Assembly: GCA_016866875.1 (NCBI GenBank)
Contig: VGKY01000001.1
Coordinates: forward strand, 120,057-162,882
DNA from: Candidatus Peribacteria bacterium
Lineage (GTDB): Bacteria > Patescibacteriota > Gracilibacteria > Peribacterales > Peribacteraceae
Length of the DNA stretch: 42,826 nt
Direction of reading: 5' to 3'
Part shown: positions 1 to 42,826 of the stretch, one piece after another
Numbering within the stretch: the first letter of the stretch is position 1
Layout: every line of letters begins with the position of its first letter
Position numbers and translations under genes: made by a program
The notes under the pieces: model-generated
The model's input: only the letters and a program-made list of their open reading frames with translations
Told to the model about the DNA's origin: nothing
Database searches by the model: none

Positions 1-325
1 CCTCTGGCCGCAGCGTCCCGCGATCGAGATGTCGCTCCCGTGTTTCTGGGTTTGGGGTCTGCGCTCTGCGCGAACGCTGGGACACCTTGCGTATACGCGG
101 AGCCGGGCGCTGCTGCTGTCTTCGCGCGTCAATCTCCGGCATCCTCCGCGTAGTCTTGCGCCTGCGCACATTCTGCTCGACGCGCAGTCCTCCAGAGGAG
201 CGCTCGATTGCTCTCCGTGTACGAACCAGCGTTGTCGGACTCGCCGCATCCGTGGAGGGAGGAATGGCGACTACTGCAGTGATCAAAATGGCCACAGCGA
301 TTGTGCTACGGGAGATTTGCATCAT
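1..325 (-). CDS. Secreted Arg-rich protein, N-terminal part (runs off left edge)
   Basis: An open frame reads leftward from the ATG at 325 to the window edge without a stop, about 108 codons. The first ~28 residues form a typical signal peptide: two Met, a short polar/basic stretch (QISRS), a hydrophobic core (IAVAILITAVVAI) and a small-residue cleavage region ending near DAAS. The rest visible is very basic and disordered in appearance, with many Arg, Gln and Pro (for example NVRRRKTTRRM), which suggests an exported protein or a linker in front of a folded domain lying outside the window. I do not recognise a family. A possible -10 (TACACT, 335-330) lies 4 bases upstream of the start. The plus-strand open frames over the same bases look like shadows. 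Confidence 0.6.
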   Translation of the reverse strand, partial: MMQISRSTIAVAILITAVVAIPPSTDAASPTTLVRTRRAIERSSGGLRVEQNVRRRKTTRRMPEIDARRQQQRPAPRIRKVSQRSRRAQTPNPETRERHLDRGTLRPE

Positions 326-515
326 CCATAGTGTAGCGCTGATGCTGGGATCGGGTAAGCGGACTACGACACATGGTCTGCACGCGAAAATTCCTGTATA
401 CTATCAGTAAATGAATATGATTTCCCCACCTTCGCTAAGGATTTGGCGGGTAGGCACGGAGCGGACCGGCCCCATTACGCTGCGCTTCGACGTAGATCCG
501 TAAGATCTCTGCGCA

Positions 516-524
516 TGGTATTCC
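516..524 (+). promoter_or_regulatory. Possible extended -10 for the beta-CASP gene
   Basis: TGGTATTCC fits the TGn-TATNNN pattern of an extended -10. It ends 11 bases before the ATG at 536, so any 5' leader would be only a few bases. No convincing -35 is visible. Confidence 0.3.
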
Positions 525-535
525 CTCACTGAACA

Positions 536-1936
536 ATGCGAATTATCTCCCACGGTGCAGCCCGAGAGGTCACGGGAAGCTGTCACGAGATTCAGATCAA
601 CGGCAAGCGCATCCTTCTCGACTGCGGACTCTTTCAGGGTAAGCGCAAGGAAGCAGCGGTAAAAAACAGCACATTTGCGTTCGATCCCGCCAAGGACATC
701 GATGCTATGATCTTGAGTCACGCCCACATGGATCATGTTGGGCGCGTGCCGCTTCTCTGGAAGCAGGGGTATCGCAAGCCGATTCATTGCACGTACGCGA
801 CCAAGGATCTTGCTGAGGTGATGCTCCTCGATGGCGGATACATTCAGGAGAAAGACGAGGAGTACTTCCAGAAGCACCTGAAGGATTCCATGGTCACATT
901 GGATGGTGCGCTGTATACCCAGAAGGACGCGCAGGAGTGCATGCAGCTCTTTCGTGGGTTCAATTACGGTGAGTGGTTTCCGGTAGTCGAGGGAGTGCGT
1001 GCACAATTTCTCGATGCGGGGCACATCGTCGGTTCTGCCATGGTTGTCATCGAAGTCACCGAAAACGGACACACGCATCGTATCGGTTTTTCCGGAGATC
1101 TGGGACGCAAGCACTTACCCATCATCCGCGATCCCGAGGCGATGCCCCCTGTTGAAACTCTTATCTGCGAAAGTACCTACGGTAACCGCACCCATGACGA
1201 CATCTCTACTGCGCGCGAAAAACTGCGCGATATCATCGTGAAGACCGCGAGGCGGGGGGGCAAAGTTCTCATCCCCGCATTCTCCCTCGAGCGTACCCAG
1301 GAGATCATTTACGATCTCCATCTTCTTTGGGACAGCAAGCAGATCCCTGCACTGCCCATCATCATCGATTCACCGCTTGCAGAGCGCGTGACAGGAGTCT
1401 TCATGAAGCATCCGGAGTGCTACGACAAACATATTTTCGATGACTTCCTCAGCCGTGCCCACAACCCTTTCCAGTTTTCTCTCGTGCGCTACACAAGCAC
1501 CACGGACGAGAGCAAGGCGCTCAATGGTACCCCCGGCCCCATGATCATCATGGCTGGCTCGGGAATGTGCGAAGCTGGGCGCATCCGCCATCATCTGATA
1601 AATGAACTCCCCGATGCAAGAAACGCCATTGTTACTGTCGGGTACATGGCGGAAAATACCTTGGGTCGTCGGATCATCGATCCCACGATTTCCGAGGTGA
1701 AGATCTTCGATGAGCTCGTGGCCAAGAAAGCCGAGGTGATCTTTATCCACGCGTACTCCGGGCATGCGGATATGGCGGATCTGGATACGTACGTTCTCCC
1801 AATCCAAGGATTGAAGCGCGTGGTGTTTGTGCATGGGGAATCTGCACAGATGGAGCCCTTTGCAGCCCGGCTCAAAGCCATCCATCCGGAATTGGTGACG
1901 CATATGCCGGAGAAGGAAGAGGGGATAGAGATTTGA
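536..1936 (+). CDS. Beta-CASP metallo-beta-lactamase RNase (YSH1/COG1236-like)
   Basis: The 466-residue protein has the metallo-beta-lactamase fold with a beta-CASP insert, as in RNA-processing endo/exonucleases of the CPSF-73/YSH1 type. Metal-binding motifs are visible in order: HAHMDH at residues 62-67, AGH at 161-163, GDLG at 187-190, CESTYGNR at 211-218, then in the C-terminal half the AGSGMCEAGR and YSGHAD motifs expected for beta-CASP and the RMMBL region. The length is normal for the family. It probably cuts or trims RNA in the cytoplasm. The start at 536 gives the usual N-terminus (MRIISHGAAREVTGS). It stands alone, with 75 bases before the next gene. The substrate cannot be told from sequence. 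Confidence 0.9.
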   Translation: MRIISHGAAREVTGSCHEIQINGKRILLDCGLFQGKRKEAAVKNSTFAFDPAKDIDAMILSHAHMDHVGRVPLLWKQGYRKPIHCTYATKDLAEVMLLDGGYIQEKDEEYFQKHLKDSMVTLDGALYTQKDAQECMQLFRGFNYGEWFPVVEGVRAQFLDAGHIVGSAMVVIEVTENGHTHRIGFSGDLGRKHLPIIRDPEAMPPVETLICESTYGNRTHDDISTAREKLRDIIVKTARRGGKVLIPAFSLERTQEIIYDLHLLWDSKQIPALPIIIDSPLAERVTGVFMKHPECYDKHIFDDFLSRAHNPFQFSLVRYTSTTDESKALNGTPGPMIIMAGSGMCEAGRIRHHLINELPDARNAIVTVGYMAENTLGRRIIDPTISEVKIFDELVAKKAEVIFIHAYSGHADMADLDTYVLPIQGLKRVVFVHGESAQMEPFAARLKAIHPELVTHMPEKEEGIEI

Positions 1937-1968
1937 GGGCAGCAAAGCCAGAAATGGAAGAAAGGTTT

Positions 1969-1990
1969 TGCCCTTCCTGCCTTTCCTGCC
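1969..1990 (-). repeat. Dispersed repeat, GGCAGGAAGGGCA family (copy 1)
   Basis: On the minus strand this reads GGCAGGAAAGGCAGGAAGGG plus two more bases. Related sequence appears in the 3' ends of rpmC (17538-17555) and rplQ (31181-31207). Here it lies between the beta-CASP gene and the ABC permease gene. Confidence 0.55.
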
Positions 1991-2011
1991 TATTTACGGT
2001 AGGCTTCATGT

Positions 2012-2854
2012 ATGCTGAAGAGTCGCTACACATTCTTGCAGATGACCCGCATCGTCTGGGCCGTGGGATGGTCGGATTTTACTTTGAAGTACCGAGGATC
2101 GATCCTCGGGTACCTGTGGTCGCTGCTCGCGCCGCTGGCGAAATTTCTTGTCATCTACTACGTCTTCAAGCCTCTGGTGGGAGGGGAGATCGCACAGTAT
2201 CCGTTGTATCTCTTTCTCGGCATCATCATGTGGGAACACTTTACCGTGACGACCACGCACTGCATGACGGCGCTCAAGGAGAAGCAGGCCTTCTTTCTCA
2301 AAATTCCGTTTCCGCGCATGTTGATCATGTTGATCGTGGGATGGACGAACATGATCATCTTCCTTACACACTTCCTGATTTTCGTCGTCTTCGTGCTCGC
2401 GATGGGTGGATCTCCATGGATGCCATGGCTCTACCTGCCGATCCTCCTCTTGCAGATGACACTGTTTGCCCTTGGCGTCGGCATGCTGCTGGCATCCTAT
2501 TGTCTGAAGTATCGCGATATCCAACATCTGTGGGGCATCCTTTCCCAAGTGCTTTTTTGGCTCACGCCGATCACCTACGTTTACCGGCTCGATGCGCCGA
2601 TTTCGACGCAGTGGGGTCGTTTTCTCGAACTCCTACATCACCCCACGCTTCATACAACCTTCGATCTCTTCGTGCAGTTCCAGCCCTTGAGCATCCTGAT
2701 CTACGATATGCGGCGTGTGACGCTGTATGCAGCGACGCAAGCATTTCCTTCGCTGCCACACATCCTCGGTGTGACCGCGGTGCTCGTCGCACTGTTTGCT
2801 CTCGCTGCGCGCGTCTATCACTATCGTAGCCAGTACTTCATTGAAGAATATTGA
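2012..2854 (+). CDS. ABC-2 permease for polysaccharide export (Wzm/TagG-like)
   Basis: A 280-residue integral membrane protein with about six hydrophobic segments and the ABC-2 permease pattern of O-antigen and teichoic-acid exporters: an N-terminal amphipathic stretch followed by FTLKYRGSILGYLWSLLAPL, typical of the Wzm/TagG/RfbA family. It should form the membrane channel that moves an undecaprenyl-linked or lipid-linked glycan across the cytoplasmic membrane, powered by the ATPase encoded 81 bases downstream. A weak -10 (TAGGCT, 2000-2005) ends 6 bases before the ATG. A second in-window ATG at 2008 is out of frame. Substrate is unknown, but the neighbouring glycosyltransferase and sulfotransferase genes fit a surface polysaccharide. 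Confidence 0.88.
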   Translation: MLKSRYTFLQMTRIVWAVGWSDFTLKYRGSILGYLWSLLAPLAKFLVIYYVFKPLVGGEIAQYPLYLFLGIIMWEHFTVTTTHCMTALKEKQAFFLKIPFPRMLIMLIVGWTNMIIFLTHFLIFVVFVLAMGGSPWMPWLYLPILLLQMTLFALGVGMLLASYCLKYRDIQHLWGILSQVLFWLTPITYVYRLDAPISTQWGRFLELLHHPTLHTTFDLFVQFQPLSILIYDMRRVTLYAATQAFPSLPHILGVTAVLVALFALAARVYHYRSQYFIEEY

Positions 2855-2920
2855 GGGTGTGTTTGTTGCGTTGATGGTGTTTGTTGGGTGTAGGAATCTT
2901 GCGATATACAGATCAAACAT

Positions 2921-2929
2921 TGGTATTCT
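2921..2929 (+). promoter_or_regulatory. Extended -10 giving a likely leaderless start for the ABC ATPase
   Basis: TGGTATTCT (core TATTCT, 2924-2929) is an extended -10 and ends 6 bases before the GTG at 2936, so transcription would begin at or next to the start codon. A poor -35 (TTGCGA, 2899-2904) is 19 bases upstream of the core. Confidence 0.45.
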
Positions 2930-2935
2930 ATTGTT

Positions 2936-3652
2936 GTGTCTCCTGTTCCCATCCTTTCCTGCGAGCATCTTACGAAGTCCTTCCAACACGCGCTTGTTCC
3001 TGTGCGACACATCCAAGAGCGCATCATCCTGCCACACCGGCGCAAGCGCGTCTGGGTCACGAAGGCTGTTGACGATGTGTCGCTGACGCTGCAGCGAGGT
3101 GAGTGGATCGGCATCTACGGTCCTAATGGATGTGGCAAGACTACGCTTCTCAGGATGCTTGCCGGATTGCTTCCTCCGGATGCGGGAGCCGTGCAGAGTC
3201 ACGCGGATCTCTCGTGCTTTTTTGAACTCAGCGTCGGTTTTCACGAGGAACGAACAGCCATCGAGAATGTGCGTATGCATGCGATGCTCCAGGGAGTTGC
3301 CCGCAAGGACATCGATGCGATTCTCGAGTCGGTGCGTGCATTTGCGGGGATTGCCGATCATTGGGATCTTCCGCTGAAATGCTACTCCACAGGGATGCGT
3401 CTGCGTCTTGGGTTTGCCGTAACGATGGCGTCGCCTGCCGATATATTACTGCTCGACGAGATTCTTGCGGTTGGCGATGTGGATTTTCAAAAGAAATGTC
3501 GGATGCGTTTGATGGATCTGAAAGTGTCGGGTAGGTCGGCGCTTGTGGTGAGTCATAGTCTTGCCGATCTTGAGGCGATGTGCGACCGCGTGCTCTTCAT
3601 GGAGCGGGGGCGCATTGTCTGTGAGCGAGGCGCTTCCGTACCGCTCTCGTGA
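2936..3652 (+). CDS. ABC transporter ATPase for polysaccharide export (Wzt/TagH-like)
   Basis: A 238-residue ABC ATPase. Visible motifs are Walker A (GPNGCGKTT, about residue 62), the family-specific signature YSTGMRLRLGFA in place of the usual LSGGQ, Walker B with its glutamate (ILLLDEILAVGD) and the switch histidine (VVSHSLADLE). This signature is typical of Wzt, TagH and KpsT exporters. The protein ends soon after the nucleotide-binding domain, so it lacks the extra carbohydrate-binding domain that selects modified O-antigens in E. coli O8/O9a Wzt. The start is GTG, with no Shine-Dalgarno. It pairs with the permease gene upstream and ends two bases from the end of the convergent methyltransferase gene. 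Confidence 0.9.
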   Translation: MSPVPILSCEHLTKSFQHALVPVRHIQERIILPHRRKRVWVTKAVDDVSLTLQRGEWIGIYGPNGCGKTTLLRMLAGLLPPDAGAVQSHADLSCFFELSVGFHEERTAIENVRMHAMLQGVARKDIDAILESVRAFAGIADHWDLPLKCYSTGMRLRLGFAVTMASPADILLLDEILAVGDVDFQKKCRMRLMDLKVSGRSALVVSHSLADLEAMCDRVLFMERGRIVCERGASVPLS

Positions 3653-3654
3653 CG

Positions 3655-4731
3655 CTATCGTCGGAGTAACCCCGCGCAACGTCGTATCCATGCTGTCCAA
3701 CGGAAGGTCCGTGTCGTATGGATGTGATCCAGTGCCGCTTGCATACGCATCGAAGTCGCTTGCGCGTTTGCTATCTCCCGCATGATGTGCGCGTGCTTGC
3801 CTTCCAGTGCATCGATTATCGCATTGAGTCTCACATTTTCCGTCTGGAGCACCGAGCGCTCGGATTCCAGCGTGCGCAGGCGGTCGGCCTTCTCCGTGGC
3901 TTCGCGCCAGCGTTCCTGCTGCATGCGCATTTGTTCGTCACGCTGCCGGATGCGATGGATGATCGTTGCGTTATTCGCGAGCTCTCGCAGCCGGTCGCTT
4001 TCAAGCATGTCGATGTGTGCCCGAAGGCATGGACTTGCATGCATGTCGTTGAGAAGCGCGTTCAGCCCCGGCTGGCGCACGAGTCGAGAACGTGGGATGA
4101 GTATGCCGAGTCCATGCAGTCCCTGCAGCGCTTGCCAGTGCCATCGATCAGGTTCTTCTTTGAGAAAATCCTCTACGGCTGTGCGCACTCCGTTGCGGGG
4201 TCCCCCTTCTTCAAGGGCGTTTTCGAGATCCGCATTGAGTCCTCCGATCTGTTCCAGGCCGGTCTTGGACGGGAGCAGCCCACGGAGCGCCGAAGGGTGC
4301 CGGTATGCCGCAGGGATCGCTTCTTTATCGTAATACATATCGCGTCTTCCATACGGCCACTCCGTGTCATGTAGGAGGATGATCGGTTCGCTGGTTCCCG
4401 CAGAGACCCACTGCGATAGGATGCGCAGTTCCTGGAGCACTGTGTACCAGTTATGGTCTCCGTCGATGAGTACAAGATCCGCGCACACACTAGGAAGCAC
4501 ATCTGTACTTTTGGCTGTGTGATAGGTGAGTGTTGTTCCTCCTTCTGCGGCGAGTATGACCATGTCGCACGCGGGATGTGGATCGATCGCTCGCACTGTG
4601 GCGCCGTAGTGTTTGGCATAGGAAAGGAGAAGGTGTGTCAGATGCCCTTGTCCGATACCCACTTCCACAATGGAACGGATATTCGCTTCTTTGCAGAGCG
4701 GCTCGATGATGCTGTTCCAGAAGCGGTACAT
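3655..4731 (-). CDS. SAM-dependent methyltransferase with C-terminal coiled coil
   Basis: The 358-residue protein starts with a class I methyltransferase-like fold: VEVGIGQGHLTHLLL (residues ~22-36) is the SAM-binding glycine loop, and VLIDGDHNWYTV (~91-102) and IILLHDTEWPYG (~117-128) are the later strands seen in the Methyltransf_24/cephalosporin-hydroxylase group. Residues ~245-335 are rich in Glu, Arg, Gln and Leu in heptad-like order and should form a long coiled coil, ending in a basic C-terminus (WIRRCAGLLRR) that may touch the membrane. It follows the glycosyltransferase gene by 2 bases, so the two are co-transcribed and probably co-translated. The likely role is modification or length control of a surface glycan; the acceptor is unknown. 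Confidence 0.75.
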   Translation of the reverse strand: MYRFWNSIIEPLCKEANIRSIVEVGIGQGHLTHLLLSYAKHYGATVRAIDPHPACDMVILAAEGGTTLTYHTAKSTDVLPSVCADLVLIDGDHNWYTVLQELRILSQWVSAGTSEPIILLHDTEWPYGRRDMYYDKEAIPAAYRHPSALRGLLPSKTGLEQIGGLNADLENALEEGGPRNGVRTAVEDFLKEEPDRWHWQALQGLHGLGILIPRSRLVRQPGLNALLNDMHASPCLRAHIDMLESDRLRELANNATIIHRIRQRDEQMRMQQERWREATEKADRLRTLESERSVLQTENVRLNAIIDALEGKHAHIMREIANAQATSMRMQAALDHIHTTRTFRWTAWIRRCAGLLRR

Positions 4732-4733
4732 AT

Positions 4734-7400
4734 CTATGTATCGGAGGTAAGGGATAGCATGGGATCATAGCGGAAAACCGCGATCGATCCCCAGGTTCCG
4801 ATCGGGGAATATCGGCGATCCAGCGCATCACGCTGTGCCTGCATGACATTATGATCGCGATCCAGCGGGTCTGTGTTGTGGGGGATGCAGTAGTCATGAA
4901 GCGCAATGGTTCCCTCAGGGCGGAGCATGCCGTCGAAGGCTCGCAGATCTTCGCGCGCTCCCTCGTACGAGTGATTGCCATCGATGAATACCAGATCTGG
5001 GGCTGAGGGCAGCTGGCCTAAAACATCACAAGATCTTCCCGTGAGAAACGTACAGGGATAGCGCGCATGTTCCCCTACAGCTTGCTGAGCGTGTGCGATA
5101 TGGCGTGGGGAGATATCGATGGATACCAGCGGCACACCTTTGCCGCTGTCGCGCGCGCCGCAGGCTAGTACCGTGGTGGATTTTCCTGCGTAGCATCCCA
5201 CCTCGACGATGCAGTGCTTGGCTGCGAATGCGAGGGCGTAGAGCTTGAGCACCTCACTGTCTCGAAGCCACCCGGGGATGGCACGTACGACGTCGGGCAT
5301 GCGCCGATGCAAGGGGCTGACCATGGCTTCTGCATATGTGTTGGCGTCGTTCCAGTGATCCTCCCGCTCATCGTGCGTTTCCAGGGGAAGCGGTCGAGTG
5401 CAGAGTTCGTCGTACAGTTCCACGTATGCCTCAGCCATCTCCTTCCTGGTGCGCAGGCGCACCATTTGTGTATTTCTCAGAGCTTTGCGGTACTCGGATC
5501 CTGAGAGTTTCACGATGATGTCGCGGGCGATCGTTGTAGGATCCTGTGATGGAGCGATCCATCCTGCGTCCGTCGCACGCATTCGCTCTCCCAGAGCGCC
5601 GCAGTCGGTTACGTATGCAGGAATACCTGCTTGCCAGCTTTCAGAAAGCGCATAGCAGAATGTTTCTGGGTACGTCGAGAGAATGGCCACTGCGTGCGGC
5701 CGGATCCGTTGGAGTATCGAGGGCAGATCGTAGCGTTTGTATCCACCGAGAAACTCTATGAGCGGAGAGCGCAATGTGGGGAAGTGCTCTGCGGAGGATC
5801 CGAGGAGCACGCAGTGCACGCCGGCATCTGCAAGCGCCTGTACCACAGGCTCGACGATGGCGCGCCCTTTTTGGTGCGCGTGGACGTATCCCAGAATGCA
5901 GACGGTCGGCGCCGACCAGAGATCGCCCGATGCTGCGCACTCTTCTCCAGGTATGCCATGGGGAATGACACGGCGCGGCGAGGAGATGTCTTTGAAGACT
6001 GTGTCGAAGAGTGCGAGTGCACTTGAGGAGGGGGCAACAATGGTATCGGCGCATCGCAAACCGGCGCGCGCGCGTTCCTGCCAGGTTCCATGCGTTTCCC
6101 CGCTATCCGGACATCGTTTGCTGCGCTTGGGGATCCCTGCAAACATCCCCCGTTCATCGGTCAGCGTGTAGTTGGGGGATATCGCATAGTAATCATGCAC
6201 GCTGTAGACCACATGCGCTCCGGATTGCTTGGCAGCTTGCAAGATGTCAAAGCCGAGATCGAGCGTGTGGTGTACGTGGACGATATCCCTTGGGATCTGT
6301 CTGAGTACAGCTTCACATGCGATACATTCCTTTCCGGGCTCCATCGGCTGCGTCCAGCGCTCTTCGAGTGCTCCCACGTATCGGTGCGCATTGAGGACAT
6401 GTTCTCCTGGGTGCAGTACCAAAACATCGCAATGCACACGCATTTCTTCTAAGAGGTCGTAGACATGGAGCTCCGTTCCGCCTTGTGCTGCCCCATGGGG
6501 ATCGTCATGGACGACAAACGCAATGCGTCTGCGGTTTTCCGCCAGAGTGTTCACAGCATGGCGTGTTAGTCTACGTCGCAGTCGCGTCAGTACGGTGTCA
6601 TGCTCGAGGAATGCCGCGATGCGCGCATCGAAATCCGGATAGCGCTCGCGCAGCAATCGTTCATGTTCCGGAATGCACGTTTGCAGAGCACCCAGGTAGC
6701 CGATGGAGCGCATGGTGACGTGACCTTCGTGGTACACGAAGGTGCTGTCATCGAGGACGTGCTTCCAGCCGCAACCTGATGCTCGCATGCACCAGTCGGT
6801 TTCTTCGCCATATCCTCGTCCGAATGCCACATCCAACGTGCCGATGGCATCGATCGCACGCCGTTTCATGTACATGCAGAACCCCACGCCCGTGGGTATC
6901 TGCGGGGAGCGACACTCCGTATAGCGCTCTACCAAGCAGGCCACACCTTCCGTTCCGACTGCCTCTGCGTACTGTCGCTCCGCGGGTGATTGGAAGAGTG
7001 AGTATAGGGATGCTTCAGTGGAAAGCGGCGTGACGCTCGCGATCCGGGCATCGCTGCAAGCGATGCGGGTCATGCGTGTCAGCCACCCCGTCGATACTTC
7101 GGTATCCGTATTGAGAATGACCACGTCACGGTCGGAGTACCGTAGCCCGCGGTTGACCGAATGTACGAATCCCCGGTTCTCTGCGTTGCGAAGGACGATG
7201 ATCTGCGCAGGATGCTCTGACGATAGTGTTTGGAGGAGAGGGGCAATGGCGGGATCGGTGCTGCAGTCGTCCACGATGATGATGCGAAACTCCACATGGT
7301 CCGTTCTCTCAAGAATGCTTCGTAGGCAGCGATCCAGCCATTGAGGCTGGTTGAATACTGGGATGATGATATCGACCGGCGGCAATCCCTCCGTAGGCAT
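4734..7400 (-). CDS. Three-domain protein: GT2 + GT4 glycosyltransferases + methyltransferase
   Basis: An 888-residue fusion. Residues ~8-270 are a GT-A family 2 transferase (VDIIIPVFNQPQWLDR, IIVDDCSTDP, and NTDTEV in place of a plain DxD). Residues ~290-650 are a GT-B family 4-like transferase (HVHHTLDLG, YSVHDYY, RRVIPHGIPG, YPETFCYALSESWQAGIP with the conserved glutamate). Residues ~690-880 are a Methyltransf_24-type domain (VEVGCYAGKST, DLVFIDGNHSYEGA, IALHDYC), the same family as the next gene. The protein should add two sugars and a methyl group, or cap a chain, during assembly of the glycan exported by the adjacent ABC pair. A -10 box is present just upstream, between it and the lysS-like gene. 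Confidence 0.85.
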   Translation of the reverse strand: MPTEGLPPVDIIIPVFNQPQWLDRCLRSILERTDHVEFRIIIVDDCSTDPAIAPLLQTLSSEHPAQIIVLRNAENRGFVHSVNRGLRYSDRDVVILNTDTEVSTGWLTRMTRIACSDARIASVTPLSTEASLYSLFQSPAERQYAEAVGTEGVACLVERYTECRSPQIPTGVGFCMYMKRRAIDAIGTLDVAFGRGYGEETDWCMRASGCGWKHVLDDSTFVYHEGHVTMRSIGYLGALQTCIPEHERLLRERYPDFDARIAAFLEHDTVLTRLRRRLTRHAVNTLAENRRRIAFVVHDDPHGAAQGGTELHVYDLLEEMRVHCDVLVLHPGEHVLNAHRYVGALEERWTQPMEPGKECIACEAVLRQIPRDIVHVHHTLDLGFDILQAAKQSGAHVVYSVHDYYAISPNYTLTDERGMFAGIPKRSKRCPDSGETHGTWQERARAGLRCADTIVAPSSSALALFDTVFKDISSPRRVIPHGIPGEECAASGDLWSAPTVCILGYVHAHQKGRAIVEPVVQALADAGVHCVLLGSSAEHFPTLRSPLIEFLGGYKRYDLPSILQRIRPHAVAILSTYPETFCYALSESWQAGIPAYVTDCGALGERMRATDAGWIAPSQDPTTIARDIIVKLSGSEYRKALRNTQMVRLRTRKEMAEAYVELYDELCTRPLPLETHDEREDHWNDANTYAEAMVSPLHRRMPDVVRAIPGWLRDSEVLKLYALAFAAKHCIVEVGCYAGKSTTVLACGARDSGKGVPLVSIDISPRHIAHAQQAVGEHARYPCTFLTGRSCDVLGQLPSAPDLVFIDGNHSYEGAREDLRAFDGMLRPEGTIALHDYCIPHNTDPLDRDHNVMQAQRDALDRRYSPIGTWGSIAVFRYDPMLSLTSDT

Positions 7401-7409
7401 AGGAGAGAT

Positions 7410-7415
7410 ACTATA
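7410..7415 (-). promoter_or_regulatory. -10 box in front of the glycosyltransferase fusion
   Basis: On the minus strand TATAGT lies 9 bases before the ATG at 7400, in the 27-base gap after the lysS-HD gene. It could give this gene and the methyltransferase their own short-leader transcript. The -35 would fall at the end of the upstream gene; none is obvious. Confidence 0.4.
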
Positions 7416-7427
7416 GCGCAGCTTCCT

Positions 7428-9599
7428 CTACAGACCCATGTCCGCGGCCACTCCTTTCATGGCTTCCAGGACGATGCCGACGAATTCATCGAGAGGGATG
7501 CCGATAAGCGGTTCACATTGCCTGATCTGCTCGCGGTCGACCTGTGCGGCGAACGACTTGTCCTTGAGCTTCTTCGTCACGCTCTTCACCTCGACATCGG
7601 CAATTTTCTTACTGGGACGAACGTACGTTACAGCGATGATGAAGCCCGTAAGCTCATCGACACAGTAGAGGCATTTTCGCAGCATGGTATCGAGCGGATA
7701 CTCAGCTCCGTATTTGCTCTGATAGTGCGCGCGGATATCGGCGAGCAGCTCACCGGGTGCTTTGATGGACTTCAGCAGGCGGTCGAGAGTATCGCCGCAG
7801 TGCGCCTCATAGTCTTTATCGAGCTTGTCCCAGTCGAGGTCATGGAGCATACCGGCAACCTTCCAGGTTTGCGGGTCGCCGCCGAATTTCTTGGCGAGCG
7901 CTTCCATAGCCGCACCCGTAGCCACGAGATGCGCTCGTGTTTGATCCGTGTGCTCCTCAAGGAGTCCGTGCGCGGCGGGCAGGAGGTGGCCGTAGTCGGC
8001 GTGTTGGAGGAGGGGGGTATCGGACGTTTGCATAGGAGACGGAGAAGATGAAGAGGATGAAGATGACGAAGAGGAATCCGTCTTTTTCGTCCTTTTCGTC
8101 GTTGTAGTCTTTTTCATCTCCGCAGGAGATTGCTTTTGCGAATTCAAGGGTTTCATCAGCGGGAACAGCACGACGTCTCGTAGGTTGCTCTGCTGCGTGA
8201 GGAGCGCGACGATGCGGTCGATGCCCATGCCCCAGCCCGAGCATGGAGGGCAGCCGTAGGAGAGTGCCGTGACGAAGTCGTCGTCTTTGCGATGCGCATC
8301 CTGATCTCCTCCGGCGGAGGCTTTTGCCTGCTGTGCAAACCGCTCGTCTTGATCCACCGGATCGATGAGCTCGCTATAGGCGTTGACGATTTCCCAGCCT
8401 CCGACGACGAGCTGGAAGCGGTCGGTCACCAGAGGATTTTCATCATTGCGTCGTGCAAGAGGGGAGAGGTCGATGGGGTGCCCTGTGATAAAGGTCGGCT
8501 GGATGAGCTTGGGACGGCTGACCTTTTTGTAGAGCTGGTCGATGAGATTGCCTCTTCCGAGTGTTTTCACATCGACATCGAGCTCGATCCACTTCTCCTT
8601 CATCGCACGGCGCAAGTCGTCCGCTGTCGTACATGCGTCGAAATCGATGCCACAGGATTGCAGGATCGCTTCGCGCAACGTCAGGCGTGGCCATGGCGGC
8701 TGGAAGTGTACTTCGGTGAGTTTCCCCTCACGGTCCGGAATCTTGACGGTTGTGGTGCCGAGCACTTCCTGCAGGAGAAACTGCAGCATCTGTTCGGTAA
8801 ACACCATGTTGCGCTGATAGTCCCAATAGGCCGCGTAGTGCTCCACCATGGTGAAGTCCTGGAGGTGCGAAGGATCCAAGCCTTCATTGCGAAAGACTCT
8901 TCCAAGCTCGAACACTCTGTCGAACCCTCCAACGAGACACTCTTTTAGGAACGTCTCTGGCGCGATCCTGAGGTAGACATCGAGGTCGTAGGCGGCGTGG
9001 TGCGTCTGAAATGGAGTCGCGAGCGCGCCCGATGCGGCGTTGGTGAGGATCGGTGTCTCCATCTCGAGAAATCCGTGCTGCCAGTAAAACTCCCGGAGCT
9101 TGCGTATGAAGTTGCTCCGAAACACGAAGCGATCGAACGTCGCGCGGTTGCTGAAGAGATCCAAGTACCGTTGCCTCCAGAGCGTTTCTTGATCGGCAAC
9201 GCCGTGCCACTTTTCCGGTGGCTGGCGCAGGGTTTTGCAAAGCATCTGCCACGAGCGTGCGAGAACCGTCGGTTCGCCTTTTTGGGTCGTGAAGCGCTCG
9301 CCCTCGATGCCGATGAAGTCCCCAAGATCCAGCGTTTTGAGCGCCTCCTTATAGGCATCTTTGCCCATGACATCTTCCTGCAAGAGGATCTGCATCCTGC
9401 CTGTGTGATCCTGTAGCTGACCGAAGGCCATCTTGCCCATGTCGCGCCAGAGCATCAGACGGCCGGCGACCTTTGTCGGTGTTTTTTCCTCGAGTGCAGC
9501 AATGTCTCCTGCGGTATGGGTGCGCTCGAAGCGGGACGCGTACGGGTGACCTCCGCGCTTGCGGAGCTCCGTGACTTTTCTGAGGCGGAAATCGTCCAT
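7428..9599 (-). CDS. lysS: Lysyl-tRNA synthetase fused to an HD-domain hydrolase
   Basis: From the ATG at 9599 the protein has 723 residues. The first ~490 are a class II LysRS: an OB-fold anticodon-binding region (VAGRLMLWRDMGKMAFGQLQD), motif 1 (GFLEMETPIL), motif 2 (FELGRVFRNEG) and motif 3 (GWGMGIDRI). A low-complexity linker of Lys/Thr then Ser follows (plus-strand 8040-8120). The last ~200 residues, from an internal ATG at 8033, are an HD domain: HTDQTRAHL, MLHDLDWD, AHYQSKY and CVDELTGF supply the metal ligands. The frame stays open upstream to 9818, but that part overlaps the divergent sulfotransferase and has no LysRS homology; 9641 is the other possible start. A -10 (TATGCT, 9613-9608) supports 9599. 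HD proteins of this type are usually separate; the fusion is unusual. Confidence 0.9.
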   Translation of the reverse strand: MDDFRLRKVTELRKRGGHPYASRFERTHTAGDIAALEEKTPTKVAGRLMLWRDMGKMAFGQLQDHTGRMQILLQEDVMGKDAYKEALKTLDLGDFIGIEGERFTTQKGEPTVLARSWQMLCKTLRQPPEKWHGVADQETLWRQRYLDLFSNRATFDRFVFRSNFIRKLREFYWQHGFLEMETPILTNAASGALATPFQTHHAAYDLDVYLRIAPETFLKECLVGGFDRVFELGRVFRNEGLDPSHLQDFTMVEHYAAYWDYQRNMVFTEQMLQFLLQEVLGTTTVKIPDREGKLTEVHFQPPWPRLTLREAILQSCGIDFDACTTADDLRRAMKEKWIELDVDVKTLGRGNLIDQLYKKVSRPKLIQPTFITGHPIDLSPLARRNDENPLVTDRFQLVVGGWEIVNAYSELIDPVDQDERFAQQAKASAGGDQDAHRKDDDFVTALSYGCPPCSGWGMGIDRIVALLTQQSNLRDVVLFPLMKPLNSQKQSPAEMKKTTTTKRTKKTDSSSSSSSSSSSPSPMQTSDTPLLQHADYGHLLPAAHGLLEEHTDQTRAHLVATGAAMEALAKKFGGDPQTWKVAGMLHDLDWDKLDKDYEAHCGDTLDRLLKSIKAPGELLADIRAHYQSKYGAEYPLDTMLRKCLYCVDELTGFIIAVTYVRPSKKIADVEVKSVTKKLKDKSFAAQVDREQIRQCEPLIGIPLDEFVGIVLEAMKGVAADMGL
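8080..8100 (-). repeat. KTKRTKK-coding dispersed repeat, copy in the LysRS-HD linker
   Basis: The minus strand differs by one base from the 21-bp core found in rplD and rplV. It encodes part of the Lys/Thr stretch of the linker and is followed by a poly-Ser stretch made of TCN-type codons. Confidence 0.7.
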
Positions 9600-9632
9600 G
9601 ACCGTAGCAGCATAGCTGAGCGATGAGCGATT

Positions 9633-10340
9633 ATGTATCATATCTTTCCTCTCCATTTCCTTCCCGTGGCTCTCCTTCTTCCCAAATCGCTCTTCATCCA
9701 TATCCCGAAAACCGGGGGAATGTGGGTGCGCAAGGCCATACGCAGCGCAGGGATCCTCACCGACGAAATCATTCCCACCGCGATGATCGGTGAAGATTGG
9801 CATGCGATGATGGGGCACGCGAGCCCGCTACAGCTTCACATCAGCGACCGCTTTCGGTTCGCGTTTGTGCGTCATCCTCTGAGCTTCTACCAGTCGTACT
9901 GGTGCTTCAAAATGCGCACGGGGTGGACGTCGGAACTCACATTCGATGTGCAGCACAGATCGGAGGATTTTGCGACATTCGTTCGTTCTGTGCTCAAGGC
10001 GAATCCCAGGGGATGGCTGACGCTCATGTACACGCGCAGTCTTGGAGAGCACTTCGATGCGGTGGAGTACATCGGGCGGACGGAGCGCCTTGCGGATGAT
10101 CTCGTGTGTGCACTGACACTTGCCGGTGAGACGTTTGACGAAGATGCGCTGCGCTCCACTTCCGCAGAGAATGTCGCGTCGAAGCATCCCGAGTGGGCAG
10201 AGCGTTGTCAGTACTCCGATGCACTACGCGCAGAGGTTTGCGGGGTGGAACATCGAATCATGGAACATTTTGGCTATGGAGAGCGTGTTATCCAGCACAT
10301 GGATACCATAGTGCAGTCCGGCGCGGTGTCTATCACCTAG
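9633..10340 (+). CDS. Sulfotransferase family protein
   Basis: A 235-residue protein with the two PAPS-binding signatures of carbohydrate sulfotransferases: the 5'-phosphosulfate loop IHIPKTGGMWVRKAI (about residues 23-37 from this start) and the 3'-phosphate motif FAFVRHPLSFYQSYW (~75-89). It should move a sulfo group from PAPS to a glycan or other acceptor. The ATG at 9633 adds a short hydrophobic N-terminus; an in-frame GTG at 9666 sits after a C/T-rich run like those in front of other genes here and would give the more usual N-terminus, so the start is open. It is divergent from lysS, 33 bases apart, and is followed by genes for a nucleotidyltransferase and an APS-kinase-like protein, which could make its donor. 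Confidence 0.8.
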   Translation: MYHIFPLHFLPVALLLPKSLFIHIPKTGGMWVRKAIRSAGILTDEIIPTAMIGEDWHAMMGHASPLQLHISDRFRFAFVRHPLSFYQSYWCFKMRTGWTSELTFDVQHRSEDFATFVRSVLKANPRGWLTLMYTRSLGEHFDAVEYIGRTERLADDLVCALTLAGETFDEDALRSTSAENVASKHPEWAERCQYSDALRAEVCGVEHRIMEHFGYGERVIQHMDTIVQSGAVSIT

Positions 10341-10362
10341 CGCCACATCATGGGATATTCGT

Positions 10363-10368
10363 GATAGT
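10363..10368 (+). promoter_or_regulatory. Possible -10 for the nucleotidyltransferase gene
   Basis: GATAGT ends 8 bases before the ATG at 10377 in the 36-base gap after the sulfotransferase gene. No good -35 is seen. Confidence 0.25.
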
Positions 10369-10376
10369 GTTTTGCC

Positions 10377-10760
10377 ATGGGTAGTACCACTGGCGTTTTC
10401 ATCGGCCGCTTTCAACCATTTCATGAGGGGCATCGACGGTGCATAGAACACATTCTCTCCGAGCGCGACCGTTGTATCATCCTCGTCCGTGCAACCGAAC
10501 CGAGCGAGAAAAATCCCATTGCAGCCGCGGAGCGTATCGCGATGATCCGCGCACATTTTCCCGATTCTACTCGCGTCGAAATCCTTACGATGAACGATCC
10601 GGGTGCCGATCTCTCGGTCTACATCGGGCGTGATGTTGGCTATGATCTCATCGCATTGGACGCTCGTACAGAAGCCATTTCTGCAACAGACCTTCGGCGA
10701 CAGCTCTATGAACGCGCAGGAAAATCGTACGATCCTGCAACCCCACGCCACGTGCGCTAA
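10377..10760 (+). CDS. Small nucleotidyltransferase (NadM/cytidylyltransferase-like)
   Basis: A 127-residue protein with the HxGH nucleotidyltransferase motif near its start (GRFQPFHEGHRRCIEHIL, residues ~10-27), followed by ATEPSEKNPIAAAERIAMI and a C-terminal ISATDLRRQLYE that resembles the ISST-type signature of this fold. The layout is that of archaeal-type NMN adenylyltransferase or a CTP:phospho-alcohol cytidylyltransferase, but it is shorter than most NadM proteins (about 170). ATP sulfurylase shares the fold and the next gene is an APS-kinase-like protein, so a role in sulfate activation is a possible but untested alternative. It is followed after 2 bases by the kinase gene, which implies tight co-expression. 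Confidence 0.75.
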   Translation: MGSTTGVFIGRFQPFHEGHRRCIEHILSERDRCIILVRATEPSEKNPIAAAERIAMIRAHFPDSTRVEILTMNDPGADLSVYIGRDVGYDLIALDARTEAISATDLRRQLYERAGKSYDPATPRHVR

Positions 10761-10762
10761 TC

Positions 10763-11305
10763 GTGACTGCACCTTTTCCCATCATCTGGCTCACGGGAAA
10801 TTCCGGCGCGGGCAAGACGACGCTTGCGAAGTTTGCTCAGATGCATTTTCGCCTCGACGTGCAGGAGGAACGTCTGCTCCACCATCGCATGGTCGTGCTT
10901 GACGGCGACGAGATGCGCGCGTCGATTTCCACAGAAGAGTCGCTGACCCCAGAGGATCGCCGCCGTCACAATCTTCGCGTTGCACGCCTTGCAAAAGTCT
11001 TGCAGTCACAAGGGTTCCTCGTCGTCGTCGCGGTCATCGCGCCGTTTCGAGAGGTGCGCGATGAGATCGACGCGATCTGCACCCCGCGTTGGATCTACAT
11101 CGAGCGCAGCGGCCTCGGTGCTCCCGACCGTCCCTACGAGCCGCCGCTTCAGCCTGATGCGGTGATCTGCACGGACACAGGATCTGTTGGGGAACACGTG
11201 GGGGAATTCATAGAATTGATCAAATTATTTGTTCAAGATAATCATCAAGGAAGAGCCAAAAATGAGAATTGTAATCCAAAAATTATTCCATGCAGAATTG
11301 CCTGA
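10763..11305 (+). CDS. cysC: Adenylylsulfate kinase-like P-loop protein
   Basis: A 180-residue P-loop kinase. GNSGAGKTT (residues ~12-20) is the Walker A loop; DGDEMRASI (~50-58) matches the APS-binding DGDNxR segment; RRRHNLRVARLAKVLQSQG (~68-86) matches the RIGEVAKLFADAG helix of CysC; and VIAPFREVRDEI (~91-102) matches the SPF.DR segment. The expected reaction is APS + ATP to PAPS + ADP. The start is GTG, 2 bases after the previous stop. The 3' end is AT-rich and overlaps the next gene by 44 bases in another frame. Assignment to the APS kinase family is good; true specificity is inferred partly from the nearby sulfotransferase. Confidence 0.75.
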   Translation: MTAPFPIIWLTGNSGAGKTTLAKFAQMHFRLDVQEERLLHHRMVVLDGDEMRASISTEESLTPEDRRRHNLRVARLAKVLQSQGFLVVVAVIAPFREVRDEIDAICTPRWIYIERSGLGAPDRPYEPPLQPDAVICTDTGSVGEHVGEFIELIKLFVQDNHQGRAKNENCNPKIIPCRIA

Positions 11306-12635
11306 CTTTGATGCAGACTTTCTCCATACCACTATACGCATAGCCCTTCGTCCATCGGTCGCATATTGGTGTGTGCTCTGCATGGCAGTGTTGATCGTTG
11401 CAGAGTTGGGGAGTTTGGCCACGCTGTCTCTACTTCACAAGCGATGGATTACCTATGCGGATTTCCCTGCGTTACACACGCAGCAGAACGGAGAAACCTT
11501 GACGTTGCCGGATGGTTCCAACACAGATTCTCAATCATTTTTTGGAGGGGTTCCCACATATCTGCATCCCTATCTTGGATTTACCCTCAAGCCCCGCACG
11601 GAAGTTGTGGGTGGTGGGCGCAGCATTGCACTGGAGGCATTCGGGTTTTTTCCCGCATCGGGAGAAATCGTCTTGCAAAAAGAGGAGAGCGAGATCGTCG
11701 TCGGAATTCTTGGAGGATCCCTTGCCCAAAATTTCATCATTGGTGGAAATGGCGGGAAGGCTCTTGCAGAAACACTCTTGAAAGATCCTCGCTTTGCAGG
11801 GAAGCACATCCGTTTTACATCCATGGCGTCGGGGGGTTACAAAGAACCGCAGCATCTCCTCGCGTTGAATTATTTTTTGTCGCTGGGTGCGCAGTTCGAT
11901 ATCGTCATCAACCTCAGCGGATTCAATGAAGTGACACTGCCCTTTCGTGAAAACATTCCCGCCGGGCTTCACCCTCTGTATCCCAGAAGTTGGCAGCTGC
12001 TTGCCGGAGGACTTTCTCATGAAAAGCTATCCGTGATCGGGCGTATAGCCATGCTTCGCGACTCACAGCAGCGCAATACTCTGTACGCATCATGGCACCC
12101 ATGTGATTGGAGCGCTGCCTGTACGCTCACGTTCTTTGTTCGGGGCAGGTACATCCATCAGCAGATCCATCGTCTCAATGCCGATCTCATCCTCCACACA
12201 GTTCCTAACAACACTTCCCCCATATTTGCAGGGCCTCCTATGGGAAGATCCGGTACAGGAAGCGCTCTTCGGGAAATTGTTGCCACCTGGAAAAACAGCG
12301 CCATGCTCATAGAAGATCTCGGCAGATCCCGCGGATTTCGCACATTTACTTTCCTTCAGCCCAGTCCGTACATAGGAGGGAAGCCCCTCTCCGCACAGGA
12401 GCGCGCCATCCTGGAGTTTGGAGGCTGGTCGGATCGTTACTCCAAGCAAGGCTATCCTGCTCTTCAGGAAGCAGTTCGATCCTTGCGTGAGGAGGGATAC
12501 ACCGCCACGGATTTATCGAACGTATTCTCGGTGCATCCGGAGACGCTCTATGTGGATAGCTGTTGCCATGTGGGAGCCGAGGGCGATCGCATACTTGCGA
12601 AAGCGATGGGTAGAGGGATCCTGCGCGACTGGTAA
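11262..12635 (+). CDS. Membrane-anchored SGNH-hydrolase-like protein
   Basis: From the ATG at 11262 the protein has 457 residues. One transmembrane segment lies near residues ~33-58 (SVAYWCVLCMAVLIVAEL), and the rest is extracytoplasmic. SGNH-like blocks can be matched: GILGGSLAQNF (block I, GGS in place of GDS), MASGGYKEPQ (Gly), NLSGFNEV (Asn in GxN) and DSCCHVGAEGDRILA near the C-terminus (D and H). Such proteins act as acyl esterases or O-acetyl-transfer partners on surface glycans. The start overlaps cysC by 44 bases; an upstream in-frame ATT/ATG region from 11229 is possible, but 11262 has GGAAGAG 7 bases upstream, one of the few Shine-Dalgarno-like sequences in this window. Confidence 0.7.
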   Translation: MRIVIQKLFHAELPDFDADFLHTTIRIALRPSVAYWCVLCMAVLIVAELGSLATLSLLHKRWITYADFPALHTQQNGETLTLPDGSNTDSQSFFGGVPTYLHPYLGFTLKPRTEVVGGGRSIALEAFGFFPASGEIVLQKEESEIVVGILGGSLAQNFIIGGNGGKALAETLLKDPRFAGKHIRFTSMASGGYKEPQHLLALNYFLSLGAQFDIVINLSGFNEVTLPFRENIPAGLHPLYPRSWQLLAGGLSHEKLSVIGRIAMLRDSQQRNTLYASWHPCDWSAACTLTFFVRGRYIHQQIHRLNADLILHTVPNNTSPIFAGPPMGRSGTGSALREIVATWKNSAMLIEDLGRSRGFRTFTFLQPSPYIGGKPLSAQERAILEFGGWSDRYSKQGYPALQEAVRSLREEGYTATDLSNVFSVHPETLYVDSCCHVGAEGDRILAKAMGRGILRDW

Positions 12636-12649
12636 CTCCGGCTTTTTGT

Positions 12650-12678
12650 TTGACGCGGAGTGTACAAACCCCCACAAT
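12650..12678 (+). promoter_or_regulatory. Promoter of the rplC ribosomal operon
   Basis: TTGACG (12650-12655) and CACAAT (12673-12678) are separated by 17 bases, the ideal spacing. Transcription would start near 12685 and leave a leader of about 59 bases before rplC. It is the only unit start here for which a clear leader is predicted. Confidence 0.55.
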
Positions 12679-12696
12679 GCTCCGGCTTACGTTCCA

Positions 12697-12725
12697 GTCT
12701 GACGCCCCGTAGGGACCAATCAGAC
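12697..12725 (+). promoter_or_regulatory. Hairpin in the rplC leader
   Basis: GTCTGA (12697-12702) pairs with TCAGAC (12720-12725), and an inner CCC/GGG pair (12705-12708 with 12712-12714) stacks inside. It lies between the promoter and rplC. By analogy with the L4-controlled S10 leader it could be a ribosomal-protein regulatory site, but no known leader family was matched. Confidence 0.4.
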
Positions 12726-12743
12726 CCACTGAACCTCCAAGCT

Positions 12744-13349
12744 ATGTCAGGTCTTATCGCCCGCAAACTCGGCATGTCTCGCGTGTTCCTCGATGGAGCG
12801 GCTGTGGCTGTGACGTACTTGCGCGTGGAGCCCAACGTCATCGTTCGGCTGAAGAACGCAGAGAAGGATGGCTACAATGCCATCATCCTGGGAATTGGCT
12901 TAAAGAAGGTCAAAACACGAAAAGGAAAGGAATTGCAGAAGTTTGCCGTCATGAAGGAATGGAAGGTGCAGTCCCTTGATGGACTCAGCACCGGCGCCAC
13001 GGTCACTGCCGAGAGCGTTCCGGAGAAGTCCCTCGTCACGATCACGGGTGTGAGCAAGGGAAAGGGGTTCCAGGGCACCATCAAGCGTCACCACTTCGGA
13101 GGAGGCCCCGCTTCGCACGGATCGCACTTCAAGCGTGAGCCGGGATCCGTAGGTATGAGAGAAATGCCCGGACGCATCCATAAAGGCAAGCGCATGGCCG
13201 GTCACATGGGTAACGAACAGGTGACGGTGCATGGTCGCCCCGTTGTCGTATGCGATAAGGAGAAGGGTGTTCTCGCCGTTAAAGGACCGGTTCCGGGCCC
13301 CAATGGTTCGGCCGTTTACCTCACTGTTGAATCCCAGCCCTCCGCATGA
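12744..13349 (+). CDS. rplC: Ribosomal protein uL3
   Basis: A 201-residue L3 of normal length, beginning MSGLIARKLGMSRVF. The conserved loop that reaches the peptidyl-transferase centre is present (GKGFQGTIKRHHFGGGPASHGS, and GRIHKGKRMAGHMGNEQVTV nearby; each shown in part). His replaces the Gln that is methylated by PrmB in E. coli (MAGHMG against MAGQMG). The longer open frame from 12660 is ruled out because it would include the promoter. It is the first gene of this operon, where rpsJ would be expected in most bacteria. Its TGA stop overlaps the rplD start as ATGA. Confidence 0.97.
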   Translation: MSGLIARKLGMSRVFLDGAAVAVTYLRVEPNVIVRLKNAEKDGYNAIILGIGLKKVKTRKGKELQKFAVMKEWKVQSLDGLSTGATVTAESVPEKSLVTITGVSKGKGFQGTIKRHHFGGGPASHGSHFKREPGSVGMREMPGRIHKGKRMAGHMGNEQVTVHGRPVVVCDKEKGVLAVKGPVPGPNGSAVYLTVESQPSA

Positions 13350-14110
13350 AGATCGATGTCTACACCGCAACCGGCACGAAGAAGGGATCCGTTGAGCTTC
13401 CGGAGGCGCTCTTCGGGGCAACGATCAATGCAAGTCTGATGCACCAGGCTGTGGTGCTGCAGCGCAGCAACCGCCGCCGTTCCATTGCCCATGCGAAAAA
13501 CCGCTCTGAGGTTGTCGGATCCACCAAGAAACTCTTCCAGCAAAAGCATACGGGTCGCGCTCGTCGCGGTCCTGGCCGCTCGCCGCTGCTGCGTGGAGGA
13601 GGAAAGGCATTCGGTCCACGATCGGAAAGGAATTTCCGCAAGGACATGCCAAAAAATATGATGCGTGGCGCTCTGTGTTCCGCACTTTCCGCTCAGGCCA
13701 AGGCCGGCGCGATCGTCGGACTGGAAAGCTACCCTGATGCTGTGAAGACGAAGGATGCTGCTGTCTGCCTGGAGAAGATGAGCCTCGTACTCGGGAAGAG
13801 CATTCTCATCGTCACCTCCGGTCGTCATCGGGGCATCGCGCTCTCTACGAGAAACATTCCCGGAGTTCGCGCAGTCTCCGCAGCCTACCTCAACACGGAA
13901 GATGTGCTCCTGGCTCGCAACATCGTGTTCCTCGTCGACGCTCTTGCGGAGGCGGAAAAGCTCTTTGGTGGCAAGAAGGACCGGACGGAGAGAGCGGTAA
14001 AAGAGACGTCGGTTGTCGCCTCTGAGAAGATCATCCAAAAGACGGAGAAGACGAAGAGGACGAAAAAGACGAAAGCCTCCGAGAATTCTTCAGCATCTAC
14101 CCCCTCTTAG
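13346..14110 (+). CDS. rplD: Ribosomal protein uL4 with low-complexity tail
   Basis: A 254-residue L4; most L4 proteins have ~200-210. The conserved core includes the exit-tunnel loop (GRARRGPGRSPLLRGGGKAFGP, residues ~68-89, shown in two parts by its ends GRARRG and KAFGP) and the C-terminal RNLVFLVD-like segment. The last ~40 residues (from about 215) are a Lys/Thr/Ser tail that contains the KTKRTKKTK repeat sequence at 14047-14073. It overlaps rplC by 4 bases. Confidence 0.96.
   Translation: MKIDVYTATGTKKGSVELPEALFGATINASLMHQAVVLQRSNRRRSIAHAKNRSEVVGSTKKLFQQKHTGRARRGPGRSPLLRGGGKAFGPRSERNFRKDMPKNMMRGALCSALSAQAKAGAIVGLESYPDAVKTKDAAVCLEKMSLVLGKSILIVTSGRHRGIALSTRNIPGVRAVSAAYLNTEDVLLARNIVFLVDALAEAEKLFGGKKDRTERAVKETSVVASEKIIQKTEKTKRTKKTKASENSSASTPS
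14050..14070 (+). repeat. KTKRTKK-coding dispersed repeat, copy in rplD
   Basis: This 21-bp sequence, beginning GACGAAGAGGACGAAAAAGA, is identical to 16044-16064 in rplV. It lies in the 3' tail of rplD, outside the conserved L4 domain. Confidence 0.8.
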
Positions 14111-14129
14111 TTCTCAATTTTCCTCATCC

Positions 14130-14432
14130 ATGGAACTTTCTCGCGTCATCCTCGGCAGCATCGTCACAGAGAAAGCAGAGCGCCTGAAGGCCGCAGGGAA
14201 GACCTATACGTTGAAGGTCGCCCACGGGGCTACGAAGGTTGATGTCCGCAAGGCACTCAAGGAGTTCTACGACACTGATGTGACAAACGTCCGCGTCCTG
14301 CGTACGCGCCCCAAAACTCGTGTGATCGGGCAGGGGAAGGTGATGGAGAAGCGCCACGCTATGAAGAAAGTGATGGTTACCCTCGCTGCAGGGAGCAAAC
14401 CCCTTGATCTCGCCGCATTCACCAAACGCTAA
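14130..14432 (+). CDS. rplW: Ribosomal protein uL23
   Basis: A 100-residue L23 starting MELSRVILGSIVTEKAERL, which matches the family N-terminus. The longer open frame from 14013 is rejected because it lies inside rplD and is only Arg-rich noise. The C-terminal half has KKVMVTLAAGSK, the usual strand before the end. L23 lines the exit-tunnel mouth where trigger factor and SRP dock. The leader is C/T-rich (TTTTCCTCATCC) with no Shine-Dalgarno. Confidence 0.96.
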   Translation: MELSRVILGSIVTEKAERLKAAGKTYTLKVAHGATKVDVRKALKEFYDTDVTNVRVLRTRPKTRVIGQGKVMEKRHAMKKVMVTLAAGSKPLDLAAFTKR

Positions 14433-14434
14433 TC

Positions 14435-15280
14435 ATGCCTATGAAGCAGTGCCGCCCAACGACTCCCGCACGACGTCAGATGACGATCGCGGACTTCTCT
14501 GGCCTGAGCAAGAAGCGTCCGGAGAAGGGCTTGAGCCATGGAAAGCAGCGCATTTCCGGTCGCGGCAGCGGTGGCAGGGTACGGGTTCGTCACCGTGGCG
14601 GAGGACACAAGAGACTCTTCCGTTTCATCGATTTCAAGCGCAGGGGCAAGATGGGCGTTCCGGGGACCGTTGCGTCGCTCGAGTACGATCCCAACCGCTC
14701 CTCACGCATTGCCCTCGTGCACTACCGTGACGGAGAGAAGCGCTACATCCTCGCCCCCGAAGGTCTGTCTGTTGGCGATACGGTTGTCTCAGCCGAGCGC
14801 ACCAAGGTGAAGGTTGGTAACTGCATGCAACTCAGGCACATCCCGGTGGGGTACAAGATCCACAACCTCGAGGTCACCCTCGGCCGCGGCGGTCAGATCG
14901 TCCGCTCTGCGGGCACGTCAGCCACGCTCGTCGGTGTCGATGAGCCCTACGCCATCGTGGAGCTTCCGAGCGGTGAGATCAGGCGTTTGCGGGCAGACTG
15001 CATCGCCACGATCGGTACCGTCAGCAACCCTGAGCACAACCTCATCACGATCGGCAAGGCCGGACGTATGCGCTGGCTCGGTAAGAAGCCGCAGGTGCTC
15101 GGTAAGTCCATGAACGCCGTCGATCACCCGCATGGAGGTGGAGAAGGGCACAGCCCGATTGGTCTCAAGCATCCGAAGACTCCGTGGGGCAAGCCTGCTC
15201 TCGGTGTCCGAACGCGTCGAAAGAAGAAATCGCTTGCCCACGTCCTGCGTCCCCGTACCAAGAAGCGCAGGAAGAAGTAA
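14435..15280 (+). CDS. rplB: Ribosomal protein uL2
   Basis: A 281-residue L2 of normal length (~275). The peptidyl-transferase-associated loop [12 protein letters not shown] (residues ~228-239) carries the essential His, and the [18 protein letters not shown] region near residues 43-59 is the usual basic N-terminal part. It starts 2 bases after rplW, with no Shine-Dalgarno. The C-terminus [10 protein letters not shown] is normal. Confidence 0.97.
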
Positions 15281-15321
15281 TCTTGTCTTCCATTTTTCCA
15301 TTTTTCACTCCTCAATTCCCA

Positions 15322-15660
15322 ATGTCCCGTTCCATCAAAAAAGGCCCCTACGTCGACGAGAAGCTTCTCAGCAAGGTCATGAAGATGATCGAGAAGAGCG
15401 AAAAGAAGATCGTCAAGACTTGGGCCAGAGACTGCGATATCCCGCCGGAGTTTGTGGGATTCACCTTCGCGGTTCACAACGGCAAGGAGTTCACGCCCGT
15501 GTATATCACAGAGCAGATGGTTGGTCACAAGCTCGGCGAGTTCTCCTGGACCACGAAGTTCAAAGGTCACGGTGGCAAGATGGCCGAAGGTCAGGCCAAA
15601 GGTGCTGCCATGGCCGGAGCACCAGCAGCCGCTGCTCCTTCACCCGCTCCCGCCAAGTAA
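15322..15660 (+). CDS. rpsS: Ribosomal protein uS19 with Ala/Pro tail
   Basis: A 112-residue S19 starting [16 protein letters not shown], the family-typical start; the upstream open frame from 15184 overlaps rplB and is rejected. The conserved [20 protein letters not shown] (about residues 70-89) is present. The last ~20 residues are Ala/Pro-rich and extend the protein beyond the usual ~92. The leader is a C/T run ending in CCCA. Confidence 0.96.
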
Positions 15661-15687
15661 TCCATTTGTAACGCCATTCTCACTCCC

Positions 15688-16185
15688 ATGAAAGCTTTCC
15701 TCCACTCCGTTCGCATCGCTCCCAAGAAGGCCAATCTCATTGCCAAGATGATCCGCGGGATGACCGCGGCGGACGCGATGCACGTGCTCACGCGTACCAA
15801 CAAGAAGGCGGCACGGATTCTCGAGGATTTGCTTCGCTCTGCAATGGCGAATGCATCGCACAACGATAAGCAGGATGCCCAGACGCTCGTGGTCCGTACC
15901 ATCGTCGTGAACCAAGGTCAGGCGTATCACCGCGGCGTACCGATGGCTCGCGGTCGCGTTCGACCGATGCGGAAGTTTTTGAGCCACATTGAGTTAGTAT
16001 TGGGACTTCCGGACGATGAAGATTCATCCGGCAAGACGAAAAAGACGAAGAGGACGAAAAAGACTTCATCGGAAAATGATTCACATAATGCCGCAAAAGC
16101 TGTAAAACAAGACGGTGCGTCAGCCTCTCGCCCTGCGCGAAAGGCGGACTCTCCACGTTCCAAGAAATCCTCTTCGTCCTCTTAG
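15688..16185 (+). CDS. rplV: Ribosomal protein uL22 with a ~55-residue low-complexity tail
   Basis: A 165-residue protein in which residues 1-~110 are a normal L22 (IAPKKANLIAKMIRGM, VNQGQAYHRGVPMARGRVRP). The remaining ~55 residues are Lys, Thr and Ser-rich and hold KTKKTKRTKKT, encoded by the same 21-bp repeat as the L4 tail, then an RSKKSSSSS end. L22's C-terminal hairpin lies near the exit tunnel, so a long disordered tail would project from the ribosome surface or be removed. No gene break is visible; the frame is continuous to the TAG at 16183. Confidence 0.95.
   Translation: MKAFLHSVRIAPKKANLIAKMIRGMTAADAMHVLTRTNKKAARILEDLLRSAMANASHNDKQDAQTLVVRTIVVNQGQAYHRGVPMARGRVRPMRKFLSHIELVLGLPDDEDSSGKTKKTKRTKKTSSENDSHNAAKAVKQDGASASRPARKADSPRSKKSSSSS
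16044..16064 (+). repeat. KTKRTKK-coding dispersed repeat, copy in rplV
   Basis: Identical over 21 bases to the rplD copy at 14050-14070; a related GACGAAAAAGACGAAG run lies just before it. Confidence 0.8.
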
Positions 16186-16201
16186 TCTTTTTCGTCCTCT
16201 T
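16185..16201 (-). repeat. KTKRTKK-type repeat, inverted copy between rplV and rpsC
   Basis: GTCTTTTTCGTCCTCTT is the reverse complement of 17 bases of the repeat core, placed just after the rplV stop. With the copy at 16044-16064 it could form a long stem in the mRNA. Confidence 0.7.
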
Positions 16202-16211
16202 ACTCCCTCCC

Positions 16212-16889
16212 ATGGGTCAAAAGGTCAACCCCAACGGCATTCGCATCGGCATCACGCATTCCTGGCCCTCCACATGGTTCGCCCGTGGCAAGAAGTTCCG
16301 TGAACTCTTCGTCCAGGACGTGCAGATCCGCCGCTACATCGGTGAGCGCATGAAGGATGCAGGCATAAGCCAGATCGATATCGATCGTGGCAAGAAGGTG
16401 AGCGTCGCCATTCACACGAGCAAGCCCGGTGTGATCATCGGAAAGCAGGGTGCTGCCATTGAGGAGTTGCGCAAGGATCTCGAGCGACGCTTCGGAGGAT
16501 CTTTCGAGGTGAACATCCAGGAGATCCGCAGCCCCGATACCGACGCTGTCGTCATCGCTGAAACCATCCAGGGTCAGATCGAGCGCCGCATGCCGTACCG
16601 TCGTGCTGCGAAGATGGCGATTGAGAAGGCACTTCAGGCAGGAGCCCTCGGCGTGAAGATCTCCGTGTCCGGTCGTCTCAATGGCGCAGAGATCGCGCGT
16701 TCCGAGTATTTCCGCGAAGGCAACGTGCCATTGCAGACGCTCCGTGCAAACGTACAGATGGCTACGCGTCACGCGGTGACGACCTACGGAACCATCGGAG
16801 TGCAGGTGTGGGTCTACAAGGGGATGGTGTTTAAGAAAGTGCAACAGATGCAGTCGTCTGCCCTCTCTTCCAAAAACGCTACAGAGTAG
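16212..16889 (+). CDS. rpsC: Ribosomal protein uS3
   Basis: A 225-residue S3 with the N-terminal MGQKVNPNGIRIGITHSW and the type II KH motif GVIIGKQGAAIEELRKDL (about residues 74-91). The C-terminal S3 domain ends at GVQVWVYKGMVF, followed by a short tail. Length is normal. It helps form the mRNA entry site on the 30S head. It starts 26 bases after rplV behind CTCCCTCCC, a C/T run with no Shine-Dalgarno. Confidence 0.97.
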   Translation: MGQKVNPNGIRIGITHSWPSTWFARGKKFRELFVQDVQIRRYIGERMKDAGISQIDIDRGKKVSVAIHTSKPGVIIGKQGAAIEELRKDLERRFGGSFEVNIQEIRSPDTDAVVIAETIQGQIERRMPYRRAAKMAIEKALQAGALGVKISVSGRLNGAEIARSEYFREGNVPLQTLRANVQMATRHAVTTYGTIGVQVWVYKGMVFKKVQQMQSSALSSKNATE

Positions 16890-16904
16890 TTCTTCCATTC
16901 ACCC

Positions 16905-17324
16905 ATGCTCGAACCCCAGAAGCTCAAATATCGGAAGCAACACCGCAGGCGTGGTGCGTTCGGAGGGATCGCTACCCGCGGTCACCGCCTTGCTTTCGGC
17001 TCGATTGGTCTGAAGGCCATCACGAGCGGGGAGCTTACGGCACGTCAGCTTGAGGCGGCTCGCCGTGCCATGACCCATGCGGTTGCCCGTGGGGGAAAGA
17101 TTTGGGTGAGGGTATTTCCTCACAATCCCGTGACGAAGAAGGCGGCAGAGGTGCCGATGGGAGCCGGAAAGGGTTCGGTGGAGTACTTCGCCACGATGAT
17201 CAAGCGCGGCGTCATCCTCTTCGAGATGGATGGACTTCCCGAGGCCACTGCTCGCGAAGCACTGCGTCTCGCCGGACACAAGCTTCCGTTCAAGACACGC
17301 GTTATTACCCGTTCCCTCATCTAG
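16905..17324 (+). CDS. rplP: Ribosomal protein uL16
   Basis: A 139-residue L16 of normal length. YRKQHRRRGAF at the N-terminus, the central RVFPHNPVTKKAAEVPMGAG (about residues 67-86) and the C-terminal LPFKTRVITR are all conserved. It binds near the A-site tRNA elbow. The start after TTCCATTCACCC again lacks a Shine-Dalgarno. Confidence 0.97.
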   Translation: MLEPQKLKYRKQHRRRGAFGGIATRGHRLAFGSIGLKAITSGELTARQLEAARRAMTHAVARGGKIWVRVFPHNPVTKKAAEVPMGAGKGSVEYFATMIKRGVILFEMDGLPEATAREALRLAGHKLPFKTRVITRSLI

Positions 17325-17327
17325 TCC

Positions 17328-17615
17328 ATGGCCACACTTCCCACCATTGCCGAAGTGCGCAAAATGAGCGTGGCGGATTTGCGAGCTGAAGTCGCGACGA
17401 TCCGTCGCGAGGCAGCCGTGGTTCGTCTGGGCACGGAGCTGAGCAAGGAGAAGGACACCTCGAAGATCCGCAAGCTTCGCAGGCACATGGCACAGCTGCT
17501 CACGGTTCTTCAGGAGAAGGTAGGAATGGAAGAAAAGCCAGGAAGGGCAGGAAATTCTGCAACGAAACCTTTGTCCAAGAAGTCTAAAGCCTCTACAATC
17601 CCCGCTCGCGCATGA
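17328..17615 (+). CDS. rpmC: Ribosomal protein uL29 with repeat-derived tail
   Basis: A 95-residue protein; L29 usually has 60-70. Residues ~5-65 are the L29 helical hairpin ([17 protein letters not shown], and [16 protein letters not shown]). The last ~28 residues ([15 protein letters not shown] onward) are encoded in part by the GGCAGGAAGGGCA-family repeat. It starts 3 bases after rplP and its stop overlaps the rpsQ start by 4 bases. Confidence 0.93.
17538..17555 (+). repeat. Dispersed repeat, GGCAGGAAGGGCA family (copy in rpmC)
   Basis: CCAGGAAGGGCAGGAAAT here matches, with one base change, 31190-31207 in rplQ and the minus strand at 1969-1990. It encodes part of the non-conserved L29 tail. 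Confidence 0.55.
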
Positions 17616-17944
17616 GAACCAAACAAGGCGTCATCACATCGGCAAAGATGCAGCGCACCGTAACGGTGACGGTGCACCGTCTCGTGTACCACCCGCTCTA
17701 CAAAAAGCGCTTCCGCAGGAGCAAGAAGTTCCTCGCGGACATCGGCACATTCCATGATCTCTACGTGGGTGACACGGTCGAGATCACGGAGTGCCGACCG
17801 CTGAGCAAGCGCAAGTGCTTCCGCGTGACTGACGTGCTGAAGCGCGCGCCTCGTGTCAGTGACATTGCCGAAGACAGCGCTGTAGAGGGCGTCATGCGTC
17901 ATCGCAAGAAGACAGCAGAATCTTCCGATACCTCCGCACAATGA
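17612..17944 (+). CDS. rpsQ: Ribosomal protein uS17
   Basis: A 110-residue S17 (usual length ~85). [29 protein letters not shown] is the core beta-barrel start (shown in two parts: [23 protein letters not shown]), followed by [24 protein letters not shown] (core: ITECRPLSK). The extra C-terminal ~25 residues are polar and unconserved. It overlaps rpmC and rplN by 4 bases each, so it is likely translated by coupling. Confidence 0.95.
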
Positions 17945-18309
17945 TTCAGCAGCAGTCCATCCTCAATGTGGCAGATAACACGGGCGCGAAGACCGCTATG
18001 TGCATCAAAGTGCTCGGAGGCACGCGTCGTCGCTACGCGCACATCGGCGACGTGATCGTCATCGCTGTGAAGACCGCCGCTCCCCGCGGAACGGTGCGCA
18101 AGAAAGCCATTGAGCAAGCAGTCATCGTCCGCACGCGCAACATGACGCGTCGCAAGGACGGTAGCGGTGTGCGCTTCGATGACAATGCCTGCGTGATCAT
18201 TCAGAAGGACGGTATGCCCAAGGGCACCCGTGTCTTCGGTCCCGTTGCCAGGGAACTCCGTGGCAAGGGCTACCAAAAAATTATTTCTCTAGCCCCCGAT
18301 GTTCTCTAG
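17941..18309 (+). CDS. rplN: Ribosomal protein uL14
   Basis: A 122-residue L14 of exact family length, starting [17 protein letters not shown]. The [20 protein letters not shown] segment and the C-terminal [13 protein letters not shown] are conserved. It overlaps rpsQ as ATGA. L14 sits at the subunit interface and binds RsfS. Confidence 0.97.
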
Positions 18310-18318
18310 CTTCCTCTC

Positions 18319-18861
18319 ATGAGAAAGATCCGTACCGGCGACTCCGTCGTCGTCATCTCCGGCAAGGACAAGGGCAAGACGGGTACCGTCCTCAAGGTGC
18401 TCCCTGAGGTGCAGCGCGTCGTGGTCGCAGATATCAATATCCGCACGCGCCATGTTCCCAAGAATCCGAGCCGACCGGGTCAGATCCTCAAGTACGAGGC
18501 CTCCATCCACTGGAGCAACGTCATGCTCATCGATCCCAAGAGCAAGAAGCGCACGCGCGTTGGATTCCGCTTTGATGAGAAGGGGCGCGCACAGCGCATC
18601 GCCCGGAAGGGCGGGGAAGTGCTGACGTCAGTGAAAGCGCAGCCTGCGAAGAAGAAGGCAGCTCCCGCGCCGCAGACCACAGCCTCTTCCAAGGCTCCCG
18701 CAGACGCAAAGAAGGGACCGTTCTGGAAGAAGCTCGGCTTCGGTTCTGCGGAGATGGCCGCTCGCGCTGAGGTGGAGGGTGCGACGCACATGCAGGAGGA
18801 TCACTCCGTACCCGATCAGCTTGAGCGCCAGACCGGTCGTTCCCATTCCCGTGGTTCGTAA
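18319..18861 (+). CDS. rplX: Ribosomal protein uL24 with a ~75-residue extension
   Basis: A 180-residue protein against the usual ~105. The KOW motif is at the N-terminus (RTGDSVVVISGKDKGKTGTV, residues ~5-24), and NPSRPGQILKYEASIHWSNV marks the end of the conserved core. The tail is Ala/Lys/Pro-rich, then contains FWKKLGFGSAEM and an acidic/polar end. No repeat copy was recognised in this tail, so it differs in origin from those of L4, L22 and L29. Confidence 0.94.
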   Translation: MRKIRTGDSVVVISGKDKGKTGTVLKVLPEVQRVVVADINIRTRHVPKNPSRPGQILKYEASIHWSNVMLIDPKSKKRTRVGFRFDEKGRAQRIARKGGEVLTSVKAQPAKKKAAPAPQTTASSKAPADAKKGPFWKKLGFGSAEMAARAEVEGATHMQEDHSVPDQLERQTGRSHSRGS

Positions 18862-18864
18862 TCT

Positions 18865-19446
18865 ATGGCAAAAGCAGCTTCCCCATCGGCATATGCGACA
18901 CTCCATGACAGGCTCCGCGGCCCGATCCGTGAGGCGCTGAAGCAGGAGCTCAAGATCACCAACGCCATGGCCCTTCCGCACATCGAGAAGGTCATCGTGA
19001 ACGTGGGGATCAATAAGTCCAAAATGGACAGCAAGGAGCTCCATGAGTACATCGCAGACAGTCTTGGGAAGATCACGGGTATGAAACCGGTCTTCACCCG
19101 CGCACGCATTGCCATTTCCAACTTCAAGACACGCAAGGGCCTCGTGGTTGGTGCCAAGGTGACGCTTCGAGGCAAGCGCATGGAAGAATTCCTCGATCGT
19201 CTCGTGAGCATCTCCCTTCCGCGCATCCGCGACTTCCGTGGACTGCCCACCAAGCTCGATGGTCAGGGGAACTACGCGATTGGTCTCAAGGATCACACGA
19301 TCTTCCCGGAGATCGCTCCTCCCGAGGCGGGAAAGATCTTCGGTATGCAGATCCAGATCTCCCTCCGCAATGCTACCGATGCCTCTGCCACTGCGCTCCT
19401 GAAGCACATTGGCATGCCCTTTAAACCCTCTACCAAGCGTCCGTAA
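18865..19446 (+). CDS. rplE: Ribosomal protein uL5
   Basis: A 193-residue L5 (usual ~180). Conserved parts are PHIEKVIVNVGINKS, the ITGMKPVFTRARIAISNFKTR region (core: GMKPVFTRAR) and FRGLPTKLDGQGNYAIGLKD. It contacts 5S rRNA and the P-site tRNA. It starts 3 bases after rplX; the short N-terminal extension (MAKAASPSAY) is unconserved. Confidence 0.97.
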   Translation: MAKAASPSAYATLHDRLRGPIREALKQELKITNAMALPHIEKVIVNVGINKSKMDSKELHEYIADSLGKITGMKPVFTRARIAISNFKTRKGLVVGAKVTLRGKRMEEFLDRLVSISLPRIRDFRGLPTKLDGQGNYAIGLKDHTIFPEIAPPEAGKIFGMQIQISLRNATDASATALLKHIGMPFKPSTKRP

Positions 19447-19467
19447 ACCTTTCGCCCTCTCTTTTCT

Positions 19468-19692
19468 ATGGCACGTAAGTCCATCGTCCACAGCCAGCGC
19501 ACCCGACTCAAGAAGTATCTTGCTACGAAGGCACAGGGCAAGAAGCCGGAGTTTCCCACCAGGATCTACAACCGTTGCACGCTCTGCAATCGTCGGCATG
19601 GCTACATGCGCTTCTTTGGCATCTGCCGCATCTGCTTCCGGGAGCTTGCGTGTGAGGGATTGATCCCCGGCATCAAGAAGTCTTCTTGGTAA
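19468..19692 (+). CDS. rpsN: Ribosomal protein uS14, zinc-binding short form
   Basis: A 74-residue S14 of the zinc-binding type: [20 protein letters not shown] supplies the two CxxC pairs. The family usually has 61 residues; the extra residues are N-terminal of the zinc knuckle. The leader is CCCTCTCTTTTCT, with no Shine-Dalgarno. Confidence 0.96.
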
Positions 19693-19768
19693 CGTTTGTT
19701 CGCTTTTTCGTTTCTTCGCACCCCAATCTTCCTCATAATCAGCATCACCTCTCTCTTATTGTCACCTC

Positions 19769-20158
19769 ATGTCCCCCGTCACAGACCCCATCGGCGATCT
19801 CCTCACCCGGATGCGTAACGCGCAAGCTGCCCGCAGCCTGCGCTGCTCTGCGCCTTACTCCGGTATCAAGCATGAACTCCTTCAGCTTTTGAAGAAGGAG
19901 GGGTGGATCGCCGATGTGGCCGTCGAGGGCGATGCTCCTTTCCAGGATCTCATCGTCACCTTCGCTGCAGATAAGCCGCGCCTCACTATTGCGCGCGTTT
20001 CCAAGCCCGGTCGCCGCGCTTACAGCGGAGTCGATGGTCTCAAGCCCGTCCTCCATGGATTCGGCGTCGCCATCCTCACGACGAGTAAGGGGCTCATGAC
20101 CGACAAGGAAGCCCGCAAGCAGAAGGTCGGTGGCGAAGTTCTCTGTACCATTTCCTGA
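19769..20158 (+). CDS. rpsH: Ribosomal protein uS8
   Basis: A 129-residue S8 of normal length, starting with the typical DPIGDLLTRMRNAQ. The C-terminal TSKGLMTDKEARKQKVGGEV is the conserved 16S-binding part. The 76-base gap before it is strongly C/T-rich and shows no repeat, promoter or Shine-Dalgarno that I can support. Confidence 0.97.
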   Translation: MSPVTDPIGDLLTRMRNAQAARSLRCSAPYSGIKHELLQLLKKEGWIADVAVEGDAPFQDLIVTFAADKPRLTIARVSKPGRRAYSGVDGLKPVLHGFGVAILTTSKGLMTDKEARKQKVGGEVLCTIS

Positions 20159-20169
20159 TTCTCAAACCC

Positions 20170-20733
20170 ATGTCTCGTATTGGTCGCAAACCAGTGGCTC
20201 TCCCCGGCGGCGTCTCGGCGACCCTCTCCGGTCGTACGGTGAAGGTGAAGGGGCCTAAGGGCGAGCTCGACTACGCGTTTCTTCCGGAAGTCAGTGTGAC
20301 GATCGACGGAAGCACCGTGACAGTCGCTCGTATCGACGATTCCGCAAACGCCAAGGCGAGACACGGACTCACCCGCCAGCTCATCGCCAATATGGCCGTC
20401 GGCGTGAGCCAGGGCTACAGCAAGAAGCTCGAGATCATCGGCGTGGGATACAAGGCGCAGGTGAAGGGCAAGACCTTGGTCTTGAACCTCGGACACAGCC
20501 ACCCCATTGATTTCGCCATTCCCGAAGGCATTGCGATCGCTCAGGACGAGAAGAACAAGAACTTCCTCACGATCAGCGGCTGCGACAAGCAGCTTGTGGG
20601 CCAGACGGCCGCTGTGATCCGCGGTCTTCGACCTCCAGAGCCTTACAAGGGCAAGGGCATCCGTTACAGCGATGAGTTTGTCCGCCGCAAGCCAGGTAAG
20701 GCCGCCGTAAAGGCTGGCGCTGCAGCCGCTTAG
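20170..20733 (+). CDS. rplF: Ribosomal protein uL6
   Basis: A 187-residue L6 (usual ~178). MSRIGRKPVALPGGVSA is the family N-terminus, and GYSKKLEIIGVGYKAQVKGK and RPPEPYKGKGIRYSDE are conserved. The last ~12 residues are an Ala-rich extension. It starts 11 bases after rpsH. Confidence 0.97.
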   Translation: MSRIGRKPVALPGGVSATLSGRTVKVKGPKGELDYAFLPEVSVTIDGSTVTVARIDDSANAKARHGLTRQLIANMAVGVSQGYSKKLEIIGVGYKAQVKGKTLVLNLGHSHPIDFAIPEGIAIAQDEKNKNFLTISGCDKQLVGQTAAVIRGLRPPEPYKGKGIRYSDEFVRRKPGKAAVKAGAAAA

Positions 20734-20746
20734 TCATCATTCGCCC

Positions 20747-21091
20747 ATGCGTCACCCCTCGTTCACCCACCGGCTCCAGAGAAAGCGTCGCATCCGCGCA
20801 CGCATCTCCGGCACAGCGAAGCGTCCGCGCTTCACGGTCTATCGCAGCCACACACAGATCACGGCTCAGGTGATCGATGACGTCGCTGGCAAGACGATCG
20901 TATCCGGTTCTACGCGCGAGGCGAAATCCAAGCCCAACAAAGAGGGTGCGAAGAAGCTCGGTGAGCTCATCGCCAAGAAGTCGAAAGAGCACAAGATCTC
21001 CGCCGTCGTCTTTGATCGCAATGGCTACAAGTACCACGGATGCATCAAGGAAGTCGCCGATGCCGCGCGCGAAGCCGGCTTACAATTCTAG
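20747..21091 (+). CDS. rplR: Ribosomal protein uL18
   Basis: A 114-residue L18 of normal length (RKRRIRARISGTAKRPRFTV, VVFDRNGYKYHGCIKEVADA). It binds 5S rRNA with L5. The start follows ATTCGCCC, another C-ending leader. Confidence 0.97.
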   Translation: MRHPSFTHRLQRKRRIRARISGTAKRPRFTVYRSHTQITAQVIDDVAGKTIVSGSTREAKSKPNKEGAKKLGELIAKKSKEHKISAVVFDRNGYKYHGCIKEVADAAREAGLQF

Positions 21092-21118
21092 CCCCCACTT
21101 CCCGATTCCCTTTCTCTC

Positions 21119-21742
21119 ATGGTTGCCAAGTCTTCCCGTCCCGATCGCAAGCGCAATGATCGCCGCCAGCGCGAACCCTCCGAGTTTGAGGAGGTGACGC
21201 TCTCCGTCGACCGCGTGACGCGTGTGGTGAAGGGTGGACGTCGCATGCGTTTCCGCGCGATCGTCGTTGCAGGGAACAAGAAGGGCAAGGTTGGGCTCGG
21301 CACGGGCAAGGCTGCAGAAGTGCAGGCTGCGGTGCAGAAGGCTGCCAAGGCAGCGCGCAGGAACATGATTCGCATCCCGCTTCTCGATGGCACGATCCCG
21401 CATGCCATTGATCTCAAGTTCAAGTCGGCAAAGATCCGCATCCTTCCGGCACGTCCGGGTACGGGGGTGATCGCCGGCGGTGCACTCCGTGTCGTCTTCG
21501 ATGCTGCGGGTATCAAAAATGTTCTCTCCAAGCGCTACGGAACGCGTAACAAACTCGTCAACGCCCAGGCAGTGATGATGGCTCTGAAGCAATTGCGTGG
21601 TCGTCCGGAGCATTTCAAAGAGGAGGCAAAGCCGACTGTTACCGATGCCGATGCTGCAGCTTTGGAGACAGAGCGCGGCAATGCAGGCGTGAAGGAAATC
21701 AGCCGCAGTCAGATCGATAAAGAGGGGAACCTCACGGCGTGA
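21119..21742 (+). CDS. rpsE: Ribosomal protein uS5
   Basis: A 207-residue S5 (usual ~165). The N-terminal domain has VTRVVKGGRRMRFRAIVVAG and the C-terminal one VIAGGALRVVFDAAGIKNVL. About 35 unconserved residues follow the core. It is the last gene of this block: rpmD, which normally follows, is absent, and a weak terminator and repeats follow instead. Confidence 0.97.
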   Translation: MVAKSSRPDRKRNDRRQREPSEFEEVTLSVDRVTRVVKGGRRMRFRAIVVAGNKKGKVGLGTGKAAEVQAAVQKAAKAARRNMIRIPLLDGTIPHAIDLKFKSAKIRILPARPGTGVIAGGALRVVFDAAGIKNVLSKRYGTRNKLVNAQAVMMALKQLRGRPEHFKEEAKPTVTDADAAALETERGNAGVKEISRSQIDKEGNLTA

Positions 21743-21747
21743 GAGAC

Positions 21748-21762
21748 AACCCTCCGGGTTTT
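21748..21762 (+). terminator. Weak intrinsic terminator after rpsE
   Basis: AACCC-TCC-GGGTT is followed by TT only. The stem is short and the T-run poor, so this may only slow the polymerase. It lies 5 bases after the rpsE stop. Confidence 0.35.
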
Positions 21763-21853
21763 CTCCACGGGCTCTCTTTCCGGCAATGTGGCCGCTCCAG
21801 CCCAGCGGAGCTTGCCTTCGCGGCGTTTATTTATGGGATGATTTATAACGTGA

Positions 21854-21873
21854 GCGTACGATTCTTCGTGCGC
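21854..21873. repeat. GCGCACGA palindrome family, copy A
   Basis: GCGTACGATTCTTCGTGCGC, one base different from copy B. It can fold as a hairpin with arms GCGCACGA/TCGTGCGC. Confidence 0.75.
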
Positions 21874-21890
21874 CCCGTTCCATCATCCCA

Positions 21891-21910
21891 GCGCACGATT
21901 CTTCGTGCGC
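21891..21910. repeat. GCGCACGA palindrome family, copy B
   Basis: GCGCACGATTCTTCGTGCGC is an exact reverse complement of the copy at 32074-32093, more than 10 kb away. Confidence 0.8.
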
Positions 21911-21994
21911 GATGCGTAACGGCGCTTTTCCAGAGCGACCGGATTTTTTTTCGAAAAGCAGAAGCCCCGTGATCGCTTGCGTATCTGATCATTG

Positions 21995-22015
21995 CCCTCT
22001 CCCTGTGGGAGAGGG
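21995..22015. repeat. CCCTCTCCC/GGGAGAGGG hairpin before the DJ-1 gene
   Basis: Nine-base arms with a TGT loop. It is followed by TAGGGTGAGGGG and the GTG start of the DJ-1 gene at 22028, so the repeat lies where the ribosome would bind and offers a purine-rich run there. Confidence 0.7.
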
Positions 22016-22027
22016 TAGGGTGAGGGG

Positions 22028-22546
22028 GTGCGTACAGCTCTCCTCATTGTCGCCCAACAAGGCTTCCAGGATCTCGAGTACGAAGGTACGCGGAAGGGAT
22101 TAACCGATGCAGGATTCGCCGTGGTCATTGGCAGCAAAGCAAAGGGGCTGTGTACAGGAAAGTTCGGCGAGAAGATCAGTGCCATAGTTGCACTGCAGGA
22201 TGTCGTCGTAGAAGATTACGACCGTATCGCTTTCATCGGTGGGCCCGGAGCGGCGGCATTCGCTTCCGATCCTGAGGCACTGAAGATCGCCAACGATACG
22301 GTACGTGCCGGTCTGCCGCTTGGGGCAATCTGCATCGCTCCGACGATTCTCGCGAAGGCGAGAGTTCTCGATGGAAAGAGGGCGACTATTTGGGATGACG
22401 GCGAAGGAACGCAAGTGCGCTTACTCGAACAGATGGGGGCGACCTACACGGGCGATACCGTGACCGTCGACGGGTTGATCGTCACCGGCAATGGCCCAGA
22501 GGCAGCGGAGGAGTTTGGAAGGGCGTTTGCTGCGGTAGATGCTTGA
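22028..22546 (+). CDS. DJ-1/PfpI family protein
   Basis: A 172-residue DJ-1/PfpI protein of standard length. ALLIVAQQGFQDLEY is the N-terminal strand with the conserved Glu region, and GAICIAPTILAKARVLDGKR (about residues 98-117) carries the nucleophile-elbow Cys with a following Ala-Pro in place of the peptidase His. TGNGPEAAEEFGRAF closes the fold. Members act as glyoxalases, chaperones or proteases; which applies here cannot be told. The start is GTG right after a dispersed hairpin. It interrupts the ribosomal cluster between rpsE and rplO. Confidence 0.88.
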   Translation: MRTALLIVAQQGFQDLEYEGTRKGLTDAGFAVVIGSKAKGLCTGKFGEKISAIVALQDVVVEDYDRIAFIGGPGAAAFASDPEALKIANDTVRAGLPLGAICIAPTILAKARVLDGKRATIWDDGEGTQVRLLEQMGATYTGDTVTVDGLIVTGNGPEAAEEFGRAFAAVDA

Positions 22547-22558
22547 GCATCGTTCCGT

Positions 22559-22582
22559 AGCGGAGGTTCATGAACCTCCGCT
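22559..22582. repeat. Perfect 24-bp palindrome after the DJ-1 gene
   Basis: AGCGGAGGTTCA followed by its exact reverse complement. It has no T-run, so it may be a processing or attenuation structure between the two convergent genes, not a normal terminator. Confidence 0.7.
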
Positions 22583-22593
22583 GACAGGGAATC

Positions 22594-22616
22594 AAAAACC
22601 CCGCAAGGGGCGGGGG
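22594..22616 (-). terminator. Intrinsic terminator of the SLH-CAP gene
   Basis: On the minus strand CCCCGC-CCCTT-GCGGGG is followed by TTTTT. It begins directly after the stop codon at 22617-22619. It is the best intrinsic terminator in the window. Confidence 0.8.
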
Positions 22617-23819
22617 TCAATTTTCAATCCTCCCAAAATTCTGCACCCAGAGATTGCCGAAGATGCCGATGCCGATTTCGTCGAAGGCGCCACTGAGGAT
22701 ATTATTACGGTGATTTTCGGACCGCATCCAATCGTCGACGACCTGCGCCGGCGTCATCTGCCCCTTGGCGATGTTCTCCCCGAGCGCAAACTTCGCGAGG
22801 CATTCGCACCGGTCTCCCGATTTCATCAGGACGTAGTTCGGACCGATCGCACGGCGGTTCTGCAGGAGGTCCAGTGTGTTGACCGCCGTGGTGCAGGGGC
22901 AACTAGCGGCGTTCTTGTCGAGGTATCCCACATCGCGGATGCGGTCGACGTAGGAGAGCCCTTCGGGGGTAAAGTGACTGAAGTACCCACGTTTCTGCAT
23001 GTCTCTCGCATGACGCTGCGCCGCTTCGGCAAGCAGCACATTGTGCCGGAGGATGTGCATGCCGGCTTTCCTACGCTCTGCGTTGACCCTCTGCAGGATG
23101 TCCAGGCGCACATCGTCGATCGTGTTACTCTTCTGTGCGAGCAGTGTCCGTACCGAGGACTTCACGACACGCGGTCCCGTTGCGTAGAGCGTTGGTGACA
23201 CTGGAAGATTTGACGATGAATGTGTGCCCGGAAGTTGGGGTGCCGGAGGCGTGATGCCATCGTAGCGCTGGAGTTCCTTCTTCATCAGCGTCGTGCTGAC
23301 GGTGGCGTTCTGCGTTCGCTTCTTGATGATCGTCGCGATGGCCCCTACGGCTTCATCCTGCGTCAGCCGAAGATCGGGGTAGAGTAGGAGCGGCGTGAGG
23401 CGGTTGGCGAAGATGCCGTACCTCTGGGCAATGCCCGCGTACCGTGCGTGTGCACTCTGCGCCGGTACGTCGGTGTAGGGGTAGGGGAGATCGGTCTCTA
23501 GTCCAAAGCCGATTGTTGCCATCTTAAGCAGGTCGCCTCTGCTGACCGATCCGTGAGGATGCAGCAGTCCGCGAGGGGCATCAGCTTCGATCATGCCCAT
23601 CTTGACTGCGGTTTTCAGGTAGGGGACGTACCACTCGCCTTCGAGCGTATCGGCGAAGAGCAGAGGTTCTTGATCGAGGACGAGGGGTACGCGGTTGCTC
23701 TTGAGCATGAGCATCACCGCCTCTGCCCGCGTCAGGGATACGTTTGCGCTCGAGACCGCAGCAGGTAACTGCAGGGATCCGAGGAGGGTGGCCGCCGTGA
23801 GTGTCAGAGCGCGAAGCAT
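22617..23819 (-). CDS. Secreted SLH-repeat and CAP-domain protein
   Basis: From the ATG at 23819 the protein has 400 residues: a signal peptide (MLRALTLTAATLLGSL, cleavage likely after VSSA), then S-layer-homology-like segments (SLTRAEAVMLML, YVPYLKTAVKMGMI, GSVSRGDLLKMA, YAGIAQRYGIF, RLTQDEAVGAI) over residues ~30-180, a linker, and a C-terminal CAP/SCP domain from about residue 245 (RVNAERRKAGMHIL, AAQRHARDMQKRGYFSH, GENIAKG, WMRSENHRNNILSGAFDEIGIG; longer parts shown by pieces). It should bind the cell wall or S-layer and act outside the cell. The frame is open to 23888, but the -10 at 23838-23833 rules that start out. CAP proteins with SLH domains occur in spore-formers and several candidate phyla. 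Confidence 0.88.
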   Translation of the reverse strand: MLRALTLTAATLLGSLQLPAAVSSANVSLTRAEAVMLMLKSNRVPLVLDQEPLLFADTLEGEWYVPYLKTAVKMGMIEADAPRGLLHPHGSVSRGDLLKMATIGFGLETDLPYPYTDVPAQSAHARYAGIAQRYGIFANRLTPLLLYPDLRLTQDEAVGAIATIIKKRTQNATVSTTLMKKELQRYDGITPPAPQLPGTHSSSNLPVSPTLYATGPRVVKSSVRTLLAQKSNTIDDVRLDILQRVNAERRKAGMHILRHNVLLAEAAQRHARDMQKRGYFSHFTPEGLSYVDRIRDVGYLDKNAASCPCTTAVNTLDLLQNRRAIGPNYVLMKSGDRCECLAKFALGENIAKGQMTPAQVVDDWMRSENHRNNILSGAFDEIGIGIFGNLWVQNFGRIEN

Positions 23820-23832
23820 AGCAAATCCCTCT

Positions 23833-23841
23833 AGTATAGCA
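23833..23841 (-). promoter_or_regulatory. Extended -10 of the SLH-CAP gene
   Basis: TGCTATACT on the minus strand, an extended -10. It ends 13 bases before the ATG at 23819, so the leader is about 6-7 bases. No clear -35, as usual for extended -10 promoters. Confidence 0.6.
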
Positions 23842-23931
23842 GATTTGAGCGCTTTGTACGATGCGCCAGTTTCCTGAGATTCCGGCATTTTGATGCCTTC
23901 GAGAAACCTCGCTTTCCCCAGCCCTTTTCCT

Positions 23932-23959
23932 TTGACCGCCTTTGCCTTTTCGGTAAGCT
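23932..23959 (+). promoter_or_regulatory. Promoter of the rplO-secY operon, leaderless
   Basis: TTGACC (23932-23937), 16 bases, TAAGCT (23954-23959), then 7 bases to the GTG of rplO. The predicted start point is the first or second base before the start codon. Confidence 0.6.
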
Positions 23960-23966
23960 ACTTTTC

Positions 23967-24419
23967 GTGCTTCATCTTCTGCGACCAGCACAGGGTTCCG
24001 TACGCCGCCGCAAGCGTGTTGCGCGTGGCAACTCTGCCGGTGGCGGCACAACCGCAGGACGCGGCACGAAAGGTCAGCAGTCCCGCACCGGAAAGGGACG
24101 CAACTTCGGTTTTGAAGGAGGTCAGACCCCGCTTGTTCGCAGACAGCCCAAGCTCGGCGGTTTTGCGCGTCCCCGCGCCGAGCGCTACGAGATCGTGACG
24201 CTCAGCAAGATGGAGAGTCTCCTCGAGCCCGGCAGCTATGATTCCGTGGCACTGCGCCGCAGGGGCCTCGTTCGTTCGGCGGCGCCCGTAAAGGTGCTCG
24301 GCAATGCTGTAAAGAAGAAATTCGCTCTCACGGTTCAAGCCGCATCAAAGGGTGCAAAGAAAGCTGTCAATGACGCAGGGGGTAACATTACCATTGTGAA
24401 GCTCAAAGCTCACAGCTAA
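23967..24419 (+). CDS. rplO: Ribosomal protein uL15
   Basis: A 150-residue L15 of normal length, starting with GTG (MLHLLRPAQGSVRRRKRVARG, the family's N-terminal pattern; shown up to 20 residues MLHLLRPAQGSVRRRKRVAR). GGGTTAGRGTKGQQSRTGKG and FEGGQTPLVRRQPKLGGF are the conserved Gly-rich binding parts. It begins the second ribosomal block, without rpmD before it. Its last codons lie in an AGCT-rich stretch similar to the intergenic AGCTGAAAGC repeats. Confidence 0.96.
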   Translation: MLHLLRPAQGSVRRRKRVARGNSAGGGTTAGRGTKGQQSRTGKGRNFGFEGGQTPLVRRQPKLGGFARPRAERYEIVTLSKMESLLEPGSYDSVALRRRGLVRSAAPVKVLGNAVKKKFALTVQAASKGAKKAVNDAGGNITIVKLKAHS

Positions 24420-24433
24420 CAGCTTTTCGCTTC

Positions 24434-25711
24434 ATGCTCACCTATCTCCGTCAACTGTGGCACTCCGAAGAGCTTCGTAAGCGGATCCTTATTACGCTTG
24501 GCTTGCTCCTCGCCTACCGCATTGCCGCACACATCGTGATTCCTGGTGCCGATCCGTTTGCGCTGAAGCAGTTCCTCGATTCACGAGAAGCAGGCGGAGT
24601 GATGGGCGTCTTTGCGGCGCTCACCGGTGGTGCACTCGACAACTTCTCCGTTGTCCTTCTCGGGCTTTCTCCCTACATCAACGCAAGCATCATCGTGCAG
24701 CTCTGTACGGTGATCTTCCCGAAGCTTGAGGCGCTGAGCAAAGAGGGCGCCACAGGCCAGCAAACGCTCAACCGTTATACGCGCTGGCTGAGCTTCCCGC
24801 TCACATTCCTCCAGAGCTACGGGTTCCTCATCCTCCTCGGTCGCGGTGGGGTGCAGCTCATCGACACGTCCTTTCCTGCAGTGATCCTCCCGATGATCTA
24901 CGTCACGGCAGGATCGGTGTTCCTCATGTGGATCGGCGAGCTCATCACGGAGAAGGGAATCGGTAACGGCATCTCCCTCATCATCTTCGCTGGTATCGTC
25001 TCGGGTATGCCCGCCGCATTGAGCGCCATGTTCATCGCGGGACAGGGCAAGATGGCGGCGTTCTATCTCTTCGCCATCATCTCCCTCGCGATGCTCGTTG
25101 CTGTCGTACTCTTCACTGACGCGCATCGCCTCATTCCGATCACCTACGCCAACCAGGGTGCGGGCAGGGGCGTGCAGGCAAGCATTCCCATCCGTCTCAA
25201 TCAGGCCGGCATGATCCCGATCATCTTCGCGATCTCCCTCATCACGCTTCCTGCGATTCTCGCACAGTTCCTCCAGACGGCACCGCGCTTCCAGGGTGTC
25301 GTTCGCTTCATCACCACGTACCTCAATCCGCAGTCTCCGAGCATCCCCTACATCGTCGGGTACTTCCTGCTCGTCATTGGCTTCACCTACTTCTACGTGT
25401 CGGTCACGTTCAAGCCTGACGAGCTCGCAGAGAGCATCCAGAAGCGTGGGGGCTTCATCCCCGGCGTACGCCCGGGCAAGGCGACGGCCGAGATCCTCGC
25501 GAGGGTGAGTAACCGGATGAATCTCTGGGGCGGCTTCTTCCTCGGTGTTGTGGCCATCGTGCCGTTGCTCTTCACAAAGTATTCCACGCTTTCGAGCCAG
25601 GACCTTTTGATCTCCGGGTCCGGTCTCATCATCTTGGTGGGTGTCGTCATGGAATTGATCCGACAGGTGAATGCGCAGCTCCTTGCCCACGATTACGAGA
25701 AGTTGGTGTAA
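24434..25711 (+). CDS. secY: Protein translocase subunit SecY
   Basis: A 425-residue SecY with about ten transmembrane segments and normal length. Signature 1 (VIPGADPFAL then the plug-region GGALDNFSVVLLGLSPYINASI, core: LGLSPYINASI) and signature 2 (EKGIGNGISLIIFAGIV, about residues 174-190) are present, with VSVTFKPDELAESIQKRGGF (about 322-341) in the cytoplasmic C-terminal loop that contacts the ribosome. It forms the Sec channel with SecE and SecG, which are not encoded here. It starts 14 bases after rplO and is probably co-transcribed with it. Confidence 0.97.
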   Translation: MLTYLRQLWHSEELRKRILITLGLLLAYRIAAHIVIPGADPFALKQFLDSREAGGVMGVFAALTGGALDNFSVVLLGLSPYINASIIVQLCTVIFPKLEALSKEGATGQQTLNRYTRWLSFPLTFLQSYGFLILLGRGGVQLIDTSFPAVILPMIYVTAGSVFLMWIGELITEKGIGNGISLIIFAGIVSGMPAALSAMFIAGQGKMAAFYLFAIISLAMLVAVVLFTDAHRLIPITYANQGAGRGVQASIPIRLNQAGMIPIIFAISLITLPAILAQFLQTAPRFQGVVRFITTYLNPQSPSIPYIVGYFLLVIGFTYFYVSVTFKPDELAESIQKRGGFIPGVRPGKATAEILARVSNRMNLWGGFFLGVVAIVPLLFTKYSTLSSQDLLISGSGLIILVGVVMELIRQVNAQLLAHDYEKLV

Positions 25712-25773
25712 GGAGATTGAAGGCGTCGCGTCTCTACTTGCGTCATTCCATAATATTCCCGATCCTGTGTGGG

Positions 25774-26364
25774 ATGGACATCGTCTTATTCGGTATTCAG
25801 GGCAGCGGCAAAGGAACGCAGGCCAAGAAATTGGCTGCCGAGTGTGGGTACACCCTCTTTGAGACCGGCGGCGCATTGCGCAGTATCGCGGCGACGGATA
25901 CGGATCTCGGGAGAAAGGTGCAGGCCGTCATCGATGCAGGTCACCACGTGTCGCCGGAGATCGTCATGGACGTGCTCACGGCGGCGGTCGCGGCGTGCCC
26001 GAAGGATCGCCCCATGATCTTTGATGGCATTCCCCGCAATATGGACCAGATGAAGCCCTTCAATCAGGTTCTCCAAGGTGCCGGTCGCACCTTCCGCTGC
26101 ATCGAGATTCACGTGGATGAAGAGGGAGCTATCCAGCGCATCCTCAAGCGTGCGGTTATCGAGGGGCGCAACGATGATGCATCGGAGGAGTCCATTCGTA
26201 GGCGCATGCAGCTCTTTCACGAGAAGACGGAACCGGTGATCGACGTGTATCGCACAGAAGGCATCGTTATGGATATCGATGGTGAGGGGAGTGTGGAGGA
26301 AGTGTATGAGCGGATGAAAAGCGCAATTCTCTCATTACAAAGCAGGGCAAGCATGTCACGCTGA
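25774..26364 (+). CDS. adk: Adenylate kinase, short-LID form
   Basis: From the ATG at 25774 it has 196 residues. The P-loop is GIQGSGKGT (residues 7-15); DGIPRNMDQ matches the adenylate-kinase DGFPRT signature with Ile and Asn changes; the LID segment KRAVIEGRNDDASEESIRRR is short and has no zinc cysteines. It converts ATP + AMP to 2 ADP. The frame is open from 25717, but the upstream part is not Adk-like. The final ~10 residues (SLQSRASMSR) are encoded by the left arm of a dispersed inverted repeat, so the gene end has been remodelled. Confidence 0.92.
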   Translation: MDIVLFGIQGSGKGTQAKKLAAECGYTLFETGGALRSIAATDTDLGRKVQAVIDAGHHVSPEIVMDVLTAAVAACPKDRPMIFDGIPRNMDQMKPFNQVLQGAGRTFRCIEIHVDEEGAIQRILKRAVIEGRNDDASEESIRRRMQLFHEKTEPVIDVYRTEGIVMDIDGEGSVEEVYERMKSAILSLQSRASMSR

Positions 26365-26427
26365 GCGTAGTCGAAGCGCGACATGCGGTGACAAATGTGT
26401 CGTCCTTCGACTACGCTCAGGATGACA
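26354..26427. repeat. Inverted repeat with CTTCGACTACGCTCAG arms between adk and map
   Basis: The left arm (26354-26381) and right arm (26400-26427) pair over 16 uninterrupted bases (CTGAGCGTAGTCGAAG with CTTCGACTACGCTCAG) and more beyond, with a loop of ~18 bases. A nested ACAAATGTGT/ACACATTTGT pair (26391-26400, 26425-26434) overlaps. The left arm includes the adk stop codon. This sequence is familiar as a dispersed repeat in many environmental genomes. Confidence 0.85.
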
Positions 26428-26457
26428 CATTTGTTACTTCCCCAATTTACGTTCCTC

Positions 26458-26463
26458 TACACT
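26458..26463 (+). promoter_or_regulatory. -10 box of map, leaderless
   Basis: TACACT ends 6 bases before the GTG at 26470. The -35 is unclear (TTACTT at 26434, 18 bases upstream, is poor). Confidence 0.45.
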
Positions 26464-26469
26464 CCTTCC

Positions 26470-27219
26470 GTGACGCAATGCCAAGTGTTCACGCCGGCCG
26501 AGATCGAGCTCTTTCGCAAGAGCGGCGCAATTCTTCGAGCATGCCTCGACGCCCTTGCGCCTAAAGCGGTTGCGGGGATCTCCACGCTCGAACTCGATCA
26601 ATTCGCTGAGGCATTCATTCGGAAGCGTGGCGGTGTGCCCGCGTTCAAGGGCTACAAGGGGTATGCCCACACGCTCTGCACCTCCGTGAATGATGAGGTC
26701 GTGCATGGAATTCCCGGGAGGCGCGTGCTTATAGATGGCGACATTGTCGCTTTAGACTGCGGAGTGGCCTTTGAGGGCATCATCACCGATGCATGCGTGT
26801 CGGTAGGCGTAGGGCAGATCACGCCACAGGCGTCGAAACTTCTCTCCGTCACGAAGTCCGCGCTTGCCGCAGGAGTGGCTGCGGTTCGAGGGGGCTCTAG
26901 AGTAGGGGATATCTCTTCTGCGGTGCAGGGCGTTGTGGAAGCCGGAGGGTTTCGCTGCGTCTCAGCACTTACCGGCCACGGGCTTGGCTATACCGTCCAC
27001 CAGTTTCCCGATGTTCCCAATATCGGCAAGGCGGGCACGGGGCCGACTCTTCCCGTAGGGACAGCAATCGCGATCGAGCCGATCGTCACTGCAGGGAAAA
27101 GCATAGAGATTACGCAGGCGGACGATGGTTGGACGCTTTCCATGGCCGATGGAGCGCTTTCCGCGCACTTCGAGCACACGGTCGTGGTGACGGAGAGGGG
27201 ATGCGAGGTGGTGGCGTAG
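26470..27219 (+). CDS. map: Methionine aminopeptidase, type I
   Basis: From the GTG at 26470 it has 249 residues, the normal type I length. Metal and substrate residues are visible: His in TSVNDEVVHGIPG, Asp in IVALDCGVAFEG, Asp in ITDACVSVGVG, His in TGHGLGYTVHQFPDVPN, Glu in IAIEPIV and Glu in FEHTVVVTERG. It removes the initiator Met from new proteins. The frame is open back to 26395, but those 25 residues (MCRPSTTLRM...) are a translation of the inverted repeat, not MetAP sequence. Confidence 0.95.
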   Translation: MTQCQVFTPAEIELFRKSGAILRACLDALAPKAVAGISTLELDQFAEAFIRKRGGVPAFKGYKGYAHTLCTSVNDEVVHGIPGRRVLIDGDIVALDCGVAFEGIITDACVSVGVGQITPQASKLLSVTKSALAAGVAAVRGGSRVGDISSAVQGVVEAGGFRCVSALTGHGLGYTVHQFPDVPNIGKAGTGPTLPVGTAIAIEPIVTAGKSIEITQADDGWTLSMADGALSAHFEHTVVVTERGCEVVA

Positions 27220-27222
27220 GGA

Positions 27223-27486
27223 TTATCCCTTGCGTATCGTCGATCGATGCGTGCCTCTACAGTCGAGAATGACATCACGCAGGGAAACCAATCCCCAGAC
27301 AGCATTCAATATGAGGAAAGGCCATGCTTTGCCGTGAAAAGCGTTGATAACCAATAGAACTGCACCCGCAAGATTGCAGACATCGTAGGCAATACCGTCG
27401 GCACTCCATCGATGCGTTTCAAGCAAAAAGAATGCCATCAAGATCAACGCCATGCCGACAATGCCCATCAAAAGCCAAATGTCCAT
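27223..27486 (-). CDS. Small membrane protein, CBU_0592-like
   Basis: An 87-residue protein with three hydrophobic segments: WLLMGIVGMALILMAFFLLE (3-23), the AYDVCNLAGAVLLVINAF region (33-50) and AWPFLILNAVWGLVSLRDVI (54-73). The DVCNLAGAVLLVINAF...LNAVWGLVSL pattern matches the CBU_0592 family of small bacterial membrane proteins, whose function is unknown. It faces the map gene end to end, 3 bases apart, and is divergent from infA. It breaks the otherwise one-directional ribosomal block. Confidence 0.8.
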   Translation of the reverse strand: MDIWLLMGIVGMALILMAFFLLETHRWSADGIAYDVCNLAGAVLLVINAFHGKAWPFLILNAVWGLVSLRDVILDCRGTHRSTIRKG

Positions 27487-27519
27487 GTGAATAATGTGTG
27501 TAAGATTGTCTTAACATAT

Positions 27520-27547
27520 ATTATATAATAATTTTAACTTTACGCAA
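27520..27547 (-). promoter_or_regulatory. Promoter of the small membrane protein gene
   Basis: On the minus strand TTGCGT (27547-27542), 16 bases, TATAAT (27525-27520). The start point would be near 27513, about 27 bases before the ATG at 27486. It lies in the AT-rich patch 27487-27560. Confidence 0.6.
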
Positions 27548-27644
27548 TACTTTTTTACATTCTCTCAAGTTTTTTGCTTCCCATAGCTTGAAGGAGGCAA
27601 TCTTCATCGGTAGGATGACGCGGCTTTGTGCGTTTACCTTCCGT

Positions 27645-27932
27645 GTGTCTAAAGATGTCATTGAACTCATCGGCGTTGTGAAAGAGAGCTTTCCCAATGC
27701 CACCTTCCGGGTCCAGATCATCTCGGACCAAGCGAAGGATCATGAGCTCCACTGCACACTCGCGGGACGCATGCGCGTGCATCGCGTGCGCATTCTCCCT
27801 GGAGACAAGGTGAAGGTGGAAATGACTCCGTATGATCTCGAAAAGGGCAGGATCACGTATCGACTGCCGCACGGAGCCACCGCGGTCGACGCATTCCCAT
27901 CTGACACTCCGTCACCATCTCCCCATCCTTAG
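27645..27932 (+). CDS. infA: Translation initiation factor IF-1
   Basis: A 95-residue IF-1 from the GTG at 27645. [20 protein letters not shown] is the family start, and [20 protein letters not shown] and [15 protein letters not shown] form the rest of the S1-like OB fold. The frame is open from 27588 (TTG), but those residues are not IF-1-like. The C-terminal ~20 residues are a Ser/Pro-rich extension. A TTTACC/TTACCT sequence 5-6 bases before the GTG may be a poor -10. Confidence 0.92.
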
Positions 27933-27957
27933 GTTCCCATCCGTCACTTCTCCTACG

Positions 27958-28089
27958 ATGAAAGTCCGCCCCTCCGTAAAGCCCATCTGCAAAGACTGCC
28001 GTCTCGTCCTGAGACGCGATGGTCGTGGCAAGGTTGTCCGCCGTATCGTCTGCAGCAAGAACCCCAAGCACAAGCAGAGACAGGGCTAA
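27958..28089 (+). CDS. rpmJ: Ribosomal protein bL36
   Basis: A 43-residue L36 with the zinc ligands CKDC (residues 11-14), Cys 32 and His 38. [20 protein letters not shown] is the standard start; the last residues KHKQRQG are typical. It starts 25 bases after infA behind CACTTCTCCTACG. Confidence 0.95.
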
Positions 28090-28128
28090 AACATTAGCAA
28101 TGACGCATTAAGAATTACCCCCATCCCC

Positions 28129-28509
28129 ATGTTACGTATCTCCGGTGTCGTCCTCCCCGAAAAGAAGCGCATGGAGATTGCCCTCACGGCAATCAAGGGC
28201 ATCGGCAGATCTCTCTCCGGAGCGATTCTTCGCGAGATGGACATTGGTTTCGATGTACGCCCGAAGGACTTGAGTGAGGAGCAGGCGGCAAGGCTACGTA
28301 GCCGCATCGAGAAGGAACTCACGGAGGGTGAGCTCTCGCGTAAGGTGGGTATGGACGTGAAGCGTTTGCAGGATATCGGCACCTGGCGCGGATACCGTCA
28401 CAAGAAGAAGCTTCCCGTTCGTGGCCAGTCGTCTCGTAGAAATGCTCGCACGAAGCGTGGTAAGAAGAAGACGGGTCTCTCCGGCCGCGTCACCCTGACC
28501 AAGACGTAA
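28129..28509 (+). CDS. rpsM: Ribosomal protein uS13
   Basis: A 126-residue S13 of normal length. RISGVVLPEKKRMEIALTAI and the helix-hairpin-helix GIGRSLSGAILREMDI are at the N-terminus, and WRGYRHKKKLPVRGQSSRRN (with TKRGKKKT after it) is the C-terminal tail that reaches the tRNA sites. Confidence 0.97.
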   Translation: MLRISGVVLPEKKRMEIALTAIKGIGRSLSGAILREMDIGFDVRPKDLSEEQAARLRSRIEKELTEGELSRKVGMDVKRLQDIGTWRGYRHKKKLPVRGQSSRRNARTKRGKKKTGLSGRVTLTKT

Positions 28510-28518
28510 ACTCTATTC

Positions 28519-28538
28519 CGCATGCCAGTAGGCATGCG
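28519..28538. repeat. CGCATGCC palindrome flanked by 8-bp direct repeats
   Basis: CGCATGCC-AGTA-GGCATGCG, an 8-bp perfect stem, lies between rpsM and rpsK. TCTATTCC occurs on both sides (28512-28519 and 28539-28546), as would be left by insertion of a small element. Confidence 0.65.
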
Positions 28539-28560
28539 TCTATTCCTTTATTTTCCCCTC

Positions 28561-28998
28561 ATGACCGACGACAAGAAGCCCGCCGCCGATCTCATCCCAC
28601 CCGAGGCAACCGAAGCCAAGCCCAAGGTGCGGCGCAAGAAAGTGAAGCGATCTGTGCCCCAGGCGCGCGTCTGCATCCATGCATCCGAGAACAACACGAT
28701 CGTGACGTTTACGGATCTCGAGGGTGGCGTACTCTGTTGGAGCTCCGCAGGTTCTTCGGGATTCAAGGGTACGCGTAAGTCCACACCGTATGCGGCAAAA
28801 GTCGCTGCGGAGTCCGCTGCTCACAAAGCCGCTCCGTACGGTGTGCAATCCGTTGTCATCGAGCTCAAGGGCCTTGGACCAGGACGCGAGCAGTCTATTC
28901 GTGGCCTGCAGGCTGCTGGTCTCAACCTCGATTCTATCGTTGATGTCACGCCCATTCCGCACGGCGGCTGCAAGCCGCGAAGACGCAGGCGCGTCTAA
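28561..28998 (+). CDS. rpsK: Ribosomal protein uS11
   Basis: A 145-residue S11. The first ~25 residues ([20 protein letters not shown]) are an unconserved extension; the core starts at [20 protein letters not shown] and ends [17 protein letters not shown], typical of the family. The ATG at 28561 follows TTTATTTTCCCCTC; the upstream in-frame ATG at 28522 lies within the palindrome and is unlikely. Confidence 0.95.
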
Positions 28999-29000
28999 GC

Positions 29001-29035
29001 CTGACAGCTGAAAGCTGTCAGCTATCAGCTTCTCC
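29001..29035. repeat. AGCTGAAAGC-type repeat between rpsK and rpsD
   Basis: CTGACAGCT-GAA-AGCTGTCAG (29001-29021) is a perfect hairpin, followed by CTATCAGCTT. It starts 3 bases after the rpsK stop. A T-run follows after 14 bases, too far for a normal terminator. Confidence 0.7.
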
Positions 29036-29066
29036 TTTTTTCCCTCGCCATTCTCATTTCTCCACT

Positions 29067-29681
29067 ATGAAGTACAACGGTCCCAAAGCTCGTCGCTGCC
29101 GCAGGCAGGGGAGCAACATCTACGGCTCGGACAAGTATGACAAGGTCTTGCAGCGCAAGCCGTATGGCCCGGGCAAGGGGCCGAAGTTCCGTCCGGGTAA
29201 GCAGTCGGAGTACTCGAAGCAGCTTCTGGAGAAGCAGAAGATGCGTGATATCTACGGTCTCTCCGAGGCTCAGTTCCGCCGCGTTTACACGGCTGCCTGC
29301 GCCGCTTCTGGGCAAACGGGTGAGAAGATGAAAGAGCTTCTGGAGCGCCGCCTCGACAACGTTATCTACCGCAGTGGATTTGCCATGACGCGTCTGCAGT
29401 CGAGGCAATTCGCTGGACACGGCCTCTTCACCGTCAACGGTCGTCGCGTCACGGTTCCTTCGTACCTCGTGCGCCTGGGAGACGTCATCGCTGTGCGCAT
29501 GCAAGCCAAGTCCTCGCCCGTCTTCGGTACCATCAGCGAGGCGCACCAGAAATACACTGCGCCATCCTGGCTCAAGGTCGATTCCTCCGCCCTCAAGTCG
29601 GAGGTTGTCGCTGTGCCTGGCCCAGAGCATGCCGAGCAGGGCATCGACGCTGGTATGGTCATCGAGTTCTACTCCCGCTGA
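29067..29681 (+). CDS. rpsD: Ribosomal protein uS4
   Basis: A 204-residue S4 of normal length. The N-terminal domain has GSNIYGSDKYDKVLQRKPYG and lacks the zinc cysteines found in some species; the S4 RNA-binding domain has NVIYRSGFAMTRLQSRQFAG followed by HGLFTVNGRRVTVPSYLV. The conserved C-terminal VIEFYSR closes it. It starts behind CATTTCTCCACT. Confidence 0.97.
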   Translation: MKYNGPKARRCRRQGSNIYGSDKYDKVLQRKPYGPGKGPKFRPGKQSEYSKQLLEKQKMRDIYGLSEAQFRRVYTAACAASGQTGEKMKELLERRLDNVIYRSGFAMTRLQSRQFAGHGLFTVNGRRVTVPSYLVRLGDVIAVRMQAKSSPVFGTISEAHQKYTAPSWLKVDSSALKSEVVAVPGPEHAEQGIDAGMVIEFYSR

Positions 29682-29725
29682 TTTTCTCTCGTTTTTCCTT
29701 CATTCTTCCTTTTCCTCTCCGTCCC

Positions 29726-30718
29726 ATGCATATCATCCAGGAAGAGATCGGTCTCCCCGTCTTCAGTGCCGAAGGCGTCTCCAAGGGGGACAAGAACCAC
29801 ATGACCTTCTCCATTGCGCCGCTTCCCCCAGGATTCGGCATGACGCTCGGGAACTGTTTGAGGAGAGTGCTTCTCAGCAGTCTTCCCGGTGCCGCGGTTA
29901 CGTCGATTCGCTGCAAGGGTGTGCAGCACGAGTACGCCACCATCAAGGGCGTGCGTGAGTCCGTGGTCGACATCGGCCTCAATATCCGCGCTCTCCGGCT
30001 CAAGAAGTTTAGCAAGGAGCCCGAGGTCATCACGCTCCAGGCCAAGGGCCCGAAGACGCTTACGGCCAAGGATCTGACCATTTCTTCCGACATCGAGATC
30101 CTGAGCCCCGATACCGAGATTCTCACGCTCGAGAAGGGCGCGGAGATCGACATGCAGCTCACGGTGGAGAAGGGTGTGGGCTACGTTCCTGCGACGGAGC
30201 GCAACAAGAAGCAGAACGAACCGGGCCTCATCTTCCTCGATGCCGTGTTCAGTCCGGTTATCAAGGTGCGCTACGAGGTTGAGGCGGCCCGCGTGGGACA
30301 GAGGACGAACCTCGACAAGCTCATCATGGAGGTGGAGACCAACGGATCGCTCGATGCGGAGGAGGCGATGCAGTTCGCCGCGCAGCTCAGCAAGAGCTAC
30401 TTCGAGTACTTCGCCAGCCCCGATAAGGTTGTCGAGAAGGAGTTCATGGCGGACTTCAGCCGCGCAGGAATACGCGTTGCTGAGGAGACGGAGTCCTCCG
30501 TAAAGGAGAGCTACACGCCGATCGAGATCCTCAACTTCTCCCCACGCACCCTCAACGCATTGATCAACGCAGGCGTAGGGAGCATCGAGCAGCTCACCAA
30601 GTGCACGGAGTCTGCGCTGAGTAACTTCCGAGGATTCGGCGCGAAGGCCCTCGACGAGGTCAAGGCGACGCTCGCGGAGCGCACCCTCAAACTCGCCGAC
30701 GAACCCATCGACGAATAA
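29726..30718 (+). CDS. rpoA: RNA polymerase alpha subunit
   Basis: A 330-residue alpha subunit. The N-terminal dimerisation domain includes FSIAPLPPGFGMTLGNCLRR and RVLLSSLPGAAVTSI, and KVRYEVEAARVGQRTNLDKL. The C-terminal domain (about residues 255-318) has PIEILNFSPRTLNALINAGV and FRGFGAKALDEVKATL, the helix-hairpin-helix that binds UP elements. Length is normal. It lies in the standard alpha-operon position between rpsD and rplQ, with a C/T-rich leader CCTTTTCCTCTCCGTCCC. Confidence 0.97.
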   Translation: MHIIQEEIGLPVFSAEGVSKGDKNHMTFSIAPLPPGFGMTLGNCLRRVLLSSLPGAAVTSIRCKGVQHEYATIKGVRESVVDIGLNIRALRLKKFSKEPEVITLQAKGPKTLTAKDLTISSDIEILSPDTEILTLEKGAEIDMQLTVEKGVGYVPATERNKKQNEPGLIFLDAVFSPVIKVRYEVEAARVGQRTNLDKLIMEVETNGSLDAEEAMQFAAQLSKSYFEYFASPDKVVEKEFMADFSRAGIRVAEETESSVKESYTPIEILNFSPRTLNALINAGVGSIEQLTKCTESALSNFRGFGAKALDEVKATLAERTLKLADEPIDE

Positions 30719-30806
30719 CGATCATTCCTCTTCCGCATCACGCCATTTCCCTTTAGGATTTCAGTCCACTTCGCATTCTGTGCAAACCCCGCAACCTTTC
30801 TGAACC

Positions 30807-31232
30807 ATGCGTCACCGCAAATCCACCCTCCGGCTCAACTACAAGCCACAACTCGCGCGCATGATGGAGCGCAACCTGGTGACATCATTGCTCCTCTACG
30901 AGTCGATCCGTACCACGCAGAAGCGTGCGAAGGTGATCCAGCCGATCATCGACAAGCTCATCACGGCTGCGCGCACGAAAACCCCGGTGCTCGCCATCCG
31001 CCATATCAATGCTGTCGTTACCGACCGCAATGCGAGCCGCAAGATCATGGAGGTGTACAAGGCTCGCTACGCCAAGCGCACATCGGGCCTGACGCGCATC
31101 GTCCCGGTTGGCGCACGCAAGGGCGACGGAGCGCGCCTCGTCGATCTCACGATGATGGACAGCGATGTGACGGTGGAGAAGCAAGAAAAGGCAGGAAGGG
31201 CAGAAAAGAGAGTTTCCTCCTCAAAGAAATGA
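30807..31232 (+). CDS. rplQ: Ribosomal protein bL17 with repeat-containing tail
   Basis: A 141-residue L17 (usual ~120). MRHRKSTLRLNYKPQLARMM and NLVTSLLLYESIRTTQKRAK form the conserved start. The C-terminal ~20 residues (EKQEKAGRAEKRVSSSKK) are encoded by the GGCAGGAAGGGCA repeat family, like the L29 tail (EKPGRAGN). The 88-base gap after rpoA is C/T-rich with no supported signal. It overlaps rplM by 4 bases. Confidence 0.96.
   Translation: MRHRKSTLRLNYKPQLARMMERNLVTSLLLYESIRTTQKRAKVIQPIIDKLITAARTKTPVLAIRHINAVVTDRNASRKIMEVYKARYAKRTSGLTRIVPVGARKGDGARLVDLTMMDSDVTVEKQEKAGRAEKRVSSSKK
31181..31207 (+). repeat. Dispersed repeat, GGCAGGAAGGGCA family (copy in rplQ)
   Basis: Contains AAAAGGCAGGAAGGGCAGAA. 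It encodes part of the non-conserved tail of L17. Confidence 0.6.
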
Positions 31233-31654
31233 AGACCTCTACTATCCCTCCGGCGGCTCCTCAGTGGCTTCTCATCGATGCCCAGGATCAGATGCTCGGC
31301 CGCGTTGCTGCGAAGGCGGCAACCTTGCTTCACGGCAAGCACAAGGCGACATTTGCTCCTCACCAGATTCACGGTGACCACGTCGTCATCGTCAATGCGG
31401 GAAAGATCGCCGTCAGCCCGAAAAAGGCCCGCAACAAGACGTACTACCGTCACACGCCCTGGCTTGGAGGCCTCAAATCCACCACGCTCGAGACGCTCCT
31501 TGCCAAGGATCCGACGATGCCCATAGAGAAGGCGGTGAAGGGTATGCTCCCAAAAAACAGGCTCCGCGACCAGATGATGAAGCGCTTGCATGTTTTCGCC
31601 GGTGCCGAGCACACGTTTGCACCGCAGAAGCCTTCTTCCGTATCCGTTTCTTAA
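31229..31654 (+). CDS. rplM: Ribosomal protein uL13
   Basis: A 141-residue L13 of normal length. WLLIDAQDQMLGRVAAKAAT and HVVIVNAGKIAVSPKKARNK are conserved, as is AVKGMLPKNRLRDQMMKRLH. ATGA overlap with rplQ indicates coupled translation. rplM-rpsI following rplQ is a common arrangement. Confidence 0.97.
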   Translation: MKTSTIPPAAPQWLLIDAQDQMLGRVAAKAATLLHGKHKATFAPHQIHGDHVVIVNAGKIAVSPKKARNKTYYRHTPWLGGLKSTTLETLLAKDPTMPIEKAVKGMLPKNRLRDQMMKRLHVFAGAEHTFAPQKPSSVSVS

Positions 31655-31660
31655 AAACCC

Positions 31661-32056
31661 ATGAGCAACCGCCAGTATTTTGCCGCCGTTGGAAAGAGGA
31701 AGACCGCCATTGCGCGTGTGAAGCTCTATCAGGACGGCAGCGGTGCAGTCACTGTCAACGGTTTGAAGATCAAGGACTATTTCTTCGGTACGCTGACAGA
31801 AAATGCTCTGGCCCCCCTCAAGATCACGGATCAGATGAAGACGTATGACATCGATGCTGTGACCAAGGGCGGTGGCAAGAATGCCCAGTCCGACGCTATT
31901 CGCCACGCAATCAGCCGTGCGCTTCTGGTCATCAACCCAGAACTTCGCGCAACGCTCAAGCCCGCAGGGTTCCTCCGTCGTGACGCACGTATCAAGGAGC
32001 GCAAGAAGCCGGGTCTTAAGAGAGCACGCCGCGCACCGCAGTTCTCTAAGCGTTAG
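31661..32056 (+). CDS. rpsI: Ribosomal protein uS9
   Basis: A 131-residue S9 of normal length, with AAVGKRKTAIARVKLYQDGS at the start and the C-terminal KKPGLKRARRAPQFSKR tail, whose last Lys-Arg reaches the P-site tRNA. It is the last gene of the second ribosomal block; palindromes follow at once. Confidence 0.97.
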   Translation: MSNRQYFAAVGKRKTAIARVKLYQDGSGAVTVNGLKIKDYFFGTLTENALAPLKITDQMKTYDIDAVTKGGGKNAQSDAIRHAISRALLVINPELRATLKPAGFLRRDARIKERKKPGLKRARRAPQFSKR

Positions 32057-32073
32057 CACATTGCCCGCACGAA

Positions 32074-32093
32074 GCGCACGAAGAATCGTGCGC
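32074..32093. repeat. GCGCACGA palindrome family, copy C
   Basis: GCGCACGAAGAATCGTGCGC, exact reverse complement of copy B at 21891-21910. It lies 17 bases after rpsI. Confidence 0.8.
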
Positions 32094-32167
32094 TGGGTGG
32101 GATTCATACGTTTTACCGTGCTCCAGCGTGCCATTCTTGGCGCGCTTTTTAACCGTTCACATCCCCC

Positions 32168-32236
32168 GCACGTAGAAACGTGCGTTGGGGTTTTCATATC
32201 CTCTCCACTATGCATTGCGCACGACGAATCGTGCGC
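32168..32236. repeat. GCGCACGA palindrome family, copies D and E
   Basis: Copy D, GCACGTAGAAACGTGC (32168-32183), and copy E, GCGCACGACGAATCGTGCGC (32217-32236), are variants whose arms changed together so that pairing is kept. Each is followed by a G-rich TTGGGG or TGGGGG run, as copy C is followed by TGGGTGGG. Confidence 0.75.
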
Positions 32237-32248
32237 TGGGGGGCGTTG

Positions 32249-32257
32249 TGATATTCT
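32249..32257 (+). promoter_or_regulatory. Extended -10 of the DHS-like gene, leaderless
   Basis: TGATATTCT, an extended -10 whose core TATTCT (32252-32257) ends 6 bases before the ATG at 32264. Confidence 0.5.
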
Positions 32258-32263
32258 TTCGTC

Positions 32264-33361
32264 ATGAAGAGACAATTCGATGCTCTCTCCCCAGCGCTGC
32301 AAAAATTCATCATTCCGGAGACCAGCCTCAAGGACGCCGGATCGATCTCCGCGCAGGTGAAGAAGAGCAAGACGCCCATTTCCACGTTTGCGGAGCGATC
32401 GCTGCGGCACTGCAACGGCGGTTCCACGCTCCAGGCGGCCCTGTGGCTGAAAGATCACCTCGATAATGGCGGGAAGCTGGTCGTGACTATAGCAGGGGCA
32501 CTGAGCTCTTTTCAGGTCGGCGTGACCCTCGCGGAGCTTATCCGCAAAGGAAAAGTACATCTCATTTCCGCGACGGCAGCCAATCATGAGGAATCGTACT
32601 ATCGCTACGTTGCGCACTCCCATTATGCGTACATCCCCCGCTACACGGAGCTCACACCCGCGCAGGAGGCCGAGCTACGGGATGCAGGGCTTCGCCGCAT
32701 TACCGATACGTTCCTTCCTGAGGATGAGAGCGTGCGTATCATGGAGCCGCATCTGCTGCAGATGTGGAAGGAGGCCGAAAAGCAGGGTGAGCGCTATTTC
32801 CCGCATGAGTACTTCCGCAGGCTCTATGCAGAGGGATTGATTGCCCCTGATCCCATGGCCAATCCTGACGATTGCTGGACGTATGCCGCATACGAGAAAA
32901 AGGTTCCGATCGTGATTCCGGGGTTCGAAGATTCCACGATGGGCAATATCTTTGCGAGCTATACCTATGCCGGGAAGTACAAGAAGGACAATGGCACGAC
33001 CATCAATCCTTCGATCATGAAAAGCGGTCTCGAGTACTTCACGATGCTCTATGACTGGTACATGGAGGAGTCGAAGGATAGCCCCATGGCCTTCCTGCAG
33101 CTTGGCGGCGGTATCGCAGCGGATTTCCCCATTTGCGTTGTCCCGTCGCTCAAGCACGATCTGCAGCATCACAAGGTGCGCGATTGGGCGGGGTTCATCG
33201 AAATCGGCTCTTCACCCATGTCCTACGGTTCGTACTCGGGAGCCGGCGGCAAAGAGAAGATCACCTGGGACAAGCTCTCAACGCAAAGCTACTTCCAGAT
33301 CATCCAGAGCGATGTGACCGTCGCATTCCCCTGGATCGCTGCGGTGCTTCTCGATTTGTAG
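32264..33361 (+). CDS. Deoxyhypusine synthase family protein
   Basis: A 365-residue protein of the deoxyhypusine synthase fold. GGSTLQAALWLKDHL, TIAGALSSFQVGVTLAELIR and FLQLGGGIAADFPICVVPSL are family-like, and GSYSGAGGKEKITWDKLS (residues ~322-339) aligns with the GSDSGARPDEAVSWGKI active-site segment, so Lys 337 would be the residue that forms the enzyme-butylimine intermediate. In eukaryotes and archaea DHS moves aminobutyl from spermidine to eIF5A; bacteria lack eIF5A, and bacterial homologues are thought to act on polyamines, as in homospermidine-synthase-like enzymes. Its TAG stop merges with an AGCTGTCAGC-type repeat. It is not in an operon. Confidence 0.85.
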   Translation: MKRQFDALSPALQKFIIPETSLKDAGSISAQVKKSKTPISTFAERSLRHCNGGSTLQAALWLKDHLDNGGKLVVTIAGALSSFQVGVTLAELIRKGKVHLISATAANHEESYYRYVAHSHYAYIPRYTELTPAQEAELRDAGLRRITDTFLPEDESVRIMEPHLLQMWKEAEKQGERYFPHEYFRRLYAEGLIAPDPMANPDDCWTYAAYEKKVPIVIPGFEDSTMGNIFASYTYAGKYKKDNGTTINPSIMKSGLEYFTMLYDWYMEESKDSPMAFLQLGGGIAADFPICVVPSLKHDLQHHKVRDWAGFIEIGSSPMSYGSYSGAGGKEKITWDKLSTQSYFQIIQSDVTVAFPWIAAVLLDL

Positions 33362-33441
33362 CTGTCAGCTATCGGCTATCAGCTTGCAGCCTGATTGTCC
33401 TTGATATGAATTCCTGAAAGCTGAAACCTGAAACCTATGAG
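33360..33441. repeat. AGCTGAAAGC-type repeats between DHS-like gene and the next
   Basis: AGCTGTCAGCTATCGGCTAT at the left and CTGAAAGCTGAAACCTGAAA at the right are members of the same dispersed family, and together they could pair. They touch the stop codons of both convergent genes. Confidence 0.65.
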
Positions 33442-33798
33442 CTAGCTCACTGCCATTTTTACGTAGTACAAACTCGCTCCTTCGTCGGTATCGAGGACGA
33501 AGCGGGCGTCGATCGTGACCAGCTGCATGATCGTCTGGCAGATTTTTAAGAGCATAGAAGGGGGCAGGGAGACTCCTGCGTCGAGACAGGTGGCACAGAG
33601 GCCCGCGGCGTCTTTCGAACGAATGTAGGTCTCGCCGCGCTCGACGATGACATCCCGAAGCGATGTCTGTACTCCCACCACGTAGCGCTCGATGTAGGGC
33701 TCGAGATCCTCTACAGGGATGTCGTGGACCTCGGGGAGGGCCTCGAGGATGTCTAAGTCGCTGTGGATGGCATGCGCGATGCAGGCGTCGATGGACAT
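33442..33798 (-). CDS. Small protein of unknown function
   Basis: A 118-residue cytoplasmic-looking protein from the ATG at 33798 (MSIDACIAHAIHSDLDIL). It is acidic and mostly helical by composition, with two Cys near the middle (GLCATCLDAG) that form a CxxC, and a further Cys in LKICQTIMQL. No family was recognised. The frame extends upstream to 33879, but that part is weak; an extended -10-like TGCTATCAT lies about 30 bases upstream of the chosen start. Codon usage is like its neighbours, so it is probably a real gene. Confidence 0.6.
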   Translation of the reverse strand: MSIDACIAHAIHSDLDILEALPEVHDIPVEDLEPYIERYVVGVQTSLRDVIVERGETYIRSKDAAGLCATCLDAGVSLPPSMLLKICQTIMQLVTIDARFVLDTDEGASLYYVKMAVS

Positions 33799-33998
33799 TG
33801 GGTGTTTGTGTGAAATCCAGACATGATAGCAGAAAGTGGGGGAGTTGGGTAGGGGTATGTTGACAAGAAAAGCATACAAAAGCGTAGCAGCGACAATGCT
33901 CTATGGGAGATATCCCCTGTTCCTTCTTGAGAAGTGGAGCATTTAAATAGAGAATAAAAATACGCTGCTTTTCCAAGCGGCTGGTTCTTTCCCGCCAT

Positions 33999-34086
33999 AG
34001 GCCGCTGCCCGCCCGTACCGAACGGTACGTTCGGGCGGGTAGCTCCCACCTACGCTCTGATGAGCTTCGGTGGGCGGGATATGCTG
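33999..34086 (+). repeat. Partial tRNA 5' end with two nested hairpins (copy 1)
   Basis: AGGCCGCTG (33999-34007) equals the first bases of the tRNA. It is followed by a 32-bp hairpin (34008-34039, arms CCCGCCCG/CGGGCGGG with an inner CCGAACG/CGTTCGG), then TAGCTC (the next tRNA bases), then a second hairpin (34045-34074, arms CCCACC/GGTGGG with inner GCTC/GAGC) and GATATGCTG. Confidence 0.75.
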
Positions 34087-34118
34087 GCCGAACATTCCTT
34101 GTCCTTTCTTTCATCACA

Positions 34119-34173
34119 GGCCGCTGTAGCTCCCACCTACGCTCTGATGAGCTTCGGTGGGCGGGATATGCTG
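34119..34173 (+). repeat. Partial tRNA 5' end with one hairpin (copy 2)
   Basis: GGCCGCTGTAGCTC (34119-34132) equals 34206-34219 at the tRNA. The 47 bases 34127-34173 are identical to 34040-34086. In this copy the first hairpin is missing, so GGCCGCTG and TAGCTC are joined as in the tRNA. Confidence 0.8.
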
Positions 34174-34206
34174 CTACCGGTCATTCAGTTCTTTCCTCCT
34201 TCACAG

Positions 34207-34281
34207 GCCGCTGTAGCTCAGTGGTAGAGCAACGGTATCGTAAACCGTGGGTCACCGGTTCAATCCCGGTCAGCGGCTCCA
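34207..34281 (+). tRNA. tRNA-Thr (anticodon CGU)
   Basis: Folds as a full cloverleaf: acceptor GCCGCTG/CAGCGGC, D arm GCTC/GAGC, anticodon arm ACGGT/ACCGT with loop ATCGTAA (anticodon CGT), T arm ACCGG/CCGGT with loop TTCAATC, discriminator T and an encoded CCA (34279-34281). It reads ACG codons. It is the only tRNA gene I find in the window. Confidence 0.93.
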
Positions 34282-34302
34282 GAATATTTGAGTCTTGCCT
34301 AT

Positions 34303-34599
34303 CTACCGTGATTCCAAAACGACGACTCGTCGATCAATACTCTCAAGATTACTCATGAAGCAGAGGAAGTTGCGATCAACTTTCACTTCGAGATTGCCGA
34401 TTCTTTGGTCCAACCTTCGTTCTACGCTACTCATCTTCGCATCCATCTTGTCCATGCGACAGGATAGCTTTGTATCCAAGCTTGCAATGTCCTCTTTCAG
34501 TTCCGTACGCACAGCGGCAATCTCTTGCAGCAATTCCTTCAAGATCTCTCGATTGGTGAGATCCGGAATGCCATTGTCATCGTGAGGGATGGGAACCAT
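34303..34599 (-). CDS. Small coiled-coil protein of unknown function
   Basis: A 98-residue protein from the ATG at 34599 (MVPIPHDDNGIPDLTNREIL). Residues ~20-95 are helical with heptad-like hydrophobics (LKELLQEIAAVRTELKEDIA, DKMDAKMSSVERRLDQRIGN), so a parallel coiled coil is likely. Such short coiled-coil proteins are common in candidate phyla and can be prefoldin- or phage-like scaffold pieces; no family was assigned. A TTG at 34611 is an alternative start. TAGATT (34617-34612) could be its -10. Confidence 0.6.
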   Translation of the reverse strand: MVPIPHDDNGIPDLTNREILKELLQEIAAVRTELKEDIASLDTKLSCRMDKMDAKMSSVERRLDQRIGNLEVKVDRNFLCFMSNLESIDRRVVVLESR

Positions 34600-34636
34600 G
34601 GGAACCCCCAATCTACAGGTCAGCTTCTCAAAGTCT

Positions 34637-34663
34637 AGGTGTATGTGCGTACACCTGTTTTTT
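34637..34663 (+). terminator. Terminator-like hairpin with T-run before dprA
   Basis: AGGTGTA-TGTGCG-TACACCT followed by GTTTTTT. It is on the plus strand, 356 bases after the tRNA and 29 before dprA. It could end the tRNA transcript or insulate dprA. Confidence 0.6.
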
Positions 34664-34677
34664 GGCTTGATCTGGGC

Positions 34678-34683
34678 TAGATT
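34678..34683 (+). promoter_or_regulatory. -10 box of dprA, leaderless
   Basis: TAGATT ends 8 bases before the ATG at 34692. No convincing -35. Confidence 0.35.
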
Positions 34684-34691
34684 CGAAGGTC

Positions 34692-35771
34692 ATGGATCAT
34701 GCCACTGCCATCACCTGGTTTGCTCTCGGGGTACTGACAAAGCGTCGTTATGACATTCTCCTCAAGCGCTTTGGCACTATCGCCGATGCGCTGACGGCTC
34801 TCGATTCTACAGTGCTTCAGGAGATTGGGTGTAAGCCCGAGACGGTCGAGCGCACACTCTCCTTACGTAAGGAATTCTCCGCTACGGTTTATGCTCAGCG
34901 CCTGGCGAAGGCGGGCATCACCCTGATTTCCATGGAAGACGCTGCCTATCCCGCATTCCTTCGGGAGATCGGCGACCCGCCGGTATTTCTCAGTTACCGA
35001 GGCGACCTCTCCCTGCTCTCCAAGCCCTGCCTCGGCATCGTGGGCTCCCGCAACATGACGAGCTACGGCAAGCGCATTGTCGATGCCTGGGTACCGGAGA
35101 TTGCCGGATGTGGCGTAGTGACCATCAGCGGATTGGCGCTGGGGATAGATGCGGAAGTTGCCCGTTCAACGATGGCCTCGGGCGGGAAAACCGTTGCCGT
35201 TCTCGGTCATGGGCTGGCGCGTATCTATCCGCCGACGCATGCAGCGCTTGCCAAGGACATAACAGACAGTGGCGGTTTACTCGTATCGGAATTCCCTCTG
35301 GATATCGCTCCCGACAAGTACACATTTCCGGCGCGCAACAGGATCATCGCAGGTCTCAGCAGAGGTGTGCTTGTTGTGGAGGCGGGGGAAGAAAGTGGTG
35401 CATTGATTACTGCGGATCTGGCAATCGATTATGGACGCGAGGCATTTGCTGTGCCCGGTTCCGTCTTCAGTGAGCTTAGCGCCGGGTGCCACGCCATCCT
35501 CTCGCGCGGCGAAGCGAAGATCGCAGTGTTTGCTCGAGAAGTGCTGCAGGATATCGGTGTGCTCGCGCCAGAACATACTCAGGCACCCGTACTTCCGCCA
35601 GAGGACCCTGCATTGCGCCGAGTATGGGAGGCGCTCTCGGGAGTACCACAGACACTGTCGAGTGTCGTCGAGACCTTGGACAGGGACGCCGCATCCATCG
35701 GTGCAGCGCTTACAGCCTTGGAGCTCCTGGGCCGCGCAAGGAGCGTGGATGGCTGCTGGGTGCGGGCATGA
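34692..35771 (+). CDS. dprA: DNA-processing protein DprA
   Basis: A 359-residue DprA. The N-terminal part has an HhH-like region (about 1-65), the Rossmann-like core has GIVGSRNMTSYGKRIVDAWV, VTISGLALGIDAEVAR, VAVLGHGLARIYPP and FPARNRIIAGLSRGVLVVEA (shown in pieces), and the C-terminal ~60 residues form a winged-helix DML1-like domain. DprA loads RecA onto incoming single-stranded DNA in natural transformation; it is widely kept in reduced candidate-phyla genomes together with com genes, which are not in this window. Confidence 0.94.
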   Translation: MDHATAITWFALGVLTKRRYDILLKRFGTIADALTALDSTVLQEIGCKPETVERTLSLRKEFSATVYAQRLAKAGITLISMEDAAYPAFLREIGDPPVFLSYRGDLSLLSKPCLGIVGSRNMTSYGKRIVDAWVPEIAGCGVVTISGLALGIDAEVARSTMASGGKTVAVLGHGLARIYPPTHAALAKDITDSGGLLVSEFPLDIAPDKYTFPARNRIIAGLSRGVLVVEAGEESGALITADLAIDYGREAFAVPGSVFSELSAGCHAILSRGEAKIAVFAREVLQDIGVLAPEHTQAPVLPPEDPALRRVWEALSGVPQTLSSVVETLDRDAASIGAALTALELLGRARSVDGCWVRA

Positions 35772-35801
35772 GGGGTGCTGGCGAAGCATCATCCCGTGCC
35801 C

Positions 35802-35807
35802 TAGAAT
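35802..35807 (+). promoter_or_regulatory. -10 box of the membrane protein gene, leaderless
   Basis: TAGAAT ends 7 bases before the ATG at 35815. Confidence 0.4.
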
Positions 35808-35814
35808 TGCCCAT

Positions 35815-36750
35815 ATGCCTTCTTCCGCAGATTCTCTCTCGCAACTTCTCCGTGCTTCCTGGCAACTCTTCTGGGAGAAGAAGCGTCCCATCATCGTCGG
35901 CGCAGCACTCTTCGGCACACTCGTTGCCTTGGTCGGTGCGGTTTCCTATGGCAGAGCGGAGCGGCATGTTTGGGATACGATGCAGCGCCTAGGTGTAGAT
36001 CAGCGGGAGATGCTCGAGATGCAGCGCATGCTGCGATCGGGAGACGAAGAGGCTGTTGAGGAAATTATGCAGGCACTGGAGTCCACGACGGAGCCGCTGG
36101 AGCAGATGACGGACGAGGAGCGCGATGCATTCTTCGCGGCAGAGGGCATGCGCATGATGCGGAGCTTACTGCCTCTCATCGGCGTGGGGATGCTGTGGTG
36201 GGCTCTGATGGCACTCCTGGCCACCGGATACTTCACCTTCCTCGCACTTGGGTCATCGAATGATCCCGTGGCATTGCTGCAACTCGCTCTCGGCAAAGCC
36301 CTGTCTCTCCTGGGAGTAGGGGTGTGGGCGATGCTTCGGTCGTTTGTGTGGATTCCGATTCTGGGCATCATTCCCGCACTGATCCTCGGACCACGCTTTG
36401 CATGGATTCTGATTCTGGGCATTGTTCCTGCAGTGATCCTCGGACCACGCTTTGCGTGTTCCACCGTGATTCTCCTGTGCGACCGCGTAGGAGTGAAGGA
36501 CGCCGTTGCCCAGAGTTATGCACGCACACGCGGATACTGGGGAAAGATTTGTAGCAACATGCTCCTCGTGGCGCTGATCACCTCCTTCATCTCTAGTCTC
36601 CTCAACTCCACGTTCGCTCCGCTTGTGCGCCCGTCACCCGTCTTCGGCATCTGGCTTCACGCCGTAATCCAGCAGCTCTCGCTCGCCTTCAACACGGTGT
36701 TCCTCGTGCTACTGAGCAAAACGGTGATGGAGTATCCGGTGAAAGATTGA
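35815..36750 (+). CDS. Polytopic membrane protein with an 18-residue tandem repeat
   Basis: A 311-residue protein from the ATG at 35815. About six transmembrane segments: one near residues 25-45 (IIVGAALFGTLVALVGAVSY), then a hydrophilic acidic region (about 50-118, rich in Glu and Met), then five more. The general pattern resembles bacterial membrane proteins of the glycerophosphoryl-diester-phosphodiesterase-membrane-domain type (SYARTRGYWGKI, followed by LLVALITSFISSLL), but I cannot assign a function. Residues ~179-214 contain two copies of an 18-residue unit (WIPILGIIPALILGPRFA, then WILILGIVPAVILGPRFA). The frame is open back to 35431 but overlaps dprA and is not credible there. Confidence 0.7.
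   Translation: MPSSADSLSQLLRASWQLFWEKKRPIIVGAALFGTLVALVGAVSYGRAERHVWDTMQRLGVDQREMLEMQRMLRSGDEEAVEEIMQALESTTEPLEQMTDEERDAFFAAEGMRMMRSLLPLIGVGMLWWALMALLATGYFTFLALGSSNDPVALLQLALGKALSLLGVGVWAMLRSFVWIPILGIIPALILGPRFAWILILGIVPAVILGPRFACSTVILLCDRVGVKDAVAQSYARTRGYWGKICSNMLLVALITSFISSLLNSTFAPLVRPSPVFGIWLHAVIQQLSLAFNTVFLVLLSKTVMEYPVKD
36349..36456 (+). repeat. 54-bp tandem duplication in the membrane protein gene
   Basis: Two units, 36349-36402 and 36403-36456, keep the frame and differ at only a few bases. This indicates a recent duplication that adds one hydrophobic segment. Confidence 0.85.
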
Positions 36751-36773
36751 AGGCTTTCAGCTTTCAGCTGTCA
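36751..36773. repeat. AGCTGAAAGC-type repeat at the end of tpiA
   Basis: AGGCTTTCAGCTTTCAGCTG includes the tpiA stop codon and last codons (minus strand GTGACAGCTGAAAGCTGA). Confidence 0.65.
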
Positions 36774-37500
36774 CCATTTCTCCTGCTTTTACAATCTGCG
36801 CAAAGTCCTCTGGCTTGAGCGATGCTCCGCCAATGAGCGCGCCGTCGATATCCGGTTGTCTGAGCAACTCTTCGGCATTGTCCGCCTTCACTGATCCTCC
36901 GTAGAGGATGCGCGTTTTCTCCTGACGATCTTCAGGAAGCAAGGACCGGATGAGGGCATGCATACCCTGTGCTTGTTTTGCTGAAGCAGTCTTTCCTGTT
37001 CCGATGGCCCACACAGGCTCATAGGCAATGGTGATATCGGACTCCAGAGGAAGAGCCTTCAGCTGACGCTTCACGACGTCTTCCGCGTGCCCCTTCTCCC
37101 GCTCCTCCAGGGTTTCTCCTATACAGACAACCGGATGCATCTTCTGCTCAAGCGCGGCCACCACTTGCGCGGCGACATCGGCATCGGTCTCTCCATGGTG
37201 CGTGCGTCGCTCTGAGTGTCCGCAGAGCACGTAGCGACAGCCGACCCCCTTCAGCATTGCCATGCTGATATCTCCCGTATGGGCTCCCAGAGCTTCGGCA
37301 TGGCCGCACTGCGCTCCGACGACGAGTCCGGCATCCATACAAGAACGTAGGTCCAGAACCGTTGGAAATACCACGACGTCGATGTCGCTGTGGGGATGGT
37401 AGGGGTTGAGTGAACGGTCACCGTGAGCATTGACGAGAGCCTGCTTCGGGGCTGCGTTCATTTTCCAGTTGGCTGCGAGGAGGAGACGACGCGATTTCAT
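36757..37500 (-). CDS. tpiA: Triose-phosphate isomerase
   Basis: A 247-residue TIM of normal length. AANWKMNA (residues ~9-16) has the catalytic Asn and Lys, CGHSERR (~94-100) the catalytic His, and AYEPVWAIGTGKTAS (~158-172) the catalytic Glu plus flexible loop 6. ILYGGSVKADNAEEL is the phosphate-binding part. It interconverts DHAP and glyceraldehyde 3-phosphate. The last residues (TAES) are encoded by a dispersed repeat. A TATACT (37516-37511) lies 10 bases before the ATG. It heads a set of sugar-phosphate genes with rpiB and rpe. Confidence 0.96.
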   Translation of the reverse strand: MKSRRLLLAANWKMNAAPKQALVNAHGDRSLNPYHPHSDIDVVVFPTVLDLRSCMDAGLVVGAQCGHAEALGAHTGDISMAMLKGVGCRYVLCGHSERRTHHGETDADVAAQVVAALEQKMHPVVCIGETLEEREKGHAEDVVKRQLKALPLESDITIAYEPVWAIGTGKTASAKQAQGMHALIRSLLPEDRQEKTRILYGGSVKADNAEELLRQPDIDGALIGGASLKPEDFAQIVKAGEMVTAES

Positions 37501-37569
37501 ATGTGGCTACAGTATATCGATGGATGCATTTCTTCCCAATATTGCGGGTCATTCTCTTTGTTCAGACCT

Positions 37570-37604
37570 CTACTTTCTTTTGTCAGCCCGACAAAAGAAA
37601 GTAG
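37570..37604. repeat. 15-bp-arm perfect inverted repeat between tpiA and rpiB
   Basis: CTACTTTCTTTTGTC (37570-37584), loop AGCCC, GACAAAAGAAAGTAG (37590-37604). A GC-rich second pair, CCGCCGCCA/TGGCGGCGG (37619-37627, 37658-37666), follows. This looks like a compound palindromic element in the divergent region between tpiA and rpiB. Confidence 0.8.
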
Positions 37605-37686
37605 CAAAGAAAAGCGCACCGCCGCCAACTCTCCTCCGCTTGCCCCTTCACCCCCCGTGGCGGCGGACCCCTCCATTCTTTTACAC

Positions 37687-37703
37687 ATGAGCCTCAGGCT
37701 CAT
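37687..37703. repeat. ATGAGCCTCAGGCTCAT palindrome
   Basis: A 17-bp palindrome followed by a partial direct copy (TCAGGCTCATCAG). A variant, GTGAGCCTGAGGCTCAT, lies in the leader of the large surface protein gene at 40539-40555. Confidence 0.6.
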
Positions 37704-37785
37704 TCAGGCTCATCAGCCGATTTCCATGCACTATTTATGGCCAAAAGCTGATTCTATTCTCGTGCGATTGCGTGGGCATACGCGC

Positions 37786-37791
37786 TACAAT
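37786..37791 (+). promoter_or_regulatory. -10 box of rpiB, leaderless
   Basis: TACAAT ends 7 bases before the ATG at 37799 and overlaps the upstream in-frame ATG at 37790, which argues for the later start. Confidence 0.45.
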
Positions 37792-37798
37792 GGTCGTG

Positions 37799-38236
37799 AT
37801 GGAAAAGCAGCGCGTCGTCTTCGCCACCGATCATGCAGGATTTCCTCTCAAGGAGACCCTCAAGGCGTACGTGACCAGTAAAGGCATGGATGTTACGGAT
37901 TTGGGGACCTTTTCCGAGGATGCCGTGGATTACCCGCCGGTGATGCGCAAAGGTGCAGCAGCAGTGCTCGAGTACGGTTGCCTGGGCGTCTTTCTCGGCG
38001 GCAGCGGCAACGGTGAGGCCATGGCGGCAAATAAAGTCCGTGGTATCCGTGCTGCGGTTGTATGGAGCGAAGAGTCTGCGCGGCTGGCACGGGCGCATAA
38101 CGACGCAAATGTGATGTGTCTTGGCGGACGACTCATTGCCCCTGAGGATGCAAAGCAGTTTGTGGATGTATTTTTGAGCACGAAGTTTGAGGGGGGGAGG
38201 CATGTGAAAAGGGTCAACGATCTGGAAGATGCATAA
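37799..38236 (+). CDS. rpiB: Ribose-5-phosphate isomerase B (RpiB/LacAB family)
   Basis: A 145-residue protein of the RpiB/LacAB family. VVFATDHAGFPLKETLKAYV is the N-terminal phosphate-binding part, GVFLGGSGNGEAMAANKVRG contains the anion hole, and the conserved active-site Cys of many RpiB proteins (GTGIG/C region) is replaced: the segment reads LGGSGNGEA with no Cys. NDANVMCLGGRLI closes the fold. It should interconvert ribose 5-P and ribulose 5-P. Starts at 37772 and 37790 are rejected because of the -10 box. It is followed by rpe, which uses the same product. Confidence 0.9.
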   Translation: MEKQRVVFATDHAGFPLKETLKAYVTSKGMDVTDLGTFSEDAVDYPPVMRKGAAAVLEYGCLGVFLGGSGNGEAMAANKVRGIRAAVVWSEESARLARAHNDANVMCLGGRLIAPEDAKQFVDVFLSTKFEGGRHVKRVNDLEDA

Positions 38237-38282
38237 GAAGCTGAAACCTGACAGCTGATAGCTTTCAACTTTCAGCTTTCAG
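38237..38282. repeat. AGCTGAAAGC-type repeat between rpiB and rpe
   Basis: AGCTGAAACCTGACAGCTGA at the left and CTTTCAACTTTCAGCTTTCA at the right can form a long imperfect hairpin. Confidence 0.7.
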
Positions 38283-38291
38283 AAATTGAGG

Positions 38292-38297
38292 CATAAT
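38292..38297 (+). promoter_or_regulatory. -10 box of rpe
   Basis: CATAAT ends 8 bases before the ATG at 38306. A poor -35 would lie within the preceding repeat. Confidence 0.4.
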
Positions 38298-38305
38298 CTC
38301 CGGTA

Positions 38306-38944
38306 ATGGCTGATATTCTCATAACTCCATCGATGCTTTCCGCCGATTTTGGGCGATTGCAGGAAGAAGTGGATTCCATTGAGCCCTATGCCGACTGGCT
38401 GCAGTGCGATGTTATGGATGGGCATTTCGTGCAAAATATCAGCTTCGGCGTACCGGTTGTACGGGCCATAAAAACCAAGCTCCCGCTGGATGTTCACCTC
38501 ATGGTCAGCAATCCCGAGGACCGGATCGAGGAGTTTTTGGAGCTTCCGGTCGCGCACATCACGTTTCATGCTGAGGCTACCACGGCTGAAGACCGCCCTG
38601 CGCTTATCGCCGCCATCCGGAATGCCGGCGCGACAGCGGGCATCGCCATCAATCCGGAAACGCCCCTTTCGGCGGTCAGCGATGTCCTCTCCGATATCGA
38701 TCTGCTTCTCGTGATGTCCGTGCATCCGGGGTTTGGCGGGCAAGCATTCATTGCTGATGTCCTTGAAAAGGTTACCGCTGCCCGAAAGCAATTTCCGGAT
38801 CTTATGATCCAGATGGACGGTGGGATCGATACGAAAACTGCTCCTCTCTGCATTGCTGCTGGAGCCAACAATCTGGTTGCGGGGAGTGCCATCTTCCGTG
38901 CGAAGGACAGAGCTGCCGCTATCACTTCCCTCCGTGGTGGATGA
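38306..38944 (+). CDS. rpe: Ribulose-phosphate 3-epimerase
   Basis: A 212-residue TIM-barrel epimerase. ITPSMLSADFGRLQEEV has the catalytic Ser region, CDVMDGHFVQNISFG the metal-binding Asp and substrate loop, DVHLMV the metal His, LVMSVHPGFGGQAFI the phosphate loop and MDGGIDTKTA the second catalytic Asp. It links ribulose 5-P to xylulose 5-P. With tpiA and rpiB it forms a small pentose-phosphate/glycolysis group. Its stop overlaps the next gene as ATGA. Confidence 0.96.
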   Translation: MADILITPSMLSADFGRLQEEVDSIEPYADWLQCDVMDGHFVQNISFGVPVVRAIKTKLPLDVHLMVSNPEDRIEEFLELPVAHITFHAEATTAEDRPALIAAIRNAGATAGIAINPETPLSAVSDVLSDIDLLLVMSVHPGFGGQAFIADVLEKVTAARKQFPDLMIQMDGGIDTKTAPLCIAAGANNLVAGSAIFRAKDRAAAITSLRGG

Positions 38945-39477
38945 AACTCTTGAAGAGACCATGGGCGGTGTGTGGGTTAATATTACTTAATTCAATAATA
39001 TTGACTTCATGTCAAAAAGATTTAGAAATTAACATTAATGCAGCTCCGGCCGATGCGTCGTCGCAGGAGGATGCTCCCGCCAGTCACCCCATATCCGGCC
39101 TACCACAGCGTCGGATTTCCCTCATCAACGAAAATGGCAATAGCGTCGATATTCTTGCCGAGATCGCCGATGAGCCCCAGGCTCAAGCACGCGGACTCAT
39201 GGGTCGGGAGAGGATGTCTCCCGGCGAGGGCATGCTCTTTGTCTTTGCGGAGGAAGCACCACGCGGATTTTGGATGAAAGACACCCTGATTCCTCTCGAT
39301 ATTCTCTTTTTCGATGCCTCCGGTACGTGGGTGTCGGCCCATACCATGGTGCCCTGTGAAGAGGATCCTTGCCCCACAACGCTCTCGGCAAAACCTGCCC
39401 GCTACGCGCTCGAGGTTTCCACGGGATTCCTCACGGGGTACGGAGAGGGGTGGAGGCTCGCAGCGAGCAACGAGTAG
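38941..39477 (+). CDS. DUF192 lipoprotein
   Basis: A 178-residue protein. The N-terminus is a lipoprotein signal (MKLLKRPWAVCGLILLNSII, then lipobox LTSC at residues ~22-25). Residues ~60-175 are a DUF192 domain: AEIADEPQAQARGLMGRERM, GMLFVFAEEAPRGFWMKDTL and IPLDILFFDASG are the standard segments. DUF192 proteins are periplasmic or surface beta-barrel-like proteins of unknown role. The codons of the signal part (38970-39040) are much more AT-rich than the rest, with a TTGAC-TTCAT-GTCAA palindrome at 39001-39015. Overlap with rpe indicates coupling. Confidence 0.9.
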   Translation: MKLLKRPWAVCGLILLNSIILTSCQKDLEININAAPADASSQEDAPASHPISGLPQRRISLINENGNSVDILAEIADEPQAQARGLMGRERMSPGEGMLFVFAEEAPRGFWMKDTLIPLDILFFDASGTWVSAHTMVPCEEDPCPTTLSAKPARYALEVSTGFLTGYGEGWRLAASNE

Positions 39478-39488
39478 CGTTCCTGCTC

Positions 39489-40463
39489 CTACAGCCGGTA
39501 CATCGCCAAATTTCTCTCGATTCTTTCCGCAGTTGACCCGACGGGGGGGAGCGTAAACTTCTGCCCCGTGATGCGCTCGTAGAGGTCGATGTACTTTGCG
39601 GAAAGCGTGAGGCGCACGTCGTCGGTGATCTTCGGCCAGGTTGCCTTGTCGCCGTATTCAAATCCCTGTTCCCGCAGCCACAAGCGGAAGAATTCCTTGT
39701 CGAGGCTGTCGGGTTCCTTGCCTTCAGAGAAGCGCTTTTCGTAGGTCTCCGCGATCCAGTAGCGCGACGAATCCGGCGTGTGGACTTCATCGGCGATCAT
39801 GAGTGTTCCTGCCTCATCGACCCCCATCTCGTACTTGGTATCGACGAGGATCAAACCACGTTTTGCTGCCAGTTCCTGGCCTCGGGCAAAGAGTCTGAGA
39901 GCTTTGTCTGCAATCTCTTCCCACTGCGCGGGAGTGGATAGGTTCTTTGCAAAAATCCCTGCAGGATCGATCAATTCGTCTTCTTCCCCCTTGGTTGTGG
40001 GTGTCAAAATTGCGCTCGTAAACGGCTGATTTTTCACCATGCCGTCGGGGAGCTTCACCCCGCAAAAGTCCCGCATGCCTTCGTTGTAGTTCACCCATGC
40101 GGAGGTCTTGCTCGATCCGGTGAGGTACCCGCGCACGACGATCTCCACAGGCACCATCTTGAGGCGCTTCGCGACCGTGACGTTGGGGTCTGGAATATCG
40201 AGAACCTGTGTCGGCATGATGTCGCCGATACGCTCAAACCACCATGCACTGATCTGGTTTAAAACTTGCCCCTTGAGAGGGATAGAACACCACTGGATAT
40301 CGAACGCGGATTGTCGGTCCGTGGCTATGAGAATGCGGAGATGCTTTTCCGGTTGGGTATACACATCGCGTACTTTGCCTTTATAGCGCTCTCCAAGGCC
40401 TTTAAACTGGGTTTCTTCGAGTGCAGCCGGGATGTACGGTCGAAGGTCAGTGAGAGTGAACAT
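39489..40463 (-). CDS. purC: SAICAR synthetase (PurC)
   Basis: A 324-residue enzyme of the longer PurC type. GKVRDVYTQPEKHLRILIAT is the N-terminal nucleotide-binding part, VEIVVRGYLTGSSKTSAWVN the CAIR/aspartate region, and LILVDTKYEMGVDEAGTLMI and DEVHTPDSSRYW the C-terminal signature. It joins CAIR and aspartate with ATP in purine synthesis. The ATG at 40463 is set by the promoter; 12 further in-frame codons upstream would fall in the promoter itself. No other pur gene is nearby. Confidence 0.95.
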   Translation of the reverse strand: MFTLTDLRPYIPAALEETQFKGLGERYKGKVRDVYTQPEKHLRILIATDRQSAFDIQWCSIPLKGQVLNQISAWWFERIGDIMPTQVLDIPDPNVTVAKRLKMVPVEIVVRGYLTGSSKTSAWVNYNEGMRDFCGVKLPDGMVKNQPFTSAILTPTTKGEEDELIDPAGIFAKNLSTPAQWEEIADKALRLFARGQELAAKRGLILVDTKYEMGVDEAGTLMIADEVHTPDSSRYWIAETYEKRFSEGKEPDSLDKEFFRLWLREQGFEYGDKATWPKITDDVRLTLSAKYIDLYERITGQKFTLPPVGSTAERIERNLAMYRL

Positions 40464-40469
40464 AGGTGG

Positions 40470-40499
40470 AGTGTAGTGAGCAAGTTCGATGCTTGTCAA
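40470..40499 (-). promoter_or_regulatory. Promoter of purC, leaderless
   Basis: On the minus strand TTGACA (40499-40494), 18 bases, TACACT (40475-40470), then 6 bases to the ATG. The best-matching -35 in the window. It shares its -35 position with the divergent promoter. Confidence 0.7.
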
Positions 40500-40521
40500 A
40501 ACATCGAGAATTTGCTATACT
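40493..40521 (+). promoter_or_regulatory. Promoter of the large surface protein gene
   Basis: TTGTCA (40493-40498), 17 bases, TATACT (40516-40521) with an extended TGC (40513-40515). The start point would be near 40528, giving a leader of about 56 bases that contains the GTGAGCCTGAGGCTCAT hairpin (40539-40555). Confidence 0.65.
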
Positions 40522-40583
40522 CATGAGAAAACTGCGTCGTGAGCCTGAGGCTCATCACCCCAAAAAAACACATCCAAATCCCG

Positions 40584-42826
40584 ATGGGACGCACTCCCAA
40601 AATCCCGGCCAGCATCCAGGAACTGAAGAAGTTCCTCGCGGACGCATCGGCATTGGCCGCAGGCATCGGCGGGCTCACGCGGGAAGGCAAGCTCGATTGG
40701 ATCCGAAATCTCCTCTCGCGTTTTTCCTACGACGCCCTCAGCCGCGAGGACAAGGGCACGCTCAAGCTGTACCTCGAGAAGACGACGGGGTACTCGCGCG
40801 CGCAGATGACACGGCTCATCGCCGAGAGTCGGAGTGCGATACGCCAGGCATCCCCCGTCACGGAGCATGCACTCAAAACAGAGATGGTGCGCAGACCTTT
40901 CGCTTGTGCCTGGACGGTGTCTGCGGCAGCTCTGACGCTGCTCGTCATGGTACGCGGATGGGGAGGGAGCACGACTGCATCGCTCACGGTGCTCAGCGGT
41001 GATCTCGAGCGCAGAATCTCCAGCTTGGAAGACGATCTCCATGGTCCGCGCCTCTCGCGGATCCTGACGCAACGCACGCTCGATGATGGAACCATAACGA
41101 CAGATCCGCTCTTGCTGAACTATGAGACCATCGGGAGCGTCGATGGCGCACTTGTGCGTCAGAACTTCGTCGCACTTTCTGCCGAGGAACTCGAGCGCAA
41201 AGTCGATGAGCGACGTGCCTTGCGCGAACTGCAGCAGGCGTTTGGTATCGGTGGTGCTCATGGAACGTCCATCAATGCTCGGGATGCCCTGCAGGCCACT
41301 GCGTCGCAGCGGCGCGCGCAGCGCATGCTCACGCGGGGGGAGTCCGCGCCCCTTGTGAGCCAGCCCATTGCTGTGTTTCCTTCCTACGATGTTGCCAACG
41401 AAAAGCCCAAGCCCACACCCTCGCACGGCAGCGCTCCCGCGACCGCGGTCGCCCGAAGTTCAGCGATCATCGATGCGCTTGGCGGTGGCACGGATGGACA
41501 GATTCTGATGATTGAGAATGGATCCGCTGTCTGGCGCGACATGCCTTTCCGTGAACAGATCCGCGAACTTGCACCGCATGGTTCGGAGAGGACATCGCGT
41601 GGTGGAGACGGAGGTCGCCGGTCGGGTGGAGGGGGTGGCGGAGGTGCGGCTGCAACGAGCACAGTCACCAATACGACAACGACGATCACCCAGACGATCG
41701 ACTCCGCCGAGTGGACGGACGGCGGCACCGATGTCTATCTCACGACCACGACGGACAACGTCGTCATTGGCGCAACGACAGCGGACACAAAGCTCGAAGT
41801 GGTCGGCACAATCTCTGGATCGGTGCTCTATGCGAAGGATTCCCTGCGCTCATCGGGATCTCTTGTCTGGGAAGGTGCAGCTTCTGGTGCATCACTCTGG
41901 ATCTCAACATTCGATGGTGCAGGACTTACCGACTGTGACGCAGCCAATACGAGCAAGCTGCTCTGGGACTCCACAACCAAGAGATTCACTTGTGGTACGG
42001 ATCAGGGAGGCGCTTCGGCTCCCACGGCAGGTCAGGGCTTGAGTCTGAGTCTTGCCAATGTGTTCAGTCTCAATTCCTCCTTCTCCGGCACCTCTCTCGA
42101 AATCCTCGGTACCTCCTCCGGCCGCATCCTCTACGGCGCAGACCAGATCCTCGGCTCGGGAACCCTCCTCACCGATGGTGCTATCCGCTCCAAGGCCTCG
42201 CTGCGCTCCTCGGGCACCCTCGCCATCGACGGCATCGCCTACCTCAATGACGATCTCCAGCTCCTCGGCGGAGACATCACCGGAGCCAACTCCGCTGCCC
42301 TCGATCTCGGAGAAGCTGTCTCCGGGGACATCTCCGTCACCGGAGACTTCATCGTCGCCGACAACAGCTTCTTCGGTCTCTCTTCCTCTACAGGCAGATT
42401 CGAATTCGACGATCAGACCATCGACGAATTCAACATCCTCAATGCCAACGTCGGTATCGGCACCGCTACCCCCGCCTACACTCTCGATGCCGTTGGCTCC
42501 ATCCACGCCTCTGTAGGCCTCTCCTCCTCAGGGACCCTCGTCTGGGAAGGAGCAGCCTCTGGAGCTTCTCTCTGGGTCTCCTCGGTAACGATTGGAGGTT
42601 CACTACAGGGAGTTGGCCTCACGGATTGTGACAATGCGACGACAAGTAAACTCCTCTGGGACGCCACCACCGGCCGCTTCTCCTGCGGTTCGGATCAGGG
42701 TGGTTCCAATGCTCCCCAAGCAGGACAAGGCTTGACTCTCAATGGCAGCAACTTCTTCTCTTTGAGCACTTCCTTCTCCGGCACCTCTCTCGAAATCCTC
42801 GGTACCTCCTCCGGCCGCATCCTCTA
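40584..42826 (+). CDS. Large membrane-anchored repeat protein (runs off right edge)
   Basis: The frame from the ATG at 40584 is open to the window end, at least 747 residues. Residues 1-~90 are a helical domain (GKLDWIRNLLSRFSYDALSR, then TTGYSRAQMTRLIAESR) that resembles the helix-turn-helix part found before integrase/transposase catalytic domains in candidate phyla. Residues ~105-126 are one transmembrane segment (FACAWTVSAAALTLLVMV), followed by a coiled-coil stretch, a Gly-rich hinge (~340-350), a Thr/Ser stretch, and then beta-rich repeats (VVGTISGSVLYAKDSLRSSG, LEILGTSSGRILYG, VGIGTATPAYTLDAVGSI) like phage tail-fibre and trimeric adhesin stalks. The start follows CATCCAAATCCCG. Function is probably adhesion to a host or surface; inference only. 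Confidence 0.75.
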   Translation, partial: MGRTPKIPASIQELKKFLADASALAAGIGGLTREGKLDWIRNLLSRFSYDALSREDKGTLKLYLEKTTGYSRAQMTRLIAESRSAIRQASPVTEHALKTEMVRRPFACAWTVSAAALTLLVMVRGWGGSTTASLTVLSGDLERRISSLEDDLHGPRLSRILTQRTLDDGTITTDPLLLNYETIGSVDGALVRQNFVALSAEELERKVDERRALRELQQAFGIGGAHGTSINARDALQATASQRRAQRMLTRGESAPLVSQPIAVFPSYDVANEKPKPTPSHGSAPATAVARSSAIIDALGGGTDGQILMIENGSAVWRDMPFREQIRELAPHGSERTSRGGDGGRRSGGGGGGGAAATSTVTNTTTTITQTIDSAEWTDGGTDVYLTTTTDNVVIGATTADTKLEVVGTISGSVLYAKDSLRSSGSLVWEGAASGASLWISTFDGAGLTDCDAANTSKLLWDSTTKRFTCGTDQGGASAPTAGQGLSLSLANVFSLNSSFSGTSLEILGTSSGRILYGADQILGSGTLLTDGAIRSKASLRSSGTLAIDGIAYLNDDLQLLGGDITGANSAALDLGEAVSGDISVTGDFIVADNSFFGLSSSTGRFEFDDQTIDEFNILNANVGIGTATPAYTLDAVGSIHASVGLSSSGTLVWEGAASGASLWVSSVTIGGSLQGVGLTDCDNATTSKLLWDATTGRFSCGSDQGGSNAPQAGQGLTLNGSNFFSLSTSFSGTSLEILGTSSGRIL
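42078..42133 (+). repeat. Internal repeat of the surface protein gene
   Basis: These 56 bases are identical to 42771-42826, a spacing of 693 bases or 231 codons. The flanking units (LVWEGAASGASLW ... LLWD ... CGTDQGG against LVWEGAASGASLW ... LLWD ... CGSDQGG) are also clearly related. Confidence 0.85.

Follow-up and report, generated by a model that had tools for sequence, protein, structure and literature searches.

The adhesin gene and its surroundings

The window is a 42,826-nucleotide stretch (contig C1, positions 120057-162882) from the 1.12-Mb draft genome of a Candidatus Peribacteria bacterium. It closes within a large open reading frame that starts with an ATG at 40584 and is still open at the end of the window and of the contig. 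We refer to the product as an adhesin on the basis of its domain architecture and repeats. The gene and the DNA upstream of it contain the following features:

37688-37712, no strand assigned: secondary site cluster between tpiA and rpiB, made up of TGAGCC-TCA-GGCTCA and a third half-site
39171-39185, no strand assigned: secondary palindrome within the DUF192 gene, TGAGCC-CCA-GGCTCA
40493-40498, + strand: -35-like hexamer TTGTCA, separated from the -10 box by 17 nt, read from the sequence
40516-40521, + strand: -10 box TATACT; TATAAT/TATACT is conserved upstream of most adhesin genes
40540-40554, no strand assigned: predicted operator, the palindrome TGAGCC-TGA-GGCTCA, made of two opposed ATGAGCCTGA half-sites, the same word as at transposon ends
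40584-40878, + strand: transposase-derived, putatively DNA-binding N-terminal domain (N-domain), residues 1-98, helical and predicted to be cytoplasmic (homology, profile, tree and model)
40743-40850, + strand: putative helix-turn-helix (HTH) with helix 54-68, a turn at TGY and a recognition helix 72-89 bearing SRAQ (AlphaFold model and recognition code)
40896-40952, + strand: transmembrane (TM) segment, residues 105-123 (hydropathy)
40953-42826, + strand: predicted extracellular part, comprising a linker, a Gly-rich hinge (from 41601) and beta-rich repeats with a 231-aa period, open at the contig end

The two secondary palindromes, at 37688-37712 and 39171-39185, belong to a site array in the 4.5 kb preceding the adhesin gene; sites inside the DUF192 gene are also found in G003 and G004, which belong to the same genus. 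The leader at 40555-40583 is A/C-rich (ACACAAAAACACAC type), as are those of the orthologues, most of which have no clear Shine-Dalgarno sequence. Most adhesin genes adjoin the tpiA-rpiB-rpe-DUF192-purC cluster.

The last 127 nt of the adhesin frame (42700-42826) match the start of a second contig exactly (G000:C6:1-127). The first frame of that contig, 1131 aa long, is likely the continuation of the window adhesin, which would give a joint length of ~1.84 kaa. The assembly break falls inside the adhesin repeats, which leaves their copy number uncertain. The genomes analyzed are drafts, and contig ends cut many adhesin genes. The C-terminus encoded on C6 resembles that of complete orthologues (2.7-3.9 kaa), with the series WNACIR...GRYH...WTHPDL...LP followed by a Ser/Glu-rich tail. 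The 231-residue period reported in a first-pass annotation of this DNA was reproduced, with 52% identity at lag 231 and no other lag close to it. Pfam returned no match for the ectodomain parts in the window and on C6, with the known adhesin families YadA, S74 tail fibre and FG-GAP considered. The orthologue in G034 has an ectodomain with FG-GAP and LVIVD propeller repeats, and ectodomains differ widely between species. Two more large proteins with the same kind of repeat are encoded at G000:C2:32000-48000 (L057); these have signal-peptide-like starts and no DNA-binding domain.

Hydropathy placed a hydrophobic stretch at residues 105-123, in agreement with the single TM segment previously located at ~105-126. 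Among the 32 loci read, the N-domain precedes such a segment in 28 and a weaker one in the remaining 4. The order of DNA-binding domain, one TM segment and outer domain, with the membrane orientation as predicted, is that of membrane-integrated one-component regulators. The topology was assigned by hydropathy, with the N-domain probably inside the cell; the charge rule favors this N-in arrangement only mildly (14 of 32 are more positive inside and 9 are equal). Tandem DNA-binding domains are found ahead of the TM segment in two genomes, with three copies in G024 (L041) and two in G013 (L039).

Origin of the N-terminal domain

A sequence search located the N-domain in 23 of 59 relatives, including the genome of the window, all from the same family. 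Profile searching found it in 31 of 57 Peribacteria genomes, and in 29 of these it is on an adhesin. Most copies are only 28-40% identical to that of the window, in which the TTGYSRAQMTRLIAESR motif occupies residues 67-83. Scanning the N-domain against Pfam and NCBIfam gave no significant match, and the window protein did not match Pfam Trans_reg_C, the ToxR/CadC winged helix. A PDB sequence search with the N-domain returned nothing significant, and scanning contigs with just the N-domain revealed no relatives.

The first-pass annotation had proposed that the N-terminus is transposase-like and that an HMM comparison would bear on this; the similarity proved significant whichever side served as the query. 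A profile derived solely from adhesin domains matched 79 of 79 rve/DDE transposases from many phyla (E 3e-25 to 4e-11), together with transposase-sized open reading frames across the phylum. Conversely, the match in G025 is an rve/DDE transposase which, used as a query, returned other transposases as well as the N-termini of adhesins from seven genomes (E 1e-8 to 6e-6). The two sets of N-domains share 27-43% identity. A profile-profile comparison (A2 versus A3) was set aside as evidence because the window sequence was present in both alignments. The nearest NCBIfam families to these rve transposases are IS481 and then IS3, both far below the cut-off. No rve catalytic domain was found in the adhesins, which on this count are not functional transposases, whereas the transposases do contain it.

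In a phylogenetic tree, all 35 adhesin domains form one clade (support 0.96) that adjoins nine transposases, including those from Peribacteria and Peregrinibacteria (support 0.86). On the species tree the N-domain is scattered, which suggests a single capture followed by losses. These sequence comparisons are best read as a single event in which a membrane-anchored adhesin acquired the DNA-binding domain of a transposase. The two-way homology thus supports the earlier proposal that a DNA-binding domain was reused at what is probably the cytoplasmic end of the adhesin.

An AlphaFold model, for which transposase homologues were included, contains five helices (33-46, 54-68 and 72-89 among them) and turns at the conserved TGYSRAQ (mean pLDDT 79, core 80-92). 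Searching the PDB for related folds gave no significant hit; the best partial matches included homeodomains and an Lrp-type regulator. The previously suggested HTH is thus borne out in part: helices 54-68 and 72-89 and the intervening turn are as expected of such a motif, but the PDB match is not significant.

A word shared by transposon ends and adhesin promoters

Transposon ends were located using an inverted-repeat search that was blind to the motif, and 58 gave a clear repeat. The word ATGAGCCTGA, with at most one mismatch, is present in 41 of the 58, against a random expectation of 0.0004; most often there are two direct copies, spaced about 35 bp apart. Its density immediately 5' of the transposase exceeds that in the far flanks about 80-fold. 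The tetrad of the recognition helix covaries with the end word. SRAQ is paired with AGCC in 25 of 25 cases, whereas transposases with other tetrads have AGCC in 9 of 29. Further pairs are SRQQ with AGTC (4/4), S[P/A/G][A/S]Q with AGCA (5/5) and SD[A/S]Q with AGCCC (3/3). The mutual information between tetrad and word is 2.2 bits, compared to 1.1 after shuffling, with a p-value of 2e-4 that is inflated by phylogenetic relatedness; a similar result was obtained with 40 non-redundant domains. At the transposase loci L108-L187, which span many phyla, the SxxQ residues can be read against bases 4-8 of the end motif as a code.

The adhesins carry SRA(Q/H) in 33 of 35 domains and SRAA in the other two, and their operators contain AGCC. 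Retention of SRA(Q/H) despite an identity to the window copy of mostly 28-40% is hard to reconcile with the N-domain being a relic that no longer binds DNA and serves as an inert cytoplasmic anchor. Some Peribacteria do without the domain, which would fit a relic, but it is duplicated or triplicated in two genomes and co-occurs with the operator. We consider an inert anchor very improbable.

The same word recurs at the adhesin promoters. The typical arrangement is TGAGCC-N3-GGCTCA following a TATAAT-type -10 box, about 30-45 nt before the start codon. In 28-30 of 32 adhesin genes, opposed half-sites are located in the interval from the -10 box to the start. A ATGAGCCTGA half-site with at most one mismatch is present in 28 of 32 promoters, 28-fold above background, and two of the four misses (L037 and L050) reflect start codons that the script placed inside the site. 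The spacer and the number of half-sites vary, with single or direct sites in L048, L049, L051 and L237. Measured from the first base of the -10 box, the dyad lies at ~20-24, 27-34 or 39-45 nt, and these three groups of distances are spaced by about one helical turn (19 genera, phasing p about 0.02). Such phasing near the promoter suits a protein bound on one face of the DNA, and suggests repression.

Loci that lack the N-domain provide a natural control. In the same region of 19 such Peribacteria loci, half-sites occur only at background (9 in 223 kb, 0.040/kb). Two Peribacteria have the adhesin minus the N-domain, and the sites are absent there. In genus g5, the adhesin beside purC has a short N-terminal tail and a TM segment, with no HTH and no half-site. 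Twelve domain-bearing genomes contain 23 near-perfect palindromes in all, 20 of them at the adhesin locus, compared to zero in four genomes without the N-domain. Of the 29 domain-bearing genomes, at least 14 contain the exact TGAGCCTNAGGCTCA palindrome, as do 0 of 28 others. The N-domain and the sites come and go together.

This co-occurrence also bears on whether the palindrome is instead a 5'-leader hairpin unrelated to the N-domain. Its location in the predicted 5' UTR and its complementary arms would suit an RNA element. However, the identical word is found at transposon ends, some promoters have only single or direct half-sites, and changes in one arm are mostly uncompensated (L040, L043, L044, L046, L050 and L242, with compensation only in L052). 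The palindrome is absent where the N-domain is absent, and an Rfam search of the promoter region gave no match. An RNA element is thus hardly likely. Nor do we think it at all probable that the operator is used by another, soluble protein of the same specificity, such as a transposase or a regulator. A related transposase-sized copy does occur in three sampled Peribacteria (G025, G062 and G078), but in the genome of the window the adhesin is the sole N-domain copy, even at E<=10, and the TGAGCCTNAGGCTCA palindrome was not found in the transposase-only genomes G025 and G062.

Additional half-sites extend upstream of the promoter. Between -250 and -4500 of domain-bearing loci there are 66 in 127 kb (0.52/kb), compared to 0.03/kb farther away. 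We examined whether the extra palindromes could be remnants of insertion sequences and rejected this origin: transposon ends consist of direct copies ~35 bp apart, whereas the palindromes consist of opposed copies 2-3 bp apart. The enrichment over both distant DNA and domain-free loci (0.04/kb), together with the location of some sites in coding sequence (DUF192), would fit an N-domain that mainly holds the locus at the membrane, for co-translational insertion of a giant protein (transertion) or for chromosome placement, with transcriptional control secondary. The number of extra sites varies from 0 to 8 per locus, however, and the most conserved site lies 20-45 nt after the -10 box, a position typical of a repressor. 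Tethering as the main role is thus possible, though not probable. Several promoters also have upstream half-sites, which, along with the HTH-TM-ectodomain architecture, would be compatible with a CadC/ToxR-like one-component surface receptor in which engagement of the adhesin outside the cell alters DNA binding inside, causing activation or derepression. We regard contact sensing of this type as unlikely, as there is no sign of a signal and the ectodomains vary so widely among species.

A proposed model of autoregulation and its parallels

Taken together, the sequence data make it probable that the captured transposase domain kept its specificity and that the membrane-anchored adhesin binds and represses its own promoter; it may also hold the locus near the membrane. 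In a Peribacteria ancestor, the HTH domain by which an rve/DDE insertion-sequence transposase recognizes the ends of its element would have been fused to the N-terminus of a giant membrane-anchored adhesin. The fused domain would have retained its ATGAGCCTGA specificity, with opposed half-sites just downstream of the adhesin -10 box. Synthesized in the cytoplasm and held by its single TM segment, the adhesin would bind its own operator through the N-domain, and once enough of it had reached the membrane its transcription would be repressed. The additional sites within 4.5 kb could give several membrane-held domains a grip on the locus, perhaps keeping it near the membrane.

The first-pass annotation had offered three roles for the N-domain. 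Regulation of its own gene gains evidence from the predicted operator, a chromosome tether stays possible and a simple anchor is disfavored. Autorepression by the membrane-anchored adhesin is the most likely function. Tethering may accompany it or be the main role, contact sensing is possible, and the three are mutually compatible. More tentatively, and with rather less confidence than we place in autorepression, we suggest that the adhesin is its own membrane-tethered transcription factor, recognizing, controlling and physically anchoring its own gene together with neighboring sites, possibly upon contact with a host cell.

If correct, this would be a bacterial case in which the DNA-binding domain of a transposase was exapted together with an intact binding site and joined to a surface protein, and one polypeptide would connect an outside-facing adhesin to its own promoter. 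In this candidate-phylum lineage, the regulation of attachment is almost wholly uncharted. The claim is directly testable because of the recognition code across the transposase family, in which pairs of SxxQ residues predict the bound base pairs. Our searches of the open-access literature did not turn up an adhesin that carries a transposase DNA-binding domain and has the corresponding transposon-end site at its promoter.

The closest relatives, the rve/DDE insertion sequences, have the N-domain (27-43% identity) and the target word ATGAGCCTGA in common with the adhesins. They differ in possessing a catalytic domain, which the adhesins lack, having a TM segment and an ectodomain; in addition, their ends carry two direct copies ~35 bp apart, whereas the adhesins have a palindrome at the promoter. 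RodZ has the same order of HTH, TM segment and outer domain as the adhesin. It is a shape factor that acts with MreB and is not known to have a comparable operator at its own gene. RodZ has been reviewed (PMC6946637). CadC is a membrane-integrated regulator that activates the cadBA operon through a winged HTH, and it resembles the adhesin, as does ToxR, in combining a cytoplasmic DNA-binding domain, a single TM segment and an outer domain (PMC5430869). The protein studied here differs from CadC in the transposase origin of its HTH, in an outer part that is itself a giant adhesin, and in its predicted target, the gene that encodes it. Domesticated transposon proteins have also been reviewed (PMC8987985). 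Among these parallels, the TldR proteins are transcription factors derived from transposon nucleases that control flagellin, and offer another instance of a transposon protein that has come to regulate a surface structure; they differ from the adhesin in being RNA-guided relatives of TnpB that are soluble and unfused to a surface protein (PMC13418256).
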